DNA of 62,330 bases from Streptomyces sp. DvalAA-14 (GTDB lineage: Bacteria; Actinomycetota; Actinomycetes; Streptomycetales; Streptomycetaceae). Positions 1 through 62,330 of this stretch are shown here, in pieces. The number at the start of each line of letters is the position of its first letter. Position 1 is the first letter of the stretch. Both the position numbers and the translations under genes were made by a program. The stretch lies in NCBI RefSeq assembly GCF_900091855.1, contig NZ_FMCH01000543.1, positions 1 through 62,330 on the forward strand, read 5' to 3'. The notes below the pieces were generated by a model, which was not told the DNA's origin, did not search any database, and saw nothing but the letters and a program-made list of their open reading frames with translations.

Positions 1-126
1 ATCGCGGCAGGGGGACCGGAGCCCCGACCTCCCGCCCGTGAAAGGTCCGGCAACGCCAGGCAACGGACAGGTCGGCCCGCCCGGCAAGACGTCGCCGGGT
101 GCTGCACCGACCTTGACGGCCGCGCC

Positions 127-140
127 TGTGAACGCTAACA
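127..140. promoter_or_regulatory. LacI-family (arabinose regulon) operator 1
   Basis: TGTGAACGCTAACA, an imperfect 14-bp palindrome of the CGCT-centred LacI/GalR type. It lies 27 bases before the probable start of the regulator gene, so autoregulation is likely. The same motif recurs at 1541, 1560, 5095, 5352 and 10234. Confidence 0.75.
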
Positions 141-167
141 ATGAGCTGCATCACGGATCGGAGAACA

Positions 168-1229
168 ATGTCGCAGAGCGCGGAGGGCACCGGGCCGCAC
201 CGGGCCCCCACCATGGCGGACGTCGCCCTGCTCGCCGGGGTGTCTCACCAGACCGTGTCCCGGGTGCTCAGCAACCACCCCAATGTGCGCGACACCACGC
301 GGGCCGAGGTACAGCGCGCGATCGAGCAACTGGGGTACCGGCGCAACTCCGCGGCGCGGGCCCTGGTCACCCGACGCACCCTCACACTCGGCGTGGTGGC
401 CTGCAACCCGACGCTGTTCGGGCCGGCCAGCATGCTGTTCGGGTTGGAGGAGGCGGCCCGCGACGAGGGTTACATGGTCTCGGCGGTGACGCTGCGCCGC
501 TACACCCCCAAGGCGCTCGCCGAAGCGATCGACCACCTCAGCGACTGGGGGGTGGAGGGAATCGTGGTGATGGTCCCGCACCGCCCGGCCGTCGCGGCAC
601 TGGCCGAACTGCGCCTTCCTTTCCCGGTGGTGACGGTCGAGGGCGGGCACGACCTGCCGATTCCCGGTGTCTCGGTGGACCAGGAACTGGGCGCCCGGCT
701 GGTGACCGGTCATCTGCTGGCCGCCGGGCACCGCACGGTGTGGAACGTGTCCGGTCCGCCGGACTGGCTGGAGGCCGGGGCCCGGGTGGACGGTTGGCGC
801 ACCACGCTGGAGGAGGCAGGCGCGGAGGTGCCGCCGCCCCTGGTGGGGGACTGGACCCCGCTGTCCGGCTACCGCGCCGGACAGGAGCTGGCCGGCCGGG
901 TGGTGGCGGGCGGGTCGCGGCGCCGCTCGCCGGACGTCTCCGCGGTGTTCGTGGCCAACGACCAGATGGCTCTCGGCGTCATGCGCGCCTTCCGTGAGGC
1001 CGGCCTGTCGGTGCCGGCCCGGGTGGCCATCGCCGGGTTCGACGACATCCCGGAAGCCGAGTTCTTCGCGCCGCCGCTGACCACCGTCCGGCAGGACTTC
1101 GCCGCGGTCGGGCAGGCCAGCATCCGTCTTCTCCTCAACTGGCTGGGGTCGGGCGGAACGCCGCGCAGGGACGAGCGCGTCGTGATCGACCCCCGCCTGA
1201 TCGTCCGCAGCAGCACCACTCCCACCTGA
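168..1229 (+). CDS. LacI/GalR-family transcriptional regulator, probable arabinose regulon repressor
   Basis: A 353-residue protein with an N-terminal LacI helix-turn-helix (MADVALLAGVSHQTVSRVLS, about residues 16-35) followed by a periplasmic-binding-protein-like effector domain, the standard length and layout of the family. The start at 168 is chosen because a GGAG lies just before it; an in-frame ATG at 141 abuts the operator and has no ribosome site. Position beside araD/araA and identical operators before the regulator, araD, the importer and a secreted hydrolase make it the likely local repressor with L-arabinose or a derivative as inducer. The effector is inferred from context, not from the sequence. 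It is a different family from the GntR-type AraR of Bacillus. Confidence 0.88.
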   Translation: MSQSAEGTGPHRAPTMADVALLAGVSHQTVSRVLSNHPNVRDTTRAEVQRAIEQLGYRRNSAARALVTRRTLTLGVVACNPTLFGPASMLFGLEEAARDEGYMVSAVTLRRYTPKALAEAIDHLSDWGVEGIVVMVPHRPAVAALAELRLPFPVVTVEGGHDLPIPGVSVDQELGARLVTGHLLAAGHRTVWNVSGPPDWLEAGARVDGWRTTLEEAGAEVPPPLVGDWTPLSGYRAGQELAGRVVAGGSRRRSPDVSAVFVANDQMALGVMRAFREAGLSVPARVAIAGFDDIPEAEFFAPPLTTVRQDFAAVGQASIRLLLNWLGSGGTPRRDERVVIDPRLIVRSSTTPT

Positions 1230-1540
1230 CCTGACACGTACGCCCGCGCGAGGAGGTTCCCGGTGACCCGCCGGGGCCTCCCGCGCATCTGGAGACAGCC
1301 ATGACGACCGATACCCCCGCGCGCAGTGCCCGGGACCGCTTCGGAACCCGGTCCGGCCGTGTCCTGCTCGTCACCGCCGGGGCCTGCCCGGGCCGCAAGC
1401 CGGCTCTCGCCGCGGTTTTCTCCCGCCCGCGCGCTGGGTACCGCTTCCCGCAGGACCGCTTCGGCCGCGGCGACCCCGTCGTGCACCCCTCGCGGCCCCC
1501 GCACGCCCACCCCCGCCCATCCATCCCGCCGACGTCGAAC
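1230..1540. other. Intergenic stretch without a recognised gene
   Basis: About 310 bases between the regulator and the araD operators. Short open frames here lack a ribosome site and resemble nothing known to me. It probably holds the regulator's 3' end and the araD promoter region. Confidence 0.5.
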
Positions 1541-1573
1541 TGTTAACGCTCCCACCAAGTGTTAGCGTTCACT
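1541..1573. promoter_or_regulatory. Tandem arabinose operators before araD
   Basis: Two operators five bases apart: TGTTAACGCTCCCA (1541-1554) and TGTTAGCGTTCACT (1560-1573). The second is the exact reverse complement of the site at 5095. The first is a hybrid whose right half matches the cellulose-type TGGGAGCGCTCCCA box found later in the window. They lie 25-57 bases before araD, where a bound repressor would block transcription. Confidence 0.72.
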
Positions 1574-1597
1574 GGTCCCCTTTTGAGGTCGCCCGTC

Positions 1598-2314
1598 ATG
1601 AGCCCCTACCCCACGCCGCCGCCATCCCTCGCCGCGGTCGCACCGCTGCGCCAGCAGGTGAGCGATCTGCACCGTGAACTGGTCCGCTACCAACTGGTCG
1701 TCTGGACCGCCGGCAACGTCTCGGCCCGGGTCCCCGGCCTGGACCTGTTCGTCATCAAGCCCAGCGGGGTCGACTACGACCGCCTCACCGCCGACAGCAT
1801 GATCGTCTGCGATCTCGACGGCACCGTGGTCGACGGCGATCTGGCGCCGTCCTCCGACACCGCCGCGCACGCCTATGTCTACCGCCGCCTGCCCGAGGTC
1901 GGCGGGATCGTGCACACCCACTCCACCTACGCCACCGCGTGGGCGGCGCGCGGCGAGCCGGTGCCGTGCGTGCTGACCGCCATGGCCGACGAGTTCGGGG
2001 CCGAGATACCCGTCGGACCGTTCGCGCTGATCGGCGACGACTCCATCGGCCGGGGAATCGTCGACACCCTCCGAGGGCACCGCTCGCCGGCCGTGCTGAT
2101 GCGCAGCCACGGTGTCTTCACCATCGGCAAGGACGCCCGCGCGGCGGTCAAGGCGGCGGTGATGTGCGAGGACGTGGCCCGTACCGTGCACATCACCCGG
2201 CAACTCGGCGATCCGCTGCCCATCGCCCCGGCCGACATCGATCGCCTATACCACCGATACCAGAACGTCTATGGCCAGTCCACGGCCACAACTGACCCAG
2301 GAGCCAGCCGATGA
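1598..2314 (+). CDS. araD: L-ribulose-5-phosphate 4-epimerase (class II aldolase family)
   Basis: A 238-residue class II aldolase/adducin-family protein. Visible family features are the substrate/phosphate loops ([17 protein letters not shown]), the zinc-binding pair in [12 protein letters not shown] and the C-terminal SHGVFTIG segment. It converts L-ribulose-5-phosphate to D-xylulose-5-phosphate in the cytoplasm. Start ATG 1598 has GAGG nine bases upstream. The stop overlaps the next start (ATGA at 2311-2314), so araD and araA are translationally coupled. Tandem operators precede it. L-fuculose-phosphate aldolase is a related alternative, but the araA partner makes araD the best call. Confidence 0.92.
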
Positions 2315-3816
2315 CCGTTCCAACTCGTCCCGAGGTGTGGTTCCTCACGGGAAGTCAGGGCCTGTACGGGGAGGAGACGCTCGCCCAGGTCGCCGAGCAG
2401 TCCCGCAGGGTGCAGGAGACGCTGGCGGCGGTCCCCGGCCCTGACGTGACGGTGGTGTGGAAGCCGGTCCTCACCGACTCCGCCGCCATCATGGCCACGG
2501 TGCTGGCCGCCAACGCCGACCCGTCCTGCGTCGGCCTGATCGCGTGGATGCACACCTTCTCCCCGGCCAAGATGTGGATCGCCGGGCTGGACCTGCTGCG
2601 CAAGCCGCTGCTGCACCTGCACACCCAGGCCGACGCCGGACTGCCCTGGTCCACCATCGACATGGACTTCATGAACCTCAACCAGGCCGCGCACGGCGAC
2701 CGCGAGTTCGGGTACATCCAGTCCCGGCTCCGGGTGGCCCGCAAGACCGTGGCCGGCCACGTCTCCCATCCGCAGGTCGCGGCGCGTATCCACGCCTGGA
2801 TGCGGGCCGCCCTCGGTTACGGCGCGCTGCGCAACCTGCGGCTGGCCCGGTTCGGCGACAACATGCGCGATGTCGCGGTCACCGAAGGGGACAAGGTCGA
2901 GGCGCAACTGCGGTTCGGGGTGTCGGTCAACACCTACGGCGTCAACGACCTGGTGGAGATCGTGGACGCGGCCAGCGACGCGGCGGTCAGCGAACTCGTC
3001 AAGGAGTACGCGACTGCCTACCGCCTGGCGCCCGAACTGGCCACCGACGGTGCCCGGCACGATTCCCTGCGGTACGCGGCCCGGATCGAACTGGGCCTGC
3101 GCGCCTTCATGACGGACGGCGGCTTCGGCGCCTTCACCACCAACTTCGAGGACCTCGGCGGGCTGCGGCAGCTGCCGGGACTCGCGGTGCAGCGCCTGAT
3201 GGCCGACGGCTTCGGCTTCGGCGGCGAGGGCGACTGGAAGACCTCGGCGCTGCTCCACACCGTCAAGGCCATGGCCGCGGGCCTGCCCGGCGGCACCTCC
3301 TTCATGGAGGACTACACCTATCACCTGGAGCCCGGGAACGAACTGATTCTGGGCGCGCACATGCTGGAGGTCTGCCCCTCCATCGCCGCGGACCAGCCGT
3401 CGTGCGAGATCCACCCGCTGGGCATCGGCGGCCGAGAGGACCCCGTCCGCCTCGTCTTCGACGCCATGCCGGGACCCGCGGTCGTGGTGGGCCTGGCCGA
3501 CATGGGCGACCGCTTCCGCCTGGTGGCCAACCAGATCGAGGTGGTGGCGCCGGCCGAACCGCTGCCCAAACTCCCCGTGGCCCGCGCGGTGTGGCGTCCC
3601 GCCCCCGATCTGCGGACCTCCACCGAGGCGTGGCTGACCGCGGGCGGCCCGCACCACACCGTGCTGTCCGGCGCCGTGGGCACCGAGGAACTCGCCGACC
3701 TGGCCGACATGCTCGGTACCGAACTGCTGCTCATCGACGGCGAGACCACCATCCGGCAGTTCACCAAGGAGATCCGCTGGAACCAGGCGTACTACCGCCT
3801 GGCAGGGGGCTTGTGA
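2311..3816 (+). CDS. araA: L-arabinose isomerase
   Basis: A 501-residue protein, the normal length for AraA, starting with the typical [17 protein letters not shown] segment. It carries the conserved active-site region ([21 protein letters not shown]) with the metal-binding Glu/His set expected in this family. It interconverts L-arabinose and L-ribulose in the cytoplasm with a divalent metal. It is coupled to araD by a 4-base overlap and is followed 115 bases later by the mutarotase gene. The pathway step between AraA and AraD, ribulokinase, is not encoded in this window. Confidence 0.96.
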
Positions 3817-3931
3817 AAGAGGACTGTGACCAGCCCGCGGACCTGGCGAAAGGTGTGCACCGGAGGGTCTTCGCCCGGCGGGGACCCCTGGGGAGACTGC
3901 CGCCGCCCCTCAGCCTGACTCGGAGCGCCCT

Positions 3932-5077
3932 ATGCCCACTGTTTCCCGCTCGGTCGCGGGTACGCTGCCCGACGGCCGCACCGTCGACCGATGGCGGTTG
4001 GCCACGGCCGGCGGAATCAGCGTCGACACACTCACCCTGGGCGCGAGCCTGCACGCGGTCCGATGCCCGGACGCGGGCGGGCGGGTCGCCGATGTGGTGC
4101 TCAGCCCCTCCCGGCTGGAGGACAAGCTCGGTCCCGCGCGGTACTTCGGCGCGACCATCGGCCGTTACGCCAATCGGATCGCGCACGGCCTGCTGCCGAC
4201 CGCGGACGGCACCGTGCGACTGGGGTCCAACGAGGGCGGCACCACCTTGCACGGGGGTCCGGAGGGCTTCGACACCCGGCTGTGGGCCGCCCGTGCGATC
4301 ACCGGCGGCGGCCGGTCCGGCGTGGAGTTCCACCTGGTCAGCCGCGACGGTGACCAGGGCTTCCCCGGCACCGTGGAGGTGACGGTGGGCTACACCCTCG
4401 GTGAGGACGGCGCCCTGCGGATCGACTACGCGGCCGCGAGCGACGCACCGACCGTGGTCAATCTCACCAACCACACGTACTGGAACCTCGCGGGTGGAAC
4501 CGACGACACGATCCTCGACCACGAGCTGCGGGTGGCCGCGGACCACTTCCTGCCCGTCGACGCGGAACTCATCCCGCTGCCCGGGCGGCCCCGGGCGGTG
4601 CTCGGCACGCCGTTCGACCTCACCGAGCCGCGCAGGCTGCGCGACGTACTGGGCGCCGCCGACGAGCAGTTGGGCCTGGCCAGCGGGGGCCTCGACCACA
4701 ACTGGGTGCTGCGGAGGCCCGGTGGCGGCGCGCCGGAACTCGCGACGGTCTTGCACCACGCCGCCACCGGACGCCGACTGGAGTGCCTGACCACCGAGCC
4801 AGGGGTCCAGATCTACACCGGCAACCAGTTCTCCGGCACCGGCGCGGAGCCGGCCGTCTTCTCCCCGGTCCGGTACGGCGCGGTGGCGATCGAGACGCAG
4901 CACTTTCCCGACTCACCCCGGCGTCCTGACTACCCGTCGGTCTGGCTCCGGCCCGGCGCCGACTACCGGTCCACGACGGTCTTCCGCCTGTCCACCGACG
5001 GAGCCACCCGGCCGCCGGCGGGACGACCGTGGAGCAGTGGTTGCGTTCGGGATACGGACGACTTTTCTTCCGTGTAA
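3932..5077 (+). CDS. galM: Aldose 1-epimerase (mutarotase)
   Basis: A 381-residue galactose-mutarotase-like protein. The family signatures are visible: TTLHGGPEGFD with the substrate-binding His, NLTNHTYWNL with the catalytic His, VQIYTGNQ and VAIETQHFPDSP with the catalytic Glu. It interconverts alpha and beta anomers of sugars, here presumably L-arabinose entering the cell. GGAG lies six bases before ATG 3932. It follows araA on the same strand and very likely shares its transcript. No signal peptide is evident, so it should be cytoplasmic. Confidence 0.92.
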   Translation: MPTVSRSVAGTLPDGRTVDRWRLATAGGISVDTLTLGASLHAVRCPDAGGRVADVVLSPSRLEDKLGPARYFGATIGRYANRIAHGLLPTADGTVRLGSNEGGTTLHGGPEGFDTRLWAARAITGGGRSGVEFHLVSRDGDQGFPGTVEVTVGYTLGEDGALRIDYAAASDAPTVVNLTNHTYWNLAGGTDDTILDHELRVAADHFLPVDAELIPLPGRPRAVLGTPFDLTEPRRLRDVLGAADEQLGLASGGLDHNWVLRRPGGGAPELATVLHHAATGRRLECLTTEPGVQIYTGNQFSGTGAEPAVFSPVRYGAVAIETQHFPDSPRRPDYPSVWLRPGADYRSTTVFRLSTDGATRPPAGRPWSSGCVRDTDDFSSV

Positions 5078-5094
5078 CACCTTGACGCGGCGTC

Positions 5095-5108
5095 AGTGAA
5101 CGCTAACA
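5095..5108. promoter_or_regulatory. Arabinose operator (importer, distal)
   Basis: AGTGAACGCTAACA, the reverse complement of the site at 1560-1573. It lies at the upstream end of the 316-base gap before the importer genes, about 250 bases from the proximal site, a spacing that would allow DNA looping. Confidence 0.65.
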
Positions 5109-5351
5109 ATCTCAGCCAAGCAAGGAAGTAGGAGGAGGCGAGCACTGATGTCGACCACGGGGCGTCGAGCAAGTCCGCCCGCCAGGAGGGCGGGTGGAGT
5201 GCGGTTTCCCGGCGGCGGCGAGATCGGTGCGGCGTGTTCCCACTGCAGGAGGCCGTGGTGACCGGTGGATCTGGTGACCTCGTCTAAAGATCTCGCGGAA
5301 CGTGCGCTCATGTCGGTGCGCAGCCGACGCTGCAAAGACGATCTCACAAAC

Positions 5352-5365
5352 TGTGAGCGCTAACA
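5352..5365. promoter_or_regulatory. Arabinose operator (importer, proximal)
   Basis: TGTGAGCGCTAACA, identical (as reverse complement) to the site at 10234. It ends about 30 bases before the binding-protein start, where it would cover the promoter or transcription start. The rest of the 5078-5393 gap shows no other gene. Confidence 0.75.
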
Positions 5366-5393
5366 GAGGCCATTCGGTCCTCGGAACAGGATA

Positions 5394-6547
5394 ATGATCA
5401 TGGGTGATGTGCGGTCCGGACGCAGGAGAGCCCGTCTCGGAGCTGTCGCGGTTGTCGTCGCGATAGTGGCCGGTGCCACGGCGTGCAGCAAGACGGGTGC
5501 GGGTGGTGGTTCGTCGGACGCCGGGAAGGCGGCGAGCACCACGGCCGCACCGGCGATCCAGGGTGACATCACGTTCAACGACGCCAGTCTGGCGAAGATC
5601 GACGCGGCGTTGAAGGCGGCGCTGGCCGGGAAGGACCTGTCGAAGCTGCACGAGGCGATGGTGGTCAATGTCGCGGTCGACTACTGGAATGCGGGCAAGA
5701 TCGGCTTCAACAAGGGCTTGTCCGATCTCGGTGTCAAGGGCACGTATCAGGCGCCGGCCAACGGGCGGTTGGACCAGCAGCTGTCGATCATCCAGACGCT
5801 GCGGGGCCAGGGCATCACGGGCCTGAGCGTGTCCGCGATCGATCCGACCGCGATCAAGGCGCCGATCGCGTCCGCCAACAGCGCCGGCATCCCGGTGCTG
5901 GCCATCGACTCCCCGCTGCCCAAGGAGGACGGCGCCGCGCTCTACCTGGGCACCCCCAATTACCAGGCCGGCCAGAAGGCGGGCGAGGCGATGAAGCAGG
6001 CGCTCGGCGGCAAGGGCCAGGTGGTGGTCCTGGTCGGCTCGCTGACCACTTCCAACGCGGTGGAGCGCATCCAGGGCTTCGAGGACGCGCTCAAGGGCAC
6101 CGGCATCAAGGTCGTGCAGAAGCTCAGCGACGGCATGGACGCGGCCAAGGCGCTGACCAATGCGCAGACGGTGATCCAGACCAATCCGAACATCAACGGT
6201 CTGTACGGGGTCTATTCGTACGACGGCCCGTCGGCCGGCCAGGCGGTGCAGGCCGCCGGCAAGTCCGGCCGGGTGAAGATCGTCTCCGACGACAGCGACC
6301 CGCAGACGCTGAAGTTCATCCAGTCCGGGGTCATCCAGGCCACCGTCGTGCAGGAGCCCTACCAGCAGGGCTACACGGGCGCGTATCTGCTGGCCGCCTT
6401 CAAGGTCCTCGGCAAGGAGGCGACGCTGAAGATCGTGCAGCCGTACCTCGAATCCGACGGCACGACACTGTCCTCCGGGGTCGGCCTGGTCACCGGCGGC
6501 AACCTGACCGACTATCAGGGCAAGCTCAAGGATCTGGGAATCGGCTG

Positions 6548-6548
<1 letters not shown>
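5394..6548 (+). CDS. Sugar ABC transporter substrate-binding lipoprotein (RbsB/ChvE type)
   Basis: A 384-residue secreted sugar-binding protein of the pentose/hexose type (COG1879). The N-terminus has a basic region, a hydrophobic stretch and a lipobox ending AGATAC, giving a lipid-anchored Cys around residue 31. Then come a Ser/Gly/Ala-rich linker and a bilobed periplasmic-binding fold (for example YLGTPNYQAGQKAGEAM and GLYGVYSYDGPSAGQAVQ). It captures sugar at the membrane surface and delivers it to the ATPase/permease downstream. ATG 5394 and ATG 5400 are both possible starts; the second has better spacing from AGG. Arabinose as ligand is inferred from the operators and neighbours. Confidence 0.9.
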
Positions 6549-8185
<1,637 letters not shown>

Positions 8186-8246
8186 GGACCGACGATTCCC
8201 TGCTCGCGGCCGGCGCGGGCGCCAGTACTCACGGAAGGGCCGACAG

Positions 8247-9264
8247 ATGACCACCGGTACCGCACCGGCGTCCACCGAGGCGGACGCCGGGACCGCGGCG
8301 CGCACCTCGTTCGCCCGGCGGCTGCTCGAAACCCCCGAGGTCGGCGTGGTGGCCGCGTGCGTCGTGGTTTTTGCCGCGCTCGCGCTGGACAAGTCGACCT
8401 TCGCCAGCGCGGTCAACCTCCAGGGCATGGGCTTCGACCTCGCCCAGTACGGGCTGATCGCCATCGGCGAGTCCCTGGTCATCCTCACCGGCGGCATCGA
8501 CCTGTCGGTGGGTGCGCTCCTGGGCACCAGCGTCATCCTGATGTCCTGGTTCAACGTCCGCGCCGGACTGCCGCCGGTCCTGGCCGTCCTGGTGACGCTG
8601 GTCGTCGCCGGCACCGTCGGGCTGATCCACGGACTGGCCGTCACCCGGCTGAAGACTGGCCCCCTTCGTCGTGACCCTGGTGACCTACACCGTCGCCCAG
8701 GGCGTCACCCTGGCCATCACCTCCGGCACGTCCATCACCGGTATCGGCGGCCTGTTCGGCGACATCGGCCAGACCTACGTCACCCAGATCCCGCTGCCGC
8801 TGATCCTGTTCGTCGTCGTGGCCGCGATCGCCTGGTTCTTCCTGGAACGCACCTACGCCGGCCGCCAGGTGTACGCCGTCGGCGGCAATCCCGAGGCGGC
8901 CCGGTTGGCCGGCATCCGCGGCGACCGGCGGATCGTCTCGATGTACGTCACCAGCTCGCTGCTGTCCGCCTTCGCCGGGATCATGGTGCTGGGCCGGATG
9001 GGCGTCGGCTCCGCGAGCGGGGTCGGTGTGGGCTGGGAGCTGTCCGCCATCGCGGCAGCCGTCATCGGCGGCGTCAGCCTGGTCGGCGGCCAGGGCCGCA
9101 TCGTGGGCATCGTGGCCGGCACCGTCCTGCTGGAACTGATCAACAACGGCCTGACCACGCTACAGATCAACTCCGACTACACCAACATCGTGCTGGGCTG
9201 CGTCCTCGGACTGGCCATCACCGCCGACCGGCTCCGCGCCAGAAGCGTCACCAAACGCGGCTGA
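8247..9264 (+). pseudogene. Sugar ABC transporter permease (RbsC/MglC type), split by one extra C
   Basis: The first frame (from ATG 8247) encodes the N-terminal half of an RbsC-like permease up to VTRLKTG. The second frame resumes exactly with FVVTLVTYTVAQG and continues to the stop at 9264, through GRQVYAVGGNPEAARLAGI, the EAA-like cytoplasmic loop typical of the family. The break is a run of five C at 8660-8664; one C fewer would restore a single protein of about 338 residues with eight to ten membrane helices. It is the channel partner of the two genes upstream. Every other residue looks intact, so a sequencing error or a very recent mutation is more likely than old decay. Confidence 0.88.
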
Positions 9265-9308
9265 ACCACACACCAACCCGCGCCGCGCCCCCTTCCGCGG
9301 CCCAAGCC

Positions 9309-9349
9309 GGTGGGGCGGCCCCCGTTACCTGACGCGGAGCCGCCCCACC
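9309..9349. terminator. Hairpin downstream of the importer
   Basis: GGTGGGGCGGC (9309-9319) pairs perfectly with GCCGCCCCACC (9339-9349) around a 19-base loop, 45 bases after the permease stop. Confidence 0.6.
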
Positions 9350-9397
9350 TCCGTCCGACGCGCTGGATCTTCCCCAGGTCGTGTCCCGGCTTGTGTT

Positions 9398-9436
9398 CCG
9401 CCGCGCGCCCCGGTTTTGTCCCGGGGCGCGCGGCGG
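9398..9436. terminator. Perfect 16-bp stem hairpin
   Basis: CCGCCGCGCGCCCCGG and CCGGGGCGCGCGGCGG flank a 7-base loop TTTTGTC. It sits between the importer operon and the convergent lectin remnant and could stop transcription from both sides. No U-tract follows, as is common in actinomycetes. Confidence 0.65.
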
Positions 9437-9566
9437 ATTCCGCGGTGTGTCGTGCGGTGCGGTGTCCCGGGCCGGCTGTGGGCGGGGCCGGCAGCCCGGT
9501 TGTGGTGCGGGCCGGGCTGCCGGGGGGCGGGGTGGGTCGGTGGTGCCGGTGGTGTGTTGCCGGTGG

Positions 9567-9847
9567 TCATCCCAGGGTCCACTGCTGGTTGGACGCTCCG
9601 GTGCAGGTCCACAGTTCGACCAGGGCGCCGTTGGCGGTGGAGGCGGAGGTGACGTCGAGGCAGAGGCCGGACTGGGCGCCGCTCACGGTGCCGTTTGCCC
9701 GCACCCACCGCGTGCAACGCCCCACCGGCCCCCGGGGTGCCACTGCCCCCCGAGGACGAGCACGCCGGCCGCTGCCACGGCCAGGCCGGCGGCGAGAGCG
9801 CCGAGCCGTGATCGTCGCAGGCGGGACGGGTGGATGTCCGGAGTCAT
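9567..9847 (-). pseudogene. Collapsed secreted CBM13 (ricin-lectin) protein remnant
   Basis: Reading the minus strand from ATG 9847 (preceded by TTGGAG) gives a clean signal peptide, with MTPDIHPSRLRRSRLG followed by a hydrophobic Ala/Val/Leu core. In a different frame the next bases encode only the last repeat of a ricin-B lectin domain (GLCLDVTSASTANGALVELW, ending SNQQWTLG). The catalytic region expected between them is missing. This looks like an internal deletion with frameshift in a secreted CBM13 enzyme. Confidence 0.7.
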
Positions 9848-9849
9848 AC

Positions 9850-10233
9850 CAGCTCCAAGCGTGGGGGAGGGGAGCCTTTGACCGGTGCGAGATGTGCGGA
9901 CCACCGGGAGGTGCGATCGCGTGCACGGATGGCAAGAAGCATCGGCGGCGTGCCCGGTCGCGGCAGATCCGCTCTCGCACGCGACCCGATCCGGCAATCG
10001 GGAAACCGGCAGGGGCCGTGAGACGTCAGACAAGCAAACCCGCCCGGGGACGTCAACAGGAAACACGTAATCACGCTCCGACCCGACCGGATGGACGGCT
10101 GGGCGTGGCCGGCCGGCGGATCGCGAGCCGCTGCGCTGTGACGGCTGTTGACAGAGCGCAGGGCAGGGTGCACGCTGCCGCCGTTGGCCCTTGAGCGTCG
10201 GAGCCATCGCAGACCGGCATCTGCTCTGGCGAT
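9850..10233. other. Intergenic region before the GH5-like gene
   Basis: About 380 bases with no convincing coding frame on either strand. It should contain the promoter of the GH5-like gene and any upstream region of the lectin remnant. Confidence 0.4.
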
Positions 10234-10247
10234 TGTTAGCGCTCACA
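10234..10247. promoter_or_regulatory. Arabinose operator before the GH5-like hydrolase gene
   Basis: TGTTAGCGCTCACA, the exact reverse complement of the importer site at 5352-5365. It lies 36 bases before an ATG with AGGAG at 10283, placing this secreted enzyme in the same regulon as araD/araA and the importer. Confidence 0.75.
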
Positions 10248-10445
10248 AAATACCTTGCCCCCCCACATCGGCAGGAGACCGTATGAACGACCGAGCGCGC
10301 CATTCACCTGACCGCGGGAATCCGGGAACCGGTCGGCGGGTCCCCGCGTCGACCGCCCCGGCGCCCCGGGCGGTCGTGGCCCCCTGGCCCCTGCCCCCGC
10401 CCCCTGCCCCCGCCCCCTGCCACCGTCGTCACCCGCCTGATCGCC

Positions 10446-11888
10446 GTGGCCGGGGTCATCGCGCTGATGCTGTTCGGGGCGCTGGCCTCCGGCGCGGCGC
10501 CGGCGAGCGCGGCGCCGGCGGCTTCGGCGGTACCCGCCGCCACCAGTCAGTTCCACGGCGTGAACTGGGCGGATCCCAACGACAACTTCATCACCGGTCC
10601 GAACATCCCGGTCGGCCTGTCGACCTCGGACACCTACGCGACCACGTACACGAAGTCCACCGCGATCCTCGAGGGCTTCCAGGGCCTGGGCGCCAACACC
10701 GTCCGCCTCGGGTTCAACGCGGCCACCACGTCGGGCACCTGGTGGAACAGCTACACCGCCGCCCTGGACGCCGCCACCGCACTGGGCATGAACGTCATCG
10801 TGGCCCCGTGGCTGCAGGGCGGGAAGGTCAGTGACACCGCATCGTTCAATCAGATGTGGGACACCATGATCAACAAGTACGGAGGGCACGCCAACTTCTA
10901 CTTCGACATCATGAACGAGCCGTACGGCTACAACGCGAGCGACCTGACCACCTTCGAGGCCAACTGGCTCGCGCGCTACCCGAGCCTTCCCCGTAACCAC
11001 GTGATCGTGCCGGGCCTGTACTCCGACGGGAACCTGTGCGCGGTCGGCGGCGACTCGCGCCTGTCCGGCACGCTGCTGTCGATCCACATCTACGGCATGT
11101 TCGGGGACTCGCACACCACCGAGGCCGCCTGGGTCAGCGACTTCACCGGCAACCTGTGCGGCTACGCCAGCCGCGCGGTGCTGACCGAGTTCGGTGTTCC
11201 CATGAACACGGGGGTCAACTACAACGGTCCCAAGGACGGCGTCAACGACCTGTCCTACCTCTACGCGATCACCGACACCGTGCGGAACCTCGGAATGGGT
11301 TCGGTGCTGTGGACCGGCGTCAAGCAGGCCAGCCAGACGCAGGGCCCCGGACCGTGTGAGAACGCCTCCTGTGCGATCACCACGCTGGCCGGCTCCGGTA
11401 CCAACCTGTCGGTCGGCGTCACCAACCAGTCTGGCCTGGACCGCCTGCAATGGGGCTGGGGGACCGGTACCAACCCGGGCGGCGGCTCCGGCGGTGGCGG
11501 CACCTCGACGGTCCTGCGCGGCGTCGGCTCCAACCGCTGCCTGGACGTGCCGAACTCCAGCACCGCGAACAACACCCGGACCGAGATCTGGGACTGCAAC
11601 GGCGGGGCCAACCAGTCCTGGAGCCTGAACTCCGCCAAGGAGCTCGTCGTCTACGGCAGCAAGTGCCTCGACGCCGCCGCCTCCGGGACCACGGCCGGCA
11701 CCGCCGTGATCATCTACGACTGCCACGGCGGAGCCAACCAGCAGTGGACCCTCAACGGCGACGGCACCGTGGTCAACGCGCTGTCCGGCCTGTGCCTGGA
11801 CGTCACAGGGGCCGCGACCGCCAACGGCTCCCTGACCGAGTTGTGGAACTGCACCGGCGCCGGCAACCAGAAATGGACCCGCCAGTAG
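10446..11888 (+). CDS. Secreted GH5-like glycoside hydrolase with C-terminal ricin-B lectin (CBM13)
   Basis: The readable frame encodes a hydrophobic export segment (AGVIALMLFGALASGAAPAS), a clan GH-A barrel and a C-terminal ricin-type lectin of three repeats. The barrel shows the family-5 acid/base Glu in FYFDIMNEPYGY and the nucleophile Glu in RAVLTEFGVPMN; a Gly/Ser linker leads to CBM13 (NRCLDVPNSS, QWTLNGDG, NQKWTRQ end). The first in-frame start is GTG 10446, which leaves a signal peptide with no basic n-region. A good ATG with AGGAG at 10283 is one frame away, and a shift of one base in the C-rich tract 10381-10422 would join it to this frame. The arabinose operator suggests an arabinose-containing polymer as substrate, but GH5 specificity cannot be read from the motifs. 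Confidence 0.85.
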   Translation: MAGVIALMLFGALASGAAPASAAPAASAVPAATSQFHGVNWADPNDNFITGPNIPVGLSTSDTYATTYTKSTAILEGFQGLGANTVRLGFNAATTSGTWWNSYTAALDAATALGMNVIVAPWLQGGKVSDTASFNQMWDTMINKYGGHANFYFDIMNEPYGYNASDLTTFEANWLARYPSLPRNHVIVPGLYSDGNLCAVGGDSRLSGTLLSIHIYGMFGDSHTTEAAWVSDFTGNLCGYASRAVLTEFGVPMNTGVNYNGPKDGVNDLSYLYAITDTVRNLGMGSVLWTGVKQASQTQGPGPCENASCAITTLAGSGTNLSVGVTNQSGLDRLQWGWGTGTNPGGGSGGGGTSTVLRGVGSNRCLDVPNSSTANNTRTEIWDCNGGANQSWSLNSAKELVVYGSKCLDAAASGTTAGTAVIIYDCHGGANQQWTLNGDGTVVNALSGLCLDVTGAATANGSLTELWNCTGAGNQKWTRQ

Positions 11889-12058
11889 GGCCCCGGGCCC
11901 CCTCGGACGCGCGCCGACGCCGGACGCCCGGCGCGCTCGTCTCCCGGCGGTCCGGACGCCCCCTGGGCTCCGGGCCGCCGCAGGACCGCCCGGCCGCGGC
12001 CCACCGTTGCCCCGTCAGGTGGCGAGGTGGACCTGACCGTCCGGACCCCCTCGCCGCA

Positions 12059-12205
12059 GCCGACGAGGGGCAGTTCCAGCAGGCGCCGCGGAGCTCGCGG
12101 TCACCCAGCAGGCCGTTTCCCAGCGCATCGCCGCACCGGAGCGGAACCTCCGGGTCCGGCTGTTCACCCGGACCTCCCGCGGCGCCGAACTCACCGATCC
12201 GGCGT
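12059..12205 (+). pseudogene. LysR-family regulator DNA-binding fragment
   Basis: The plus strand encodes a recognisable LysR helix-turn-helix, AELAVTQQAVSQRIAAPERN followed by LRVRLFTRTSRGAELT, with no start and no effector domain. It is cut off at about 12205, exactly where the transposase fragment on the other strand begins. Confidence 0.65.
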
Positions 12206-12429
12206 TCGGTGCGCGTCGGGGTCCGCCGCGGGCTGTGGTGCGGGCGCGAGGAGCGGGCGCTCATGCCCACCTCGCCCTCCCGGCGGTAGCGGCCCGCCCA
12301 CCGCCCGGCCGTGGTCGGTGAGACCTGGAAGCTCTCGGCTGCCCGTCGCAGCCGCCGGCCGTCGTCCACGACGCAGCGGGCCGGACGCAGCCAACCGGTC
12401 TCGGTCAGGGGTGCATTGCGGTGGGCCAT
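12202..12429 (-). pseudogene. IS481-type transposase N-terminal fragment
   Basis: Minus-strand ATG 12429 starts MAHRNAPLTETG and runs through the helix-turn-helix (RRAAESFQVSPTTAGRWAGR) and the basic SSRPHHSPRRTPTRTERRI segment typical of Streptomyces IS481-family transposases. The DDE catalytic domain is absent. It abuts the LysR fragment, so insertion followed by deletion probably destroyed both. Confidence 0.7.
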
Positions 12430-12626
12430 GAGGGCCCTTCGCAACCTCCATGAACAGAACACCTAGAGCGGGCCGGACACGGCGGGGAGCACCTCCGGAA
12501 GGTCCGGCCCCGCCCGGCGGACCGCCGTCCGCCGGGCGGCCGGGGCGTGCGAGTGCCGATCCGCCCGAATGCACCCCGAGGGCCCGGGTAGGAGGCGAAT
12601 CACATCTCGTCCTTTACGGGGGTCTC

Positions 12627-13997
12627 ATGTCCGCCCTTCAACGTCCTGCCGGCCCTCCCGGCCCGCGGACCGGCGATGTCCTCGATGACCGGTACCGGTT
12701 GGACGAGATCCTGGGCACCGGCGGCACCGCTGATGTGTTCCGGGCCGCCGATCTGCGGCTGCGCCGGGAGGTCGCGGTCAAGGTGTTCCGCCCGGGCGCC
12801 ACCGCGGTCTCCGCCGACCGGTTCTGCGAAGAGGCGATCCTGCTGGGCCGGCTGACGCACCCGGCGCTGCTCGCGGTCTACGACACCGGCCGCTACCTCG
12901 GCGGCGCCTACGTGGTGACGCACCTGGTGAACGGCATCACCTTGCGGGAGCGCATCCACAACGGGGCCCCGCTGACCGACGCCGACGTGGCGCGGCTGGG
13001 CGAACAACTGGCCCTCGCGCTGGCCCACGCCCACGCGGCCGGGATCGTCCACCGGGACGTGAAGCCGTCCAACGTCCTCCTCGGGCCCGGCGACACCCCG
13101 TATCTGGCCGACTTCGGGATCTCGCGGCTCATCGACGAGCCGACCCGCGCCGAGCCCGGCACGGTGGTCGGCACGGTGCCGTATCTGGCCCCGGAACAGG
13201 TTCTCGGCAGAGGGTCCAGTCCGGCCAGCGACATCTACTCGCTGGGACTGGTCTTGCTCGAAGCGGTGAAGGGCGAGAAGGAGTACCAGGGGGCGCCGCT
13301 GGAGGCGAGCGCGGCCCGGCTGCTCCGGTCGCCGGAGATCCCGCGGTGGCTCTCGCCGGAGCTGGCACACGTCATCGAGGCGATGACCCGCAGCGAGCCC
13401 CGGGCGCGACCCGACGCCCGCCGCTGCGCCGAACTGCTGAGCCGGGCGGCCACCTCCCGTTCACCGCGGGCGCGCGCCGCCACGGATGTCCCCACCCAGC
13501 CCGGCCGGACCGTCATCCGTGGCGCTCTCGCACACCCGGGGCGCCGGCGGAGCGCGCTGGTCGCCGGCCTGACCGCCGTCGTGGTACTGGGCGCGGCAGG
13601 AGCAACGCTGCTGGCCATGGACGGCAGCCCGGCCGCCCCGGATGCGGGCACCCATCACTCCGCCCCGGCCAGTACGACGGCCGCCCGCACCACACCGCCC
13701 GGCACACCGGTCAGCGGGGTCAGCGCGGCGCGGACCGGCTCCCCCACCGCGGCCCGGGCCAGACAACCCGTCGCACGGAAACGGTCCCAGCCGGCCGCCC
13801 ACCCGGCCCCGCCCGCGGCGGCCCGCCGCCCCGCAGCGCCCGGTCAGCAGAATCCCCCGGGCCAGAAGAAGGCACCCGCACCCGCGGCCCGGGGAGCCGC
13901 GCCGCCGCATCCGGCCGCGCAGAAGAAGAGCACGGCGTTCGGGAAGGCCGCCACCGCGGCCGGCCCCGGCACGGCGGCCAAGCCGGCCGGGCCCTGA
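12627..13997 (+). CDS. Membrane-anchored serine/threonine protein kinase (PknB-like)
   Basis: A 456-residue Hanks-type kinase. Visible are the glycine loop GTGGTADVF (residues 30-38), ATP-binding Lys52 in VAVKVF, catalytic Asp144 in HRDVKPSN, DFG at 162-164 and the APE motif. A single membrane helix near residues 310-330 is followed by an extracellular Pro/Ala/Thr-rich tail of about 125 residues with no PASTA repeats. ATG 12627 is chosen because the kinase domain begins 20 residues later and a G-rich stretch lies just upstream. It probably senses an envelope signal and phosphorylates cytoplasmic Ser/Thr targets; its substrate is unknown. It stands alone, with transposon debris on both sides. 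Confidence 0.9.
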   Translation: MSALQRPAGPPGPRTGDVLDDRYRLDEILGTGGTADVFRAADLRLRREVAVKVFRPGATAVSADRFCEEAILLGRLTHPALLAVYDTGRYLGGAYVVTHLVNGITLRERIHNGAPLTDADVARLGEQLALALAHAHAAGIVHRDVKPSNVLLGPGDTPYLADFGISRLIDEPTRAEPGTVVGTVPYLAPEQVLGRGSSPASDIYSLGLVLLEAVKGEKEYQGAPLEASAARLLRSPEIPRWLSPELAHVIEAMTRSEPRARPDARRCAELLSRAATSRSPRARAATDVPTQPGRTVIRGALAHPGRRRSALVAGLTAVVVLGAAGATLLAMDGSPAAPDAGTHHSAPASTTAARTTPPGTPVSGVSAARTGSPTAARARQPVARKRSQPAAHPAPPAAARRPAAPGQQNPPGQKKAPAPAARGAAPPHPAAQKKSTAFGKAATAAGPGTAAKPAGP

Positions 13998-14014
13998 TCG
14001 TTTCTGACAAATGA

Positions 14015-14350
14015 TCATGCTGTGGTTTCGCGGAGCCACAAAATGACTGAGGCCAGGTGCAGTCCCGACTGGTAGCGGACGGCGAGCTTGTCGAATCGGG
14101 TCGGGATGGCGCGGAACTGCTTGAGAGGGTTGGAGCAGCGCTCGACCACGCTGCGGTCCTTGTACTGCTCTTCGTCGAGGGCCCGTGGTCGGCCGCCGCG
14201 GATGCCACGTCGCTTGTGGTTGGCCACCTGGTCGGAGTGTTCGGGGATGGTTGCCTTGATGCCGCGTTTCCGCGGGCCGACCCGGATAGCCCGGGAGGGA
14301 TACGCCTTGTCAGCCGGACGAGGTCGGTCTCGAAGTTCCGGTGTCGCCAT
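14015..14350 (-). pseudogene. IS5-family transposase C-terminal fragment
   Basis: The frame carries the end of a DDE transposase of the IS5 group: the RRGIRGGRP basic motif, YKDRSVVERCSNPLKQFR with the catalytic Glu context, and the LHLASVILWLRE tail. The N-terminal half with the first two catalytic Asp residues is missing. The stretch 14351-14747 upstream of it shows no recognisable gene. Confidence 0.75.
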
Positions 14351-14747
14351 TGGCGAAGTCGGAGAGGGCGCCGCCGAGATCGAAATCCGGGTGTCCAGCC
14401 GGCGCTCCAGGTGCTTGAAGCCGTCCTTGAGCTTGGTGTCGACTTCGGGTGTGGAGTGATCCGCTGGTGGTCGCCCGATCCCTCATCTGTCTTCGATGCG
14501 ACAAGCCCTTCCCAGCAATCCCGTGCCCGCAGTGCGGCAGTTACCGAATTGGAGGAAGCGATCCAAGTCCCGCTCGACGCCGATGCATACGTCCGGGGCA
14601 GGAGCAGGATCACGGGGGCGCAGGCACGACTACATCATGCCCGCGCCCCGACACAGTTCAGGCCGGCACCGGTAACCACGAGCGGCGCTGTGTTCGATTT
14701 TTGACCATGAAAGACATGCTGAGCGGGCGACGGTGTGCACCCCCTGC

Positions 14748-14880
14748 CTACTGGCGAGCCCATCGCTGGTTGCCGCCGCCGTCGCAGTTCCACGGGTCGA
14801 TCAGCGTGCCGTTGGCGGTGGCGGCCCCGGCGACGTCCTGCCACAGGCCGGAGGCGGCGTTGGTGGCGCAAGCCTCCGTC
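14748..14880 (-). pseudogene. Orphan CBM13 (ricin-lectin) C-terminal repeat
   Basis: A minus-strand frame ending TNAASGLWQDVAGAATANG, then GGGNQRWARQ and a stop. It matches the last lectin repeat and stop context of the GH5-like protein at 11.9 kb (AGNQKWTRQ). It lies just after the stop of the next gene on the same strand and has no start or catalytic part, so it is probably a duplicated fragment. Confidence 0.65.
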
Positions 14881-14938
14881 GCCCCCGGTGGCCGGCTGAC
14901 GCAAGCCGCGGTCCGGTTCGGCGATCAGGGCGGGGCGG

Positions 14939-17083
14939 TCATGTGGTGGCGCAGACGGTACCGTTGAGAGTGAAGACGGTCGGCGGGGGCGCCGCGCCGT
15001 CGTTCGCACCGGTGAATCCGAAGGACGCCGAGTTGCCGCCGTCCGCGGCCAGCGTGGCGTTCCAGTCCACCGGCGTGGCCACGATCTGCCCGCTGTGCTG
15101 GCTTATCCCGGCGTTCCAGAAGCCGGTGACGGATTCGCCGGCGCTGGGAAAGACGAAGGCCAGCGTCCAGCCGGTGATCGGCGTTGGGCCGGTGTTCGTG
15201 ACCGTCACCGCCGCGTTGAACCCGTTGCCCCAGCCGGCCGTGGTCCGGTACGACACCTGGCAGGTGGAGCTGACGGGGGTGCCGGTCCGCACGGTGACCG
15301 GGGCCGAGGGCGCCGACAACCGGCCGTCTGCGTCTCGGGCCAGGACGTTCCAGGTGAAGGTGCTGCCGGCGGAGAGGTTGTGGACAGTGGCGGAGGTGCC
15401 GGTGCTGTCCGCGAGCAGTTCGCTGGTGGTGCCGACCTGCCGGTAGACCTCGTAGCGGGTGACCGCGCCCCCGGTCGACGGGGTCCAGCTCACGGTGGCA
15501 CTGGTGTCCCCGGCCGCGGTGACCTTCGGCGCTCCGGGGGCGGACAGGGCCGAGGCCGTATGGGCCGCGGCGTGCAGGGTGACGCTGGTGAGCGAGTACG
15601 GCGGCAGGGTCCGCGTCACTCCGTACGCCGTTGAGGTGGTGTCGATCGCGTCGGCGCCGTCGCGGTAGGTGGCCACGGTCACCGGAGCTGAGAGGTCGGG
15701 GGTGAAGCCGGTCCAGTGCAGCGCCACGGTCTGCGCGGCGGCGGGGTCCTTGTTGATCAGCAGGACGCTCAGATCACCGTTCGTCCGGTGCACGGCGTGG
15801 ACCGCCACCGTCGCGCTGGTACTGCCCGAGCCGACCATCAGGTCCCCCGGGCGGCCGAGTTGGCTGAGCATCTTGATCGCGTAGTACGGCGGGAACGGGG
15901 TGTTCAGCGGCGGCTCGCAGACCCCGCCGACGCAGTCGCCGCTGGAGAGCACGCCCCAGTCGCCGTAGTCGGTGGCGCCGTCGGGCGACGTGGAGATCTG
16001 CTGGGCGCCGTTGTGGGTGTCCCACCAGTCGACGCTGAACACCCCGCTCTGCAGGGCGGTGAAGTAGGCGTCCGCGCCGAACAGCGCGTCGGGCTGGGTG
16101 TCCTCGCCGTTGCCGCCGTTGACCTCGGTGAGGGCGATCGGGGTGTTGCCCGCGCCTGCGGCGTTCAACTCATCGTGCAGCTGGGCGAGTTCGCCGGTGA
16201 GCTGTGCGGGGGTGCCGAGCATGTGCGCGGCATCCGGACTGCTCGGATACCAGTGCACGATCACGAAGTCCGCCTTGCCCGCAATGAGCGGGATCACGGT
16301 ATGGTTCCAGTCCGCGGTCTCGGCGCCCGCCATCACCCCGTCCGGCCAGTTGCCCGGCATGGTGAGCACGGCGCCGACCTTCACCGTCGGGTCGACTGCC
16401 TTCATCGCCGACACGTACTGCACCACGTTGTCCGCGTAGGCGGTGGGCGAGGTGTCCGGGTGGTCGTCGTGCTCCCAGCCGGAGCCGTAATGCCCGTTAC
16501 CGTAGATCTCGTTGCCGACTTCCCAGTACGTCGCGCCGTATCCCTTGGTGACGTTGGCGTATCGCACCCACTGCGCGGCTTCCTGCGGTGTGCCCGAGCC
16601 GTAGTTGGCGATCAGGATCGGCTGGGCCCCGATCTTCCGCACTGTGCCCATGAACGCGTCGAAGTCCGTGCCGGGCGCGACGTAGCCGCCGGGTGCGGAG
16701 TTGGTCTGCCAGTGGTAGATGTCGCCGTAGGAGCCGCCGGGATAGCGCAGCATCCCGACATTCGCGGCCTGCAGCAGGTCCTGCGTTTGGGGCGCGTTCA
16801 TCTGGGCGTCCCAAACGGCGCTGTTCAGGCCGTACGCCGTGCTGGGGATCGTGCCGAGGCCCTGCTCGGCGTTGACCGTCACGTCGGCGTCGGGGCCGGC
16901 CGCTTGCGGGGCCTGGTCGGCGGCCCGCGCGGACGCGCCCAACAGCAGGGCGCCCAGGAGCGCGAGGGCCGAGGCGCCCGCCGCGAGGCGCCGGGGCCTC
17001 GGTAAGGACCGTGCCCGCGAGAACCGGGGGAGCCTTGGGAGGCGCGTGGACAGGAAGAGACGAGGGGACGAGAAGAGACGCAC
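14939..17083 (-). CDS. Secreted clan GH-A glycoside hydrolase (GH44/GH51-like) with FN3 and CBM2
   Basis: A 714-residue exported enzyme. A long basic n-region and hydrophobic core end at SARA-AD (about residue 54). The catalytic domain shows MLRYPGGSYGDIYHW, the acid/base Glu192 in YWEVGNEIYGNG and a likely nucleophile Glu320 in IALTEVNGG, the layout of clan GH-A families such as GH44 and GH51. An FN3 module (about 505-600) and a C-terminal family-2 cellulose-binding module (about 608-714, Trp-rich, Cys at both ends) follow. GTG 17083 has AGGTGAG upstream. A perfect CebR-type operator lies 67 bases upstream. Substrate could be xyloglucan, cellulose or arabinoxylan. Confidence 0.85.
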   Translation of the reverse strand: MRLFSSPRLFLSTRLPRLPRFSRARSLPRPRRLAAGASALALLGALLLGASARAADQAPQAAGPDADVTVNAEQGLGTIPSTAYGLNSAVWDAQMNAPQTQDLLQAANVGMLRYPGGSYGDIYHWQTNSAPGGYVAPGTDFDAFMGTVRKIGAQPILIANYGSGTPQEAAQWVRYANVTKGYGATYWEVGNEIYGNGHYGSGWEHDDHPDTSPTAYADNVVQYVSAMKAVDPTVKVGAVLTMPGNWPDGVMAGAETADWNHTVIPLIAGKADFVIVHWYPSSPDAAHMLGTPAQLTGELAQLHDELNAAGAGNTPIALTEVNGGNGEDTQPDALFGADAYFTALQSGVFSVDWWDTHNGAQQISTSPDGATDYGDWGVLSSGDCVGGVCEPPLNTPFPPYYAIKMLSQLGRPGDLMVGSGSTSATVAVHAVHRTNGDLSVLLINKDPAAAQTVALHWTGFTPDLSAPVTVATYRDGADAIDTTSTAYGVTRTLPPYSLTSVTLHAAAHTASALSAPGAPKVTAAGDTSATVSWTPSTGGAVTRYEVYRQVGTTSELLADSTGTSATVHNLSAGSTFTWNVLARDADGRLSAPSAPVTVRTGTPVSSTCQVSYRTTAGWGNGFNAAVTVTNTGPTPITGWTLAFVFPSAGESVTGFWNAGISQHSGQIVATPVDWNATLAADGGNSASFGFTGANDGAAPPPTVFTLNGTVCATT

Positions 17084-17149
17084 GGCATTCTCACCTTCGA
17101 GAGGCGGGATGGAGGCGGTTGTCCCGCGAGCACACCGGATTGCCGCCAG

Positions 17150-17163
17150 TGGGAGCGCTCCCA
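17150..17163. promoter_or_regulatory. CebR-type operator for the GH-A hydrolase gene
   Basis: TGGGAGCGCTCCCA, a perfect 14-bp palindrome matching the known Streptomyces CebR (cellobiose repressor) box. It controls the minus-strand gene starting at 17083. The gene encoding CebR is not in the window. Confidence 0.85.
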
Positions 17164-17550
17164 CAATGCGGGCGGCCGGTTGCACTGTCAATGGTCCACG
17201 CACTCCGTCGCGGCGCCCGGTAGCGACGGGCCGCCCGGGGCGGGCGGGGGTCCCGTCCGGCAGGTGGTCTCCCGAGCCGGCGGCGCCCGGTACCGGTCAG
17301 CCGGACAGTTGCCGCCGGAGGGTGAAAAAACGCCGGCCGTCCGGGCCGTTCCGGCCGCCCGCGAGGCGGGTGCGGTAGCTACCGTTTCAGGCCGGACGGA
17401 TCGGGAGCGGCCGACGGCGCAGACGCGTTCCCGAGGGCGGCCCGCGTGGGCGGGAGGCGGGCCGCCGCCCGCGGGCTGGCGTTCCAGTGGCGGTGGCAAC
17501 GCGTCTTGCGCGGGGGATTACGCCCTCTCGGCATATTGGCTAGGCTCATG

Positions 17551-17564
17551 TGGGAGCGCTCCCA
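17551..17564. promoter_or_regulatory. CebR-type operator for the GH6 gene
   Basis: A second perfect TGGGAGCGCTCCCA, 64 bases before the GH6 start. The two boxes bracket the 544-base divergent intergenic region 17084-17627, which holds no other gene that I can see. Confidence 0.85.
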
Positions 17565-17627
17565 TGCAGCACGTCGGGCCCTGAGCACCACGAGGGCCTC
17601 CCCCCACGACAAGCACGGAGGACAGCT

Positions 17628-19103
17628 GTGACATCCCGCATCCGCTTACCGCGCCCTCCCGGCGCGACCGGGGCCCGCACGCGCGGGTCGCGGCTGCGCA
17701 AGGCCATCGCACTCGGCCTGGCCACTGGCCTGGCCGCCGCCGGTATCGCGCTGAGCAGCCAGATCACCGCAGGCGCCGCGGCGCAGGGCAGCCTCCCCGC
17801 CGGCACCCAGCTCTACACGGACCCCAACTCCCAGGTTGTCCGCTGGGTTGCCGCCAACCCCGGCGACTCCCGCCAGCCGATGATCGCCCGGCGAATCGCG
17901 TCCCAGCCGCAGGCGATCTGGTTCTCCGACTACCGCCCCTCCACCGTCACCGACGACGTCAGGGCGGTCACCACAGCCGCGGCGGCTGCCGGACAGGTGC
18001 CAGTGCTGGCCGTCTACGAGATCCCCAATCGCGACTGCGGCGGCGCCTCGGCGGGCGGCGCCCCGGACCTGGCCTCCTACGACGCATGGGTGCGCAACTT
18101 CGCCGCCGGGCTGGGCAACGGCCGGTCGATCATCATCCTGGAGCCCGATTCCGTCGCCCTGACCACATGCTTGTCCGCGCAGCAGCAGACGGACCGGTTC
18201 GCCTCGCTGTCCCGGGCGGGGGCCACCATCCACGCCGCCGCCCCCAACGCCAAGGTCTACATGGACGGCGGCCACTCGGCCTGGAACAGCGCCTCCGAGC
18301 AGGCCAACCGGCTGCGCTCGGCTGGCATCCTCACCAACGCCGACGGACTGTTCACCAACGTCTCCAACTTCAACACCACCGCCAACGAGGTCGCCTTCGC
18401 CAAGAACGTGCTGGCCGCGCTGGGCAGCCCGGCCAATCTGCATGCCGTGGTGGACACCAGCCGCAACGGCAACGGTCCGGCCGGGGGAGGGGCATGGTGC
18501 GACCCGTCCGGGCGGGCGATCGGTACCTACCCCACGACCGATACCGGCGACCCGGCGATCGACGGCTTCTTGTGGGTGAAGCCGCCCGGTGAGGCGGACG
18601 GCTGCGCGGGCGCAGCCGGCACCTTCCTGCCGGACGTGGCCTACGCGCTGGCATCCGCCGGGGCATCCGATCCCGCGCCGCCGACCACTCCTCCCACGAC
18701 TCCGCCGCCGACGACGCCGCCCACCACCCCGCCGACGACGACCCCGCCCACCACCCCGCCGCCGACGACGACCCCGCCCACCGGCGCTGCCTGCTCGGTC
18801 CATTACGCCGTCGCCAGTGCCTGGACGGGCGGCTTCACCGCCGACGTCACCGTTCGCAACACCGGCGGTACCGCCCTCAAGGGCTGGTCGCTCAAGTGGA
18901 CGTTCCCCGCCGACCAGAAGGTCGCCAACGCGTGGAACGCCGCGACCACTCAGTCCGGTGCGGCCGTGACCGCCACGGACCTGGGCTATAACGGGACCAT
19001 CCCCGCGGGCGGCTCCACCGGCTTCGGCTTCCAGGGGACGGGCTCCGGCACCTCGTCGCCCACCGCGTTCACTCTCAACGGCACCGCTTGCGGGGTGCTC
19101 TGA
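17628..19103 (+). CDS. Secreted GH6 cellulase with CBM2
   Basis: A 491-residue enzyme. A basic, Arg-rich signal sequence ends near AGAAAQG. The GH6 domain (about 50-345) shows VYEIPNRDCGG with the catalytic acid Asp, ILEPDSVAL, VYMDGGHSAW, and FLWVKPPGEADG near the end. A Pro/Thr linker follows, then a C-terminal CBM2. It cleaves beta-1,4 links in cellulose by inversion; the short loops and overall size favour an endoglucanase of the Streptomyces CelA type. GTG 17628 has GGAGGA five bases upstream. It is preceded by a CebR box, and a GC-rich hairpin follows it. Confidence 0.93.
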   Translation: MTSRIRLPRPPGATGARTRGSRLRKAIALGLATGLAAAGIALSSQITAGAAAQGSLPAGTQLYTDPNSQVVRWVAANPGDSRQPMIARRIASQPQAIWFSDYRPSTVTDDVRAVTTAAAAAGQVPVLAVYEIPNRDCGGASAGGAPDLASYDAWVRNFAAGLGNGRSIIILEPDSVALTTCLSAQQQTDRFASLSRAGATIHAAAPNAKVYMDGGHSAWNSASEQANRLRSAGILTNADGLFTNVSNFNTTANEVAFAKNVLAALGSPANLHAVVDTSRNGNGPAGGGAWCDPSGRAIGTYPTTDTGDPAIDGFLWVKPPGEADGCAGAAGTFLPDVAYALASAGASDPAPPTTPPTTPPPTTPPTTPPTTTPPTTPPPTTTPPTGAACSVHYAVASAWTGGFTADVTVRNTGGTALKGWSLKWTFPADQKVANAWNAATTQSGAAVTATDLGYNGTIPAGGSTGFGFQGTGSGTSSPTAFTLNGTACGVL

Positions 19104-19215
19104 CACGCCATCCGTTCGGTGCTGGCCGGCGAGGGCGTCCCCCTGCGACCTGGACCGGCGGCGGCAAGCGGCGACGGGAGCGGCAGCGGGCGGGGTGAGC
19201 GACCCCTGCCGCTCA

Positions 19216-19245
19216 GGGGCCGGACCGGAGTTCCGGCCCGGCCCC
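19216..19245. terminator. GC-rich hairpin after the GH6 gene
   Basis: GGGGCCGG (19216-19223) pairs with CCGGCCCC (19238-19245), with an inner CCGGA/TCCGG extension. It lies about 110 bases after the GH6 stop and between convergent coding stretches. Confidence 0.55.
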
Positions 19246-19333
19246 GAGGCCATGGCCTCAACTGCAGCGCGGCACTTGCTGGTTCGCCTGGCGGCCGTCG
19301 CATTCCGTACGAGCGGCCGCCGGCAGCGGCCCC

Positions 19334-19710
19334 TCAGGAGAAGGTGCAGGTGATCGATCCGTTGGGGAGGTTGATGCCGCTGGAGTTGGCCGTGAAGCCG
19401 AACGTCGTTGAACTGTCGGGCCCGATCGTGCCGTTGTAGGACGCGTTGGTCACGCTGACGGCGCTGCCGCTTGTGGACAGGGTGCCGTTCCACACTGTGG
19501 TGATCTTCGTGCCGTCGCCGGGTGTCCAGTTCACCTTCCAGTGACCGGTCGGCGAGGTGCCGTGGTTCATGACCTCGACCGATCCCTGGAAGCCGCCGCT
19601 CCAGGCGTTGGTCACCGAGTACATGGCCATGCAGTCGGAGCCGCCGGTTCCGCCGGTGGTGCTGTCACCGGCGGTGGTGCTGCCGGTTCCACCCGGTGCG
19701 TAAACAGCTC
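19334..19710 (-). pseudogene. Orphan linker plus CBM2, remnant of a secreted enzyme
   Basis: The minus strand encodes a Gly/Thr/Ser linker (GGTGSTTAGDSTTGGTGG) and a complete CBM2 ending in ITCTFS. The CBM2 has the expected Trp residues (NAWSGGF, GHWKVNW) and an N-terminal Cys. Upstream the frame hits a stop and no catalytic domain or signal peptide exists, so this is the tail of a lost cellulase or xylanase gene. Confidence 0.7.
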
Positions 19711-19797
19711 GTCACCTACGGCGGTCCTACCGGGACAACCACCCCTGGCACCGCCGGGACCACCCGCCGGGGTCGGCGAATTATTATCGATTGAGTC

Positions 19798-19808
19798 CGA
19801 AATTTTCG
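19798..19808. promoter_or_regulatory. Xylanase-type CGAAA-N-TTTCG box, perfect copy
   Basis: CGAAATTTTCG is an 11-bp palindrome of the kind reported upstream of streptomycete xylanase genes. It sits in an AT-rich pocket about 380 bases before the GH10 start, an unusually long distance. Confidence 0.5.
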
Positions 19809-19991
19809 CTGTCCGGTGGCCCGCCTCAGGGCTGCCCGTGGTCGGCGCCGCCCAGGCGGTCACGGCCGGTCCCGCCGACCGGGGACGCGGAGTCATCAAG
19901 GAAGCACAGCAAAGATCGCCTACTGACGCAGAGTTATCGCGGGCGCCTGGGGCGGGCTCCACAGCGATGAAGGAGCGTTCGCCCCGCTTCT

Positions 19992-20002
19992 CGAATGTTT
20001 CG
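19992..20002. promoter_or_regulatory. Xylanase-type box, one mismatch
   Basis: CGAATGTTTCG differs from CGAAA-N-TTTCG at one position. It lies 10 bases before a TTGACG (20013) that could be a -35 element for the xylanase transcript. Confidence 0.45.
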
Positions 20003-20017
20003 GCGCTGATGCGTTGA

Positions 20018-21640
<1,623 letters not shown>

Positions 21641-21654
21641 GCTCGCCGTCACGG

Positions 21655-21686
21655 ACGGCGCCGCGGAACCCGTTCCGCGGCGCCGT
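21655..21686. terminator. Strong hairpin after the xylanase gene
   Basis: ACGGCGCCGCGGAAC (21655-21669) and GTTCCGCGGCGCCGT (21672-21686) form a 15-bp perfect stem 14 bases after the stop. Confidence 0.75.
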
Positions 21687-21735
21687 TCCCGTGTGCGACC
21701 AGCGGGTTCGGGGGCAGTCGGCCGCGATCGTCGTG

Positions 21736-21749
21736 TGGACGCGCTCCCA
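21736..21749. promoter_or_regulatory. Degenerate CebR-like half-site
   Basis: TGGACGCGCTCCCA keeps the right half of the CebR box (GCTCCCA) but is changed in the left half. It is 138 bases upstream of the perfect box and may be a decayed or auxiliary site. Confidence 0.3.
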
Positions 21750-21886
21750 CTGGTCCGCCGAAAACATGGCGCCGAGCCCCACGGACGACCGGAGGGCGCA
21801 TGGACCTGCCTGAGCCAACAGCGCGTCAGCTGCGTGTAAATGCGGCTCATCCGATGCCTTGACAGCCCGAGCGCGCGCCTCGATTG

Positions 21887-21900
21887 TGGGAGCGCTCCCA
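21887..21900. promoter_or_regulatory. CebR-type operator for the GH48 gene
   Basis: A third perfect TGGGAGCGCTCCCA, 48 bases before the GH48 start. Confidence 0.85.
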
Positions 21901-21947
21901 CTGGTTCAGTCTCTCTCCCCCCACGAACCGCGAGGAGGACCTCTCGC

Positions 21948-24872
21948 ATGCTTCGAGGAAAACCCTTCAGAAAGCGGATACGGCGGCTGGTCACGGCGCT
22001 GGCCGCCGCGCTGGCCCTCCCCCTGGCCATGACGGCCGCTGGCGGCGGTCCGGTCGCCCACGCCGCCACCGTCCAGTGCAGCGTCGACTACACGACATCC
22101 GACTGGGGCTCCGGCTTCACCGCCAATGCCAAGATCACCAACCTCGGCACCAGCCCCATCAGCGGCTGGACGCTGACCTATGCCTACGCGGGCAACCAGA
22201 CCCTGCAGAACGGCTGGAACGGCACCTGGTCGCAGGCGGGCCACAACGTCACCGTCGTGGCGGCCGACTGGAACAAGACGGTGGCCGCGGGTGCCAACGT
22301 CACCACCAGCGCCAACTTCGGCTACAGCGGGACCAACACCGCCCCCACCGCCTTCGCGGTGAACGGGACCGTGTGCGGGGGCGCGCATCAGCCGCCGCTG
22401 CCGGTGCTGACCAGCCCGGTCGCCGGGGCCACCTACAGTGCGGGCGCCACCGTCCCGCTGGCCGCCACCGCCGTCGCGGCCGACGGCGCCTCGATCACCA
22501 AGGTGGAGTTCTACAGCGACACCACCCTGCTGGCCGGCGACACCACCGCGCCGTACACCTTCGACTGGTCGGCGGTCCCGGCGGGTGACTACTCGGTCTA
22601 CGCCAGGGCGTACGACAGCCTCGGCGCCTCGGCGGAGTCCACCCCGGTGGGCCTGCACGTGGCGGCCGGACCGTCCGTGGTGGCCAGTCCCGCCTCGGTC
22701 GCGGTGCAGCAGGGCAAAACCGGCACGTTCGGCGTGAAGCTGTCGGGCGCGCCCACCGCGAACGTGACGGTCGCCGTCACGCGCACGGCGGGCAACAGCG
22801 CACTGTCCGTGCAGTCCGGCGCGAGCCTGACCTTCACCCCGGCCAACTGGAACAGCGCGCAGAACGTCACCGTCGCGGCTGCGGCGACCGGTACGGGGGC
22901 GGCCACCTTCTCGGCGACGGCCACCGGCTACGCCGCCGCGAACGTCACGGTCACCGAACTCGCCGCCACCAGCGCGTACGACGCCCGCTTCCTCACGCTC
23001 TACGGGAAGATCACCGACCCCGCCAGCGGATACTTCTCCCCCCAGGGCATCCCCTACCACTCGGTGGAGACGCTCATCGTCGAGGCCCCGGACTACGGTC
23101 ACGAGACCACGTCGGAGGCGTACTCGTACATGATCTGGCTGCAGGCGATGTACGGCCAGGTCTCCGGCGACTGGACGAAGTTCAACGCGGCCTGGGCGAC
23201 CATGGAGAAGTACATGATCCCCCAGCACGCCGACCAGCCGACGAACAGCTTCTACAACCCGGGCAAGCCGGCCACCTACGCCCCGGAGCACCCGTTGCCG
23301 TCGGACTACCCCTCACAGCTGGACAGCGGTGTGCCGGTCGGTGTCGACCCGATCGCCGGCGAACTGCAGTCGGCCTACGGGACGCCGGACATCTACGGCA
23401 TGCACTGGCTGGAGGACGTGGACAACACCTACGGCTTCGGCGACACCCCCGGTGGCGGCTGCGAGACCGGTCCGACGGCGGCCGGCCCCTCGTTCATCAA
23501 CACCTTCCAGCGCGGTGAGCAGGAATCGGTGTGGGAGACCGTGCCACAGCCGACCTGCGACGCTTTCACCTACGGCGGCAAGAACGGCTACCTCGACCTG
23601 TTCACCGGCGACACCAACTACGCCAAGCAGTGGAAGTACACCGACGCCCCCGACGCCGACGCGCGCGCCGTGCAGGCCGCGTACTGGGCCGACACCTGGG
23701 CCAAGGCACAGGGCAAGGGCGCGGACGTGGCGGCCACCGTGGCGAAGGCCGGCGAGATGGGCGACTACCTGCGGTACTCCTTCTTCGACAAGTACTTCAA
23801 GAGAATCGGGAACTGCACCAGTCCGTCCTGCCCGGCGGGCACCGGCAAGGACAGCGAGCACTATCTGCTGTCCTGGTACTACGCCTGGGGCGGGTCCAGC
23901 GACACCTCGGGGGGATGGGCCTGGCGGATCGGTGACGGAGCCTCCCACTTCGGCTACCAGAACCCGCTGGCCGCCTACGCCCTGACCACCGACCCGGCCA
24001 TGGCTCCCAAGTCGGCGACCGGCAAGGCGGACTGGACCACCAGTCTGGGCCGGCAGCTCGAGTTCTACCGCTGGCTGCAGTCGAGCGAGGGCGCGATCGC
24101 CGGCGGTGCCACCAACAGCTGGAACGGGGCCTACGCGCAGCCGCCGGCCGGCACGCCGACCTTCTACGGGATGGCGTACGACTCGGAGCCCGTCTACCAC
24201 GACCCGCCGTCGAACCAGTGGTTCGGCATGCAGGCCTGGTCGATGGAGCGGGTCGCCGAGTACTACCAGCAGACCGGGGATGCCAAGGCCAAGGCGATCT
24301 TGGACAAGTGGGTGACCTGGGCCATCTCGCAGACCACCATCAATGCGGACGGCACCTTCAAGATCCCGTCCGACCTGCAGTGGTCCGGCGCGCCCGACAC
24401 CTGGAACGCCGCCAACCCGGGAGCCAACACCGGTCTGCACGTGACCGTCACCGCGTACGGCAACGATCTGGGCGTCGCTGCGGCCTACGCCAAGACGCTG
24501 GCCTACTACGCCGCCAAGTCCGGCAACACCCTGGCACAGACAACAGCCAAGGCCCTGCTGGACGGCATGTGGAACAACTACCAGGACCCGCTGGGCATCG
24601 CCACCCCGGAGACCCGTACCGACTACAGCCGGTTCAACGACCCCGTCTACGTCCCCTCCGGCTGGACCGGCACCATGCCCAACGGCGACAAGATCAGCTC
24701 CGCGTCCACCTTCGCCGAGCTCCGCTCCTTCTACAAGAACGACCCCAACTGGTCCAAGGTGCAGGCATATCTGAACGGAGGCACCGCACCGTCCTTCACC
24801 TACCACCGCTTCTGGGCACAGGCGGACATCGCCATGGCGATGGGGGCCTACGCGCTGCTCTTCAACGCCTGA
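21948..24872 (+). CDS. Secreted GH48 reducing-end cellobiohydrolase with N-terminal CBM2
   Basis: A 974-residue exoglucanase. Signal peptide cleaved after VAHA (about residue 39); CBM2 at about 41-145; an Ig-like module (about 150-235); a second beta-rich spacer module (about 236-335); then the GH48 domain to the end. GH48 hallmarks include [20 protein letters not shown] with the catalytic acid Glu context, and [15 protein letters not shown]. It releases cellobiose from the reducing ends of cellulose chains and works with the GH6 enzyme. ATG 21948 follows GAGGAGGA by 8 bases. It is controlled by a CebR box and ends before a perfect hairpin. Confidence 0.95.
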
Positions 24873-24907
24873 CCCACCCGCTCACCGGCGCCACCCCGGC
24901 GCCACGG

Positions 24908-24934
24908 CCCCGCCCCCACGAAACGGGGGCGGGG
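24908..24934. terminator. Perfect hairpin after the GH48 gene
   Basis: CCCCGCCCCC (24908-24917) pairs with GGGGGCGGGG (24925-24934) around a 7-base loop, 36 bases after the stop. Confidence 0.8.
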
Positions 24935-25084
24935 TCCCGCCCCTGACAGAACAGCGCACCGCCCCCGAAGGACATCCGCAATGCGCTCGCCACCGCATAG
25001 GGTTGGCCGACTCCGTCTTCCAGGAGCGGCCGGAGACCTGTTGAAAACGCCCGCCTCACCCGTGTCCTGTCGAGTCGGTCTCGT

Positions 25085-26117
25085 TGATGGACCTGGAGAC
25101 GTCTGATCTGTGCTGGTTCGTCCGGTGGGTGGGGGAGTGGTCGGAGCGGAGCGGCTTGGCCCAGGGCCCGGTGGGGTCTGTGCCCGTTGTAGAAGGTCTC
25201 GAACTCCCCAAGCGCGTGGAGGAGGTGGCTCTGGTTCCAGATCAGGATTCTCTCGAGGAGTTCGTGCCGGCAGGTCTGTATTCAGCGCTCCATGATGGAG
25301 TTCATGCGCGGCATCCGGACACCGCTCTTGACGATCTCGAGTCCGGCGTCGGTGAGCAGGGTGTCGAAGGCGGCGGGTGAACTTGGAGTCGCGGTCGCGG
25401 ATGAGGAACTTGACTGTGCTGCCTATGTCTTCGAGGTCCATGGGGAGGTTGCGTCCGAGCTGCACGACCTACTGGGCGGTGGGGTGTGCGGTGGCGCCCA
25501 GGAGTGCTCGATGACGGCGAAGACGTACAGGTGTGCTCCGGTGAGGGTGCGGGTTTCGAAGAAGTCGCAGGCGAGCAGGACGACTGCCTGCCTGCGCAGG
25601 AAGTCGGCCCACGTGGTGGTCTGTCGTTCCGGCACGGGTGGGATGCTGTGCTCCTTGAGGATTTCCCAGACGGTGGAGGCGGCGACCTTGATGCCCAGGG
25701 CCGCGAGCTCGCCGTGGATGCGCCGATACCCCCACGAGGAGTTCTCGCGGGCCAGGCGGAGGACGAGAGCGCGGATGGAGCGGATGGTGGGTGGGCGTCC
25801 GCGCCGCTTGGGTGCGCAGGTGGCGGCATAGCGCCGTTTGGGCAGGTCGCGGTGCCATTGCATGATCGTGTCCGGCCGCACCAGCAGCCGCATGCGGCGC
25901 AGCGCCTCCTTCGGGAGGTGGTGCAGCAACACCGCCAGGAAAACCCGGTCCCCCGGATCGAACCGGGTTCGCTGCCCGCTCAGTTGCCGTTCCAGCACGG
26001 TGGTCCGATGGCGTAGCGCCGGAGTCTCGACGTCCTTGTCCCGGTCGCTCATCGGCAGCAGGCGCAGCATCGCGAACACACTCGACACGCTCAGGTAGGC
26101 GAGTTTCAACAGCACGA
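25085..26117 (-). pseudogene. Decayed IS3/IS481-type integrase-like transposase, copy 1
   Basis: The minus strand encodes a DDE integrase-type transposase broken into several frames. The N-terminal half reads well (MSDRDKDVETPALRHR, LVRPDTIMQWHRDL, ENSSWGYRRIHGELAALGIK). The core follows as LLACDFFETRTLTGAHLYVF and FLIRDRDSKF in other frames, then the conserved C-terminal MNSIMER/ELL region, also frameshifted. At least three frame breaks make it inactive. It is closely related to copy 2 at 35.1-36.1 kb. Confidence 0.8.
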
Positions 26118-26243
26118 GCGATCATCATGCCGAGGCGATCGTCCTCCCCGCCAGAGCACTACGGCAGCCTCCGTATACGGCAACACGAAATCCCGCCACA
26201 CCGGTCCTGACCAGGGCGGATGAGGTAATCGGCAAGGGCAGCC

Positions 26244-26430
26244 TCACGACTGACGGCGAAGTTCGAGGTCGGCGAGGGTACACACCGCGGTGTGCAAGCG
26301 GCCCATGGTCGCCGCGGCATTGATGCCAGGACCGAGGACGTCTCCCACAACGAGCGCGACCCGAGCCCCGGGCCCCGGACAAGGGGATGGCATCGAACCG
26401 GTCATCCCCCACCCCGCCGGGGCCAAATGG
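26244..26430 (-). pseudogene. SpoIIE/PP2C phosphatase fragment
   Basis: A minus-strand stretch reads DDRFDAIPLSGAR and, after a frame change, RVALVVGDVLGPGINAAATM then GRLHTAVCTLADLEL. This is the metal-binding core of an RsbU/SpoIIE-type phosphatase, nearly the same as in the intact gene at 49.1 kb. The rest of the gene is missing. Bases 26431-26713 show no other gene. Confidence 0.65.
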
Positions 26431-26713
26431 CGCCGGCCGGTGCCACGGCGGACCGTGACGTTTGTCAACGTCCGCTGCCGTACGGCCCACCCCGTCGTGA
26501 GGGTGGTTGTCCACGGGGCCGCGCCCGAGGCCAGCGTCATGTATCAGGTAACTCTTCGGTAAGAAAATCATTCTGGAGCCAACTGCCGACCGATCGCTAT
26601 GATCTGCATATCCTCACACGATCGTACCGCCGTGACGGCTGACGCAACGGATGTGGATCTCGTACCAGCTGTGCGGGAAGGACGATCGCCGATGAATTCA
26701 ACGGAGGTTGACG

Positions 26714-26902
26714 ATGGAGCTCGAGGTCACCACGGACAGTGCTTCGACGGTACGTCACGCACGCTTCGGTAAGCTGCCCGACCGTGTCCGCTACGAGGAC
26801 ATGGTCGAGGAAAAGCAAGCCACGCTGAGCGATGCGGCAACAAACCCCTATGCCGGGGCGGCGTGGAATCACTTCAACTGCCTGGCCATGGACCTCGGGC
26901 TC
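26714..26902 (+). CDS. Small unrecognised protein (63 residues)
   Basis: ATG 26714 is preceded by GGAGG with a 6-base gap, a strong ribosome site. The product begins MELEVTTDSASTVRHARFG and ends WNHFNCLAMDLGL; it is acidic in the middle (RYEDMVEEK) with a single Cys and one Trp near the end. There is no signal peptide or membrane segment. I do not recognise a family. The leader-like first 40 residues and short distinctive tail resemble a peptide precursor in outline only; no modification enzyme is adjacent apart from the LLM oxidoreductase 300 bases away on the opposite strand. Bases 26903-27196 hold no gene that I can see. Confidence 0.55.
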
Positions 26903-27196
26903 TAGGGACTGTCGTCAAAAGATCATGCCGAGCTTGACGGCCCGACTACCGACCGGCTCCTTTCCAGCGCTATCGCGAACCGACTTACGAGGTCGAGCCG
27001 CCCTTTCAAGGCTGGGGAGACCGAACTCCACGGTCCGTAAACCAGCAGGTGGTCCTCGCGGGACCTCAGACCCAGATCAAGAGCGACGGAACTGTCACTC
27101 CCGGAGTCATATCGGGAGAAGCTCACGCGGCGCGGAGTCTTCCCGTTGCCCGTGGGAGGAATTCCCGGCAGTTCCCGCTGCCGCGTGGCATACAAG

Positions 27197-28114
27197 TCAG
27201 CGCGCGCGCACGCCTTCGATGAAGCGGCCAGCCAGTTCGATGCGCTCGGCGAGACTGACCGGCGTCTGTCCGAGGTCGATGAAGAGCTCGTGCACGCCGG
27301 CCTCGGCCGCAGCGCGCGCGTACCCGATGTACTGGCCCAGCGTTCCGGACCGCGGGAGGTGTTCCGGATCAGCCTTGACATCGGTCAGTTCAGGGTTCAG
27401 CCGCAGCGCCATCCGAAGAGCGGACGGGTCCCGTCCGGCGTCTTCGGCCTCCTTCAGGATGATCGCCCACATCCCCAGAATCACCGGCAATGGCATGCCA
27501 ACCGGAAGCCAGCCGTCGGCCCGGCGGGCGACTCTGCGCATGGCTACCGAGGTGAACCCCGCAAGCAGGACGGGAGGCTTGGGCTGCTGCTGCGACTTGA
27601 GCCCGACGACGGTTCGGGGGATGGTGAACAGCGGCCCTTTGTGGGCGAAGGCGTCGCTGGTCCAGTACTTCTCCAAAATGTCGAGTGTCTCGTCGAGCCG
27701 CGCGCCCCGCCCTTTCCAGGGCACGTCCACCGCGGTGTATTCGTCGGGCATCCAGCCAAGGCCGAGTCCGACGTCCAGGCGCCCACCGCTGAGGAGGTCG
27801 ACGGTGGTCAAGGTCCGGGCCAGCATCAGGGGCGGCTGCCACAGACCGTTCAGTGTGCTTGTCCCCAGACGGACGCGGCTGGTCTGAGCGGCGACGAAGG
27901 CGAGAGCGGCGAGCGGGTCCATGTGGTTCTCGTAATCCCGGGGCATCACTCCGTCCCTGCCCGCATACGGAACGCTCGGCACAGAGGGGGCGAGAACACG
28001 GTCGCCTGTCCACAACGAGTCGTACCCCAACTCCTCGGCGGATCTGCTGACTTCGACGAGCGCCTCGGCCGTTGCGTCGGGACCGAAGGTCGGAATGGCC
28101 ATACCTATACGCAT
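27197..28114 (-). CDS. LLM-class (luciferase-like) F420-dependent oxidoreductase
   Basis: A 305-residue TIM-barrel flavin/F420 oxidoreductase of the luciferase-like family. It starts MRIGMAIPTFGPDATAEAL, shows ELGYDSLWTGDRVL and the RVRLGTSTLNG strand, the TVDLLSGGRLDVGLGLGWMP segment and a C-terminal helix typical of actinobacterial members. It probably transfers hydride between coenzyme F420 or FMN and an unknown small molecule in the cytoplasm. The gene is intact and stands alone between transposon and RHS remnants. Length and motifs are normal; the substrate cannot be predicted. Confidence 0.88.
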   Translation of the reverse strand: MRIGMAIPTFGPDATAEALVEVSRSAEELGYDSLWTGDRVLAPSVPSVPYAGRDGVMPRDYENHMDPLAALAFVAAQTSRVRLGTSTLNGLWQPPLMLARTLTTVDLLSGGRLDVGLGLGWMPDEYTAVDVPWKGRGARLDETLDILEKYWTSDAFAHKGPLFTIPRTVVGLKSQQQPKPPVLLAGFTSVAMRRVARRADGWLPVGMPLPVILGMWAIILKEAEDAGRDPSALRMALRLNPELTDVKADPEHLPRSGTLGQYIGYARAAAEAGVHELFIDLGQTPVSLAERIELAGRFIEGVRAR

Positions 28115-28149
28115 CTGACTTCCTCCCTTGTGACTGCGGGCATCACCGC

Positions 28150-28445
28150 GGACGGCGTTTCCCGCTGCGAGAACACCTGCGATTGCTCTTCGGGTTCGTT
28201 CTCGTGGTCATACCCCGTGTCCGTGCCGGACGTGCCCGGCGGCCTCGAACCGTCCGTGGCGCTCTGGTACAACTCGCAGAGCGTCGATGGCCGTACATCG
28301 GCCACCTCACCGCAGGCATCCTGGACCGGCGACCGGTGCTGGTCGGACGCCACCGACCAGTTCACACTCTCCCTCAACGGCTCCTCCAACACCCTTGTCC
28401 ACGACACCGCCACCGGCACCTGGCACGCCGAGGTGAAGGCCCTGG
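28150..28445 (+). pseudogene. RHS/YD-repeat (SpvB-like) protein fragment
   Basis: The plus strand reads SSGSFSWSYPVSVPDVPGG then EPSVALWYNSQSVDGRTSAT, the start of the conserved N-terminal region of actinobacterial RHS/YD-repeat proteins. It then jumps to LSLNGSSNTLVHDTATGTWH, a piece normally further downstream, showing an internal deletion. No signal peptide, YD repeats or toxin domain remain. Confidence 0.6.
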
Positions 28446-28805
28446 CCTGCCAACTACCGCCGCCTCGCCTCGATCCGGTGTACCGGCCGACGCGAGTGGA
28501 GATTGGACTGCACCGGCGCCCCCTCGCCGTCCGGCAGACGGCAAGGGCAGAACCAGCCCCGGCAAGCCCGGCTCTGCGGTGCCCGGCCTGCCGGACAGGC
28601 GGCAAGTGCGAACTGGGCTCTGCAGTGGGCACCGCCTGACGGTCGGTTCTGGGTGGGAGGCAGGAGGTATTCCGCGACGTGACGATGGACGGCTTCGCTG
28701 GCGTGGCCGGGTGAAACTCCCGAACCGTATGCACCCGACAGGCGGTCCGGGTGACGTCTACCGCTTCCCTGTTCGCCTGCCGCCCCAGACAGCCTGCGTC
28801 TTTCC

Positions 28806-29177
28806 GTGGCTCGTCTGGACGAGGTGGTGGGTGCTCTGCTGGCCTCGCTGGTTCACGAACCGGTCATCGCGGCGCTCGCCGTGCTCGCGGGAGAAGACCC
28901 CCTGGTGGTGCCCCAGCCGATCGGCCTGGACTTCAAAAGCGGCACGTACGTGCCGAAACTGCCTGGGGGCAACGGACTGACCTCGATCCCGTATGCCGGT
29001 ACCTCCCGCGGGGCCAATCTGCTCGCCGACCCCGGCGTCGACCAACGCGACCCGACGGAGCGCCACATCCTCATCGACAGCTGGCTGCAGCAGATCAGCC
29101 TGGACGCCGGGCTGCTCGGTAAGGAAGAGGTCCTGGAGCGGCTCCACTCCACCTCCGCCAACCTTCCGGGCACATAG
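28806..29177 (+). CDS. Unrecognised protein, possibly truncated
   Basis: A 123-residue frame starting GTG 28806 with strong GC-rich third positions (for example the stretch encoding LAVLAGEDPLVVPQPIGLDF), which argues for real coding. The product is soluble, with no signal or membrane segment. It ends within about 10 bases of the transposase fragment on the other strand, so it may be a truncated gene. I recognise no domain. Confidence 0.4.
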   Translation: MARLDEVVGALLASLVHEPVIAALAVLAGEDPLVVPQPIGLDFKSGTYVPKLPGGNGLTSIPYAGTSRGANLLADPGVDQRDPTERHILIDSWLQQISLDAGLLGKEEVLERLHSTSANLPGT

Positions 29178-29179
29178 GG

Positions 29180-29500
29180 GCACCAGGCAGGGGCGTTCGC
29201 TGCGCCCGACTCCTTCCACGCCTTGCAGTCGTTGCGGTTCCCGGCGAGCGGCCGGCCGACCACGACGACCAAACGGGTGTCGGCATCGATGACGACCTGG
29301 TGGTTGGTCGAGTAACGGTAGTTCTTCGACCGCTCGGCGATGCTGTGGTCCCGGGTGGGGGCCAAAGTTCCGTCCACGATGAGCACGGTGCCCTTCGCGA
29401 AGCGCTTGCGGGGCTGGTAGGCGAGCATCGGCCCGAGGTGGTTGATGACCCGGCCCGCCGCCGACTTCGACACCCCGGCGGTCACGACCTCTGGTCGCCT
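29180..29500 (-). pseudogene. DDE transposase (IS5/DDE_Tnp_4-like) fragment
   Basis: The minus strand reads VSKSAAGRVINHLGPMLA, then KGTVLIVDGTLAPTRDHS with the first catalytic Asp, and YSTNHQVVIDADTRLVVVVG. The C-terminal catalytic part is absent and the frame runs into the opposite-strand gene. Confidence 0.7.
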
Positions 29501-29552
29501 ACGCCGCCCGACTCACCCGACGGGAGAACGCCTGTGGCGCGGTTGGCCGGTG

Positions 29553-29580
29553 CCCCCGCCCGCGTTCCCACGCGGGCGGG
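29553..29580. terminator. Perfect hairpin after the lipase gene
   Basis: CCCCGCCCGCGT (29553-29564) and ACGCGGGCGGGG (29569-29580) form a 12-bp stem with a 4-base loop, 26 bases past the stop of the minus-strand lipase. Confidence 0.8.
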
Positions 29581-29605
29581 GACACCGGCGCCGGTGGGCG
29601 GTCGG

Positions 29606-30652
29606 TCAGCGTTCCAGGAGAGCGATGCGGATGGCTCGTTCGACGTGTGCGGCGGTGTTTGCGTATCCCGCACCGTTGGGGTGGACCAGGGTGACGCGCT
29701 TGTTGATGACACCGCAGTTCAGTGCGGTGCCGGGGAGGCTTGAGGGCCAGTAGCCGGCGGCGTCGCCGCAGATTCCCTCGACCCACTTCGTGCCTGCGGC
29801 CTGGCAGGCGTCGTGGCCCACGCTGGAGGAGTAGACGTCGACGTAGCGGTCGCCGAAGAACGACGTAACGCGCTGGATGGTGCTGTTCAGCGGCTTGAGG
29901 ACGTTGTCACGGAGCCAGTCGATGTCGGCGTGTTTGATCGAGCCCAGCTCGGTGAGGGACAGGCGGTTGCAGTCACTGGCCTGGTCTGGCAGGACGGCCG
30001 GGTAGCCGACGGTGATCACCTTGGCGTTGGGTGCGGCCTCGTGCACCTTGGCCAGCATCTCGATGTACTCGTCCTGGACCCTGGCGAGCTTGTCCTGGAT
30101 GCTCTCCTCGCCCGCGGGCGGGTTGGTGTAGTGCTCGCGGCAGGACTCGCCGGTCTTCGGACCCAGTTCCAGGCATTTGAGGAGCATGCCGCCGAAGGGC
30201 AGGCTGTTGCCGCCGACGCCGATGGTGACGACGTCGGTCTGGTCGTTCAGGTTGGCCCGCTTGATCTGCGGGTCGACCGCGGGCCAGCCTCCGGCGGGGG
30301 GCTGGACCGGGCTGATCGGCGTCTGCTTGGTCTTGCCGATGTTGTCGATGGTGGCGTTGCCGCAGCTGACGTTGGTCAGGTGGACGGGCTTGCCGGGCGG
30401 GAACTCGTCGAGCTCTTGCTGGACCAGGCTGGGGTAGGCGCCGGTGGTGCGGTCGCAGCCGTCCCGCGACGCATCACCAAGCGCGGGCTGTGGGTCCCCG
30501 ACGAAGCCGCCGGCGGTGTACGAGTCGCCCAGGGCGGCCCACTCGTACTGATCAGCCGCACCAGCGGAGCCCGCGGGTACGAGGGCGACCGCAGTCAAGG
30601 CGAGCCCGACCGCCAGTGCTCGCGCCCTGAGCCGGGAGACAGGGTGTCGCAT
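29606..30652 (-). CDS. Secreted SGNH/GDSL-family hydrolase (lipase/esterase)
   Basis: A 348-residue exported hydrolase. ATG 30652 has GGAGGA just upstream and starts a signal peptide (basic MRHPVSRLRAR, hydrophobic core, cleavage near SAGAAD). The catalytic Ser lies in ALGDSYTAG. Block III reads GVGGNSLPF, where most relatives have GGND, so the oxyanion Asn is kept. The catalytic His is in LVHPNGAGYANTA at the C-terminus. Several Cys pairs suggest disulfides outside the cell. It should hydrolyse ester bonds of lipids or acylated polymers. The gene is monocistronic with its own terminator. Confidence 0.9.
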   Translation of the reverse strand: MRHPVSRLRARALAVGLALTAVALVPAGSAGAADQYEWAALGDSYTAGGFVGDPQPALGDASRDGCDRTTGAYPSLVQQELDEFPPGKPVHLTNVSCGNATIDNIGKTKQTPISPVQPPAGGWPAVDPQIKRANLNDQTDVVTIGVGGNSLPFGGMLLKCLELGPKTGESCREHYTNPPAGEESIQDKLARVQDEYIEMLAKVHEAAPNAKVITVGYPAVLPDQASDCNRLSLTELGSIKHADIDWLRDNVLKPLNSTIQRVTSFFGDRYVDVYSSSVGHDACQAAGTKWVEGICGDAAGYWPSSLPGTALNCGVINKRVTLVHPNGAGYANTAAHVERAIRIALLER

Positions 30653-30885
30653 CAATCCTCCAGAATCGACAAAAGACACCCCGGAGCCGCAGTGCCCCAC
30701 ATCGGAAGGCGTCTCGCCAAGATCATCCACACCGTCGGCCTACTGCTCGGCTGAATCGGACCCTTCGCACCCGATCGAGCTAAATGATCAGATTTTCGCG
30801 CCGCCACCTGCCAACAGCCGACTCAGGCACCGGATCGGCGAGTCAGCCGCGCGGGACCAGGCCCCCGACACAGCTTGCAGATCAT

Positions 30886-30903
30886 TTACGGGACAGCCCT
30901 TAG
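30886..30903 (-). repeat. Insertion-sequence end-like 18-mer, copy A
   Basis: Read on the minus strand this is CTAAGGGCTGTCCCGTAA, resembling the terminal repeat of Streptomyces IS5-group elements. An identical copy in opposite orientation is at 37307-37324. No intact element links them. Confidence 0.6.
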
Positions 30904-31093
30904 ATACGAGGCGTGGCCGGCCAATTCGTGGACAGGAGTCTCCTGCCAGGAGGTTTCCGGAAAACACGCAGGGTCTCAACCTCTGCGGGAGACCTCCCGG
31001 CATCCGGAATCACCGCCGTTTTCCCCGCCATTCCTCCTGCTGCCCCTGCGGTCACCAGGACGTGGAAATGGGCCGAGAATCGAGGAGTCCTTC

Positions 31094-31285
31094 ATGAGCG
31101 CCAGCGACAAGATCGAAGCCAAGTCCGACCAGGCCAAGGGCAAGGCCAAGGAGACGGTCGGCAGTGCGGTCGGAAACGAGAGCCTCGAAGCCGAAGGCCA
31201 CGCCGACCAGGCCAAGGGCAACGCGCGCGAGGGGATCGAGAAGGTCAAGGACGCCGTCAAGAAGATCCTGCCCCACAACGACTGA
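31094..31285 (+). CDS. CsbD-family stress protein
   Basis: A 63-residue, highly charged Lys/Glu/Ala protein: MSASDKIEAKSDQAKGKAKE followed by two more DQAKG repeats and a KDAVKKIL tail. This is the CsbD pattern, small helical proteins of general-stress regulons with unknown biochemical role. ATG 31094 has GAGGAG six bases upstream. A very strong hairpin follows. Longer in-frame starts upstream have no support. Confidence 0.9.
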   Translation: MSASDKIEAKSDQAKGKAKETVGSAVGNESLEAEGHADQAKGNAREGIEKVKDAVKKILPHND

Positions 31286-31352
31286 CCGACCGGGCAGCGC
31301 CTTCGCACCGAGCGCGGCGGCTGCCCCTCGTCCGTCGGGCGCTGTCGCCTCG

Positions 31353-31391
31353 AGCCGGGGCCGGCTACCTCAGAGGTAGCCGGCCCCGGCT
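31353..31391. terminator. Very strong hairpin after csbD-like gene
   Basis: AGCCGGGGCCGGCTACCT (31353-31370) pairs perfectly with AGGTAGCCGGCCCCGGCT (31374-31391): an 18-bp stem with a 3-base loop. The following 31392-31772 stretch shows no gene. Confidence 0.8.
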
Positions 31392-31772
31392 GAGTGTCGG
31401 CGGGGGAGGAGTGGACCGCGCGCGATCCGCAGTGGTGGGCCGTACGTCTACGGCCGGCAACGGGTCGGCGAGCGCATTCCCGTGAGCGGTCCGTGCTGCA
31501 GGCACGGCGGGCGCGCTACGCGCTGCGGTTCGGGAGGCGGTGCAGTACATCAGCCTCCCCGTCAGCGGGTGCCCGCTGCCCGGCTCGACTCATGACGCAG
31601 CCGTCGGAGGATCCGCGACTCGGCGTCAACTCGGCGTCGCTGCCTGACTCCCACGGCAACCGGCAACTGGCAAGGGTCTCGGCCCGGCAACAGGGGTCTG
31701 TGCGAGTTCCGACACCGGCCGCCACGTGGGCGGATAAAGTTGGGGTCTGTGTACGGGAAAAGGGGAGGCGTC

Positions 31773-32156
31773 GTGGCGGTGGGGGGAATTTCTGTCGAAC
31801 TGGTACTCGACAGCGGGGATGGTGATCAGGAGTTCGCCGAGGAGCAACTTCAATATCTGCTGGACGAATTGAGCCAGCTGGACCTCGTGAGCATCGACCG
31901 GGTTCCCTCGTCCCCCCCGGCGCCGCCCGGCACGCGCAACTCGGGCGCCTTCGAGTTGGGCGCGCTGGCGATCGGCCTGGGCGGCAGTGGGGCCCTGCTC
32001 CCCGTACTGGTCGGTGCCGTCCAGGACTGGCTCGGCCGGCGCCGATCCGGCACCATCCGCCTCAAGATTGGCGACGACGAGCTGGAACTGACCTCCTCGA
32101 ACGACGAGATGCGGCAATTCGCCCTGGAGCAGTTCCTCCAGCGCCACGAACGGTGA
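31773..32156 (+). CDS. EACC1-like (effector-associated constant component 1) small protein
   Basis: A 127-residue protein. The first half is an acidic alpha/beta segment (ISVELVLDSGDGD, QYLLDELSQLDLVSIDRVP). A hydrophobic, probably membrane-embedded stretch follows (FELGALAIGLGGSGALLPVL), then a basic turn and a C-terminal strand-rich tail (SGTIRLKIGDDELELTSS). This layout matches EACC1, the constant partner of caspase or trypsin effectors in multi-gene actinobacterial conflict systems described by Aravind and colleagues. It ends three bases before the caspase start, so the two are co-translated. GTG 31773 follows GGGGAGG; GTG 31779 is an alternative start. Family assignment rests on pattern and context. 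Confidence 0.75.
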   Translation: MAVGGISVELVLDSGDGDQEFAEEQLQYLLDELSQLDLVSIDRVPSSPPAPPGTRNSGAFELGALAIGLGGSGALLPVLVGAVQDWLGRRRSGTIRLKIGDDELELTSSNDEMRQFALEQFLQRHER

Positions 32157-32159
32157 ATC

Positions 32160-33089
32160 GTGGCGAAACGCGCCCTGATCATCGCGAACAGCGTCTACGA
32201 AGACCACCACTTCGCTGCGCTCCCGGCAGCCGCCGCGGACGCGACGGCCCTCGCTGAGGTGTTCGGCGACCCGGGCATCGGCGGCTTCGATGTCGACACA
32301 CTCATCGACATCGAACAACGTCCGGCGCTCCGCGCCCTCGAAGGTTTCTTCACCCGTGCGAAGCCCGACGACCTGCTCCTGCTCCACCTGTCGCTGCACG
32401 GCTGGAAAGATCTGCGCAACCGGCTGCACTTCGTCATGCGCGACACGGAACGCGACTTCCCCGGTGCCACAGCTGTCTCCGCCGAAATGGTCGGCAACTG
32501 GATGAGCGAGAGCCGCTCCCGGAGCATCGTCGTCCTCCTCGATTGCTGCTACAGCGGAGCCTTCGCAATGAACGCGCGACGCCGCGACGCCGGGACACCC
32601 GCCGTCAACGTCGCCGAGCCCTTTGCGGGCAACGGCCGGGTCGTGCTCACGGCCTCCACGGCCCTGCAGTACGCCCACGAGGGCGAGCGGGACGTCCGTT
32701 ACAGCCGCACGCCCGCCGAGCCGTCCGTCTTCACCTCGGCGGTGGTGGACGGGCTGCGCGACGGATCGGCGGATCTGGACGGGGACGGACTCGTGTCCGT
32801 CGACGAGCTCTACGCGTACGTACACGAGCGGGTGCGGCAGCGCGTCGGCGGCCAAACACCCACGCTCAGCGTGGACAGCGCGCAGGGCACGATCTACGTG
32901 GCCCGCAGTCCGCGCCACGGCGATGTCGACCGGCTGGCCGAGATGCGGACCGGTATGCTCGACGTGCAGGCATGGAAGCGCGTCGGCTCCCTTGCACCTC
33001 GTCGAGCAGTTGCTCGGCAGCGTGCGCGAGCCGTCCCGGGACGCGGCGCGCGCGGCCCTGCTCGGACTGATCGCCGACGAAGACCCTGA
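32160..33089 (+). CDS. Caspase-like protease, EACC1-associated; N-terminal part of a caspase-Hsp70 fusion
   Basis: Residues 1 to about 260 are a clan-CD caspase/metacaspase-like peptidase. RALIIANSVYED is strand 1; the catalytic His80 is in LLLHLSLHGWKDL and the catalytic Cys130 in VVLLDCCYSGAF. SADLDGDGLVSVDELYAYVH is an EF-hand-like loop followed by VRQRVGGQTPTLS. The frame continues sensibly to KRVGS (base 32990), then becomes low-complexity Arg/Ala to a stop at 33089. The alternative frame from 32992 continues as LHLVEQLLGSVRE into the Hsp70, so the real product is probably a fusion of about 855 residues and one base in the CCC at 32989-32991 is extra. The protease should cleave after a partner senses infection or stress. 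Confidence 0.85.
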   Translation: MAKRALIIANSVYEDHHFAALPAAAADATALAEVFGDPGIGGFDVDTLIDIEQRPALRALEGFFTRAKPDDLLLLHLSLHGWKDLRNRLHFVMRDTERDFPGATAVSAEMVGNWMSESRSRSIVVLLDCCYSGAFAMNARRRDAGTPAVNVAEPFAGNGRVVLTASTALQYAHEGERDVRYSRTPAEPSVFTSAVVDGLRDGSADLDGDGLVSVDELYAYVHERVRQRVGGQTPTLSVDSAQGTIYVARSPRHGDVDRLAEMRTGMLDVQAWKRVGSLAPRRAVARQRARAVPGRGARGPARTDRRRRP

Positions 33090-34725
33090 AGTTGCCCGGC
33101 GGGCACGGGAGTTATGGCATCGACGGGGGCTCGGCGAGATCCCCACGGCTCGGGCCCTGCGCCCGTCCCGCCCGCCGGCACGTCGGCCGGACGCGCCCCG
33201 CCGCCCGTTCGTCGGCATCGATTTCGGTACGACGAACTCGGCAATCGGCGTCTTCGAGGGCGGCGATGTCCGGCTGATCCCCAATGCCGAAGGGGCGCTC
33301 ACCACGCCGAGCCTTGTGGCTGTCACCGCCGAGGGACGAATCCTGGTGGGCACGGCCGCCAAGCGGCAGGCGATCACCAACCCCGAGTACACGGTGCGGT
33401 CAGTGAAATTGAAGCTGGGCACGGACTGGAGCATCACGCGGGGTGCGGTACGGCTGACGGCCGAGGAGGTCGCCCAGCTGATCCTCACCCGGCTGCGGGA
33501 GGACGCCGAGGCCTACCTCGGAGGGCCACTCGGCGCCGCGGTGCTGACCGTTCCCGCGAATTTCGGGCTGGATGGCCGGGTGGCGTTGGTCCGGGCCGGC
33601 GAGGCAGCCGGGCTGCACGTCATCCGGATGGTCAACGAACCCACCGCCGCGGCAATAACGTACGGCCTGAACGGGCGCGAGAGCACGGTGCTGATCTTCG
33701 ACCTCGGTGGTGGCACCCTCGATGTCTCCCTCATCGAAGCCTCCTCAAATGTCGTCGAAGTCAAGGCGACCGCGGGCGACAACCACCTCGGCGGCGACGA
33801 GTGGGATCTGCGGATCGTCCACCACCTGATCAAACGCGTGCAGGACCGGTACGGGGTCGACCTCACCCACGACGTCGCCGCGAGGCAGCGGCTGCGAGAC
33901 GCGGCCGAGACGGCGAAAATCGAACTGTCGTCGGCGGGCATCACGTCCCTCCGACTGCCCTACCTCGCCACCGGCCCGCAGGGACCGCTGCACGTCGACG
34001 AGGTGCTGACCCGTGCGGAGTTCGAGGCATTCACCCAGGACCTGCTGGAACGCTGCCGGCGGCCCGTCGAACAAGCCGTGCGCGACGCCGGGCTCACCCT
34101 CGACGAGATCGACCGGGTGATCCTGACCGGCGGCGCCACCCGGATACCCGCAGTGGGCGACCTGGTCCGCCGGATCACCGGCGACCGGGAACCGTATCGC
34201 GGTCTGATCCCGGAGGGCGTCGTCACCGGCGCCGCGCTCCAGGCCGGGGTGCTGTCCGGCACCCAGAAAGATGTGCTCCTCCTCGACGCCTCTTCCGCTT
34301 CGATCGGCGTCGAGGTGCACGGTGAGACGGTCTTCAGGCTGATCGAGAAGAACGCGACGATTCCCACAAAACGCAGCGAGATCTTCACGACACACAAGGA
34401 CAACCAGCGCACGGTGATCGTGCACGTCGTGGAGGGCGAGGAGAAAGAGCCGACGCGGAACCGGACCCTGGCGGTCCTCGAGCTGGCCCTTGCGCGCTCC
34501 CGCAAGGCCCTGCCTCGGATCGAGGTGTTTGCCGACTTCGATGCCAACGGCGTCCTGCACGTCACGGCCAAGGACCTGAGCACCGGCACAGAGGTGAGCG
34601 CCACCGCCAGCCACACCACCATGGAGAATGCGGCCGCCCTCGTCAGCTCCCCCCGCTGGACGGAACTGCGCGGTCTCACCCCTACGCCGGTCGAGCCCTC
34701 CGTGCCGCCGCCCGCCAAGGGCTGA
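32992..34725 (+). CDS. Hsp70 (DnaK-like) chaperone domain downstream of, and probably fused to, the caspase
   Basis: A helical linker (VEQLLGSVREPSRDAARAAL, HEAT-like) leads into an Hsp70 ATPase: FVGIDFGTTNSAIGVFEGG (phosphate 1), the VPANFGLDGR region, RMVNEPTAAAITYGL, IFDLGGGTLDVSLIE (phosphate 2) and ILTGGATRIPAVGDLV (adenosine). A short substrate-binding domain (about 34290-34620) includes LLLDASSASIGVEVHG, where housekeeping DnaK has LLLDVTPLSLGIE. The C-terminal lid is almost absent. TTG 32992 and GTG 33019 could start translation independently, but neither has a ribosome site, which favours fusion with the caspase. It may hold the protease inactive or recognise misfolded or foreign protein. 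There is no GrpE or DnaJ gene nearby. Confidence 0.88.
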   Translation: MHLVEQLLGSVREPSRDAARAALLGLIADEDPEVARRARELWHRRGLGEIPTARALRPSRPPARRPDAPRRPFVGIDFGTTNSAIGVFEGGDVRLIPNAEGALTTPSLVAVTAEGRILVGTAAKRQAITNPEYTVRSVKLKLGTDWSITRGAVRLTAEEVAQLILTRLREDAEAYLGGPLGAAVLTVPANFGLDGRVALVRAGEAAGLHVIRMVNEPTAAAITYGLNGRESTVLIFDLGGGTLDVSLIEASSNVVEVKATAGDNHLGGDEWDLRIVHHLIKRVQDRYGVDLTHDVAARQRLRDAAETAKIELSSAGITSLRLPYLATGPQGPLHVDEVLTRAEFEAFTQDLLERCRRPVEQAVRDAGLTLDEIDRVILTGGATRIPAVGDLVRRITGDREPYRGLIPEGVVTGAALQAGVLSGTQKDVLLLDASSASIGVEVHGETVFRLIEKNATIPTKRSEIFTTHKDNQRTVIVHVVEGEEKEPTRNRTLAVLELALARSRKALPRIEVFADFDANGVLHVTAKDLSTGTEVSATASHTTMENAAALVSSPRWTELRGLTPTPVEPSVPPPAKG

Positions 34726-35139
34726 GCCCGCGCCTGCGTATCACGCACGGCCCTTACGAGTTCGTGCATGGTTATCGGCAGCGCCCCTGCCGAAAAACTG
34801 GACTCACCGACGAGGCCACCATCACAGTCCTTCGGACAATCCAGCGGAAGCTGGCCCGGACAGTGGGCCACTACTACGGAAGACGTCCGGGCGAACAGCC
34901 CGAGGCGGACGATCGGCCCGGCTATGCGGTTGCGGACCTCAACTACCCAGCACCGACCGGATCCTCGCGAACGAGAACATCATGCGATCCGGTTGCCGCC
35001 GGGCCCGGCCATGACGGTGCCCGCCAAGCTCGCCAGCCCCGTCGCCGGCATCATCCCCGTCGCCCTCAGCGCCTGCGGGTGCCGATTGATTATCCGGCCT
35101 GGTCAAGCCGCGTGTTGGTACTCGTGAGGGGTTCCGCCG
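34726..35139. other. Intergenic stretch with a truncated lipoprotein-like leader
   Basis: No complete gene is seen. From ATG 35011 a frame reads MTVPAKLASPVAGIIPVALS then ACG, which looks like a lipoprotein signal peptide cut off after the lipobox by the adjoining transposase remnant. It has no ribosome site. Confidence 0.35.
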
Positions 35140-36090
35140 AGTCGGTCACGTCGGCGGACCTCCAGGTGCCTGTTGTGTCCTGGCAAGCTGATCGGCGTGG
35201 GTAGCAGGCGGAGCGGTGCGGCTTGCTGCAGGGTCCGGTGCGGCCGATGCTGGTTGTAGAAGGTCTCGAACTCGCGGAGCGCGTGGAGAAGGTGGCTCTG
35301 GTTCCGGATCGGGGGTTCTGTCGAGGAGTTCGTGCCGGCAGGTCTGTATCCAGCGCTCCATGATGGAGTTCATGCGCGGCATTCGGACACCGCTTTTGAC
35401 GACCTCGAGTCCGGTGTTGGCGAGCACGGCGTCGAAGGCGGCCGTGAACTTGGAGTCGCGGTCGCGGATGAGAAACCTGGCCCTGCTGCCTGCGTCTTCG
35501 AGGTCCATCACGAGGTTGCGTCCGAGCTGTAGCAACCGCTGAGCGGTGGGGTGTGCGGTTGCGCCCAGAATCCGGATGCGGCGGGTGGCGTGGTCGATGA
35601 CGGCGAAGACGTACAGATGTGTACCGGTCAGGGCGCGGGTTTCCTCCCACACGGTGGACGCGGCGACCTGGATACCCGGGCCGCGAGTACGCCGTGGATG
35701 CGTCGGTACCCCCAGGATGTGTTCTCCCGGGCCAGGCGCAGGATCAGGGCACGGATCGAGGGGACGCTGGGTGGTCGTCCGCGTCGCTTTGGTGCGCAGG
35801 TGGCGGCATGGCGCCGTTGGAGCAGGTTGCGGTGCCATCGCATGATCGTGTCGGGGCGTACCAGCAGCAGGAGTTGGCACAGCTTGTCCATCGGGAGGTG
35901 ATGGAGCAGGCCGGCGGGGATGGCGCGGTCGGTGTCGGTGAAGGCGGGCTTGCCGACTTGGCGTTGCAGGACCAGCAGCTGGTGCCGGAGGGCGAGGATC
36001 TCGATGTCCTTGTCGCGGTTGCTCATCGGCAGCAGGCGCAGGAGGGCGAGGGCGTTGGTCGTGGCGAGTAGGCCAGACGCAGCAGCACAA
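35140..36090 (-). pseudogene. Decayed IS3/IS481-type integrase-like transposase, copy 2
   Basis: Same transposase type as at 25.1-26.1 kb. The minus strand shows MSNRDKDIEILALRHQLLVL, LLVRPDTIMRWHRNLLQRRH and ENTSWGYRRIHGVLAA, then after frame changes HLYVFAVIDHATRRIRILGA, DLEDAGSRARFLIRDRDSKF and MNSIMERWIQTCRHELLDR. A deletion removes the segment between the helix-turn-helix part and the catalytic core. Both flanks differ from copy 1. Confidence 0.8.
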
Positions 36091-36309
36091 CAGATCATGA
36101 TGCCGCGCGCGGATGCCCTGTGCAGGTGAAGACATCGAGGGTGAGGAGCAGGCACAGCCGGAGACCGGCGATCAAAACCGTGAACTGGCCGGATGATTTA
36201 TCGGCACCCGCAGCGTTCGCCGACGCGGTCGACAAGAACGCCGCGAAGGCCGGGAGCCGTCGCTCCTGACCCGCACGATCCGGGGGTAGTCGCCCGCCCC
36301 GGCCTCAGG

Positions 36310-36562
36310 TCACCCTGTCTCAGGGTGCCGCTTCGCAGACGAGGGCGCAGCCGCTGAATCCAGACTCGACGAAGCTCGTTCCGTTGGGGCCGAGGCAGAT
36401 GTCGGACTCGTGGCCGGGTGATCACCTTCTTTTGTTCTTCTGAATCCCGATAAATATGATCAAGGCGACCACGGCCGCACAGCACAGAACGACCACAAGA
36501 TCCGTTCCTGGCCCACCAGGCAGCCGGCTTCCACCGACGGCGATGTCAATAGTGTTTCCCAA
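36310..36562 (-). other. Possible small membrane protein ORF followed in frame by a second short ORF
   Basis: On the minus strand TTG 36562, five bases after AGGAGG, opens a 46-residue frame (36422-36562). It has a short polar start, a hydrophobic segment (LVVVLCCAAVVALIIFIGI) and a basic QKNKRR end, like a single-pass membrane peptide. After its TGA the same frame continues for 33 codons with high GC third positions (ESDICLGPNGTSFVESGFSG, then CALVC) to another TGA. The second part may be an interrupted tail or a separate secreted Cys-rich peptide. No family is recognised. Confidence 0.35.
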
Positions 36563-36859
36563 TGGGTCCTCCTGAAGAAATGGCATACAACGCGGCTGGC
36601 AGCCCCACGTGTTGGTACGGCTACCACCCGCCGTTCAGGTCAGCCGGATACGAGGCTGGCGGCGTAATCGCCGGCGTAGGCGACACCGATAGTGCAGGCG
36701 GCCTCGGCTGGCGTGGACAAGCCGCCTGTGGGGACCTCGGCGTAACTGATCAGTAGTAGGTCGCGCCCCGGTGGTCACACCGATCAGCGTGCCCGCAGGA
36801 TCGCGGATCAGGCCGGCGGTGGTGCCGCCGGTGGTGACGGAGGCCAGGCCTTCCGGGCC

Positions 36860-37180
36860 AGGCGGGCACCGATTCGCCGATCGGACCCGGGTCCGGCATG
36901 CCGCCGTCCACGCACTGCTGACGGCGGGACACAGTCGGCGCTCGGTCCAGCGGCAGCTGGGGATGACCTACCGCACCGTCAAGCAGATCGCCGACGCCGC
37001 GACGCCGGAGGAGCTGTTTACCGGTCAGTGGCAGAGCTGGCCCTCCGTCCTCGACGAGTACAAGCACCTACTGGACGACCGCTGGGGGGAGGGCCGTCCG
37101 GACGCACTGCTCCGAACTCGACGCCCTCACCGGGCACGTCCGCTCCTTCGCGACCATGCTCACCGAGCGCGCAGGAGGCG
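36860..37180 (+). pseudogene. ISL3-family transposase fragment
   Basis: The plus strand reads HAAVHALLTAGHSRRSVQRQ, LGMTYRTVKQIADAATPEEL and LDEYKHLLDDRWGEG, the helix-turn-helix region of ISL3 transposases. It then skips to the C-terminal SELDALTGHVRSFATMLTER in another frame. The catalytic core is deleted. Confidence 0.75.
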
Positions 37181-37306
37181 GCGTTCGGATCGGGGATGAC
37201 GTGCTGGCGACCGCTACGGGTCGACCGGGGCCAGTCGAGAAGGGGGCCGGGCTGCTGCCCGGCCCCCTTCTCGGGTTTGCTTGTCACCAGATGCCGCTGC
37301 GCGTCG

Positions 37307-37324
37307 CTAAGGGCTGTCCCGTAA
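37307..37324 (+). repeat. Insertion-sequence end-like 18-mer, copy B
   Basis: CTAAGGGCTGTCCCGTAA, identical to and inverted relative to 30886-30903. It may mark the end of a lost IS5-group element. Bases 37325-37547 show no gene; an 8-bp hairpin (GGCGCTGG/CCAGCGCC) is at 37382-37403. Confidence 0.6.
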
Positions 37325-37547
37325 TCCGCGGTGGACCGCCCCGCTCGCTCTCCCACGAGGCCCAACGCGACTGACCACCTTGGCGCTGGCGGTCACCAGC
37401 GCCGGCAAGAACCCGCCAGGCCCTCGGGCCGACCCGTTCTCGCATCACCACGACCGCCCCGTCCGCACTTACGGGAGCCCCACAGCTGAAAGCCACTTCC
37501 GGCAATCTGCAACGTGTTATCGGAGTGGGGCAGTGGCAGAAATGTGA

Positions 37548-37577
37548 TTGAGCACTTCCGACTCCCGCCGCTAGGTT
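37548..37577 (+). promoter_or_regulatory. Probable promoter giving a leaderless transcript
   Basis: TTGAGC (37548-37553) and TAGGTT (37572-37577) are spaced by 18 bases. The GTG start at 37584 is only six bases after the -10 box and has no ribosome site, so transcription would begin at or next to the start codon. Confidence 0.5.
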
Positions 37578-37583
37578 CAGCTC

Positions 37584-38105
37584 GTGGAAGACATCGATGT
37601 GCTCGTCCTGCACGGATCGCCGGGCGCCGGGAAGACGACGTTGGCGCGGGCGGTCTCCGAGATGCTGCGGGAGGCCGATCTGTCTCACGGGGTGATCGAC
37701 CTGGACGAGATCTCGCTGGTGCACCCCTACCAGGGCCGTTCCTTCGCACGTGAGAACCTCAAGGCGATCTGGCCCCGCTACGCCGCGGTTCCCGGTCTCA
37801 GGCTTTTGCTGCCAAGCGTCATTGCGGACGAGGAGGAACTGAGGCTGCTGCGCGATGCCGTTCCCGGGGCGAACCTTGCCGTTTGCGAGCTGACTGCACC
37901 GGAGGCCGTCCTGAAGGAGCGGGTGACGGCGCGCGAGCCGAACGAGTTCTGGCAGGAGGGCCTGCGCGGCTGGGTCGATGTCTACCACGCGCGGGACGAC
38001 CTGGACAGGATCCGGGACTTCCTCGTCTCCACGTATGAAAAGTCGGAGGAGGACGCGGCTCGCGAGGTCATCGAAAAGGCCGGCTGGCTCACCGCCCGCC
38101 AATAG
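37584..38105 (+). CDS. Small P-loop NTPase/kinase (AAA_33/zeta-like fold)
   Basis: A 173-residue protein with Walker A HGSPGAGKTTLARAVSEML at residues 10-28, a conserved DLDEIS that could bind metal or substrate, and a lid-like Arg/Glu region (LKERVTAREPNEFWQEGL). Size and layout match small-molecule or nucleotide kinases of the AAA_33/shikimate-kinase-like group, common in Streptomyces and also used by some antibiotic phosphotransferases. The substrate is unknown. The gene is intact and lies between two transposase remnants. It has no visible ribosome site and is probably leaderless. Confidence 0.8.
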   Translation: MEDIDVLVLHGSPGAGKTTLARAVSEMLREADLSHGVIDLDEISLVHPYQGRSFARENLKAIWPRYAAVPGLRLLLPSVIADEEELRLLRDAVPGANLAVCELTAPEAVLKERVTAREPNEFWQEGLRGWVDVYHARDDLDRIRDFLVSTYEKSEEDAAREVIEKAGWLTARQ

Positions 38106-38337
38106 CCGCATGAGGGTTGATGCCCATCCACTTGCGACTTCGCGTGCGGACGCCACCCGCTGGCGCCCGCTAGCCCCAGCGGTCGGTGCGCGAACTGTGG
38201 CTGCCCCTGGCGTCCAGGCCGGGCCGGCCTCCGCTTCATCCCCAGCCGTTCACAGCTCGGGCCGCCGAGGGCGGTGAGGACGGTGGTGGGTGCGTCGCGG
38301 CCCACTCCGCGATCGCGGCCAGGGAGAGTACGCCGAC

Positions 38338-38721
38338 TGCCGCGCGCGGTTCCTGATCCGGGACCGGGACGGGAAGTTCATCGCCCTGTTCGACACCATC
38401 CTCGCCGACGTCGGGATCGAGGTCGTGCTCAGCGGCATCCCGATACCGCGGATGAACTCGATCATGGAACGGTGGGTGCAGACCTGCCGGCGCGAGCTAC
38501 TGGACCGCACCCTCATCTGGAACCACCGTCACCTGCTCCATGCCCTACGGGAGTTCGAACAGTTCTACAACGGGCACCGTCCGCATCAAGGCATCGCCAA
38601 CGCCCGTCCGTTGCACCCGTTGCTCGCGCCCATCACTGGTCCGGGGCAGATCTCCCGCCTCGACATACGAAAACGCCACCGACTCGGCGGCATCCTCCAC
38701 GAATACCAAAATGGCGCGTGA
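38338..38721 (+). pseudogene. Integrase-type transposase C-terminal fragment
   Basis: The plus strand reads FLIRDRDGKFIALFDTILAD, MNSIMERWVQTCRRELLDRT and FEQFYNGHRPHQGIANARPL, the C-terminal third of the same integrase family as the two copies on the minus strand. It lacks the N-terminal DNA-binding region and the first catalytic Asp. Bases 38106-38337 show no gene. Confidence 0.8.
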
Positions 38722-38815
38722 CCTGCACGGATGAGGTTTTCGGCAGCGGTACCCCACCCGGCGGGGATTCCTGCGCGCCCAGGGCCCCTCCGCCAGGCCC
38801 ACAAGCACCGTCAGG

Positions 38816-39151
38816 TCAGGTGGCGTCGTGGGCGGTAAGGGAGAGTCGCACGGTCTCCGCCTCGATGGCGATGTTCAGTGAAGCGTCCAGGCCTTTAGCG
38901 AGCTTTGCCAGCAACGGCAGTGTGGGGACGGTGTCGGATCCTTCGATCCGGGAGATCTTGGCCTGGGTCAGTCCGGAGCGCGTGGCCAGTTCGGTCTGGG
39001 AGAGCCCGAGCTGGATGCGGCGGTCGTAGACGGCCTTGGCCAGTGCCATGGACAGACGGTGCTCCTGGCGTTCGTGCTCGACCTCGGGCGATTCGCGGTA
39101 GCCCTCGAGTTGCTTGCGCTCGCGGGGGTCCGTAGCGTTCCGGCGGGTCAC
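38816..39151 (-). CDS. XRE-family helix-turn-helix protein (antitoxin-like)
   Basis: About 111 residues. A charged N-terminal helix (DPRERKQLEGYRESPEVEHE) precedes an XRE helix-turn-helix (LGLSQTELATRSGLTQAKIS, with RIEGSDTVPTLPLLAKLA). A short tail ends SLTAHDAT. This resembles the HigA-type antitoxin or orphan XRE regulators of Streptomyces. GTG 39151 is taken as the start because the frame upstream (to 39298) is a transposase N-terminal fragment; the exact start is uncertain. No RelE/HigB-like toxin gene is adjacent. Confidence 0.75.
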   Translation of the reverse strand: MTRRNATDPRERKQLEGYRESPEVEHERQEHRLSMALAKAVYDRRIQLGLSQTELATRSGLTQAKISRIEGSDTVPTLPLLAKLAKGLDASLNIAIEAETVRLSLTAHDAT

Positions 39152-39298
39152 GCCCCTGCACCCCGGCCGCACCCGGTGCAGAATCCCGCTGACCACCCGG
39201 CGGTGATCGCGCCACGGCGCGCAGCGGTTGTTGCCCGTCGGCAGGAGCGGCTCCAGACGTCGCCACTCCGCCTCTGTCGGATCCCCCCGACCAGTCAT
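39152..39298 (-). pseudogene. IS5-type transposase N-terminal fragment
   Basis: From minus-strand ATG 39298 the frame reads DPTEAEWRRLEPLLPTGNNR and VVSGILHRVR, the conserved start of IS5-group transposases, then continues in another frame as RDPPERYGPP before merging into the XRE gene. It is only about 50 residues long. Confidence 0.7.
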
Positions 39299-39333
39299 GC
39301 AAGACCAACGAACCAGCGGGCGCATGGGTGCGA

Positions 39334-39744
39334 TCAGCACCTGCGATGCCACCAGGCCAACTCCGGTTCTGCCGTGGGCTCGTGATGCGTTCGTGTGAGT
39401 AGCACCATGTCCAGGCGCTCGACCCGAACCCTGAGTTCGGCAGCGGCGCTCGGCGGAAGCATGAACAGAACGTCTTGCAGCTTGTCCCGGGCCCAGCCCT
39501 CGCCGCAGCACGGGCAGGTGAACTCCGCCTCCCACTGCCTCCACCGGCGCTTGGTGCCGTGGACGCGCACGGACCACACGCTCAGCGCCACTGACACGAT
39601 GCCCGGAGACGATCGCTCCCGTTCGAGCACACGGACGGCGGCGTTCGCCGCTCCCGAGAGACCCGGAACATCGCGATACCGCACCCAGGGTCTTCCCCAA
39701 CCGCGTTCCCGCGACCGAAGTGATGCTGGTGTTCTACGCGGCAC
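39334..39744 (-). CDS. Unrecognised protein with a CPCC metal-binding-like motif
   Basis: A 136-residue protein starting GTG 39744 after AAGGGG. The first part is basic (SRERGWGRPWVRYRDVPGLS), followed by a Val-rich strand region and EFTCPCCGEGW, a paired-Cys motif that could bind zinc if two copies meet. A Leu/Arg helix (PPSAAAELRVRVERLDMVLL) completes it. GC-rich third positions and even composition support real coding. Context is transposon debris and an XRE gene; no function is proposed. Confidence 0.6.
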   Translation of the reverse strand: MPRRTPASLRSRERGWGRPWVRYRDVPGLSGAANAAVRVLERERSSPGIVSVALSVWSVRVHGTKRRWRQWEAEFTCPCCGEGWARDKLQDVLFMLPPSAAAELRVRVERLDMVLLTRTHHEPTAEPELAWWHRRC

Positions 39745-39885
39745 TGCCCCTTCGGATGCAAGTCATGGAAAGCATCCTTGCACAGTCCAAGATCGACCGG
39801 ACAGAACCTCGTCTGCCGGGACACGGGAGTTGGCACCTGCCCACGCTGGTCGGCACCCCTCGGTCATCCATGCCAAGATTCGCCG

Positions 39886-40752
39886 GTGGAGATATCCGAC
39901 CTCACGCGCGCGATCGCGGCTGCGACTTGGGTCGCCGCGTCACTTGACCTGCCAGCCGACGACGCGGTCGTTCTCCACAACTCGAACAGGCTCGCGCTGC
40001 GGCTGACACCGTGCGACGTCCTTGCCCGGGTCGCCCCAGGGGGGCATGGGGCTGCACGGTTCGAAGTCGACCTCGCTCAACGGCTCGCGGAGGCCGGATG
40101 CCCTGTGGGCGCCTTGGAGCCTCGGGTGGACCCGCTCGTGTACATGCGCGATGGCTTCGCAGTGACGTTGTGGACCTACTACGAGCCCGCGACACCTCAC
40201 GTCTCAGCAGTCGACTACGCCGAGGCGCTGGAGCGGCTGCACGCCGGCATGCAGGAGGTCGATGTGCCGAGCCCCCGGTTCACTGATCGGATCGCGCAGG
40301 CGGAAGAAGTCGTTGCCAACCCGGATCTCTCGCCGGAGCTCGCCGACGCAGACCGCGTGTTCCTCAGCAGCAGACTGGAAAGCCTGCGCCGGGCGATCGA
40401 GAACCGCGGCGCCGTGGAGCAGCTGCTCCACGGCGAGCCGCATCCGGGCAATGTGCTCAGCACGAAGAGCGGCCCGTTGTTCATCGACCTCGAGACGTGC
40501 TGCCGTGGACCGGTCGAGTTCGATCTCGCTCATGTTCCAGAGACGGTTTGCGGGCATTACCCGAGCCTTGACCAAGGACTGCTGGACGAGTGCCGGCAAC
40601 TCGTCCTCGCGATGGTCGCGGCGTGGCGTTGGGACCGTGGCGACCAGTTTCCGAACGGGAGGCAATTCGGGGAAGAACTCCTTCGCCTGCTGCGCGAGGG
40701 TCCCCCCTGGCCGACACTCGACGCAGTGACCAGGCAACTGGACGGCCGGTAG
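39886..40752 (+). CDS. Aminoglycoside-phosphotransferase-like (APH family) kinase
   Basis: A 288-residue protein with a kinase-like fold: N-lobe LRLTPCDVLARVAP (Lys of the usual VLK replaced here), and the catalytic Brenner loop QLLHGEPHPGNVL in which Glu stands where most members have Asp. The metal-binding FIDLETCCRGPVEFDLAHV follows. It could phosphorylate a small molecule or sugar alcohol; resistance should not be assumed. GTG 39886 has no ribosome site; CAAGAT six bases upstream could be a -10 box, allowing leaderless translation. Confidence 0.8.
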   Translation: MEISDLTRAIAAATWVAASLDLPADDAVVLHNSNRLALRLTPCDVLARVAPGGHGAARFEVDLAQRLAEAGCPVGALEPRVDPLVYMRDGFAVTLWTYYEPATPHVSAVDYAEALERLHAGMQEVDVPSPRFTDRIAQAEEVVANPDLSPELADADRVFLSSRLESLRRAIENRGAVEQLLHGEPHPGNVLSTKSGPLFIDLETCCRGPVEFDLAHVPETVCGHYPSLDQGLLDECRQLVLAMVAAWRWDRGDQFPNGRQFGEELLRLLREGPPWPTLDAVTRQLDGR

Positions 40753-41161
40753 GAATCCCCGAGGGTACATACCGTGATGTCCGGGCTTCGCCAGATTCGC
40801 CAGTGCCACCAACCCTGACAATTCGTTGCCGGTGCCGCGAATCTTGGCCGGACCGTTGGAGAGCCCGGCCAGGATTGCAGGGGGGTGCCCCGCGGGCCCC
40901 GCGAGCGTCACGGGTCAACAGGGCCCGTCACGTACCGCCACCGGCAGCGGCGCCTCCCATCCGTGAAACCTGGCGCGTACCGCCTTGGCGACCTCCGCCG
41001 CCTGCTCGGGCCACGGCTGCGGAACCATCGAGATCCCGGCCCCACCCTCGCGACCGGAGGCAGACAGAAACCGGCCGCACCACGATCATCTCGCAGGCCG
41101 GCAATCCACAGCACACTCAGCGCATGACCACCAGGGTCGGGCAGGAAGAAGAGGCTGATAT

Positions 41162-41179
41162 CGTTCTGTTAACAGAACG
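41162..41179. promoter_or_regulatory. 18-bp perfect palindrome before the XRE-cupin gene
   Basis: CGTTCTGTTAACAGAACG is fully self-complementary and lies 17 bases before the regulator's ATG, the expected place for an autoregulatory operator. Chance occurrence in a 70% GC genome is unlikely because half its bases are A or T. Confidence 0.65.
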
Positions 41180-41195
41180 GCGGGACGGTGGTGGG

Positions 41196-41753
41196 ATGTC
41201 GGCGGACGAATCGCTGGGGGCCAAGCTGAAGGGGCTGCGCAGGGCGAGGGGTTGTTCCCTCTCAGAGTTGTCCCGGCGCAGCGGTGTCGGTAAGGGCACG
41301 ATTTCGGAGCTGGAGAACGACCGGCGCGGCGCACGGCTGGACACGCTGTTCGCGCTGACCACCGCACTGGAAGCCCCGCTCGGTGCCCTCATGCCGGACG
41401 GCGCTCTTGACACGACGTCGGCGGTGCAGGGGGATTCGGTCGCGGCGACGCTGCTGACCCGGTGGCCGACGGAGGAGTACCTGGTCGAGGTCTACCGCGC
41501 CACGCTCAGCGAACGGCGCCAGGAATCGGCCGCGCACGCAGCGGGTGTGCGCGAGACCGTGACGGTCGTGCGAGGCCGGGTCCGCGTCGGCTGCGTCGGT
41601 GACGAACGAGAACTGGGCGAGGGGGAGAGCCTGCGCTACCGCGGCGACGTGCCGCACCGGTTCTCCGCTCTCGGCGCCACCACCGACGTGCTCCTGCTCA
41701 TGCACTACCCACCACCTCCGCCGAGCGACGATGGAAGGGAACACTCAGGATGA
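41196..41753 (+). CDS. XRE-cupin transcriptional regulator
   Basis: A 185-residue protein with an N-terminal XRE helix-turn-helix (GAKLKGLRRARGCSLSELSR, with SGVGKGTISELEND) and a C-terminal cupin barrel (SLRYRGDVPHRFSALGATTD). This two-domain type represses catabolic or resistance genes and binds a small ligand in the cupin. ATG 41196 is chosen because the palindrome would otherwise lie within the coding region and the domain starts at once. The stop overlaps the next start (ATGA at 41750-41753), so it is co-translated with the YbaK-like gene. Confidence 0.88.
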   Translation: MSADESLGAKLKGLRRARGCSLSELSRRSGVGKGTISELENDRRGARLDTLFALTTALEAPLGALMPDGALDTTSAVQGDSVAATLLTRWPTEEYLVEVYRATLSERRQESAAHAAGVRETVTVVRGRVRVGCVGDERELGEGESLRYRGDVPHRFSALGATTDVLLLMHYPPPPPSDDGREHSG

Positions 41754-42238
41754 CCGTGGACCGGCAACTGCCCACCCGCAGCCGGATCGTGCAGCAGCAA
41801 CTCGTCGATGCGGGACTTACGGCGGTGGTGCGCGAGCTCCCCGGCTCCGCCCGCACCGCGGCTGAGGCGGCCGCAGCGCTCGGGTGCGGGGTCGGTGCCA
41901 TCGCCAGCAGTCTCCTGTTCCTCGTCGACGGGGAACCGCTGTTGGTCATGACCAGCGGCCGGCACCGGGTGGACACCGGCGTGCTCAAGCAGGCCGTCGG
42001 CGCGGACGAGGTGTCGATGGCCACGGCCCAGCAGGTGCGGGCCAGTACGGGGCAGGCGATCGGCGGGGTCGCGCCAGTCGGACACCCGACGCGCCTGCGT
42101 ACGGTGATCGACGAGGCGCTGCGGCAGCACGAGACCGTCTGGACGGCGGCGGGGACGCCGCACACCGTGGTGCCCATGACCTTCGACGACCTCGTCACGC
42201 TGACCGGTGGTACGGTCTGCCGGGTCGCTCTGGACTGA
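41750..42238 (+). CDS. YbaK/EbsC-family aminoacyl-tRNA deacylase
   Basis: A 162-residue protein of the YbaK/ProX editing-domain family: ALGCGVGAIASSLLFLVDGE, the conserved Lys in DTGVLKQAVGADEVSMATA, TGQAIGGVAPVGHP and a C-terminal PMTFDDLVTLTGG. Family members hydrolyse mischarged Cys/Ala-tRNA(Pro) or similar in the cytoplasm. It is in an operon with the XRE-cupin regulator, sharing a 4-base overlap, and is probably controlled by the palindrome at 41162. Confidence 0.9.
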   Translation: MTVDRQLPTRSRIVQQQLVDAGLTAVVRELPGSARTAAEAAAALGCGVGAIASSLLFLVDGEPLLVMTSGRHRVDTGVLKQAVGADEVSMATAQQVRASTGQAIGGVAPVGHPTRLRTVIDEALRQHETVWTAAGTPHTVVPMTFDDLVTLTGGTVCRVALD

Positions 42239-42266
42239 CCGTCCGCCGCACCCCACGTGGGAGTGT

Positions 42267-42491
42267 TCAGCCCAGCCGTTCCTTCATCGCGAGCAGACGG
42301 GCGCGGCTGAGCTCGGCCGCCGCCCGGCCGTCCTTGGCCGCGAAGGCGTCCAGCTCGCGGGCATGGGTGTCGTGGTCCGCGTCACCGCCGAAGGCCCCTC
42401 GGATGCGGAGCATCTCGATCATGGCCTCGGTCCCGCTTCGACCCCGTCCCTCGACCACGGAGACGATGTCGCACGTCCAGTGCCGCGTCAA
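42267..42491 (-). CDS. Small hypothetical protein
   Basis: A 74-residue frame; the segment EAMIEMLRIRGAFGGDADHD plus HARELDAFAAKDGRAAAELS and a final RARLLAMKERLG looks like a genuine helical protein. The first 20 residues are less convincing, so the start is uncertain. No family recognised. It is convergent with the YbaK-like gene, 28 bases apart. Confidence 0.4.
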   Translation of the reverse strand: MTRHWTCDIVSVVEGRGRSGTEAMIEMLRIRGAFGGDADHDTHARELDAFAAKDGRAAAELSRARLLAMKERLG

Positions 42492-42669
42492 CGGGAACCT
42501 GCGGGAGCCGGATCCCTCGCAGCGGCCGTCCTGCTGTCTCCGGAAGAAGCCGGGATGAGCAGATCAGCTGACCCGGCGAGGGTGATCAACAACCCGAGAC
42601 AACGCCCTCTCCGACTTTGCCGAGGTCCTGGTGCGCCCGGGTGGCAGCTGGGCAGGCTACTTTGCTCGG

Positions 42670-43110
42670 GTGAGTCTTCTTGATGATGTTGCCGAGCGCG
42701 ACGGCTGGCGGTGCTGGGTGTGCGACGAACCGGTCGACCCCGACAAGTCGGTGAACGACCTGCGGGGGCCCAGCGTCGACAGTCGGACCGCCGACCGGAA
42801 GGCCAGGGTCGCCGAGCGGCTCGCGCACCGCGGGTGCAACACCCGCAAAGGCGCGGTCAAGGTAGTGATCGCCTGGCCGGACCGCCTGTACGTGGTCGAA
42901 CCCGCGCCGCTGATCACCGTTGCCGGGAGGCTGGAGCGCAAGGGGGGCCGCGAGATTGTGGGCCGTTGTCCGACCAGGCGTGACGCCCAGGAGGCGGCGG
43001 ATTGGCTGCTGGACCGGTTCTCACGGCTGGTACCGGGCCTGCCGGTGACCGCCGACATCGAGGCGGGCGCCGGCCAGTTCCTCGTCATCCTGGCCACCAG
43101 CCGCCGCTGA
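42670..43110 (+). CDS. HNH-like zinc-finger protein of unknown function
   Basis: A 146-residue protein. The first half has a treble-clef pattern: GWRCWVCDEPVDP (CxxC), a DSRTADRKARV stretch, and LAHRGCNTRKG, the usual last part of HNH nuclease motifs. The second half is a small alpha/beta domain (YVVEPAPLITVAGRLERKG, DAQEAADWLLDRFSRLVPGL). The arrangement suggests nucleic-acid binding or cleavage, but the catalytic His pair is not fully canonical. GTG 42670 is chosen because the next residues lead straight into the motif. Confidence 0.6.
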   Translation: MSLLDDVAERDGWRCWVCDEPVDPDKSVNDLRGPSVDSRTADRKARVAERLAHRGCNTRKGAVKVVIAWPDRLYVVEPAPLITVAGRLERKGGREIVGRCPTRRDAQEAADWLLDRFSRLVPGLPVTADIEAGAGQFLVILATSRR

Positions 43111-43179
43111 CCACGTGCCGCCCCGGCCACCTGGGTGGTGTGCGGGCAATCGTCGGCGGTCCGTCAGCGGCGGCGCGTC

Positions 43180-43530
43180 CTGACGCTGCGGAAGCCCCGC
43201 TGTGGGACTGTTCGAGCTCGGGCCCGCAGAGTTCCCGGTGCCAGCGCAGCAGTGTGGTTGGCGTGACGGCGAAGACCTGGCGCCATCGCCCGCGAGGGAC
43301 CAATCGCGAGAACGTGGTCAGCCGGATCCGGTCGGCCGGCCCGTAGTGGACCCGCGCGATCTGACGGCGCAACACTGGTTTCTCGTGCCGGAGCGCCAAC
43401 ACCTCCGCGTCCTTGGCCACGCGGCTGCGCAGCAGGGAAACGGGCACGATGACCAGATTCCTGGCCAGGGCGGTGACGTGAGCCGTCGCCGCATGCAGGG
43501 CCACACCCGCACTGTTCTGCCAGCGGTGAA
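43180..43530 (-). pseudogene. Integrase-type transposase N-terminal fragment
   Basis: The minus strand reads KDAEVLALRHEKPVLRRQIA, YGPADRIRLTTFSRLVPRGR and FAVTPTTLLRWHREL, the DNA-binding start of an IS481/IS3-type transposase, and then loses similarity. The catalytic domain is absent. Confidence 0.7.
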
Positions 43531-43939
43531 CACCGGCCCGGCCGGGTTCGACGATCACTACCGTGCGGACTCATGACGACGATTACGACGCGTACGGTCG
43601 AGTACCCGGCCGACGGTCTGACGATGATCGGGCACGCTGGCAGCGGTCGGCACCCAGCCGCAGCATGTCGTCCGCTCGGTGGCCTACGTGCGCAGCGCTG
43701 CCTTCGTGTTGGTCCTCGGTCCGAGCTGCGAGGCACTCGGACCCGGCCCAGTCGCGTCTGGCATGGGCGGCCGGCGCCGCGTCGCGCGCGGTGCGAACCG
43801 GGACGCCGTGTCGGCGGCCCGGTTCCTGGGGCATGCCGTGGGTCGAGACCGGCCTGCCCGGGACCGTGCCCGACAAGAGCCGCCGAGGCCCTCGGCGGAC
43901 TCGCGAGAGCTGCGGCCTCAGCCGGCACTGCTCGGGTAG

Positions 43940-44095
43940 TCGACGAAGGAGTTCGGCGAGCCAGGCCCGGACGGCCTTCGAACGGTGGGCCGAGTGCCGG
44001 TCCACGACCGGATGAACCTTGCGGTCGAAGTGGCCGACGAGCAACTCCAGCAGTTTCCGAGCAACTACGCCCGCAGCTCGGGGATCCAGGGTCAA
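43940..44095 (-). pseudogene. IS630-family transposase fragment
   Basis: A short minus-strand frame, LELLVGHFDRKVHPVVDRHS and AHRSKAVRAWLAE, matches the second catalytic Asp region of IS630-type transposases. The rest is frameshifted or lost. Bases 43531-43939 show no other recognisable gene. Confidence 0.7.
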
Positions 44096-44139
44096 GGCCC
44101 GTCTAGACTTCCGAGACCTGGTGACGGAAGGCTGGCGCT

Positions 44140-44703
44140 ATGCGGAGACTGCTCTACGGCATGAACGTGTCCCTGGACGGCTATGTCGCCGCGCCCGGCG
44201 ACGACCTCAGCTGGAGTAGGCCGAGCGACGAGCTGTTCCAGTGGTGGCTCGACCAGGAGAGCGCGATCAGCCTGTTGCTGTACGGGCGCAGGCTGTGGGA
44301 GAGCATGAGCGCCTACTGGCCGACCGGCGACCAGCAACCGGGCGCCACCCCAGCGCAGATCGAGTTCGCGCGGAACTGGCGGGACACGCCAAAGGTGGTG
44401 TTCTCCTCGACGGTCGACAAGGTCGACTGGAACGCTCGCCTGGTCGCCGGCGACGCGGTCGCGGAGATCACTCGGCTCAAGGCCGAGGACGGTGGGCCGA
44501 TGCGGGTCGGTGGCGCAGCGCTCGCCGGGGCGGCGATGCGGGCCGGCCTGATCGACGAGTACGCGATCGTCACCCATCCGGTCCTGGTGGGTGACGGCAC
44601 ACCGTTCTTCGCCGCGCTGGAAAGCTGGGCGAACGTGAACCTGGTGGAAACACGGACGTTTCCCGCCGGCGTGCTCCTGACCAGGTACGAGACGAGGCGC
44701 TGA
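44140..44703 (+). CDS. Dihydrofolate-reductase-like protein (RibD C-terminal family)
   Basis: A 187-residue protein typical of the YyaP/YwjB group: MNVSLDGYVAAPGDDLSW at the start, LLLYGRRLWESMSAYW, then KVVFSSTVDKVDW, a Gly-rich cofactor loop (MRVGGAALAGAAMRAGLIDE) and HPVLVGDGTPFF. It should be a NADPH-dependent reductase; the substrate is unknown, and few members act on dihydrofolate. GGAAGG precedes ATG 44140. Transposase fragments flank it on both sides. Confidence 0.88.
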   Translation: MRRLLYGMNVSLDGYVAAPGDDLSWSRPSDELFQWWLDQESAISLLLYGRRLWESMSAYWPTGDQQPGATPAQIEFARNWRDTPKVVFSSTVDKVDWNARLVAGDAVAEITRLKAEDGGPMRVGGAALAGAAMRAGLIDEYAIVTHPVLVGDGTPFFAALESWANVNLVETRTFPAGVLLTRYETRR

Positions 44704-44727
44704 AAGCGGCCCACGGCCAGGAGGAGC

Positions 44728-44983
44728 GGGCGTTTCGGATGCGGTCCTCGCCGCGGGCCCGGCGGCGGTTGCGGAGTTGGAGGTCGGCGAGCTGCCCGCT
44801 TTTGGTGTTGGTCGCCAAGCAGGTCAGGTGATCGCCGTCGAGGTCGGTGAAGCGCAACTGGGCTCCGGAGTGAGGCCATTCCTTGCGGACAAGGAGGAGC
44901 GGCTCCGCGTCGCCCAGCAGCTCGAAGAAGGTCGCGTTGTTGTCGTGGTTCGCGGCGACGGGGTGCGACAGAAGCTCTGCCAC
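44728..44983 (-). pseudogene. IS1380-family transposase fragment
   Basis: The minus strand carries NATFFELLGDAEPLLLVRKE, PHSGAQLRFTDLDGDHLTCL and RRARGEDRIRNAR, a conserved middle part of IS1380 transposases. Both ends are lost. Confidence 0.75.
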
Positions 44984-45003
44984 CTGTCTGACAACACTTA
45001 GGG

Positions 45004-45065
45004 AGAACGTTCTTTCTTGACAGGTGTGCCTGGAGGCGTAATGCTACGTCGAGAGAGAACGTTCA
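45004..45065 (+). promoter_or_regulatory. Promoter with two AGAACGTTC operators before the membrane-protein gene
   Basis: AGAACGTTCT (45004-45013) lies just before a perfect -35 TTGACA (45017-45022); TAATGC (45039-45044) follows at 16 bases as a likely -10. A second AGAACGTTCA is at 45056-45065, around the expected transcription start. The same operator/-35 arrangement occurs at 47551-47598. Confidence 0.65.
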
Positions 45066-45176
45066 GTCCTAGCACAAGCCCAGCGGCTCTGTCCTTGCCT
45101 CCCTGCGGAGGAGGGGACCGGGGCGTTGCCCGCGGCGTCGCACTTTCGCTCTTCGGTGCCGCTCGAGAGGATCATC

Positions 45177-45530
45177 TTGACCACCGTTGACTTGCCCTCT
45201 GCTCGCTCGCCTGCGGCTGTCGGCACACTCGCCCCGGCTTTGCGACAGCTGTACTTCGCACGGTCCGGCTTCGCCGCCGTTTGGGCCGCACTGCTGTTCG
45301 CCAACAAGTCCCACCTCGGGGCCGACCCGGCCGTCGCCGGCGCATCGGGAGTTCCGGCCTCCCTGCGTGTGTGGGGCGCCTGGGCGATCGTTTCCGGAGC
45401 CGGCCAGCTCATCGTGGGGGCGTCCGCCTCGAACCCGAAGCTGGCAACGGTGGGCGGCTACGCCATTCTCGGCGGAACATTTTTCCTCGTCTCGGCGCAG
45501 CGTCTCGGCCGCGCCCCCCGAGCGGACTGA
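45177..45530 (+). CDS. Small integral membrane protein, unknown family
   Basis: A 117-residue protein with three to four hydrophobic segments (FAAVWAALLFANKS, VWGAWAIVSGAGQLIVGASA, ATVGGYAILGGTFFLVSA). The size is like DoxX or DUF4267-type proteins, but I cannot assign one. TTG 45177 is the likely start since GAGAGG lies six bases upstream. It follows the AGAACGTTC promoter and is 87 bases before the molybdoenzyme gene, so the two are probably one transcript. Confidence 0.65.
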   Translation: MTTVDLPSARSPAAVGTLAPALRQLYFARSGFAAVWAALLFANKSHLGADPAVAGASGVPASLRVWGAWAIVSGAGQLIVGASASNPKLATVGGYAILGGTFFLVSAQRLGRAPRAD

Positions 45531-45617
45531 CATGGACACCGCGTTGTGTGACGACATCGTCTCCGCATTCGCCGTCCTGGTCCTCCCGGGCCGGGTTACC
45601 ACCTCGACGGAGGACAG

Positions 45618-47261
45618 ATGAGCGAGCAGCCCGGCGGCATGCAGGGCAAGGCCGTGGACAGTTCGGCGGCGGATCCGGAAGGAGAGGACGCACAGCAAGA
45701 GTCCGGTTCCCCGACAGGCAAGAGGCGCTTGGCCGCTCTCGGTGGGTGGATCGCGCGTGGGGCGCTGGTCGGCCTGGTGGCTGCCGGCGCTGGGCTGGCG
45801 GCGGGCGAACTGGTTGCGGTGGCTACCGGAGCAGAGTCTTCGCCTGCGGTGGCGGCCGGGACCTGGGCGATCAGCGTCACGCCCACGTGGCTTGAGCAGT
45901 TCGCGATCCGCAACTTCGGCAGCAATGACAAGCTGGCGCTGCAGACCGGGGTCTATGTGACGGTGGCGTTGGGGGCGGCCGGCCTCGGTGTGCTGGCCCG
46001 CGCTCGGCTGACCATTGCGAGCGTCCTGACCGCGGTGTTCGGCGTGGTCGGTGGAATCGCCGCGGTCACGCGACCGGCCGCGAATACCAGTTGGCTGCTT
46101 CCCTCGCTGCTCGCCGGACTCGTGGCGGCGTCGGTGATGCGCTGGCTGACGACCATGTCACTGAAGGAATCGGCCCCTTCTGCCGAGTCGAGCGGGAGGC
46201 GCCGCTTCGTGCTCGGCACGTTGGGTACGGCTGCGGGCGCGCTCGTCGCCGGATTTGGCGGCGACGCGTGGATCAAAAAGCGCTACGACGTTTCGGCGGC
46301 GCGCGCGAAGGTGGTGCTGCCGGTCCCGGCGACCGTGCTGCCCCAACCGCCCGCCTCTGTGCACCCGGACGTGAAGGGGCTCGGGTCGTTTTTCACTCCG
46401 ACCTCTCAGTTCTACCGGGTGGACACGGCGCTTGCTGTCCCTCGGGTGGACCCGGGCTCCTGGAAGCTGAAGATCCACGGCATGGTGGACCGCCCGTTCG
46501 AGATCACCTTCGAGGAGTTGCTCTCCTACAGGTTCGAGGAACACGACATGACCTTGACCTGCGTGTCGAACCCGGTGGGCGGACCGTACGTCGGCAACGC
46601 GCGGTGGCTCGGCACGCCATTGGCACCGCTGTTGCGCCGCGCCGGCGTCCGCCGCGGGGCGGACATGCTCTTGTCCACCTCGACCGACGGCATGACGATC
46701 GGCTCACCGGTCGAAGCGGTGCTCGACGGCCGGCAGGCAATGCTGGCGATCGCGATGAACGGTGAGGCACTGCCGATCGAGCACGGGTTCCCGTGCCGGA
46801 TGCTGATCCCCGGCCTGTACGGATACGTGTCGGCCACCAAGTGGTTGACGGATCTGGACGTCACCACGTTCGCCTCCTCCGACGCATACTGGACGCCGCG
46901 TGGTTATTCGCCGCAGGCCCCGGTCAAGACGGCGTCCAGGATCGACGTGCCGGCTACCGGGGCGACGGTATCGGCCGGGACCGTGGTGCTCGCCGGCACG
47001 GCCTGGGCTACCCACCGGGGCCTCGCGGCGGTAGAAGTGCAGATCGACAACGGGGCCTGGCGGGAGGCGATGTTGGCGACGTCGGACACCCCGGACACCT
47101 GGCGGCAATGGTCGTATCGGTGGGCGAATGCTCCCAAGGGTTCGCATAAGGTCAAGGTGCGCGCGACCGACGGCACCGGCACGGTGCAGACCTCGGCCGT
47201 CCAGGATGTGGTGCCGAACGGCTCCACGGGTTACCACACCATCACCGTCAAGGTTTCCTGA
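45618..47261 (+). CDS. Membrane-anchored sulfite-oxidase-like molybdopterin oxidoreductase
   Basis: A 547-residue protein. The N-terminal 190 residues hold about four to five membrane helices (ALVGLVAAGAGLAAGELVAV; VYVTVALGAAGLGVLARARL). A basic RRRFVLGTLGTAAGALVAGF stretch follows. The sulfite-oxidase-type Moco domain (about 225-430) includes MTLTCVSNPVGGPYVGNARW with the molybdenum-ligand Cys and MLIPGLYGYVSATKWL. A C-terminal Mo-co dimerisation domain ends the protein. It should carry out oxygen-atom transfer at the outer face of the membrane. ATG 45618 follows GGAGGACA. It lies between a small membrane protein and a COG4315-like lipoprotein, suggesting a redox module. Confidence 0.92.
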   Translation: MSEQPGGMQGKAVDSSAADPEGEDAQQESGSPTGKRRLAALGGWIARGALVGLVAAGAGLAAGELVAVATGAESSPAVAAGTWAISVTPTWLEQFAIRNFGSNDKLALQTGVYVTVALGAAGLGVLARARLTIASVLTAVFGVVGGIAAVTRPAANTSWLLPSLLAGLVAASVMRWLTTMSLKESAPSAESSGRRRFVLGTLGTAAGALVAGFGGDAWIKKRYDVSAARAKVVLPVPATVLPQPPASVHPDVKGLGSFFTPTSQFYRVDTALAVPRVDPGSWKLKIHGMVDRPFEITFEELLSYRFEEHDMTLTCVSNPVGGPYVGNARWLGTPLAPLLRRAGVRRGADMLLSTSTDGMTIGSPVEAVLDGRQAMLAIAMNGEALPIEHGFPCRMLIPGLYGYVSATKWLTDLDVTTFASSDAYWTPRGYSPQAPVKTASRIDVPATGATVSAGTVVLAGTAWATHRGLAAVEVQIDNGAWREAMLATSDTPDTWRQWSYRWANAPKGSHKVKVRATDGTGTVQTSAVQDVVPNGSTGYHTITVKVS

Positions 47262-47550
47262 CCGGCGGCGAGGGCGGTGTGCGACACGACCGGGCGTCCA
47301 GCCGCGTCCGCTCGGCCCGTCTGCTGCCCGCGGTGGTCTCCGTCCCGCCTCAACGTCTCACCTGCGCTTGAGGGTTGGTCGAGACCCGTCCATGACCGGT
47401 AGGCCGGCCTAGGCGACGACTCGGTATCGCCTCGGTATCGCCTTGTTCGCCGGAGCAGGCTCGCGAGCCCGATGTGGGCGTTCGTTGCAGGCGTCGACCA
47501 AGCGGCATCACAGGGCGCTGTTCTTGGCCCCGTTGGCGCGTCTCGATCTG

Positions 47551-47598
47551 CAAGATAGAACGTTCGGTCTTGACTTACGCTTTGAGACACATTAGATT
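47551..47598 (+). promoter_or_regulatory. Promoter and operator before the lipoprotein gene
   Basis: A near-perfect 22-bp palindrome spans 47551-47572: CAAGA arms (CAAGA/TCTTG) around AGAACGTTCG. It overlaps the -35 TTGACT (47570-47575); TAGATT (47593-47598) is the -10 at 17 bases. A TetR-family repressor is the usual binder of such sites. No such regulator gene is adjacent. Confidence 0.7.
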
Positions 47599-47669
47599 GA
47601 CCGCTGTATCGAATGCGACATATGCGGTTCGGTGAATCAGTTTTATCGCAAATAGGTAAGGACGGTTTC

Positions 47670-48224
47670 ATGTCCCGTAGGACTTCAGTGCGAACGGTTG
47701 GCTTCGCCCTGTCACTCGCTGCCTTGGCGACGTTCGCGGCAGCATGCGGCAGCTCATCCGATGACTCATCGGCTGCTGCCCCCAAGACGAGTGCGGCGAG
47801 TTCGGCCGACTCAGGTTCGACGACGGCTTCAGCGGCGCCGAACTCGGCCGACTCGGATTCGAAGCTGGTCTTGAAGACCGCGAAAGGAAGTGCCGGCATC
47901 TGGCTCACGGACTCTGCTGGACGCACGCTGTACTCGTACACCAAGGACAAGGCAAACGCGTCCAACTGCTACGACGCGTGCGCCACGAAGTGGCCCCCGC
48001 TCACGACGACCAAAGCGGTGACTGTGACCGGCCAGTACACCGTGCCGAAAAATCTGGGCACCATCACCCGGACGGACGGCAAAAAGCAGGTCACCTACGG
48101 CGGCCACCCGCTGTACTACTTCACGGGCGACACCGCTCCCAACCAGATCAAGGGCCAGGGCGTCGACGGTTCATGGTTCCTCATCGGACCGATCGCCAAC
48201 ATCATGAACGGGACCAAGCCGTAA
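47670..48224 (+). CDS. COG4315-like secreted repeat lipoprotein
   Basis: A 184-residue lipoprotein. Signal peptide with lipobox TFAAACGSS (Cys about residue 26), a Ser/Ala/Asp-rich linker of about 45 residues, then a paired domain: [20 protein letters not shown] with [14 protein letters not shown], and [20 protein letters not shown]. These LYTF-type repeats with a CxxxC motif are found in COG4315 proteins of unknown function, often near molybdoenzymes or cytochromes. AAGGA lies about eight bases before ATG 47670. It has its own promoter with the operator shared with the 45-kb genes. Confidence 0.87.
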
Positions 48225-48299
48225 CAACCGCCGCATGGTGCTACGGCGCTTGGAGCATGACTCGCGTGGCGCTTCGCATGTTGGTTTGGTATGTGCCGT

Positions 48300-48410
48300 A
48301 TAGCAGGGCGGCCTTCGTCTGAACACGACACCGGCTCCAGTCCAGTTCCCCGCGCGCGCCGAGTTCGTCCAGGACCAGCCGGTACAGCTTGGCGATGACT
48401 ACCGAATCAC
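48300..48410 (-). pseudogene. Trace of an IS5-type transposase
   Basis: A minus-strand frame reads VIAKLYRLVLDELGARGELD and WSRC, the conserved segment just before the first catalytic Asp in IS5 transposases of Streptomyces. Only about 35 residues remain. Between here and 48856 I see no other gene. Confidence 0.5.
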
Positions 48411-48856
48411 ACCTGCCGTGTTGAGAAGATGGCTGGACGGCTCCCGACATCCGGCATCTCGCCGCCTACCTGACCGTGGCCATTCCAGCGACAGAGCTGT
48501 GGGATGGCCATGGCTGGTTTCCGACCTGTCACGAGAGTGGATTCTATTGTGCAGGGGCGAGAAGAATAGTGCACGGGAAGAGATCCGTGATTCCTCGTCG
48601 GGCGGTCGCAGAAACCGCTGGGACAGCGAGTGCCGCGTCCACGTTCCCGTAACTGCCGTGCAGTCGCTGGCAGATCGCCGGGGAATGATGGTGGAAGCCG
48701 AGTCCGGCCCGGCCGATCGTGCGCCCACCCCGTGTCATACGCACGCCTTGGAGGCCGGGATACGGCCGGCGTCCTGCCGTTGCTGGGTGAGACTGTCGCC
48801 GCCGAGCGCGACCACCAGGGTGAGGGAACAGTGCCAGGGCGGCCCAGCTGTGCTGC

Positions 48857-48945
48857 TCACTCGTGCATGATGGCTTGTTCGGTCCAGATGATCTTGCCGT
48901 GCTCTGTGTACCTCGCGCCCCGCCTTTGGGCGGGCTCCGAGATCA
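48857..48945 (-). other. Short possible coding tail
   Basis: The minus strand encodes MISEPAQRRGARYTEHGKII then WTEQAIMHE and a stop, a coherent 29-residue frame that could be the end of a lost gene or a small ORF. There is no ribosome site. Confidence 0.25.
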
Positions 48946-49085
48946 TGAACGGGGCCTTCGGTGTGCCGAGGGATCGGGGCCTGCAGTGTGCCGGACGTTG
49001 TGGAACCCTTGACAAGAGGATGAAATAGCGGATTTAGCCAGGATATGACATGGGGTGACCCTGTGAAATCACGGAAGTACGAAAA

Positions 49086-51116
49086 GTGAGCACTCCTCTG
49101 GAATTGGTGGCCCTGGTCAGCGCTTCCCGCACTGTCGTCGGATGGACCGAGGCGGCCGAGCGTCTGTGGGGCTACTCCGCCGAGGAGGCGATGAACCGTC
49201 CTGTCGACCATTTGCTGATGGCCGGCGGCGACTCCGGTTGTGCCTCTGCCATGGAGCAGTCGCGGACGTGGTCCGGGACCGTTGAACTCCGGCAGCCTGA
49301 CGGCCGGGGACGGACGATGGAGCTCCGGGTGAGCCCTTTTTCGGTGGGGGAAGCCGCAGGCGACTGGTTCGTGTGGGAGGCAGGTCCCATCGAGCCTCCC
49401 GCCCTTTCGAGTCCGGACGCCGTCGTGCCGAAAGCACTCTTCGACCACGCGCCGATGGGTGCGCTGGTACTGGACCGGGATTTGCGCTGTATCTGGTCCA
49501 ATCAGGCGATCAACGAGATGGACTTCATTCCGGGGGGTCCGCAGCCGGGACGACGGATCACTGAGCTGCTGCCGGGCGGGGGTGCGGAAGCGCTTGAGGC
49601 AGAGATGCGCCGCGTTTTCGAAAGCGGTGCGCCGTCCCTGGACCAGGAGTGGATTCCGCCGGCGGTAGCAGGAGAGACCGGGAAGCCCCCTCTCTCGCTG
49701 TCGCTGTTCCCGCTGGACGAATCGGACGGCAGGGCACGGGGAGTGTGCCTGATGGCCGTGGACACGGGCGAGAGCGGCTCACGGCGGAGGCTGGAGCTCC
49801 TTGCCGAGGCCGGAACCCGCATCGGCAGCACCCTCGACGTCATGCGCACCGCGCAGGAACTGGCGGACACCGCGGTGCCGGCGCTCGCGGACTTCGTCAC
49901 CGTCGAACTTGCTGACACCGTCATTCCCGACGAGGAGCCTCTGGGACGCCTGGACGCCTCCAACGTCAGCGTTCCCGCCTTCTACCGCGGGGGGATGGCC
50001 TCGGTCCACCCCGGGGTTCCCGAGGCCCTGTGGCAGCGGGGGATGCCGGTCTTCGTCCCCCCGACGTCCCCCTACACCGGCGTCAGAGACTCCGGGCAAT
50101 CCCACTTCGAACCGGTCATCGACACCTCGCCCGGGACCTGGCGCGACAACGACCCCGACCGGGCCAGGGTCGTCAGGCAGTTCGGACTGCATTCGCTGAT
50201 GATCGTTCCCCTCCGGGCGCGCGGGGTGCTGCTCGGCATCGCCTCATTCGTACGCGGCGAGAATCCGGCCCCCTTCAGCAGGGACGATCTCCGCCTCGCT
50301 GAGGGGCTGGCGGCCCGGGCTTCGCTGAGCTTGGACAACGCGCGCCGCTACAGCCGGGAACGTACCGCGGCGCTCGCACTGCAGCGTGACCTGCTGCCGC
50401 ACCAGCTGCAGAGCGGCCAGGCCGTCGAGGTGGCCTCCCGCTACCTGCCCGCCGATACCCGGGACGGAGTGGGAGGCGACTGGTTCGATGCGATTCCGAT
50501 GCGGCACGACAGGGTCGCCCTGGTGGTCGGCGATGTCGCCGGCCACGGGATCAACGCGGCTGCGACCATGGGGCGGGTCCGCATGGTGGTCAACACGCTC
50601 ACCAACCTGGAGCTGCCCCCGGACCAGGTGCTCAGGCGCCTGGACGAAGTCGTCGTGGGGTTGGCCAGGGACCGCCCCGAGGACGAGTTCACCACGCCCA
50701 TTGTCGGGGCCACCTGTGTCTATGTGGTGTACGACCCTGCCACCAGGCGATGCACGATGGCCAGCGCCGGGCATCCTCCGCCGGCCATCGTCACCCCCGA
50801 CGGAGACGTCGCATTCGCCGACGTGCCCGTTGGCGCGCCCGTCGGCGTCGGACTGGGAGACTTCCGCTCGATCGAAACGCGGTTGCCGGAGGGAAGCCTG
50901 ATCGCGCTCTACACCGACGGCCTGGTCGAGACCCGCGCGGACGACATGGACCACGGACTCGACCGATTGCGCGCCGCCCTCACCGCCCCTGCCGGGGCGC
51001 TGGAGGACCTCGCCACCGCGATCATCGACAACGTGCCCGCGCCCGGGCAGGCCGAGGACGACATGGCCCTCCTGCTCGCCCGAACCCTGACACCCACGCC
51101 ACGAGGCAGGCCGTGA
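49086..51116 (+). CDS. PAS-GAF-SpoIIE (RsbU-type) serine phosphatase
   Basis: A 676-residue multi-domain protein: a PAS domain (about 5-105, WTEAAERLWGYSAEEAMNR), a second PAS (about 115-225), a GAF domain (about 240-410, ending ARASLSLDNARRYSRERTAA) and a C-terminal PP2C/SpoIIE phosphatase. The phosphatase has metal-binding motifs VGGDWFDAIP, VVGDVAGHGINAAATMGRVR, ASAGHPPPAIV and LIALYTDGLVE with EDDMALLLAR. It should dephosphorylate an anti-anti-sigma factor in response to a signal bound by PAS or GAF. GTG 49086 has CGGAAG about 10 bases upstream. No RsbV/RsbW partner is adjacent. Confidence 0.92.
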   Translation: MSTPLELVALVSASRTVVGWTEAAERLWGYSAEEAMNRPVDHLLMAGGDSGCASAMEQSRTWSGTVELRQPDGRGRTMELRVSPFSVGEAAGDWFVWEAGPIEPPALSSPDAVVPKALFDHAPMGALVLDRDLRCIWSNQAINEMDFIPGGPQPGRRITELLPGGGAEALEAEMRRVFESGAPSLDQEWIPPAVAGETGKPPLSLSLFPLDESDGRARGVCLMAVDTGESGSRRRLELLAEAGTRIGSTLDVMRTAQELADTAVPALADFVTVELADTVIPDEEPLGRLDASNVSVPAFYRGGMASVHPGVPEALWQRGMPVFVPPTSPYTGVRDSGQSHFEPVIDTSPGTWRDNDPDRARVVRQFGLHSLMIVPLRARGVLLGIASFVRGENPAPFSRDDLRLAEGLAARASLSLDNARRYSRERTAALALQRDLLPHQLQSGQAVEVASRYLPADTRDGVGGDWFDAIPMRHDRVALVVGDVAGHGINAAATMGRVRMVVNTLTNLELPPDQVLRRLDEVVVGLARDRPEDEFTTPIVGATCVYVVYDPATRRCTMASAGHPPPAIVTPDGDVAFADVPVGAPVGVGLGDFRSIETRLPEGSLIALYTDGLVETRADDMDHGLDRLRAALTAPAGALEDLATAIIDNVPAPGQAEDDMALLLARTLTPTPRGRP

Positions 51117-51124
51117 GCCTGCCT
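51104..51124. terminator. Short hairpin at the phosphatase stop
   Basis: AGGCAGGC (51104-51111) pairs with GCCTGCCT (51117-51124) and overlaps the stop codon. It may act as a weak terminator. Confidence 0.4.
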
Positions 51125-51350
51125 GCACGGCAGCCCTCGTGCTGGTGATCGCAGCGCTGTCCCGGGCGCCTTCCGGCGAAGGGGGACGACGGCAGCCGGG
51201 TGCCGGGCGCGAGACGCCCCGTGCGGACTGCCTCTCGGAGGAAGTGGCCCGGGAATCCGTCATGGAAACGGACCCTCACCTAATCCCACTCGACGGACGG
51301 TGTCTCCGCGGCGGCTCGCTGACCAGCGGGAACAGCGAGATGCGGGCAGA

Positions 51351-52223
51351 TCAGGCCTGCTGCGCGGCGAAGCCCGACCGCCACGTCGGATGCTCGGGCT
51401 CCCATCCTCGCGAGCGGGCCAGGCTGTTGGACGCTCCTCGCGCCCAGGGCTGCTGTCCTGACGCGGGTTCCGGTGCGGGCAGGTCGAGGACGGCGGCGAA
51501 GACCGGCAGCCACGCGCGAGCCGGCGCGGGCTCGTCGTCCACGATGTTGACCGGCCCGGACGGCCAGCCGAGGGCGGCGACCGCGGCCCGTGCGGCATCG
51601 CGGATGTGCACGAACGAGGTCACCGACAGATCCGCCTCGACGCTCCCGAGAAAACGGGCGTCCGGATCGCCGGCCAGGGCCGCGGCCACCGGGCCCCCGG
51701 GGACGTACCAGGTGCCGGGGCCGTACAGGATGCCGTACCGCAGCAGCACCGCCGTCTCCAGCTCCGCGGCCGTGTCCTCCAGCGCCCGGACTCCGTCCAC
51801 CATCTCCCGCCGCGGGTACCCCGCGCCGAGGTCGAGGGGCGCGGTCTCGTCGGCCGGGTCGTCCCCCGGCGCGTACGCCCAGGAGACCGACTGGGCGACG
51901 ATGCTGGACACGTCGGCGGACCTGGCCGCGTCCACCAGATTGCGGGTTCCCTCCCGGCGCAGCCGGTCGGTCGCCGCGCTGTCCGCGGCCGACAGGTCGG
52001 TCAGCTGGTGCATCACCGTGTCCGGGGCGGCCGCCGCCATCACGCGGTGCAGGGCGTCCCGGTCCAGGACATCGGCCTGAACCCCTGAGGCGCCCTGGCG
52101 GCGTACCCGCTCGGCACCCGCGGCCGAGCGGGAGATCCCGGTGACCCGGTGGCCCGCCTCCAGCAGCAGGGGAACGAGCAGCCGGCCGACCGCACCCGTA
52201 GCGCCCGCGACGAAGACATGCAT
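51351..52223 (-). CDS. NAD(P)-dependent sugar-nucleotide epimerase/dehydratase-like protein (extended SDR)
   Basis: A 290-residue extended short-chain dehydrogenase. The nucleotide-binding motif is at the start (MHVFVAGATGAVGRLLVPLL). VMHQLTDLSA follows, and later YGPGTWYVPGG and SVTSFVHIRDAARAAVAAL, characteristic of NAD-dependent epimerase/dehydratase proteins. The catalytic Tyr-x3-Lys is not canonical here (GAGYPRREMVDG), which suggests an atypical or non-catalytic role. ATG 52223 is chosen because the dinucleotide fold begins there. It is 96 bases from the aquaporin gene on the same strand. Confidence 0.82.
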   Translation of the reverse strand: MHVFVAGATGAVGRLLVPLLLEAGHRVTGISRSAAGAERVRRQGASGVQADVLDRDALHRVMAAAAPDTVMHQLTDLSAADSAATDRLRREGTRNLVDAARSADVSSIVAQSVSWAYAPGDDPADETAPLDLGAGYPRREMVDGVRALEDTAAELETAVLLRYGILYGPGTWYVPGGPVAAALAGDPDARFLGSVEADLSVTSFVHIRDAARAAVAALGWPSGPVNIVDDEPAPARAWLPVFAAVLDLPAPEPASGQQPWARGASNSLARSRGWEPEHPTWRSGFAAQQA

Positions 52224-52319
52224 CGAAGCCCAGCCCTCTGCCGGTCCGGAGATCCGTCTCATGACGAATCCGGGCAAAGTTAGCATAAGTGGCACCGCTG
52301 CCCTTCCCCGCATCCGGCT

Positions 52320-53102
52320 TCAGGCAGCCTCCACCTCGCTCTCGTCGCCGATCAGCTTGTACGTCAGCGGCCGGCACGCGTCGAACCGCCAGATGAACAG
52401 GTGGTAGATCGCCGCGCCGATCACCGCACCGAAGACCGGCGCGATCAGATAGATCCACAGATCATCGGTCTGCCCGGACAGCGCGGCCGGACCGAACTGG
52501 CGGGCGGGGTTGATCGAGCCCCCGCTGAGGGGGCCGAGCAGAGCGATCACCAGCGCGATGCACAGCCCGAGCACGTACGGCAGCAGGCGGATGAACCGGC
52601 TGTGCGCCAGGAACCAGCCGACCACAAGGATCACCGCCGCCATGGCACCCGCCTCGGCGAGGAAGACCGACGACGCCTGCCAGGTGGGCGAGGGCCGGAT
52701 CGCGCCGTGCGAGACCGACCGGCGGGCGACCGCGGGACCCCACGCCAGGCGGGCCAGCGCCGTCCCCGTCGCCGACCCGGCCAGTTGGGCGGCCGCGTAG
52801 GGAAGCACACTGCGACCGGGGAAGGCGTCCACCAGCCACAGGGCGACGGTCACGGCGGGGTTCACGTGCCCCCCGCTCTGCCTGCCCGGCGGGGTGAAGA
52901 TCAGCCCGGTGAGGACGGCACCGCCGAGCACACCGATGACCCCGAGCGCGACATGCAGGTCGGCGATGTACAGCGGCGAGCCGGGATCACGCAGCCACCG
53001 CACGATCGTCACGGTGACGAAGAGCAGGACCGTGGTGAGCACGAACTCGTCGACCGCGCGGGCCAGTGGCAGCGAGCGCGGCAGCGAAGGAGGGGGCCTC
53101 AC
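52320..53102 (-). CDS. Aquaporin/MIP-family channel
   Basis: A 260-residue integral membrane protein with six helices and both NPA half-helices: GGHVNPAVTVALWLVD and GGSINPARQFGPAALSG. It should pass water or small neutral solutes such as glycerol. Selectivity-filter residues cannot be assigned with certainty by eye. GTG 53102 is taken as the start because GGGAG lies six bases upstream; GTG 53159 is an alternative giving 19 more residues. Confidence 0.9.
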   Translation of the reverse strand: MRPPPSLPRSLPLARAVDEFVLTTVLLFVTVTIVRWLRDPGSPLYIADLHVALGVIGVLGGAVLTGLIFTPPGRQSGGHVNPAVTVALWLVDAFPGRSVLPYAAAQLAGSATGTALARLAWGPAVARRSVSHGAIRPSPTWQASSVFLAEAGAMAAVILVVGWFLAHSRFIRLLPYVLGLCIALVIALLGPLSGGSINPARQFGPAALSGQTDDLWIYLIAPVFGAVIGAAIYHLFIWRFDACRPLTYKLIGDESEVEAA

Positions 53103-53312
53103 CATCATCTCCCGGCGTCGGCGGTTCGGAAGCGCGCCCTCTGACTCTCGCACCGACACGGGGCGCCGCCGTGGATCTCGCCGATGAAGCGGACGGTGGC
53201 GCGATCACCGTGGGGCGGACCCCGCACCGGAGCCGTCGTTCGGTGCGGGTTTCTGTTCGGCGGCCTCAGCGGCCGGATGCCGATTTTCGGTGGGTGTGGC
53301 GTTGATGCCTGT

Positions 53313-54332
53313 TCAGATGCCGTTCCAGCAGGGTGCGGCCGTGATGTGGTGCCCGGAGGGCGACGGCTCGGTTCCGGAGATGGCGGTGAGTGCGTGCTCC
53401 CACAGGCGGTCCGCGGCGGCGGGGTCGAGGGACCACTCGGCCACGAAGCCGGTTGTCGCGTCGGGGCCGCCGGCCAGGATGCCGGGGTCCCCCTGGATGA
53501 CCTTGGCTTCCTGGTTTTCTTCGAAGTAGCGCCCGGTCACGCCTTCGAGGAGGGGTGAGGCGGCGAGCAGTGTCGTGGTGGCAGCGGCCTGTTCGGGTGT
53601 TTTGAAGTGGGGCGGGGTGAGCCGGTTGCCGTGCGTGTCCTGGGCGCCGAGCATCTGCAGGGTCGCCGCGTCCAGGTACCGGGAGAGGTTGGTGTGGGCC
53701 AACCCGGGGGCGCAGGCGTTGGCGGTGATGCCGTCGGCGGCCCAGCGGCGGCTGATGCCGACGGCGAGCAGTACGTCGGCGGTTTTCGACTGTGCGTAGG
53801 CGGTCACGGGGTCGTAGGCTCGCCGCTCGAACTGCGGATCGTCGAAGTCGAAGTCCGCGAGGAGCTGGGCGCCGGAGCTGACGACCACCACCCGTCCCCG
53901 TTCCGCGGACCGCAGGGCCTCGTGCAGGCCCGTCACGAGGGCGAAGTGGCCGAGGTAGTTGGTGGCGAGCTGCATCTCCCAGCCCAGGGCGTTGATTCGG
54001 CGTTCGGGGAGCATCATGACGCCGGCGTTGGCGATGACGGCGTCGGCGGGCCCGTCCCATGCCTGGCAGAAGGCGCGGACCGACTCCAGGTCGGCCAGGT
54101 CGAGTGCGACCGCTTCGGTCTGTGGGAATTCCTCCATGATCGCCTCGGCCGTGGAGGGGTCGCGGGTGGCGATCGTGACGCGGGCACCGGCCCCGGCGAG
54201 GGCACGGACCGTCTCGGCCCCGAGCCCTGACGCTCCTCCCGTGACGATGATGCGGCGTCCGGTCAGATCGACCCCGGCCAGGACCTCCGCTGCCGTGGCG
54301 CGCGCTGTGAAGGGAGTGGTGACTCGTGTCAT
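53313..54332 (-). CDS. Short-chain dehydrogenase/reductase (retinol-dehydrogenase-like)
   Basis: A 339-residue SDR. The NAD(P)-binding TGGASGLGAETVRALA is near residue 30, ANAGVMMLPERR and NYLGHFALVTGL in the middle. The catalytic Ser is in VVVVSSGAQ and Tyr/Lys in AYAQSKTADVLL. The long C-terminal region is typical of the WW-oxidoreductase/retinol-dehydrogenase-like group. ATG 54332 has AAGGA upstream. It is 87 bases downstream of the LLM oxidoreductase gene on the same strand, so the two may be one transcript. Confidence 0.9.
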   Translation of the reverse strand: MTRVTTPFTARATAAEVLAGVDLTGRRIIVTGGASGLGAETVRALAGAGARVTIATRDPSTAEAIMEEFPQTEAVALDLADLESVRAFCQAWDGPADAVIANAGVMMLPERRINALGWEMQLATNYLGHFALVTGLHEALRSAERGRVVVVSSGAQLLADFDFDDPQFERRAYDPVTAYAQSKTADVLLAVGISRRWAADGITANACAPGLAHTNLSRYLDAATLQMLGAQDTHGNRLTPPHFKTPEQAAATTTLLAASPLLEGVTGRYFEENQEAKVIQGDPGILAGGPDATTGFVAEWSLDPAAADRLWEHALTAISGTEPSPSGHHITAAPCWNGI

Positions 54333-54418
54333 ACCGGCGTTTTCCTTGCTCGTTGAGTGGGGCAGCTGGACAAGCTGCATGCCTCGAATGGACCTCGACC
54401 GCAGGTGGGGTCGGGCGA

Positions 54419-55276
54419 TCAGGAGGTCAGCGCTGCCAGTTCTCGCCATTCGCCCCGGGGCATGGCGGAGTCCGAGCCGACGACGTGCAGGCAGACGTGG
54501 TCGGCGCCGGCCTGGTGGTGCGCGCGGACCCGCGTGCCGATGGCCTCGACGTCTCCCCAGGCCACGATGCTGTCGATGAGGCGGTCGCTGCCACCGCCGG
54601 CGAGGTCGTCCTCGGTGAATCCCTGGCGGAGCAGGTTGCGGGCGTAGTGGTCCATGCCGAGGAAGACACCGAGGAATCCGCGTGCGGCGGCGCGGGCCTT
54701 GCCCGGATCGGCTTCGAGGACGACGGCCTGGTAGGGCGCGATGAGGGCCCGCTGGCCCAGCTGCTTGCGTGCGGCGGCCGAGTACTCGGGGGTGACCATG
54801 AACGGGTGGATGCCGGCGGTACGTCGTCCTGCCAGTTCGATCATCTTGGGGCCGAGGGCGGCCATGACCCGCTCGGCCGTGGGAACCGGGTCCGGGGCCT
54901 TGTCGAGTTGGTCGAGGTAGGCGTTCATGTCGGCCAGCGGCCGATAGGGCTGTCCCGCGCTCTGGGCGGCTGCCGGGTCGCTGACACCGAAGCCGAGCAG
55001 GTGCCGGCGGCCGTAGGCGGCCTGGAGCCGGGCGTGCCCGGCCGCCATCTCGGCGGGTTGGTGCCGCCAGATGCTGGCGACGCCGACGGCGACCTTCAGC
55101 CGGCGTGTGGCGCGCAGCAGGCGCTCGGAGTCGCCGAGGATGTCGCCGCCCCCCAGGCCCGGTATCCACAAGGCGCCATAACCCAGTTCGTCGAGTTCGG
55201 CGGCGGCGTCGGCGATCTCGTTCGGATCGGCCATCCGCAGTTCGATACTCCAGATCCCTGTGAGACCCAATTGCAT
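54419..55276 (-). CDS. LLM-class F420-dependent oxidoreductase
   Basis: A 285-residue luciferase-like oxidoreductase: MQLGLTGIWSIELRMADPNE at the start, ELDELGYGALWIPGLGGGDI, and RLLRATRRLKVAVGVASIW. LLGFGVSDPAAA and a C-terminal AHHQAGADHVCLHVV complete the pattern of TIGR03620-like actinobacterial members. It probably reduces or oxidises a small molecule with F420. ATG 55276 is chosen because the barrel begins there. It lies between two SDR genes on the same strand, together resembling a small catabolic group. Confidence 0.9.
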   Translation of the reverse strand: MQLGLTGIWSIELRMADPNEIADAAAELDELGYGALWIPGLGGGDILGDSERLLRATRRLKVAVGVASIWRHQPAEMAAGHARLQAAYGRRHLLGFGVSDPAAAQSAGQPYRPLADMNAYLDQLDKAPDPVPTAERVMAALGPKMIELAGRRTAGIHPFMVTPEYSAAARKQLGQRALIAPYQAVVLEADPGKARAAARGFLGVFLGMDHYARNLLRQGFTEDDLAGGGSDRLIDSIVAWGDVEAIGTRVRAHHQAGADHVCLHVVGSDSAMPRGEWRELAALTS

Positions 55277-55483
55277 GTCGTGAAAGCCTTGTCTGTGAAG
55301 GTGCGCGGCTCGGCCGCCCGGCGGGCGGCAGCGCACCGGCGGGACGCCCCAGCGCCCGGTCGCCTCGCTGTGGGCTCTACCTGTGGTCGCGGGACCGCCC
55401 GCCGGGCCGGGAGATGAGGCAGCCGCGGTGCCGTTCGGCGCGCAGGGGTGTTCCCGGCCCGGCGGGGAGGGTGGGGGTGGTGC

Positions 55484-56233
55484 CTAGATCTGGTTGCGGC
55501 CGCCGTCGACGAAGAGCTCGATGCCGGTGATGAAGGTGCTCTGGTCGGAGGCGAGGAACAAAACGGCGCTGGCCACCTCTTCGGGGCGTCCGACGCGGCC
55601 CATCGGGATCGTGCTGGCCATGTAGGACTTGAGCTGGTCGGCGCCCTCCTGGTCGGGGGCGAGGCCGTCGATGCCGGGGGTGTCGATCGTGCCGGGGCTG
55701 ATGGCGTTGACCCGGATCGAGCGGTCCTTGAGCTCGGCGGCCCAGGTGCGGGCGAAGGACCGGACCGCGGCCTTGGAGGCTCCGTAGACGCCGAAGGACG
55801 CGTTGCCCAGCGAGCCGGCGTTGGAGGACTGCAGGATGACCGAGGCGCCCTCGTTCAGCAGCGGCAGCGCCTTCTGGACGGTGAAGAGCATGCCCTTGGT
55901 GTTGATACCGAAGGTCTGGTCGAAGTGCTTCTCGGTGACCTGCTCCAGCGTGGCGAACTCGCCGCCGCCCGCATTGGCGTAGAGCACGTCGATGCGGCGG
56001 TTCTGCCGGGCGACCTCGGCGTAGAGCCGGTCCAGGTCCGCCAGATCGGACACGTCGCCCTGCACGCCGGTCGCGTTGCGGCCGATCTTGGCCACGGCCG
56101 CGTCGAGGGCGTCCTTGCGGCGGCCGGTGACGAAGACGTGCGCGCCCTCCGCCACGAAGCGCTCCGCGGTGGCCAGGCCGATCCCGGTGGTGCCGCCGGT
56201 GATGACGGCTGTCTTGCCCTCGAGCTGTCCCAT
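55484..56233 (-). CDS. SDR-family oxidoreductase under TetR control
   Basis: A 249-residue classical SDR: TGGTTGIGLATAERF for NAD(P), YANAGGGEF, catalytic Ser in VILQSSNAGS and Tyr-Lys in YGASKAAVRSF. The NAISPGTIDTPG loop and C-terminal GIELFVDGGRNQI complete it. Similar genes paired with TetR regulators are common and respond to small aromatic or quinone compounds. The operator at 56326, 93 bases upstream, matches one before the TetR gene, so this SDR is its probable target. Confidence 0.93.
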   Translation of the reverse strand: MGQLEGKTAVITGGTTGIGLATAERFVAEGAHVFVTGRRKDALDAAVAKIGRNATGVQGDVSDLADLDRLYAEVARQNRRIDVLYANAGGGEFATLEQVTEKHFDQTFGINTKGMLFTVQKALPLLNEGASVILQSSNAGSLGNASFGVYGASKAAVRSFARTWAAELKDRSIRVNAISPGTIDTPGIDGLAPDQEGADQLKSYMASTIPMGRVGRPEEVASAVLFLASDQSTFITGIELFVDGGRNQI

Positions 56234-56325
56234 GGTGGGCTCTCCTCATGTAGGTGGTGTACGCGCGACGCGGAAGAGCCCGTGAGCTCGCCCGCGATCC
56301 GCGGAGCCGGGTCAGCGGCCATTTA

Positions 56326-56341
56326 TTTAGTGACTACTAAA
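56326..56341. promoter_or_regulatory. TetR operator before the SDR gene
   Basis: TTTAGTGACTACTAAA, a near-perfect 16-bp palindrome in an AT-rich island. It is related to the site at 57178 (shared pattern TTTAGYNACTRCTAAR). Confidence 0.7.
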
Positions 56342-56518
56342 AAATAGCTCGCCGAAGGATGCCTGTCAAACGAGTGGGAAACGTGCCCGGCGTGCACCCG
56401 CGAGGGTGGCCGCGTGGGAGGCGTCGGGGAGTGCGGGGTGGCGGCCCTGGATACCCGGGCGGGCGCAACCACGCCGCTTCCGGCCTGCCGCCGTGCGCCG
56501 GCAGCGCGAACCAATCGG

Positions 56519-56544
56519 CCCCCCGCCCCCGCAGGGGCGGGGGG
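56519..56544. terminator. Perfect hairpin after the TetR gene
   Basis: CCCCCCGCCCC (56519-56529) pairs with GGGGCGGGGGG (56534-56544) around a 4-base loop, six bases past the minus-strand stop. Confidence 0.8.
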
Positions 56545-56549
56545 TGCCG

Positions 56550-57152
56550 TCAGGAGGCGGTCGGCTGCGGCCAGGCGGCCATCGCGGTGTCCACGATCTG
56601 GTGGAGCTGCTCCCGGGTCGCGCCACCGGCCGCCTGGACGGCGATGCCCTGGTAGATGGTGGAGAAGTAGCGCGCCAGGCCCTCGGGATCACTGCCGGCC
56701 GGCAGCTCGCCGCTGGAGCGGGCCTGCCGCAGCCGTTCCCGCAGTGCCACCTCGCCGGCCGCCCGGCGCCCGGTCAGCTCGTCGCGCGCGGCTTCCGCGC
56801 CCGGTGCGCAGGCCAGGGCGCCCGTCACGGTGATACAGCCGCGCGGATGAGCGGGATGCGTCGTGGCGTCGGCAGCGCCGTGCAGGAGGGCTTCCACAGT
56901 CGCCCGCGCCGTCGGCTCCGCGAACGCCTCGCGGATGTAGCGGGCCGGGCCGTCGGCGTACCGGTCCAGCGCCCTGCGGAACAGCTGCTCCTTGTTCCCG
57001 AAGGCGTTGTAGAGACTGGGCGCGTTGTTGATGCCCATCGCTTTGGTGAGGTCGGAGATCCCGGTGCCCTCGTAGCCCTGGCGCCAGAACAGCTCCAGCG
57101 CCCGATCGAGGGCAGTCTCACTGTCGAAGCTGCGCGGTCGTCCCCCGGCCAT
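56550..57152 (-). CDS. TetR/AcrR-family transcriptional regulator
   Basis: A 200-residue regulator. The helix-turn-helix starts AGGRPRSFDSETALDRALEL and includes GTGISDLTKAMGINNAPSLY with NAFGNKEQLF. The C-terminal ligand-binding domain contains RGCITVTGALACAPGAEAAR, the signature of the TetR_C_16-like group that controls oxidoreductase genes. The operator 26 bases upstream indicates autoregulation; the matching site before the SDR gene indicates its target. A strong terminator follows at once. Confidence 0.92.
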   Translation of the reverse strand: MAGGRPRSFDSETALDRALELFWRQGYEGTGISDLTKAMGINNAPSLYNAFGNKEQLFRRALDRYADGPARYIREAFAEPTARATVEALLHGAADATTHPAHPRGCITVTGALACAPGAEAARDELTGRRAAGEVALRERLRQARSSGELPAGSDPEGLARYFSTIYQGIAVQAAGGATREQLHQIVDTAMAAWPQPTAS

Positions 57153-57177
57153 GATCGCCTCCGTTCCGGAGTGGAAA

Positions 57178-57193
57178 TTTAGCTACTGCTAAG
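57178..57193. promoter_or_regulatory. TetR operator before the tetR gene
   Basis: TTTAGCTACTGCTAAG, 26 bases before the TetR start and related to 56326-56341. Confidence 0.68.
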
Positions 57194-57321
57194 TTACTCC
57201 TTCCTTCGGCAACGCGACCATCACATGAATGGTGGAGACCTGGCCCCGGCGTTCTGATCCGGCGTCGAGCTGACCTGGTTTCCGCCGTCGACTGGCCGGG
57301 CACGGGGCGTGACAGGGCTGC

Positions 57322-57549
57322 TCAGTCGTCGTAGCGGTGCGGAATGGCTGCGCTGAGCATCGCAAGCGCCGTTGCCATCCGATCGACCGCGAGTGACCCG
57401 GGCGGCCAGGAGCGGTCCCGGATGCGGCGCCGGGCGACCATGTCCGCGCCGATGACCAAAGTGCCGGTGGTCGAGCCTCGTTCACGCGCCGAAGCGGCCA
57501 CGTCCGCCATCCCGGGTCCGCTGTCCAGCGCCAGGAACTCGATCCCGGT
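57322..57549 (-). pseudogene. RsbT/anti-sigma-type ATPase fragment
   Basis: The minus strand reads TGIEFLALDSGPGMADVAAS then ARERGSTTGTL, the ATP-binding N2/G1-like box of an RsbT- or SpoIIE-associated histidine-kinase-like ATPase. The frame then changes to unrelated sequence and stops at 57322. No start or remaining domain exists. Confidence 0.55.
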
Positions 57550-58429
57550 GGGCCGGAGGAGACCCCACCGGTTGTGCTGGCAGCGGCCGGCCTGCACTGC
57601 CGAGTGCTGCATGAACCCGGGGCTGCATGGGGAGGAGGGGCTGGGTCCTCGGGGAAAGGGTGGCCCCGCCGGTGTTCGGGGCAGGTTACCTCTGCTTCGG
57701 GCACCGCAAAATCTGTGATCGCTGGAGTAGACATTGGGCGGTGGTGTGGTTATGGTTTCTCTCGTAGCCCAGAGAGACAGCAGGGCCTGGCAGAAATGAA
57801 CTGCCGGGCAGCAGGACACGCAGTCGCAGTGCGCAAGGCGGTGCGGTGGTGGAGTTTCGAAGCCAGGGCAGTTGCAGGACGGCGACGGGACTGACGACCG
57901 GACCGGGTGGCCAGCAGTGATCAGGGGCCGCCGTGAGCGGGACCGCGGTGACGGTACCCGTAAGTGCAATCCGCAGTGCCCAGCAGTGAAATCGGTGAGC
58001 AGTACCTCGGTGAAGGCGTCGGCTGCGGACGCGCGCACCGGGAGGTTCGGCAGTGGGGTTCCAAGCCGGAGCAGGCGCAGGACGGGCGACGGGGCTGGCT
58101 GCCGAAGCGTGGCGCTTTTCCAGGCCACCGGCAATTCGTAGTACCGGTTGTGGCAAGTGATTGGTCCAGAGGGACGAACGGAGGAGTAGAGCGCCATCGG
58201 GATCGCCCGGGCCGAGGTTTTGAGCCCGGGTACCGCAGGACATCGATAGTGAGGTGGTCTCCGGTCAAGCAACCGCGATCCCCGCACCCGCTGCCCACCC
58301 CCCCGGTGGCGGTGCGGACCCAGTAGGCCGGCGCAGTATCAGGGCCGGCAGATGGTGTTGCAGTTCCTTCGGGGCCCTGGTGCCGCAAGAGCACCAGGGC
58401 CCCTCCAGCGTGTTCCACAGAGAGGTGCG
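57550..58429. other. Long stretch without a recognised gene
   Basis: About 880 bases with open frames on several strands but none with a ribosome site or recognisable domain. Third-position GC is not consistently raised in any frame. It may be degraded sequence or regulatory DNA before the MerR-like gene. Confidence 0.45.
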
Positions 58430-58765
58430 ATGACAGCAGAAGGCTCGTTCGGCCGGCTCGACGACGACGACTACCCCGCCTACACCATGGGCCGGGCCGC
58501 CGAGATGCTCGGCACCACCCAGGGCTTCCTGCGCGCCGTCGGCGAAGCCCGCCTGATCACCCCACTGCGCTCCGAGGGCGGCCACCGCCGTTACTCCCGC
58601 TATCAGCTGCGCGTCGCCGCCCGCGCCCGGGAACTCGTCGACAACGGAACCCCTATCGAGGCCGCGTGCCGCATCGTCATCCTCGAGGACCAGCTCGAAG
58701 AAGCCCAGCGCATCAACGCCGAATACCGCCGCGCCGCCGAATCCCGGCCCACGGCTGACACCTAG
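58430..58765 (+). CDS. BldC-like MerR-family small regulator
   Basis: A 111-residue protein with a MerR-type winged helix (YTMGRAAEMLGTTQGFLRAV, GGHRRYSRYQLRVAARAREL) and a C-terminal helix (IVILEDQLEEAQRINAEYRR) that may dimerise. It has the form of small Streptomyces regulators that lack an effector domain. ATG 58430 has AGAGAGG upstream. The gene is monocistronic, and its targets are unknown. It is longer than BldC itself, so I do not use that gene symbol. Confidence 0.88.
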   Translation: MTAEGSFGRLDDDDYPAYTMGRAAEMLGTTQGFLRAVGEARLITPLRSEGGHRRYSRYQLRVAARARELVDNGTPIEAACRIVILEDQLEEAQRINAEYRRAAESRPTADT

Positions 58766-59318
58766 CCGCGGTCCGCGCAGGTTCCCGGGCAGGACTGCCG
58801 ACGTACCGGAAGCCGAGGGCGGGCCTCCTGAGCGTCCGATCCCGGCATACGCCGCTCTCGCCGGTGCGGCTCCCTGCCGGTTCCGCAGACGGCTTGGAGC
58901 AGGGGGCCGGAGGGCGGCCGTCAAGGCCCGGTCGAGGTCCTTGAGGGCGAGTCGGACAGCGAATCCGGGGGCGTAGAACGCGTTGTCCATGGCGCGCGAG
59001 GGGCCCCGGCCTGCAGGACCCGGACAAATGTCGCGTGGTCGATGCCGAGCCCGTCGGGCACGGGACGTGTCCGGGCGGGGACCTCCTGCGGGCCGCCTTC
59101 TCCAAGCCCACCCGCACCGCCCGTGCCCGTCCCACTGGGACCCGCTCCCTTCCCCCCGGTCAACGCGAGCGGACCGCAGCGGCCGCGATGCCGATGCGCA
59201 AACCCCGCGGCCACCGTCCGGCCCGGGACCCACCGTCCGGCCTGGGGCAACGACGAACCCGCAGGGGTAGCACGGTATTTGAGTGGTCGCCACCCGCCAG
59301 CCCAGGGACACTGGCCCG
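58766..59318. other. Intergenic stretch without a recognised gene
   Basis: About 550 bases, very GC-rich, with no ribosome site or domain in any frame. Long overlapping open frames here are composition artefacts. Confidence 0.45.
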
Positions 59319-59612
59319 ATGCGCATCCGAGCGGCCGGTATCGAAGAACTTCCTCTCCTCCCGGACATCGAAAGGGCCGCCGGGCAGTGCTTTCACGGCA
59401 TCGGCATGCCGGAGATCGCCGATGACGACCCTCTCCCGCTCGAGGAACTCGCCCGCTACCAGCGGGTCCGACTGGCCTGGCTGGCAGCCGACGGAACTGA
59501 TGGCGTCGCCGCCAAATGTCACGACGTCCAGGAAAAGGTCCGGGCGCTGATCACCCGGGAGTCGGCAGGGCAACGCCGCGTACTGACGGCCACGGGCCAA
59601 CGGCAGGGGTGA
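59319..59612 (+). pseudogene. Truncated GNAT acetyltransferase
   Basis: From ATG 59319 the frame starts RIRAAGIEELPLLPDIERAA then CFHGIGMPEIADDDPLPLEE and RYQRVRLAWLAADGTD, the N-terminal third of a GNAT acetyltransferase. Before the acetyl-CoA motif it switches to GVAAKCHDVQEKVRALITRE and stops, so the catalytic region is missing. Confidence 0.65.
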
Positions 59613-59917
59613 CGCACTGCGCCGCGGGCTCGCGCCACCTGTCCGCGCGCCGAACGGGAAACCGGCCCTGTCGGCCGCGCGGCCGGCCCCGGCGCTCATC
59701 CCCCCGTCGGGCACCGGCGCCGACCGCACCTCAAGATTCGCGGCTCCGGGTGTTGATGCGCAGCCCTGAATCACCGCGCGCATCAATTCCCCTAAGCACT
59801 GGTCAGGGAGGTGGCGGCCGGTCAATTCCGCGCGTAGCGGCGTTGCCGCCGACTGACGGCGGTACATACGGTGTTGCCGCCCGCTGACGAGGTTTCATGG
59901 TGGAGGGGTAATGCGGA

Positions 59918-61978
59918 ATGGGGCGTCATGAGATCCCGCTGGACCCGGCCGACGGGCCGTTGCAGCGATTCGCCTACGACTTGCGCAGGCTGCGGCAAGA
60001 AGCCGGAGGCATGACGTACCGGGCGATGGCACAGCGGACGAGGTTCGCGGCGGTGACGCTGTCCCGGGCGGCCGCCGGGGAGCAGTTCGCCTCGCTCGCC
60101 GTGGTGCTGGCGTACGTGGAGGCGTGCGGCGGCGATGCCGGGCACTGGGAGCGGCGCTGGCACGCCGTGGCGGGTGAGGTGGCCGCCGAGCCGTGCGAGA
60201 GCGGAGACGAGGACGCGCCCTACCGGGGGCTGGCCCGGTTCGAGCCGGATGACCGGGAGGTGTTCTTCGGCCGGGACCAGCTCGTCGCCGAGCTGCGCGA
60301 CCGGGTCTACGCCCACCGCCTGGTGGCCCTGGTGGGCGCGTCGGGCAGTGGAAAGTCCTCCCTGCTGCGCGCCGGACTCATCCCCGCGCTGCGGGCCCAG
60401 CACGCACCGGAACGGCGGCTGGCGGCCATCCGGATCCTCACCCCGGGTCAGCACCCGATGTCCGCCCACCGCACGGTGCTGACACCCCGTCAGGATCGCG
60501 GTGACACTGTGGTCGTGGTCGACCAGCTCGAGGAGCTGTTCACCCTGTGTGCGGATCCGGCCGAGCGTGCGGCCTTCCTCGACCTCCTGGTGGCCGCGGT
60601 GCCGCGTGACAGCCGGCTGCGGATCGTGATCGCAGTGCGGGCCGACTTCTTCAGCCGCTGCGCCGAGCACCACCAACTGTCCGCAGCGCTACGGGAGTCC
60701 ATTGTCCTCATCGGCCCCATGAGCCCGGCCGAGTTGCGGGAGACCATCGTCAAGCCGGCCGCAACGGCCGGGCTGATCGTCGAGCGTGAGCTGACCGCCC
60801 GGATCATTTCCGAGATCGCCGACGCACCCGGCGCGTTGCCCCTGATGTCCCACGCGCTGCTGGAGACGTGGCGGCGCCGCAAAGGCCGTGCCCTGACCAT
60901 GGCCGCCTATCTGGCGGCGGGCGGCGTGCACGGCGCCATCGCCCGTACCGCCGAGCGGTTCTACACCCAGCTCACCCCCGAACGTGCCAGCAGCGCCAAG
61001 CGCTTGCTGTTGCGCCTGATCGCTCCGGGCGAGGGCACCCCGGACACCGGCCGTCCCGCCGAGCGCGCCGAACTCGGGCCGCGGACCGGTACGGGGGAGT
61101 CCGCCGACGCGACCGCGGTACTCGAACGGCTGGCCCGCGCACGGCTGGTCACCCTCGACGGCGACACCGTGCGCCTGGCCCACGAAGCCCTCATCTCCTC
61201 GTGGCCCAGGCTGCGGTCCTGGATCGACGAGGACCGCGAACGCCTGCGAGCCCACCGCCGCCTCACCGACGCCGCCACCACCTGGCACGAACTGGGCCGG
61301 GATCCGGGCGCCCTGTACCGCGGCACCCGCCTGGCCACAGCGGCCGACACCTTCCAGGACACCGAAGCCCGCGCGGCACTCACCGTCCTGGAGACGTCCT
61401 TCCTCGACGCCTCCCTGGCGCTGCGCGACCGCGAAACCCGCACCGCCGCCCGTACCACCCGCCGCCTGCGGCAGTTCACGGTGGCCCTGTCGCTGCTGCT
61501 TGCCGTCGCCGTCGCCGCCGGTTCGCTGGCCTTCCTGCAACGGCAGCACGCCATCAGTGCCCGGCGCGTGGCCGAGTCGCGTCAGCTGGCAGCCCAGTCC
61601 GCCCAATTACGCGCCGATGATCACGACCTGGCCGCCCTGCTCGCGGTCCGCGCCTACCGCACCAGTCACACCGAGCAGGCCCTCGCCAGCCTCAACACGG
61701 CGGCCAACTACCCGCTGCGGCAGAGGCTGGCCGGCCACACCGGCGCGGTGGCCGTCGTGGCCTTCAGCCCGGACGGCAGAACGATGGCAACCGGCGGCAC
61801 TGACCGGACCGTGCGCCTGTGGGACACCGCCACCGGCCGCGGGCGGGGCTCGTCCGCTGCGGCGGCGGGGTGGCCGACGTCGCCTTCCTCCCGGACGGGC
61901 GGACCGTGGCCATCGGCGGCGAGGACGGCGGCATTCACATGTGGGACACCGCCACCGGCCGCACCCGCACCACCCTGA
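59918..61978 (+). CDS. XRE-nSTAND1-WD40 protein (conflict/signalling ATPase)
   Basis: The intact frame encodes an N-terminal XRE-like helix-turn-helix (about 15-70, [20 protein letters not shown]), then [19 protein letters not shown], the usual entry to an nSTAND1 ATPase. That domain has Walker [21 protein letters not shown] (about residues 140-160), Walker [15 protein letters not shown] and the winged-helix region. A membrane segment follows (about 520-545, [20 protein letters not shown]), then a helical spacer and the first WD40 repeat ([20 protein letters not shown]). After LWDTATGR the frame degenerates to a stop at 61978 because of a frameshift. Such proteins sense a trigger through WD40 repeats and assemble through the ATPase. 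Confidence 0.85.
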
Positions 61979-62330
61979 CCGGGAAGTCCGACGATCCGGT
62001 GGATCCCGTCCTGCTCGCGCCTGGTGCGGCCACGGCGATCAGAATCTATGACAGGGTCGTCCGCCTGTGGGGCACCGACAACGGTCGGGGGCGCGCCGTC
62101 CTGCCCGGCGCCGGCGACCACTTGATCTCGGTGGTGGCTTTCAGTCCCGACGGCCGTACCCTGGCCACCGGCGGTGACACGGTGCAGCTGTGGGACCCGC
62201 CACCGGCCACCCGCGCACCACCCTCACCGGGCACGGCTACGGGGTGACGGCCATCGCCTACAGTCCGGACGGACGGACCCTGGCCACCGGCGGCATGGAC
62301 GGCACCGTGAGCCTGTGGGCCGCCGGCCCC
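61850..62330 (+). pseudogene. Out-of-frame continuation of the WD40 region, cut by the window edge
   Basis: In another frame the WD40 repeats continue as [35 protein letters not shown] and [15 protein letters not shown] to a stop at about 62247. Near 62200 the frame changes again to [20 protein letters not shown] and runs off the end. So two or more single-base breaks split the propeller. Confidence 0.8.

What the first reader, a model, noticed from the sequence alone, without database searches (positions are those of the whole stretch)
45004..47598. Shared AGAACGTTC operator ties a membrane protein, a molybdoenzyme and a lipoprotein into one module
The operator lies beside TTGACA at 45017 and overlaps TTGACT at 47570, with a third copy at 45056. 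The 47551 site is a 22-bp near-perfect palindrome. The genes encode a small membrane protein, a five-helix sulfite-oxidase-like enzyme and a COG4315-like lipoprotein, all at the cell envelope. Inference: an inducible extracytoplasmic redox or repair system. No regulator gene is adjacent.
Basis: partly seen in the sequence, partly recalled or inferred. Interest (0 to 1): 0.65.

Follow-up and report, generated by a model that had tools for sequence, protein, structure and literature searches.

The report
Trans-acting TetR regulon operators in Actinacidiphila
Three short mirror-image DNA sites in this soil bacterium are very probably the docking sites of a repressor encoded elsewhere in its genome, which appears to switch a membrane gene, a molybdenum enzyme and a lipoprotein on and off together with stress-type genes in Streptomyces relatives.

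Summary
AGAACGTTC at 45004, 45056 and 47557 is the core of a longer palindrome, CnAGAnnGAACGTTCnnTCTnG: 3 sites in the window against 0.09 expected, and 59 sites in 35 genomes of the genus (inferred as Actinacidiphila) against 1 for the reversed pattern. The missing regulator exists in trans: two related TetR genes on other contigs carry the palindrome in their own promoter regions. TetR1, a close relative of solved chain 3g7r_A, is the likelier one: it accompanies the molybdoenzyme orthologue in 5 of 5 genus genomes. All 11 Streptomycetaceae orthologue loci of a named-genome scan carry operators; 48 more distant homologue loci and 7 orthologues outside the family carry none. Most operators are paired, 52 bp being the commonest spacing (20 of 49 pairs), around a TTGACA promoter. 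Neighbours elsewhere include a second SecY, a flavoprotein reductase, OsmC and AhpC/TSA. A cysteine invariant in 21 of 21 regulators aligns with NemR Cys106; TetR1 has a second where NemR has Lys175. Redox or electrophile sensing is plausible but untested; binding, signal and enzyme substrate remain open.

The parts
44998..45019 (+). Operator 1 (22-mer centred 45008/45009); right arm overlaps the -35 box
   Evidence: conserved upstream of orthologues
45017..45022 (+). -35 TTGACA
   Evidence: same place relative to operator 1 in relatives
45040..45045 (+). -10 candidate AATGCT, 17 bp spacer
   Evidence: GATGCT or AATGCT in the ten promoters aligned; not flagged by the consensus scan
45050..45071 (+). 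Operator 2 (centre 52 bp after operator 1), over the expected transcription start
45177..45530 (+). Small membrane protein (TTG start inferred from orthologues), homologous to DUF308-like membrane proteins, two in-frame internal deletions of 45 and 31 codons relative to A. oryziradicis
45618..47261 (+). Sulfite-oxidase-fold molybdoenzyme, N-terminal hydrophobic segments, twin-arginine-like RRRF at residue 194, candidate Mo-ligand Cys315
47551..47572 (+). Operator 3; right arm overlaps the -35 box of the lipoprotein promoter
   Evidence: operator before the lipoprotein in 9 of 11 orthologue loci
47570..47575 (+). -35 TTGACT
47593..47598 (+). -10 TAGATT, 17 bp spacer
47605..47620 (+). Second, different conserved palindrome (TGTATCGAATGCGACA here; TGTATCGANCGMTACA in most relatives), centred 51 bp after operator 3
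   Evidence: role unknown
47670..48224 (+). Lipoprotein with Lipoprotein_15 domain (SCO0930 model below cut-off); lipobox near FAAAC by eye

Best explanation
The three sites are operators of a TetR-family repressor encoded in trans, most likely TetR1 (G000 contig C76:25855-26439), a close relative of solved chain 3g7r_A. A dimer on operator 1 would cover the -35 box and a dimer on operator 2, about five helical turns away, would cover the start site; together they would shut the membrane-protein/molybdoenzyme promoter. Operator 3 would do the same for the lipoprotein. TetR1 has the palindrome just before its own start codon, so it would autoregulate. A signal, most likely an oxidant, quinone or other electrophile acting on the invariant cysteine (with the second cysteine in TetR1), would release it and induce the module together with second-SecY, flavoprotein-reductase and related genes. 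Shown by sequence comparison: palindrome, conservation, promoter geometry, TetR linkage and co-occurrence. Inferred: binding, repression, cooperation or looping, signal, enzyme substrate.
For: Palindrome enriched in window and genus (59 sites vs 1 reversed). TetR1 (2 mismatches or fewer from the 21-mer half, 3 in all) and TetR2 (sites with 1 and 3 mismatches) have it in their own promoter regions. In 35 genus genomes, TetR homologue (E<=1e-30) and palindrome (<=1 mismatch): both 18, TetR only 2, sites only 3, neither 12; Fisher p 5e-5 (genomes are related, so p is optimistic). Molybdoenzyme orthologues (77-100%) in 5 genomes, the window's own included, all with TetR1 at 77% or more. G010 and G033 show no match in the TetR2 identity range (where 93 of 148 and 93 of 141 first-look candidates were scored). 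In G001, operators at BBE-SecY2, TetR1 (3 mismatches there), membrane gene and enzyme/lipoprotein lie within 25 kb; in G024 TetR1 and the module lie within 15 kb. Operators at 11 of 11 Streptomycetaceae orthologue loci, 0 of 48 more distant homologue loci at <=2 mismatches. In loci not selected for spacing, 52 bp is the distance in 20 of 49 distinct pairs and 39 of 49 are 48-58 bp. Pair-plus-promoter pattern in 37 of 394 family genomes, reversed control 0. Divergent TetR-membrane gene pair with two operators on three Streptomyces plasmids. Cysteine in 21 of 21 regulators aligned, at NemR Cys106.
Against: No binding or expression data. Seven orthologue loci in Actinospica, Actinocrinis and Catenulispora (59-74%) have no operator, so the link is limited to Streptomycetaceae. 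Two genus genomes have a TetR homologue without sites at 1 mismatch (G005, an 87-residue partial hit; G032, which has weaker sites beside it) and three have sites without it. Lipoprotein operator missing in 2 of 11 orthologue loci, and the upstream pair is not next to the enzyme in 2 of 11. The pair-plus-promoter pattern is absent from 357 of 394 family genomes. The consensus scan does not flag the 45017 promoter. TetR1 and NemR align only globally (19% identity, no BLASTP hit), and a GC motif in this class need not be a redox switch. TetR2 or a further paralogue could also bind.
Confidence: 0.82

Rival explanations
1. Same operators and TetR regulon, but the inducer is a reversibly bound aromatic compound or catabolite, not a thiol-reactive species; the regulon serves aromatic catabolism.
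For: In G001, G024 and G033 the cluster near TetR1 holds FAD-monooxygenase-, extradiol-dioxygenase-, hydrolase- and hydroxy-oxovalerate-aldolase-like genes (named by eye from sequence starts); alpha/beta hydrolase and BBE oxidase members were confirmed by Pfam.
Against: The most frequent neighbours are the membrane protein and the regulator itself; OsmC and AhpC/TSA neighbours and the invariant cysteine point to redox.
Confidence: 0.35
2. The window promoters are controlled by TetR2 (C653) or by both repressors, not by TetR1 alone.
For: TetR2 has operators of the same type (1 and 3 mismatches) in its own promoter region and is 53% identical to TetR1.
Against: G010 and G033 keep the enzyme, the lipoprotein and operators but show no match in the TetR2 identity range (not every candidate was scored). 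TetR1, not TetR2, is clustered with the module in G001 and G024.
Confidence: 0.25
3. GAAC is part of an ECF sigma-factor (sigma-E type) promoter.
For: Some listed sigma-E promoters of S. coelicolor contain GGAACGTTC (passages of PMC6767563).
Against: The listed sigma-E promoters have CGTC about 17 bp on; by eye it is absent at the window sites. The palindrome is symmetric over about 20 bp and often sits at a fixed place before TTGACA.
Confidence: 0.03
4. A LexA (SOS) box or a chance palindrome.
For: Shared GAAC...GTTC half-sites (the Gram-positive LexA box GAACNNNNGTTC is recalled, not from a call).
Against: No spacer between the half-sites; recurrent association with TetR and membrane genes; chance disfavoured.
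Confidence: 0.02

Closest known systems
PDB 3g7r (putative transcriptional regulator; recalled as S. coelicolor SCO4454)
   Same: TetR1 aligns over 182 residues, E 7e-90, both cysteines included
   Different: No operator, regulon or ligand found in print: the words SCO4454 and 3G7R each occur in 0 papers of the library
E. coli NemR-nemA-gloA
   Same: TetR-family repressor of detoxifying enzymes with a cysteine at the Cys106 position
   Different: 19% identity; TetR1 has Cys, the other regulators Tyr or Ala, where NemR has Lys175; different targets
E. coli RclR-RclABC
   Same: A flavoprotein disulfide reductase together with a membrane protein (passages of PMC7464077; membrane gene next to FADb here)
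   Different: RclR is recalled as an AraC-type activator; the flavoprotein here scores 146 bits where RclA needs 740
SorA/SoxC sulfite dehydrogenases
   Same: Best NCBIfam and PDB matches of the molybdoenzyme
   Different: Far below equivalog cut-offs (115 of 420, 102 of 600 bits); N-terminal hydrophobic segments and twin-arginine-like motif

Membership tests
TetR-family repressor (TetR1/TetR2) | TetR_N helix-turn-helix domain | tested here: met
   E 2e-15 and 6e-13, above cut-off
TetR-family repressor (TetR1/TetR2) | Palindromic operator in own promoter region | tested here: met
TetR-family repressor (TetR1/TetR2) | Binds the operator and is released by a signal | not testable with these tools
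   needs bench work
NemR-type thiol switch | Cysteine at the Cys106 position | tested here: met
   on a 19%-identity alignment
NemR-type thiol switch | Lysine partner (Lys175) | tested here: not met
   Cys in 9 of 9 TetR1 rows; Tyr (10) or Ala (2) in the 12 other rows
NemR family | Sequence orthology | tested here: not met
   no BLASTP alignment at E<=100
Sulfite dehydrogenase SoxC/SorA | Equivalog score cut-off | tested here: not met
Sulfite-oxidase fold superfamily | Oxidored_molyb domain with conserved cysteine | tested here: met
   Cys315 in 12 of 12 rows
MsrP methionine sulfoxide reductase | Equivalog score cut-off | tested here: not met
   36 of 207 bits
SCO0930 lipoprotein | Equivalog score cut-off | tested here: not met
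   120 of 275 bits; Lipoprotein_15 domain met
DUF308 (membrane protein) | Pfam cut-off | tested here: not met
   window protein no hit; homologues 21.9 and 23.5 bits, cut-off 25

The most novel reading that the evidence does not exclude
A Streptomycetaceae thiol-switch TetR, in which a Cys-Cys pair (C108, C170) replaces the NemR Cys-Lys pair, controls an envelope-redox regulon through paired operators five helical turns apart; the regulon couples a Tat-type molybdoenzyme and a lipoprotein to a second SecY and a flavoprotein disulfide reductase, so that secretion capacity and extracytoplasmic redox repair are induced together.
Probability: 0.28. Interest if true: 0.72.

Novelty: new member of a known kind. 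Interest (0 to 1): 0.52.

Why it matters
It gives a candidate operator, promoter architecture and target list to a TetR subfamily whose solved relative (3g7r) has no function in the papers searched, and it makes the signal directly testable. A repressor that controls a second SecY together with a molybdoenzyme and a lipoprotein would link secretion to envelope redox stress in Streptomyces-type bacteria. The 52-bp paired arrangement is a ready test case for cooperative or looping repression.

Tried and rejected
The 9-mer with one mismatch was no use as a statistic. A LexA box and a sigma-E promoter were considered and rejected (and the sequence). Searching the second palindrome in the window's genome found no second regulator and no enrichment (26 places against 104 for the reversed pattern). 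A viral-contig scan for the regulator gave no relative, so I held no locus with TetR1 of the kind that structure prediction accepts, and no structure was predicted. The plasmid search for the molybdoenzyme found 657 records, all under 60% identity. Papers (search listings only unless said): SCO4454 and 3G7R none; AGAACGTTCT with TetR and Streptomyces gave 20,433 papers holding two of the three terms, and the 10 listed had no AGAACGTTCT (this does not exclude others); GAACGTTC with Streptomyces gave 9, of which I read passages of PMC6767563 only; SCO0930 three papers; DUF308-TetR-Streptomyces three, none on this by title; COG4315 none; a redox-TetR-Streptomyces query nine, passages of PMC12421854 read; NemR query 21, 8 listed, passages of PMC7464077 read. 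Alignment A1 held a lipoprotein by my slip in coordinates; it was replaced by A2 and is not used. The cluster and spacing counts (116 clusters; 33 of 71 distances) counted some loci twice when fetched in both orientations; one search recounts them (109 clusters; 20 of 49 pairs) and is the one used.

Full report
What is there. AGAACGTTC occurs exactly at 45004, 45056 and 47557. Read out further, all three are copies of a longer palindrome, CnAGAnnGAACGTTCnnTCTnG. With up to 2 mismatches in AGANNGAACGTTCNNTCT the window holds these 3 and no other; 0.09 are expected and none of 100 shuffles reaches 3. In the whole 7.94-Mb genome the same pattern has 14 places against 1 for the reversed pattern. 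The two sites at 45.0 kb are a pair with centres 52 bp apart. Operator 1 overlaps the -35 box TTGACA and operator 2 lies over the expected start; between them are a 17-bp spacer and AATGCT. Operator 3 overlaps TTGACT of a TTGACT-17-TAGATT promoter, the only promoter-like hit of the consensus scan in 44700-48400; that scan does not flag the 45017 promoter.

The regulator. The pattern search of the genome led to two TetR genes on other contigs. TetR1 (C76:25855-26439) has the palindrome ending 17 bp before its start codon. TetR2 (C653:33630-34343) has a pair (1 and 3 mismatches) between itself and a divergent membrane gene. Both have TetR_N domains and are 53% identical. TetR1 aligns with solved chain 3g7r_A over 182 residues, E 7e-90; that this is S. 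coelicolor SCO4454 is recalled. Other operators in the genome precede a second SecY and a membrane-protein plus pyridine nucleotide-disulfide oxidoreductase gene pair; a further pair lies about 270 bp before an SbtR-like TetR gene with a transporter. Of the 14 places, a few lie at unrelated-looking loci (C572, C638, C653:115718) and were not studied. The window membrane protein is homologous to the membrane proteins at the other two loci.

Genus. With up to 1 mismatch, 21 of 35 genus genomes hold the palindrome, 59 sites in all, against 1 site in one genome for the reversed pattern. A TetR1 homologue at E<=1e-30 is in 20 of 35. Both occur in 18, TetR only in 2, sites only in 3, neither in 12 (Fisher p 5e-5; the genomes are related, so p is optimistic). 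The molybdoenzyme orthologue (77-100%) is in 5 of 35, each time with TetR1 at 77% or more; 13 other matches are at 48-54%. G010 and G033 show no match in the TetR2 identity range, though not every first-look candidate was scored. In G001 operators at a BBE-type oxidase and SecY2, at TetR1 (3 mismatches), at the membrane gene and at enzyme/lipoprotein lie within 25 kb. In G024 TetR1 and the module lie within 15 kb.

Named genomes. A scan with the enzyme gave 66 loci. Eleven Streptomycetaceae orthologue loci (78-90%) all carry operators at up to 2 mismatches. Seven in Actinospica, Actinocrinis and Catenulispora (59-74%) and 48 more distant homologue loci carry none at that threshold; the reversed pattern gave 0. 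One of the 48 (L116) has a 3-mismatch site. LIPO15 homologues lie within the fetched stretch in 11 of 11, 2 of 7 and 0 of 48. The upstream pair, 52 bp apart, is close to the enzyme in 9 of 11 (L100 has one site; L103 has its pair 4.3 kb upstream with a membrane gene), and the lipoprotein operator is in 9 of 11.

Architecture. Among 82 distinct sites at up to 1 mismatch in loci not chosen for spacing, 60 have a partner within 200 bp; of the 49 distinct pairs 20 are 52 bp apart and 39 are 48-58 bp apart. TTGACA is matched in at least 5 of 6 positions at its fixed place in 32 of 81 oriented ends (each pair has two ends), and a spacer of 17 fits best in 25 of these 32. A pattern for the whole promoter is in 37 of 394 Streptomycetaceae genomes (54 rows, one place listed on both strands), reversed control 0. 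The collected sites give a symmetric profile (sites were selected by the pattern, so the core is inflated). Three named Streptomyces plasmids carry the divergent TetR-membrane gene pair with two operators 52, 52 and 59 bp apart.

Regulon. Of 109 distinct operator clusters in the fetched loci, neighbours are membrane protein 42, TetR 33, lipoprotein 9, alpha/beta hydrolase 7, molybdoenzyme 5, SAM methyltransferase 4, OsmC 4, SecY2 3, BBE oxidase 3, MarR 3, AhpC/TSA 2; 53 have the membrane protein or TetR and 86 at least one of these families (recounting). One member each of the hydrolase, methyltransferase, OsmC, BBE, MarR and AhpC groups was scanned with Pfam. Loci fetched for the enzyme or by the pair pattern raise their counts; the 52 clusters from the genus search and own genome give 16, 15, 3, 7, 1, 1, 2, 2, 1, 0 and 2 in the same order. 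Aromatic-catabolism names in G001, G024 and G033 are by eye from sequence starts, apart from those.

Signal. All 21 regulators aligned keep a cysteine in RGC(A/P/T)F. In an alignment with E. coli NemR (19% identity, no BLASTP hit) it falls on Cys106, which the review PMC7464077 names as the residue that responds to reactive chlorine, bonded to Lys175 (passages). At the Lys175 position the 9 TetR1 rows have a second cysteine and the other 12 have tyrosine (10) or alanine (2). This suggests a Cys-Cys switch in TetR1, a prediction only.

Genes. The enzyme has Oxidored_molyb and Big_7 domains, is nearest SorA among solved structures, but far below every sulfite dehydrogenase or MsrP cut-off listed. 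It has hydrophobic N-terminal segments, the last preceded by a twin-arginine-like RRRF; that motif and Cys315 are in 12 of 12 rows. Its substrate is unknown. The membrane protein has lost 45 and 31 codons in frame relative to A. oryziradicis, and only one segment passes a simple hydropathy threshold, so it may be a remnant.

Verdict. The operator module is real, conserved and linked by comparison to a TetR regulator in trans. Binding and induction remain to be shown. It looks like a new, undescribed member of a known kind (TetR repressor regulon); 'undescribed' rests in an open-licence library only.

Noticed in passing
window 45177-45530: Membrane protein gene has two in-frame internal deletions (135 and 93 bp) relative to A. 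oryziradicis; possibly a remnant.
   Followed up: partly
window 47605-47620: A second palindrome, TGTATCGANCGMTACA in most relatives, centred 51 bp after the lipoprotein operator. In 6 of 7 genomes searched (up to 1 mismatch) it lies at the lipoprotein promoter, with at most one other place each; the reversed pattern occurs about as often as those other places. No regulator found.
   Followed up: partly
L032:3491-4801 (G000:C76): A second-SecY gene, above the cut-off of the SecY model, behind an operator pair; relatives at 85-86% in G033 (behind a pair) and G001 (behind the BBE gene).
   Followed up: partly
L036 (G000:C564:8512-8588); L077, L078: Similar but different palindromes (GGAACGTTCC, AAGAAGGAACGTTCGCTTT) in pairs, probably other operator families.
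   Followed up: no
L065, L085: A further TetR subgroup (about 45-47% to TetR1/2) with the palindrome between it and an AhpC/TSA-type gene.
   Followed up: partly
L242: A Sinorhizobium plasmid TetR 45% identical to TetR1 has no such operator in the stretch but a different palindrome, ACAGACCTGTCTGT, before its start.
   Followed up: no
G010:C323:41820-42386: A TetR1 copy with one in-frame stop, in a genome with two other TetR1-like copies.
   Followed up: no
window 49086-51116: Large PAS-GAF-SpoIIE phosphatase gene downstream of the module, not examined further.
   Followed up: no
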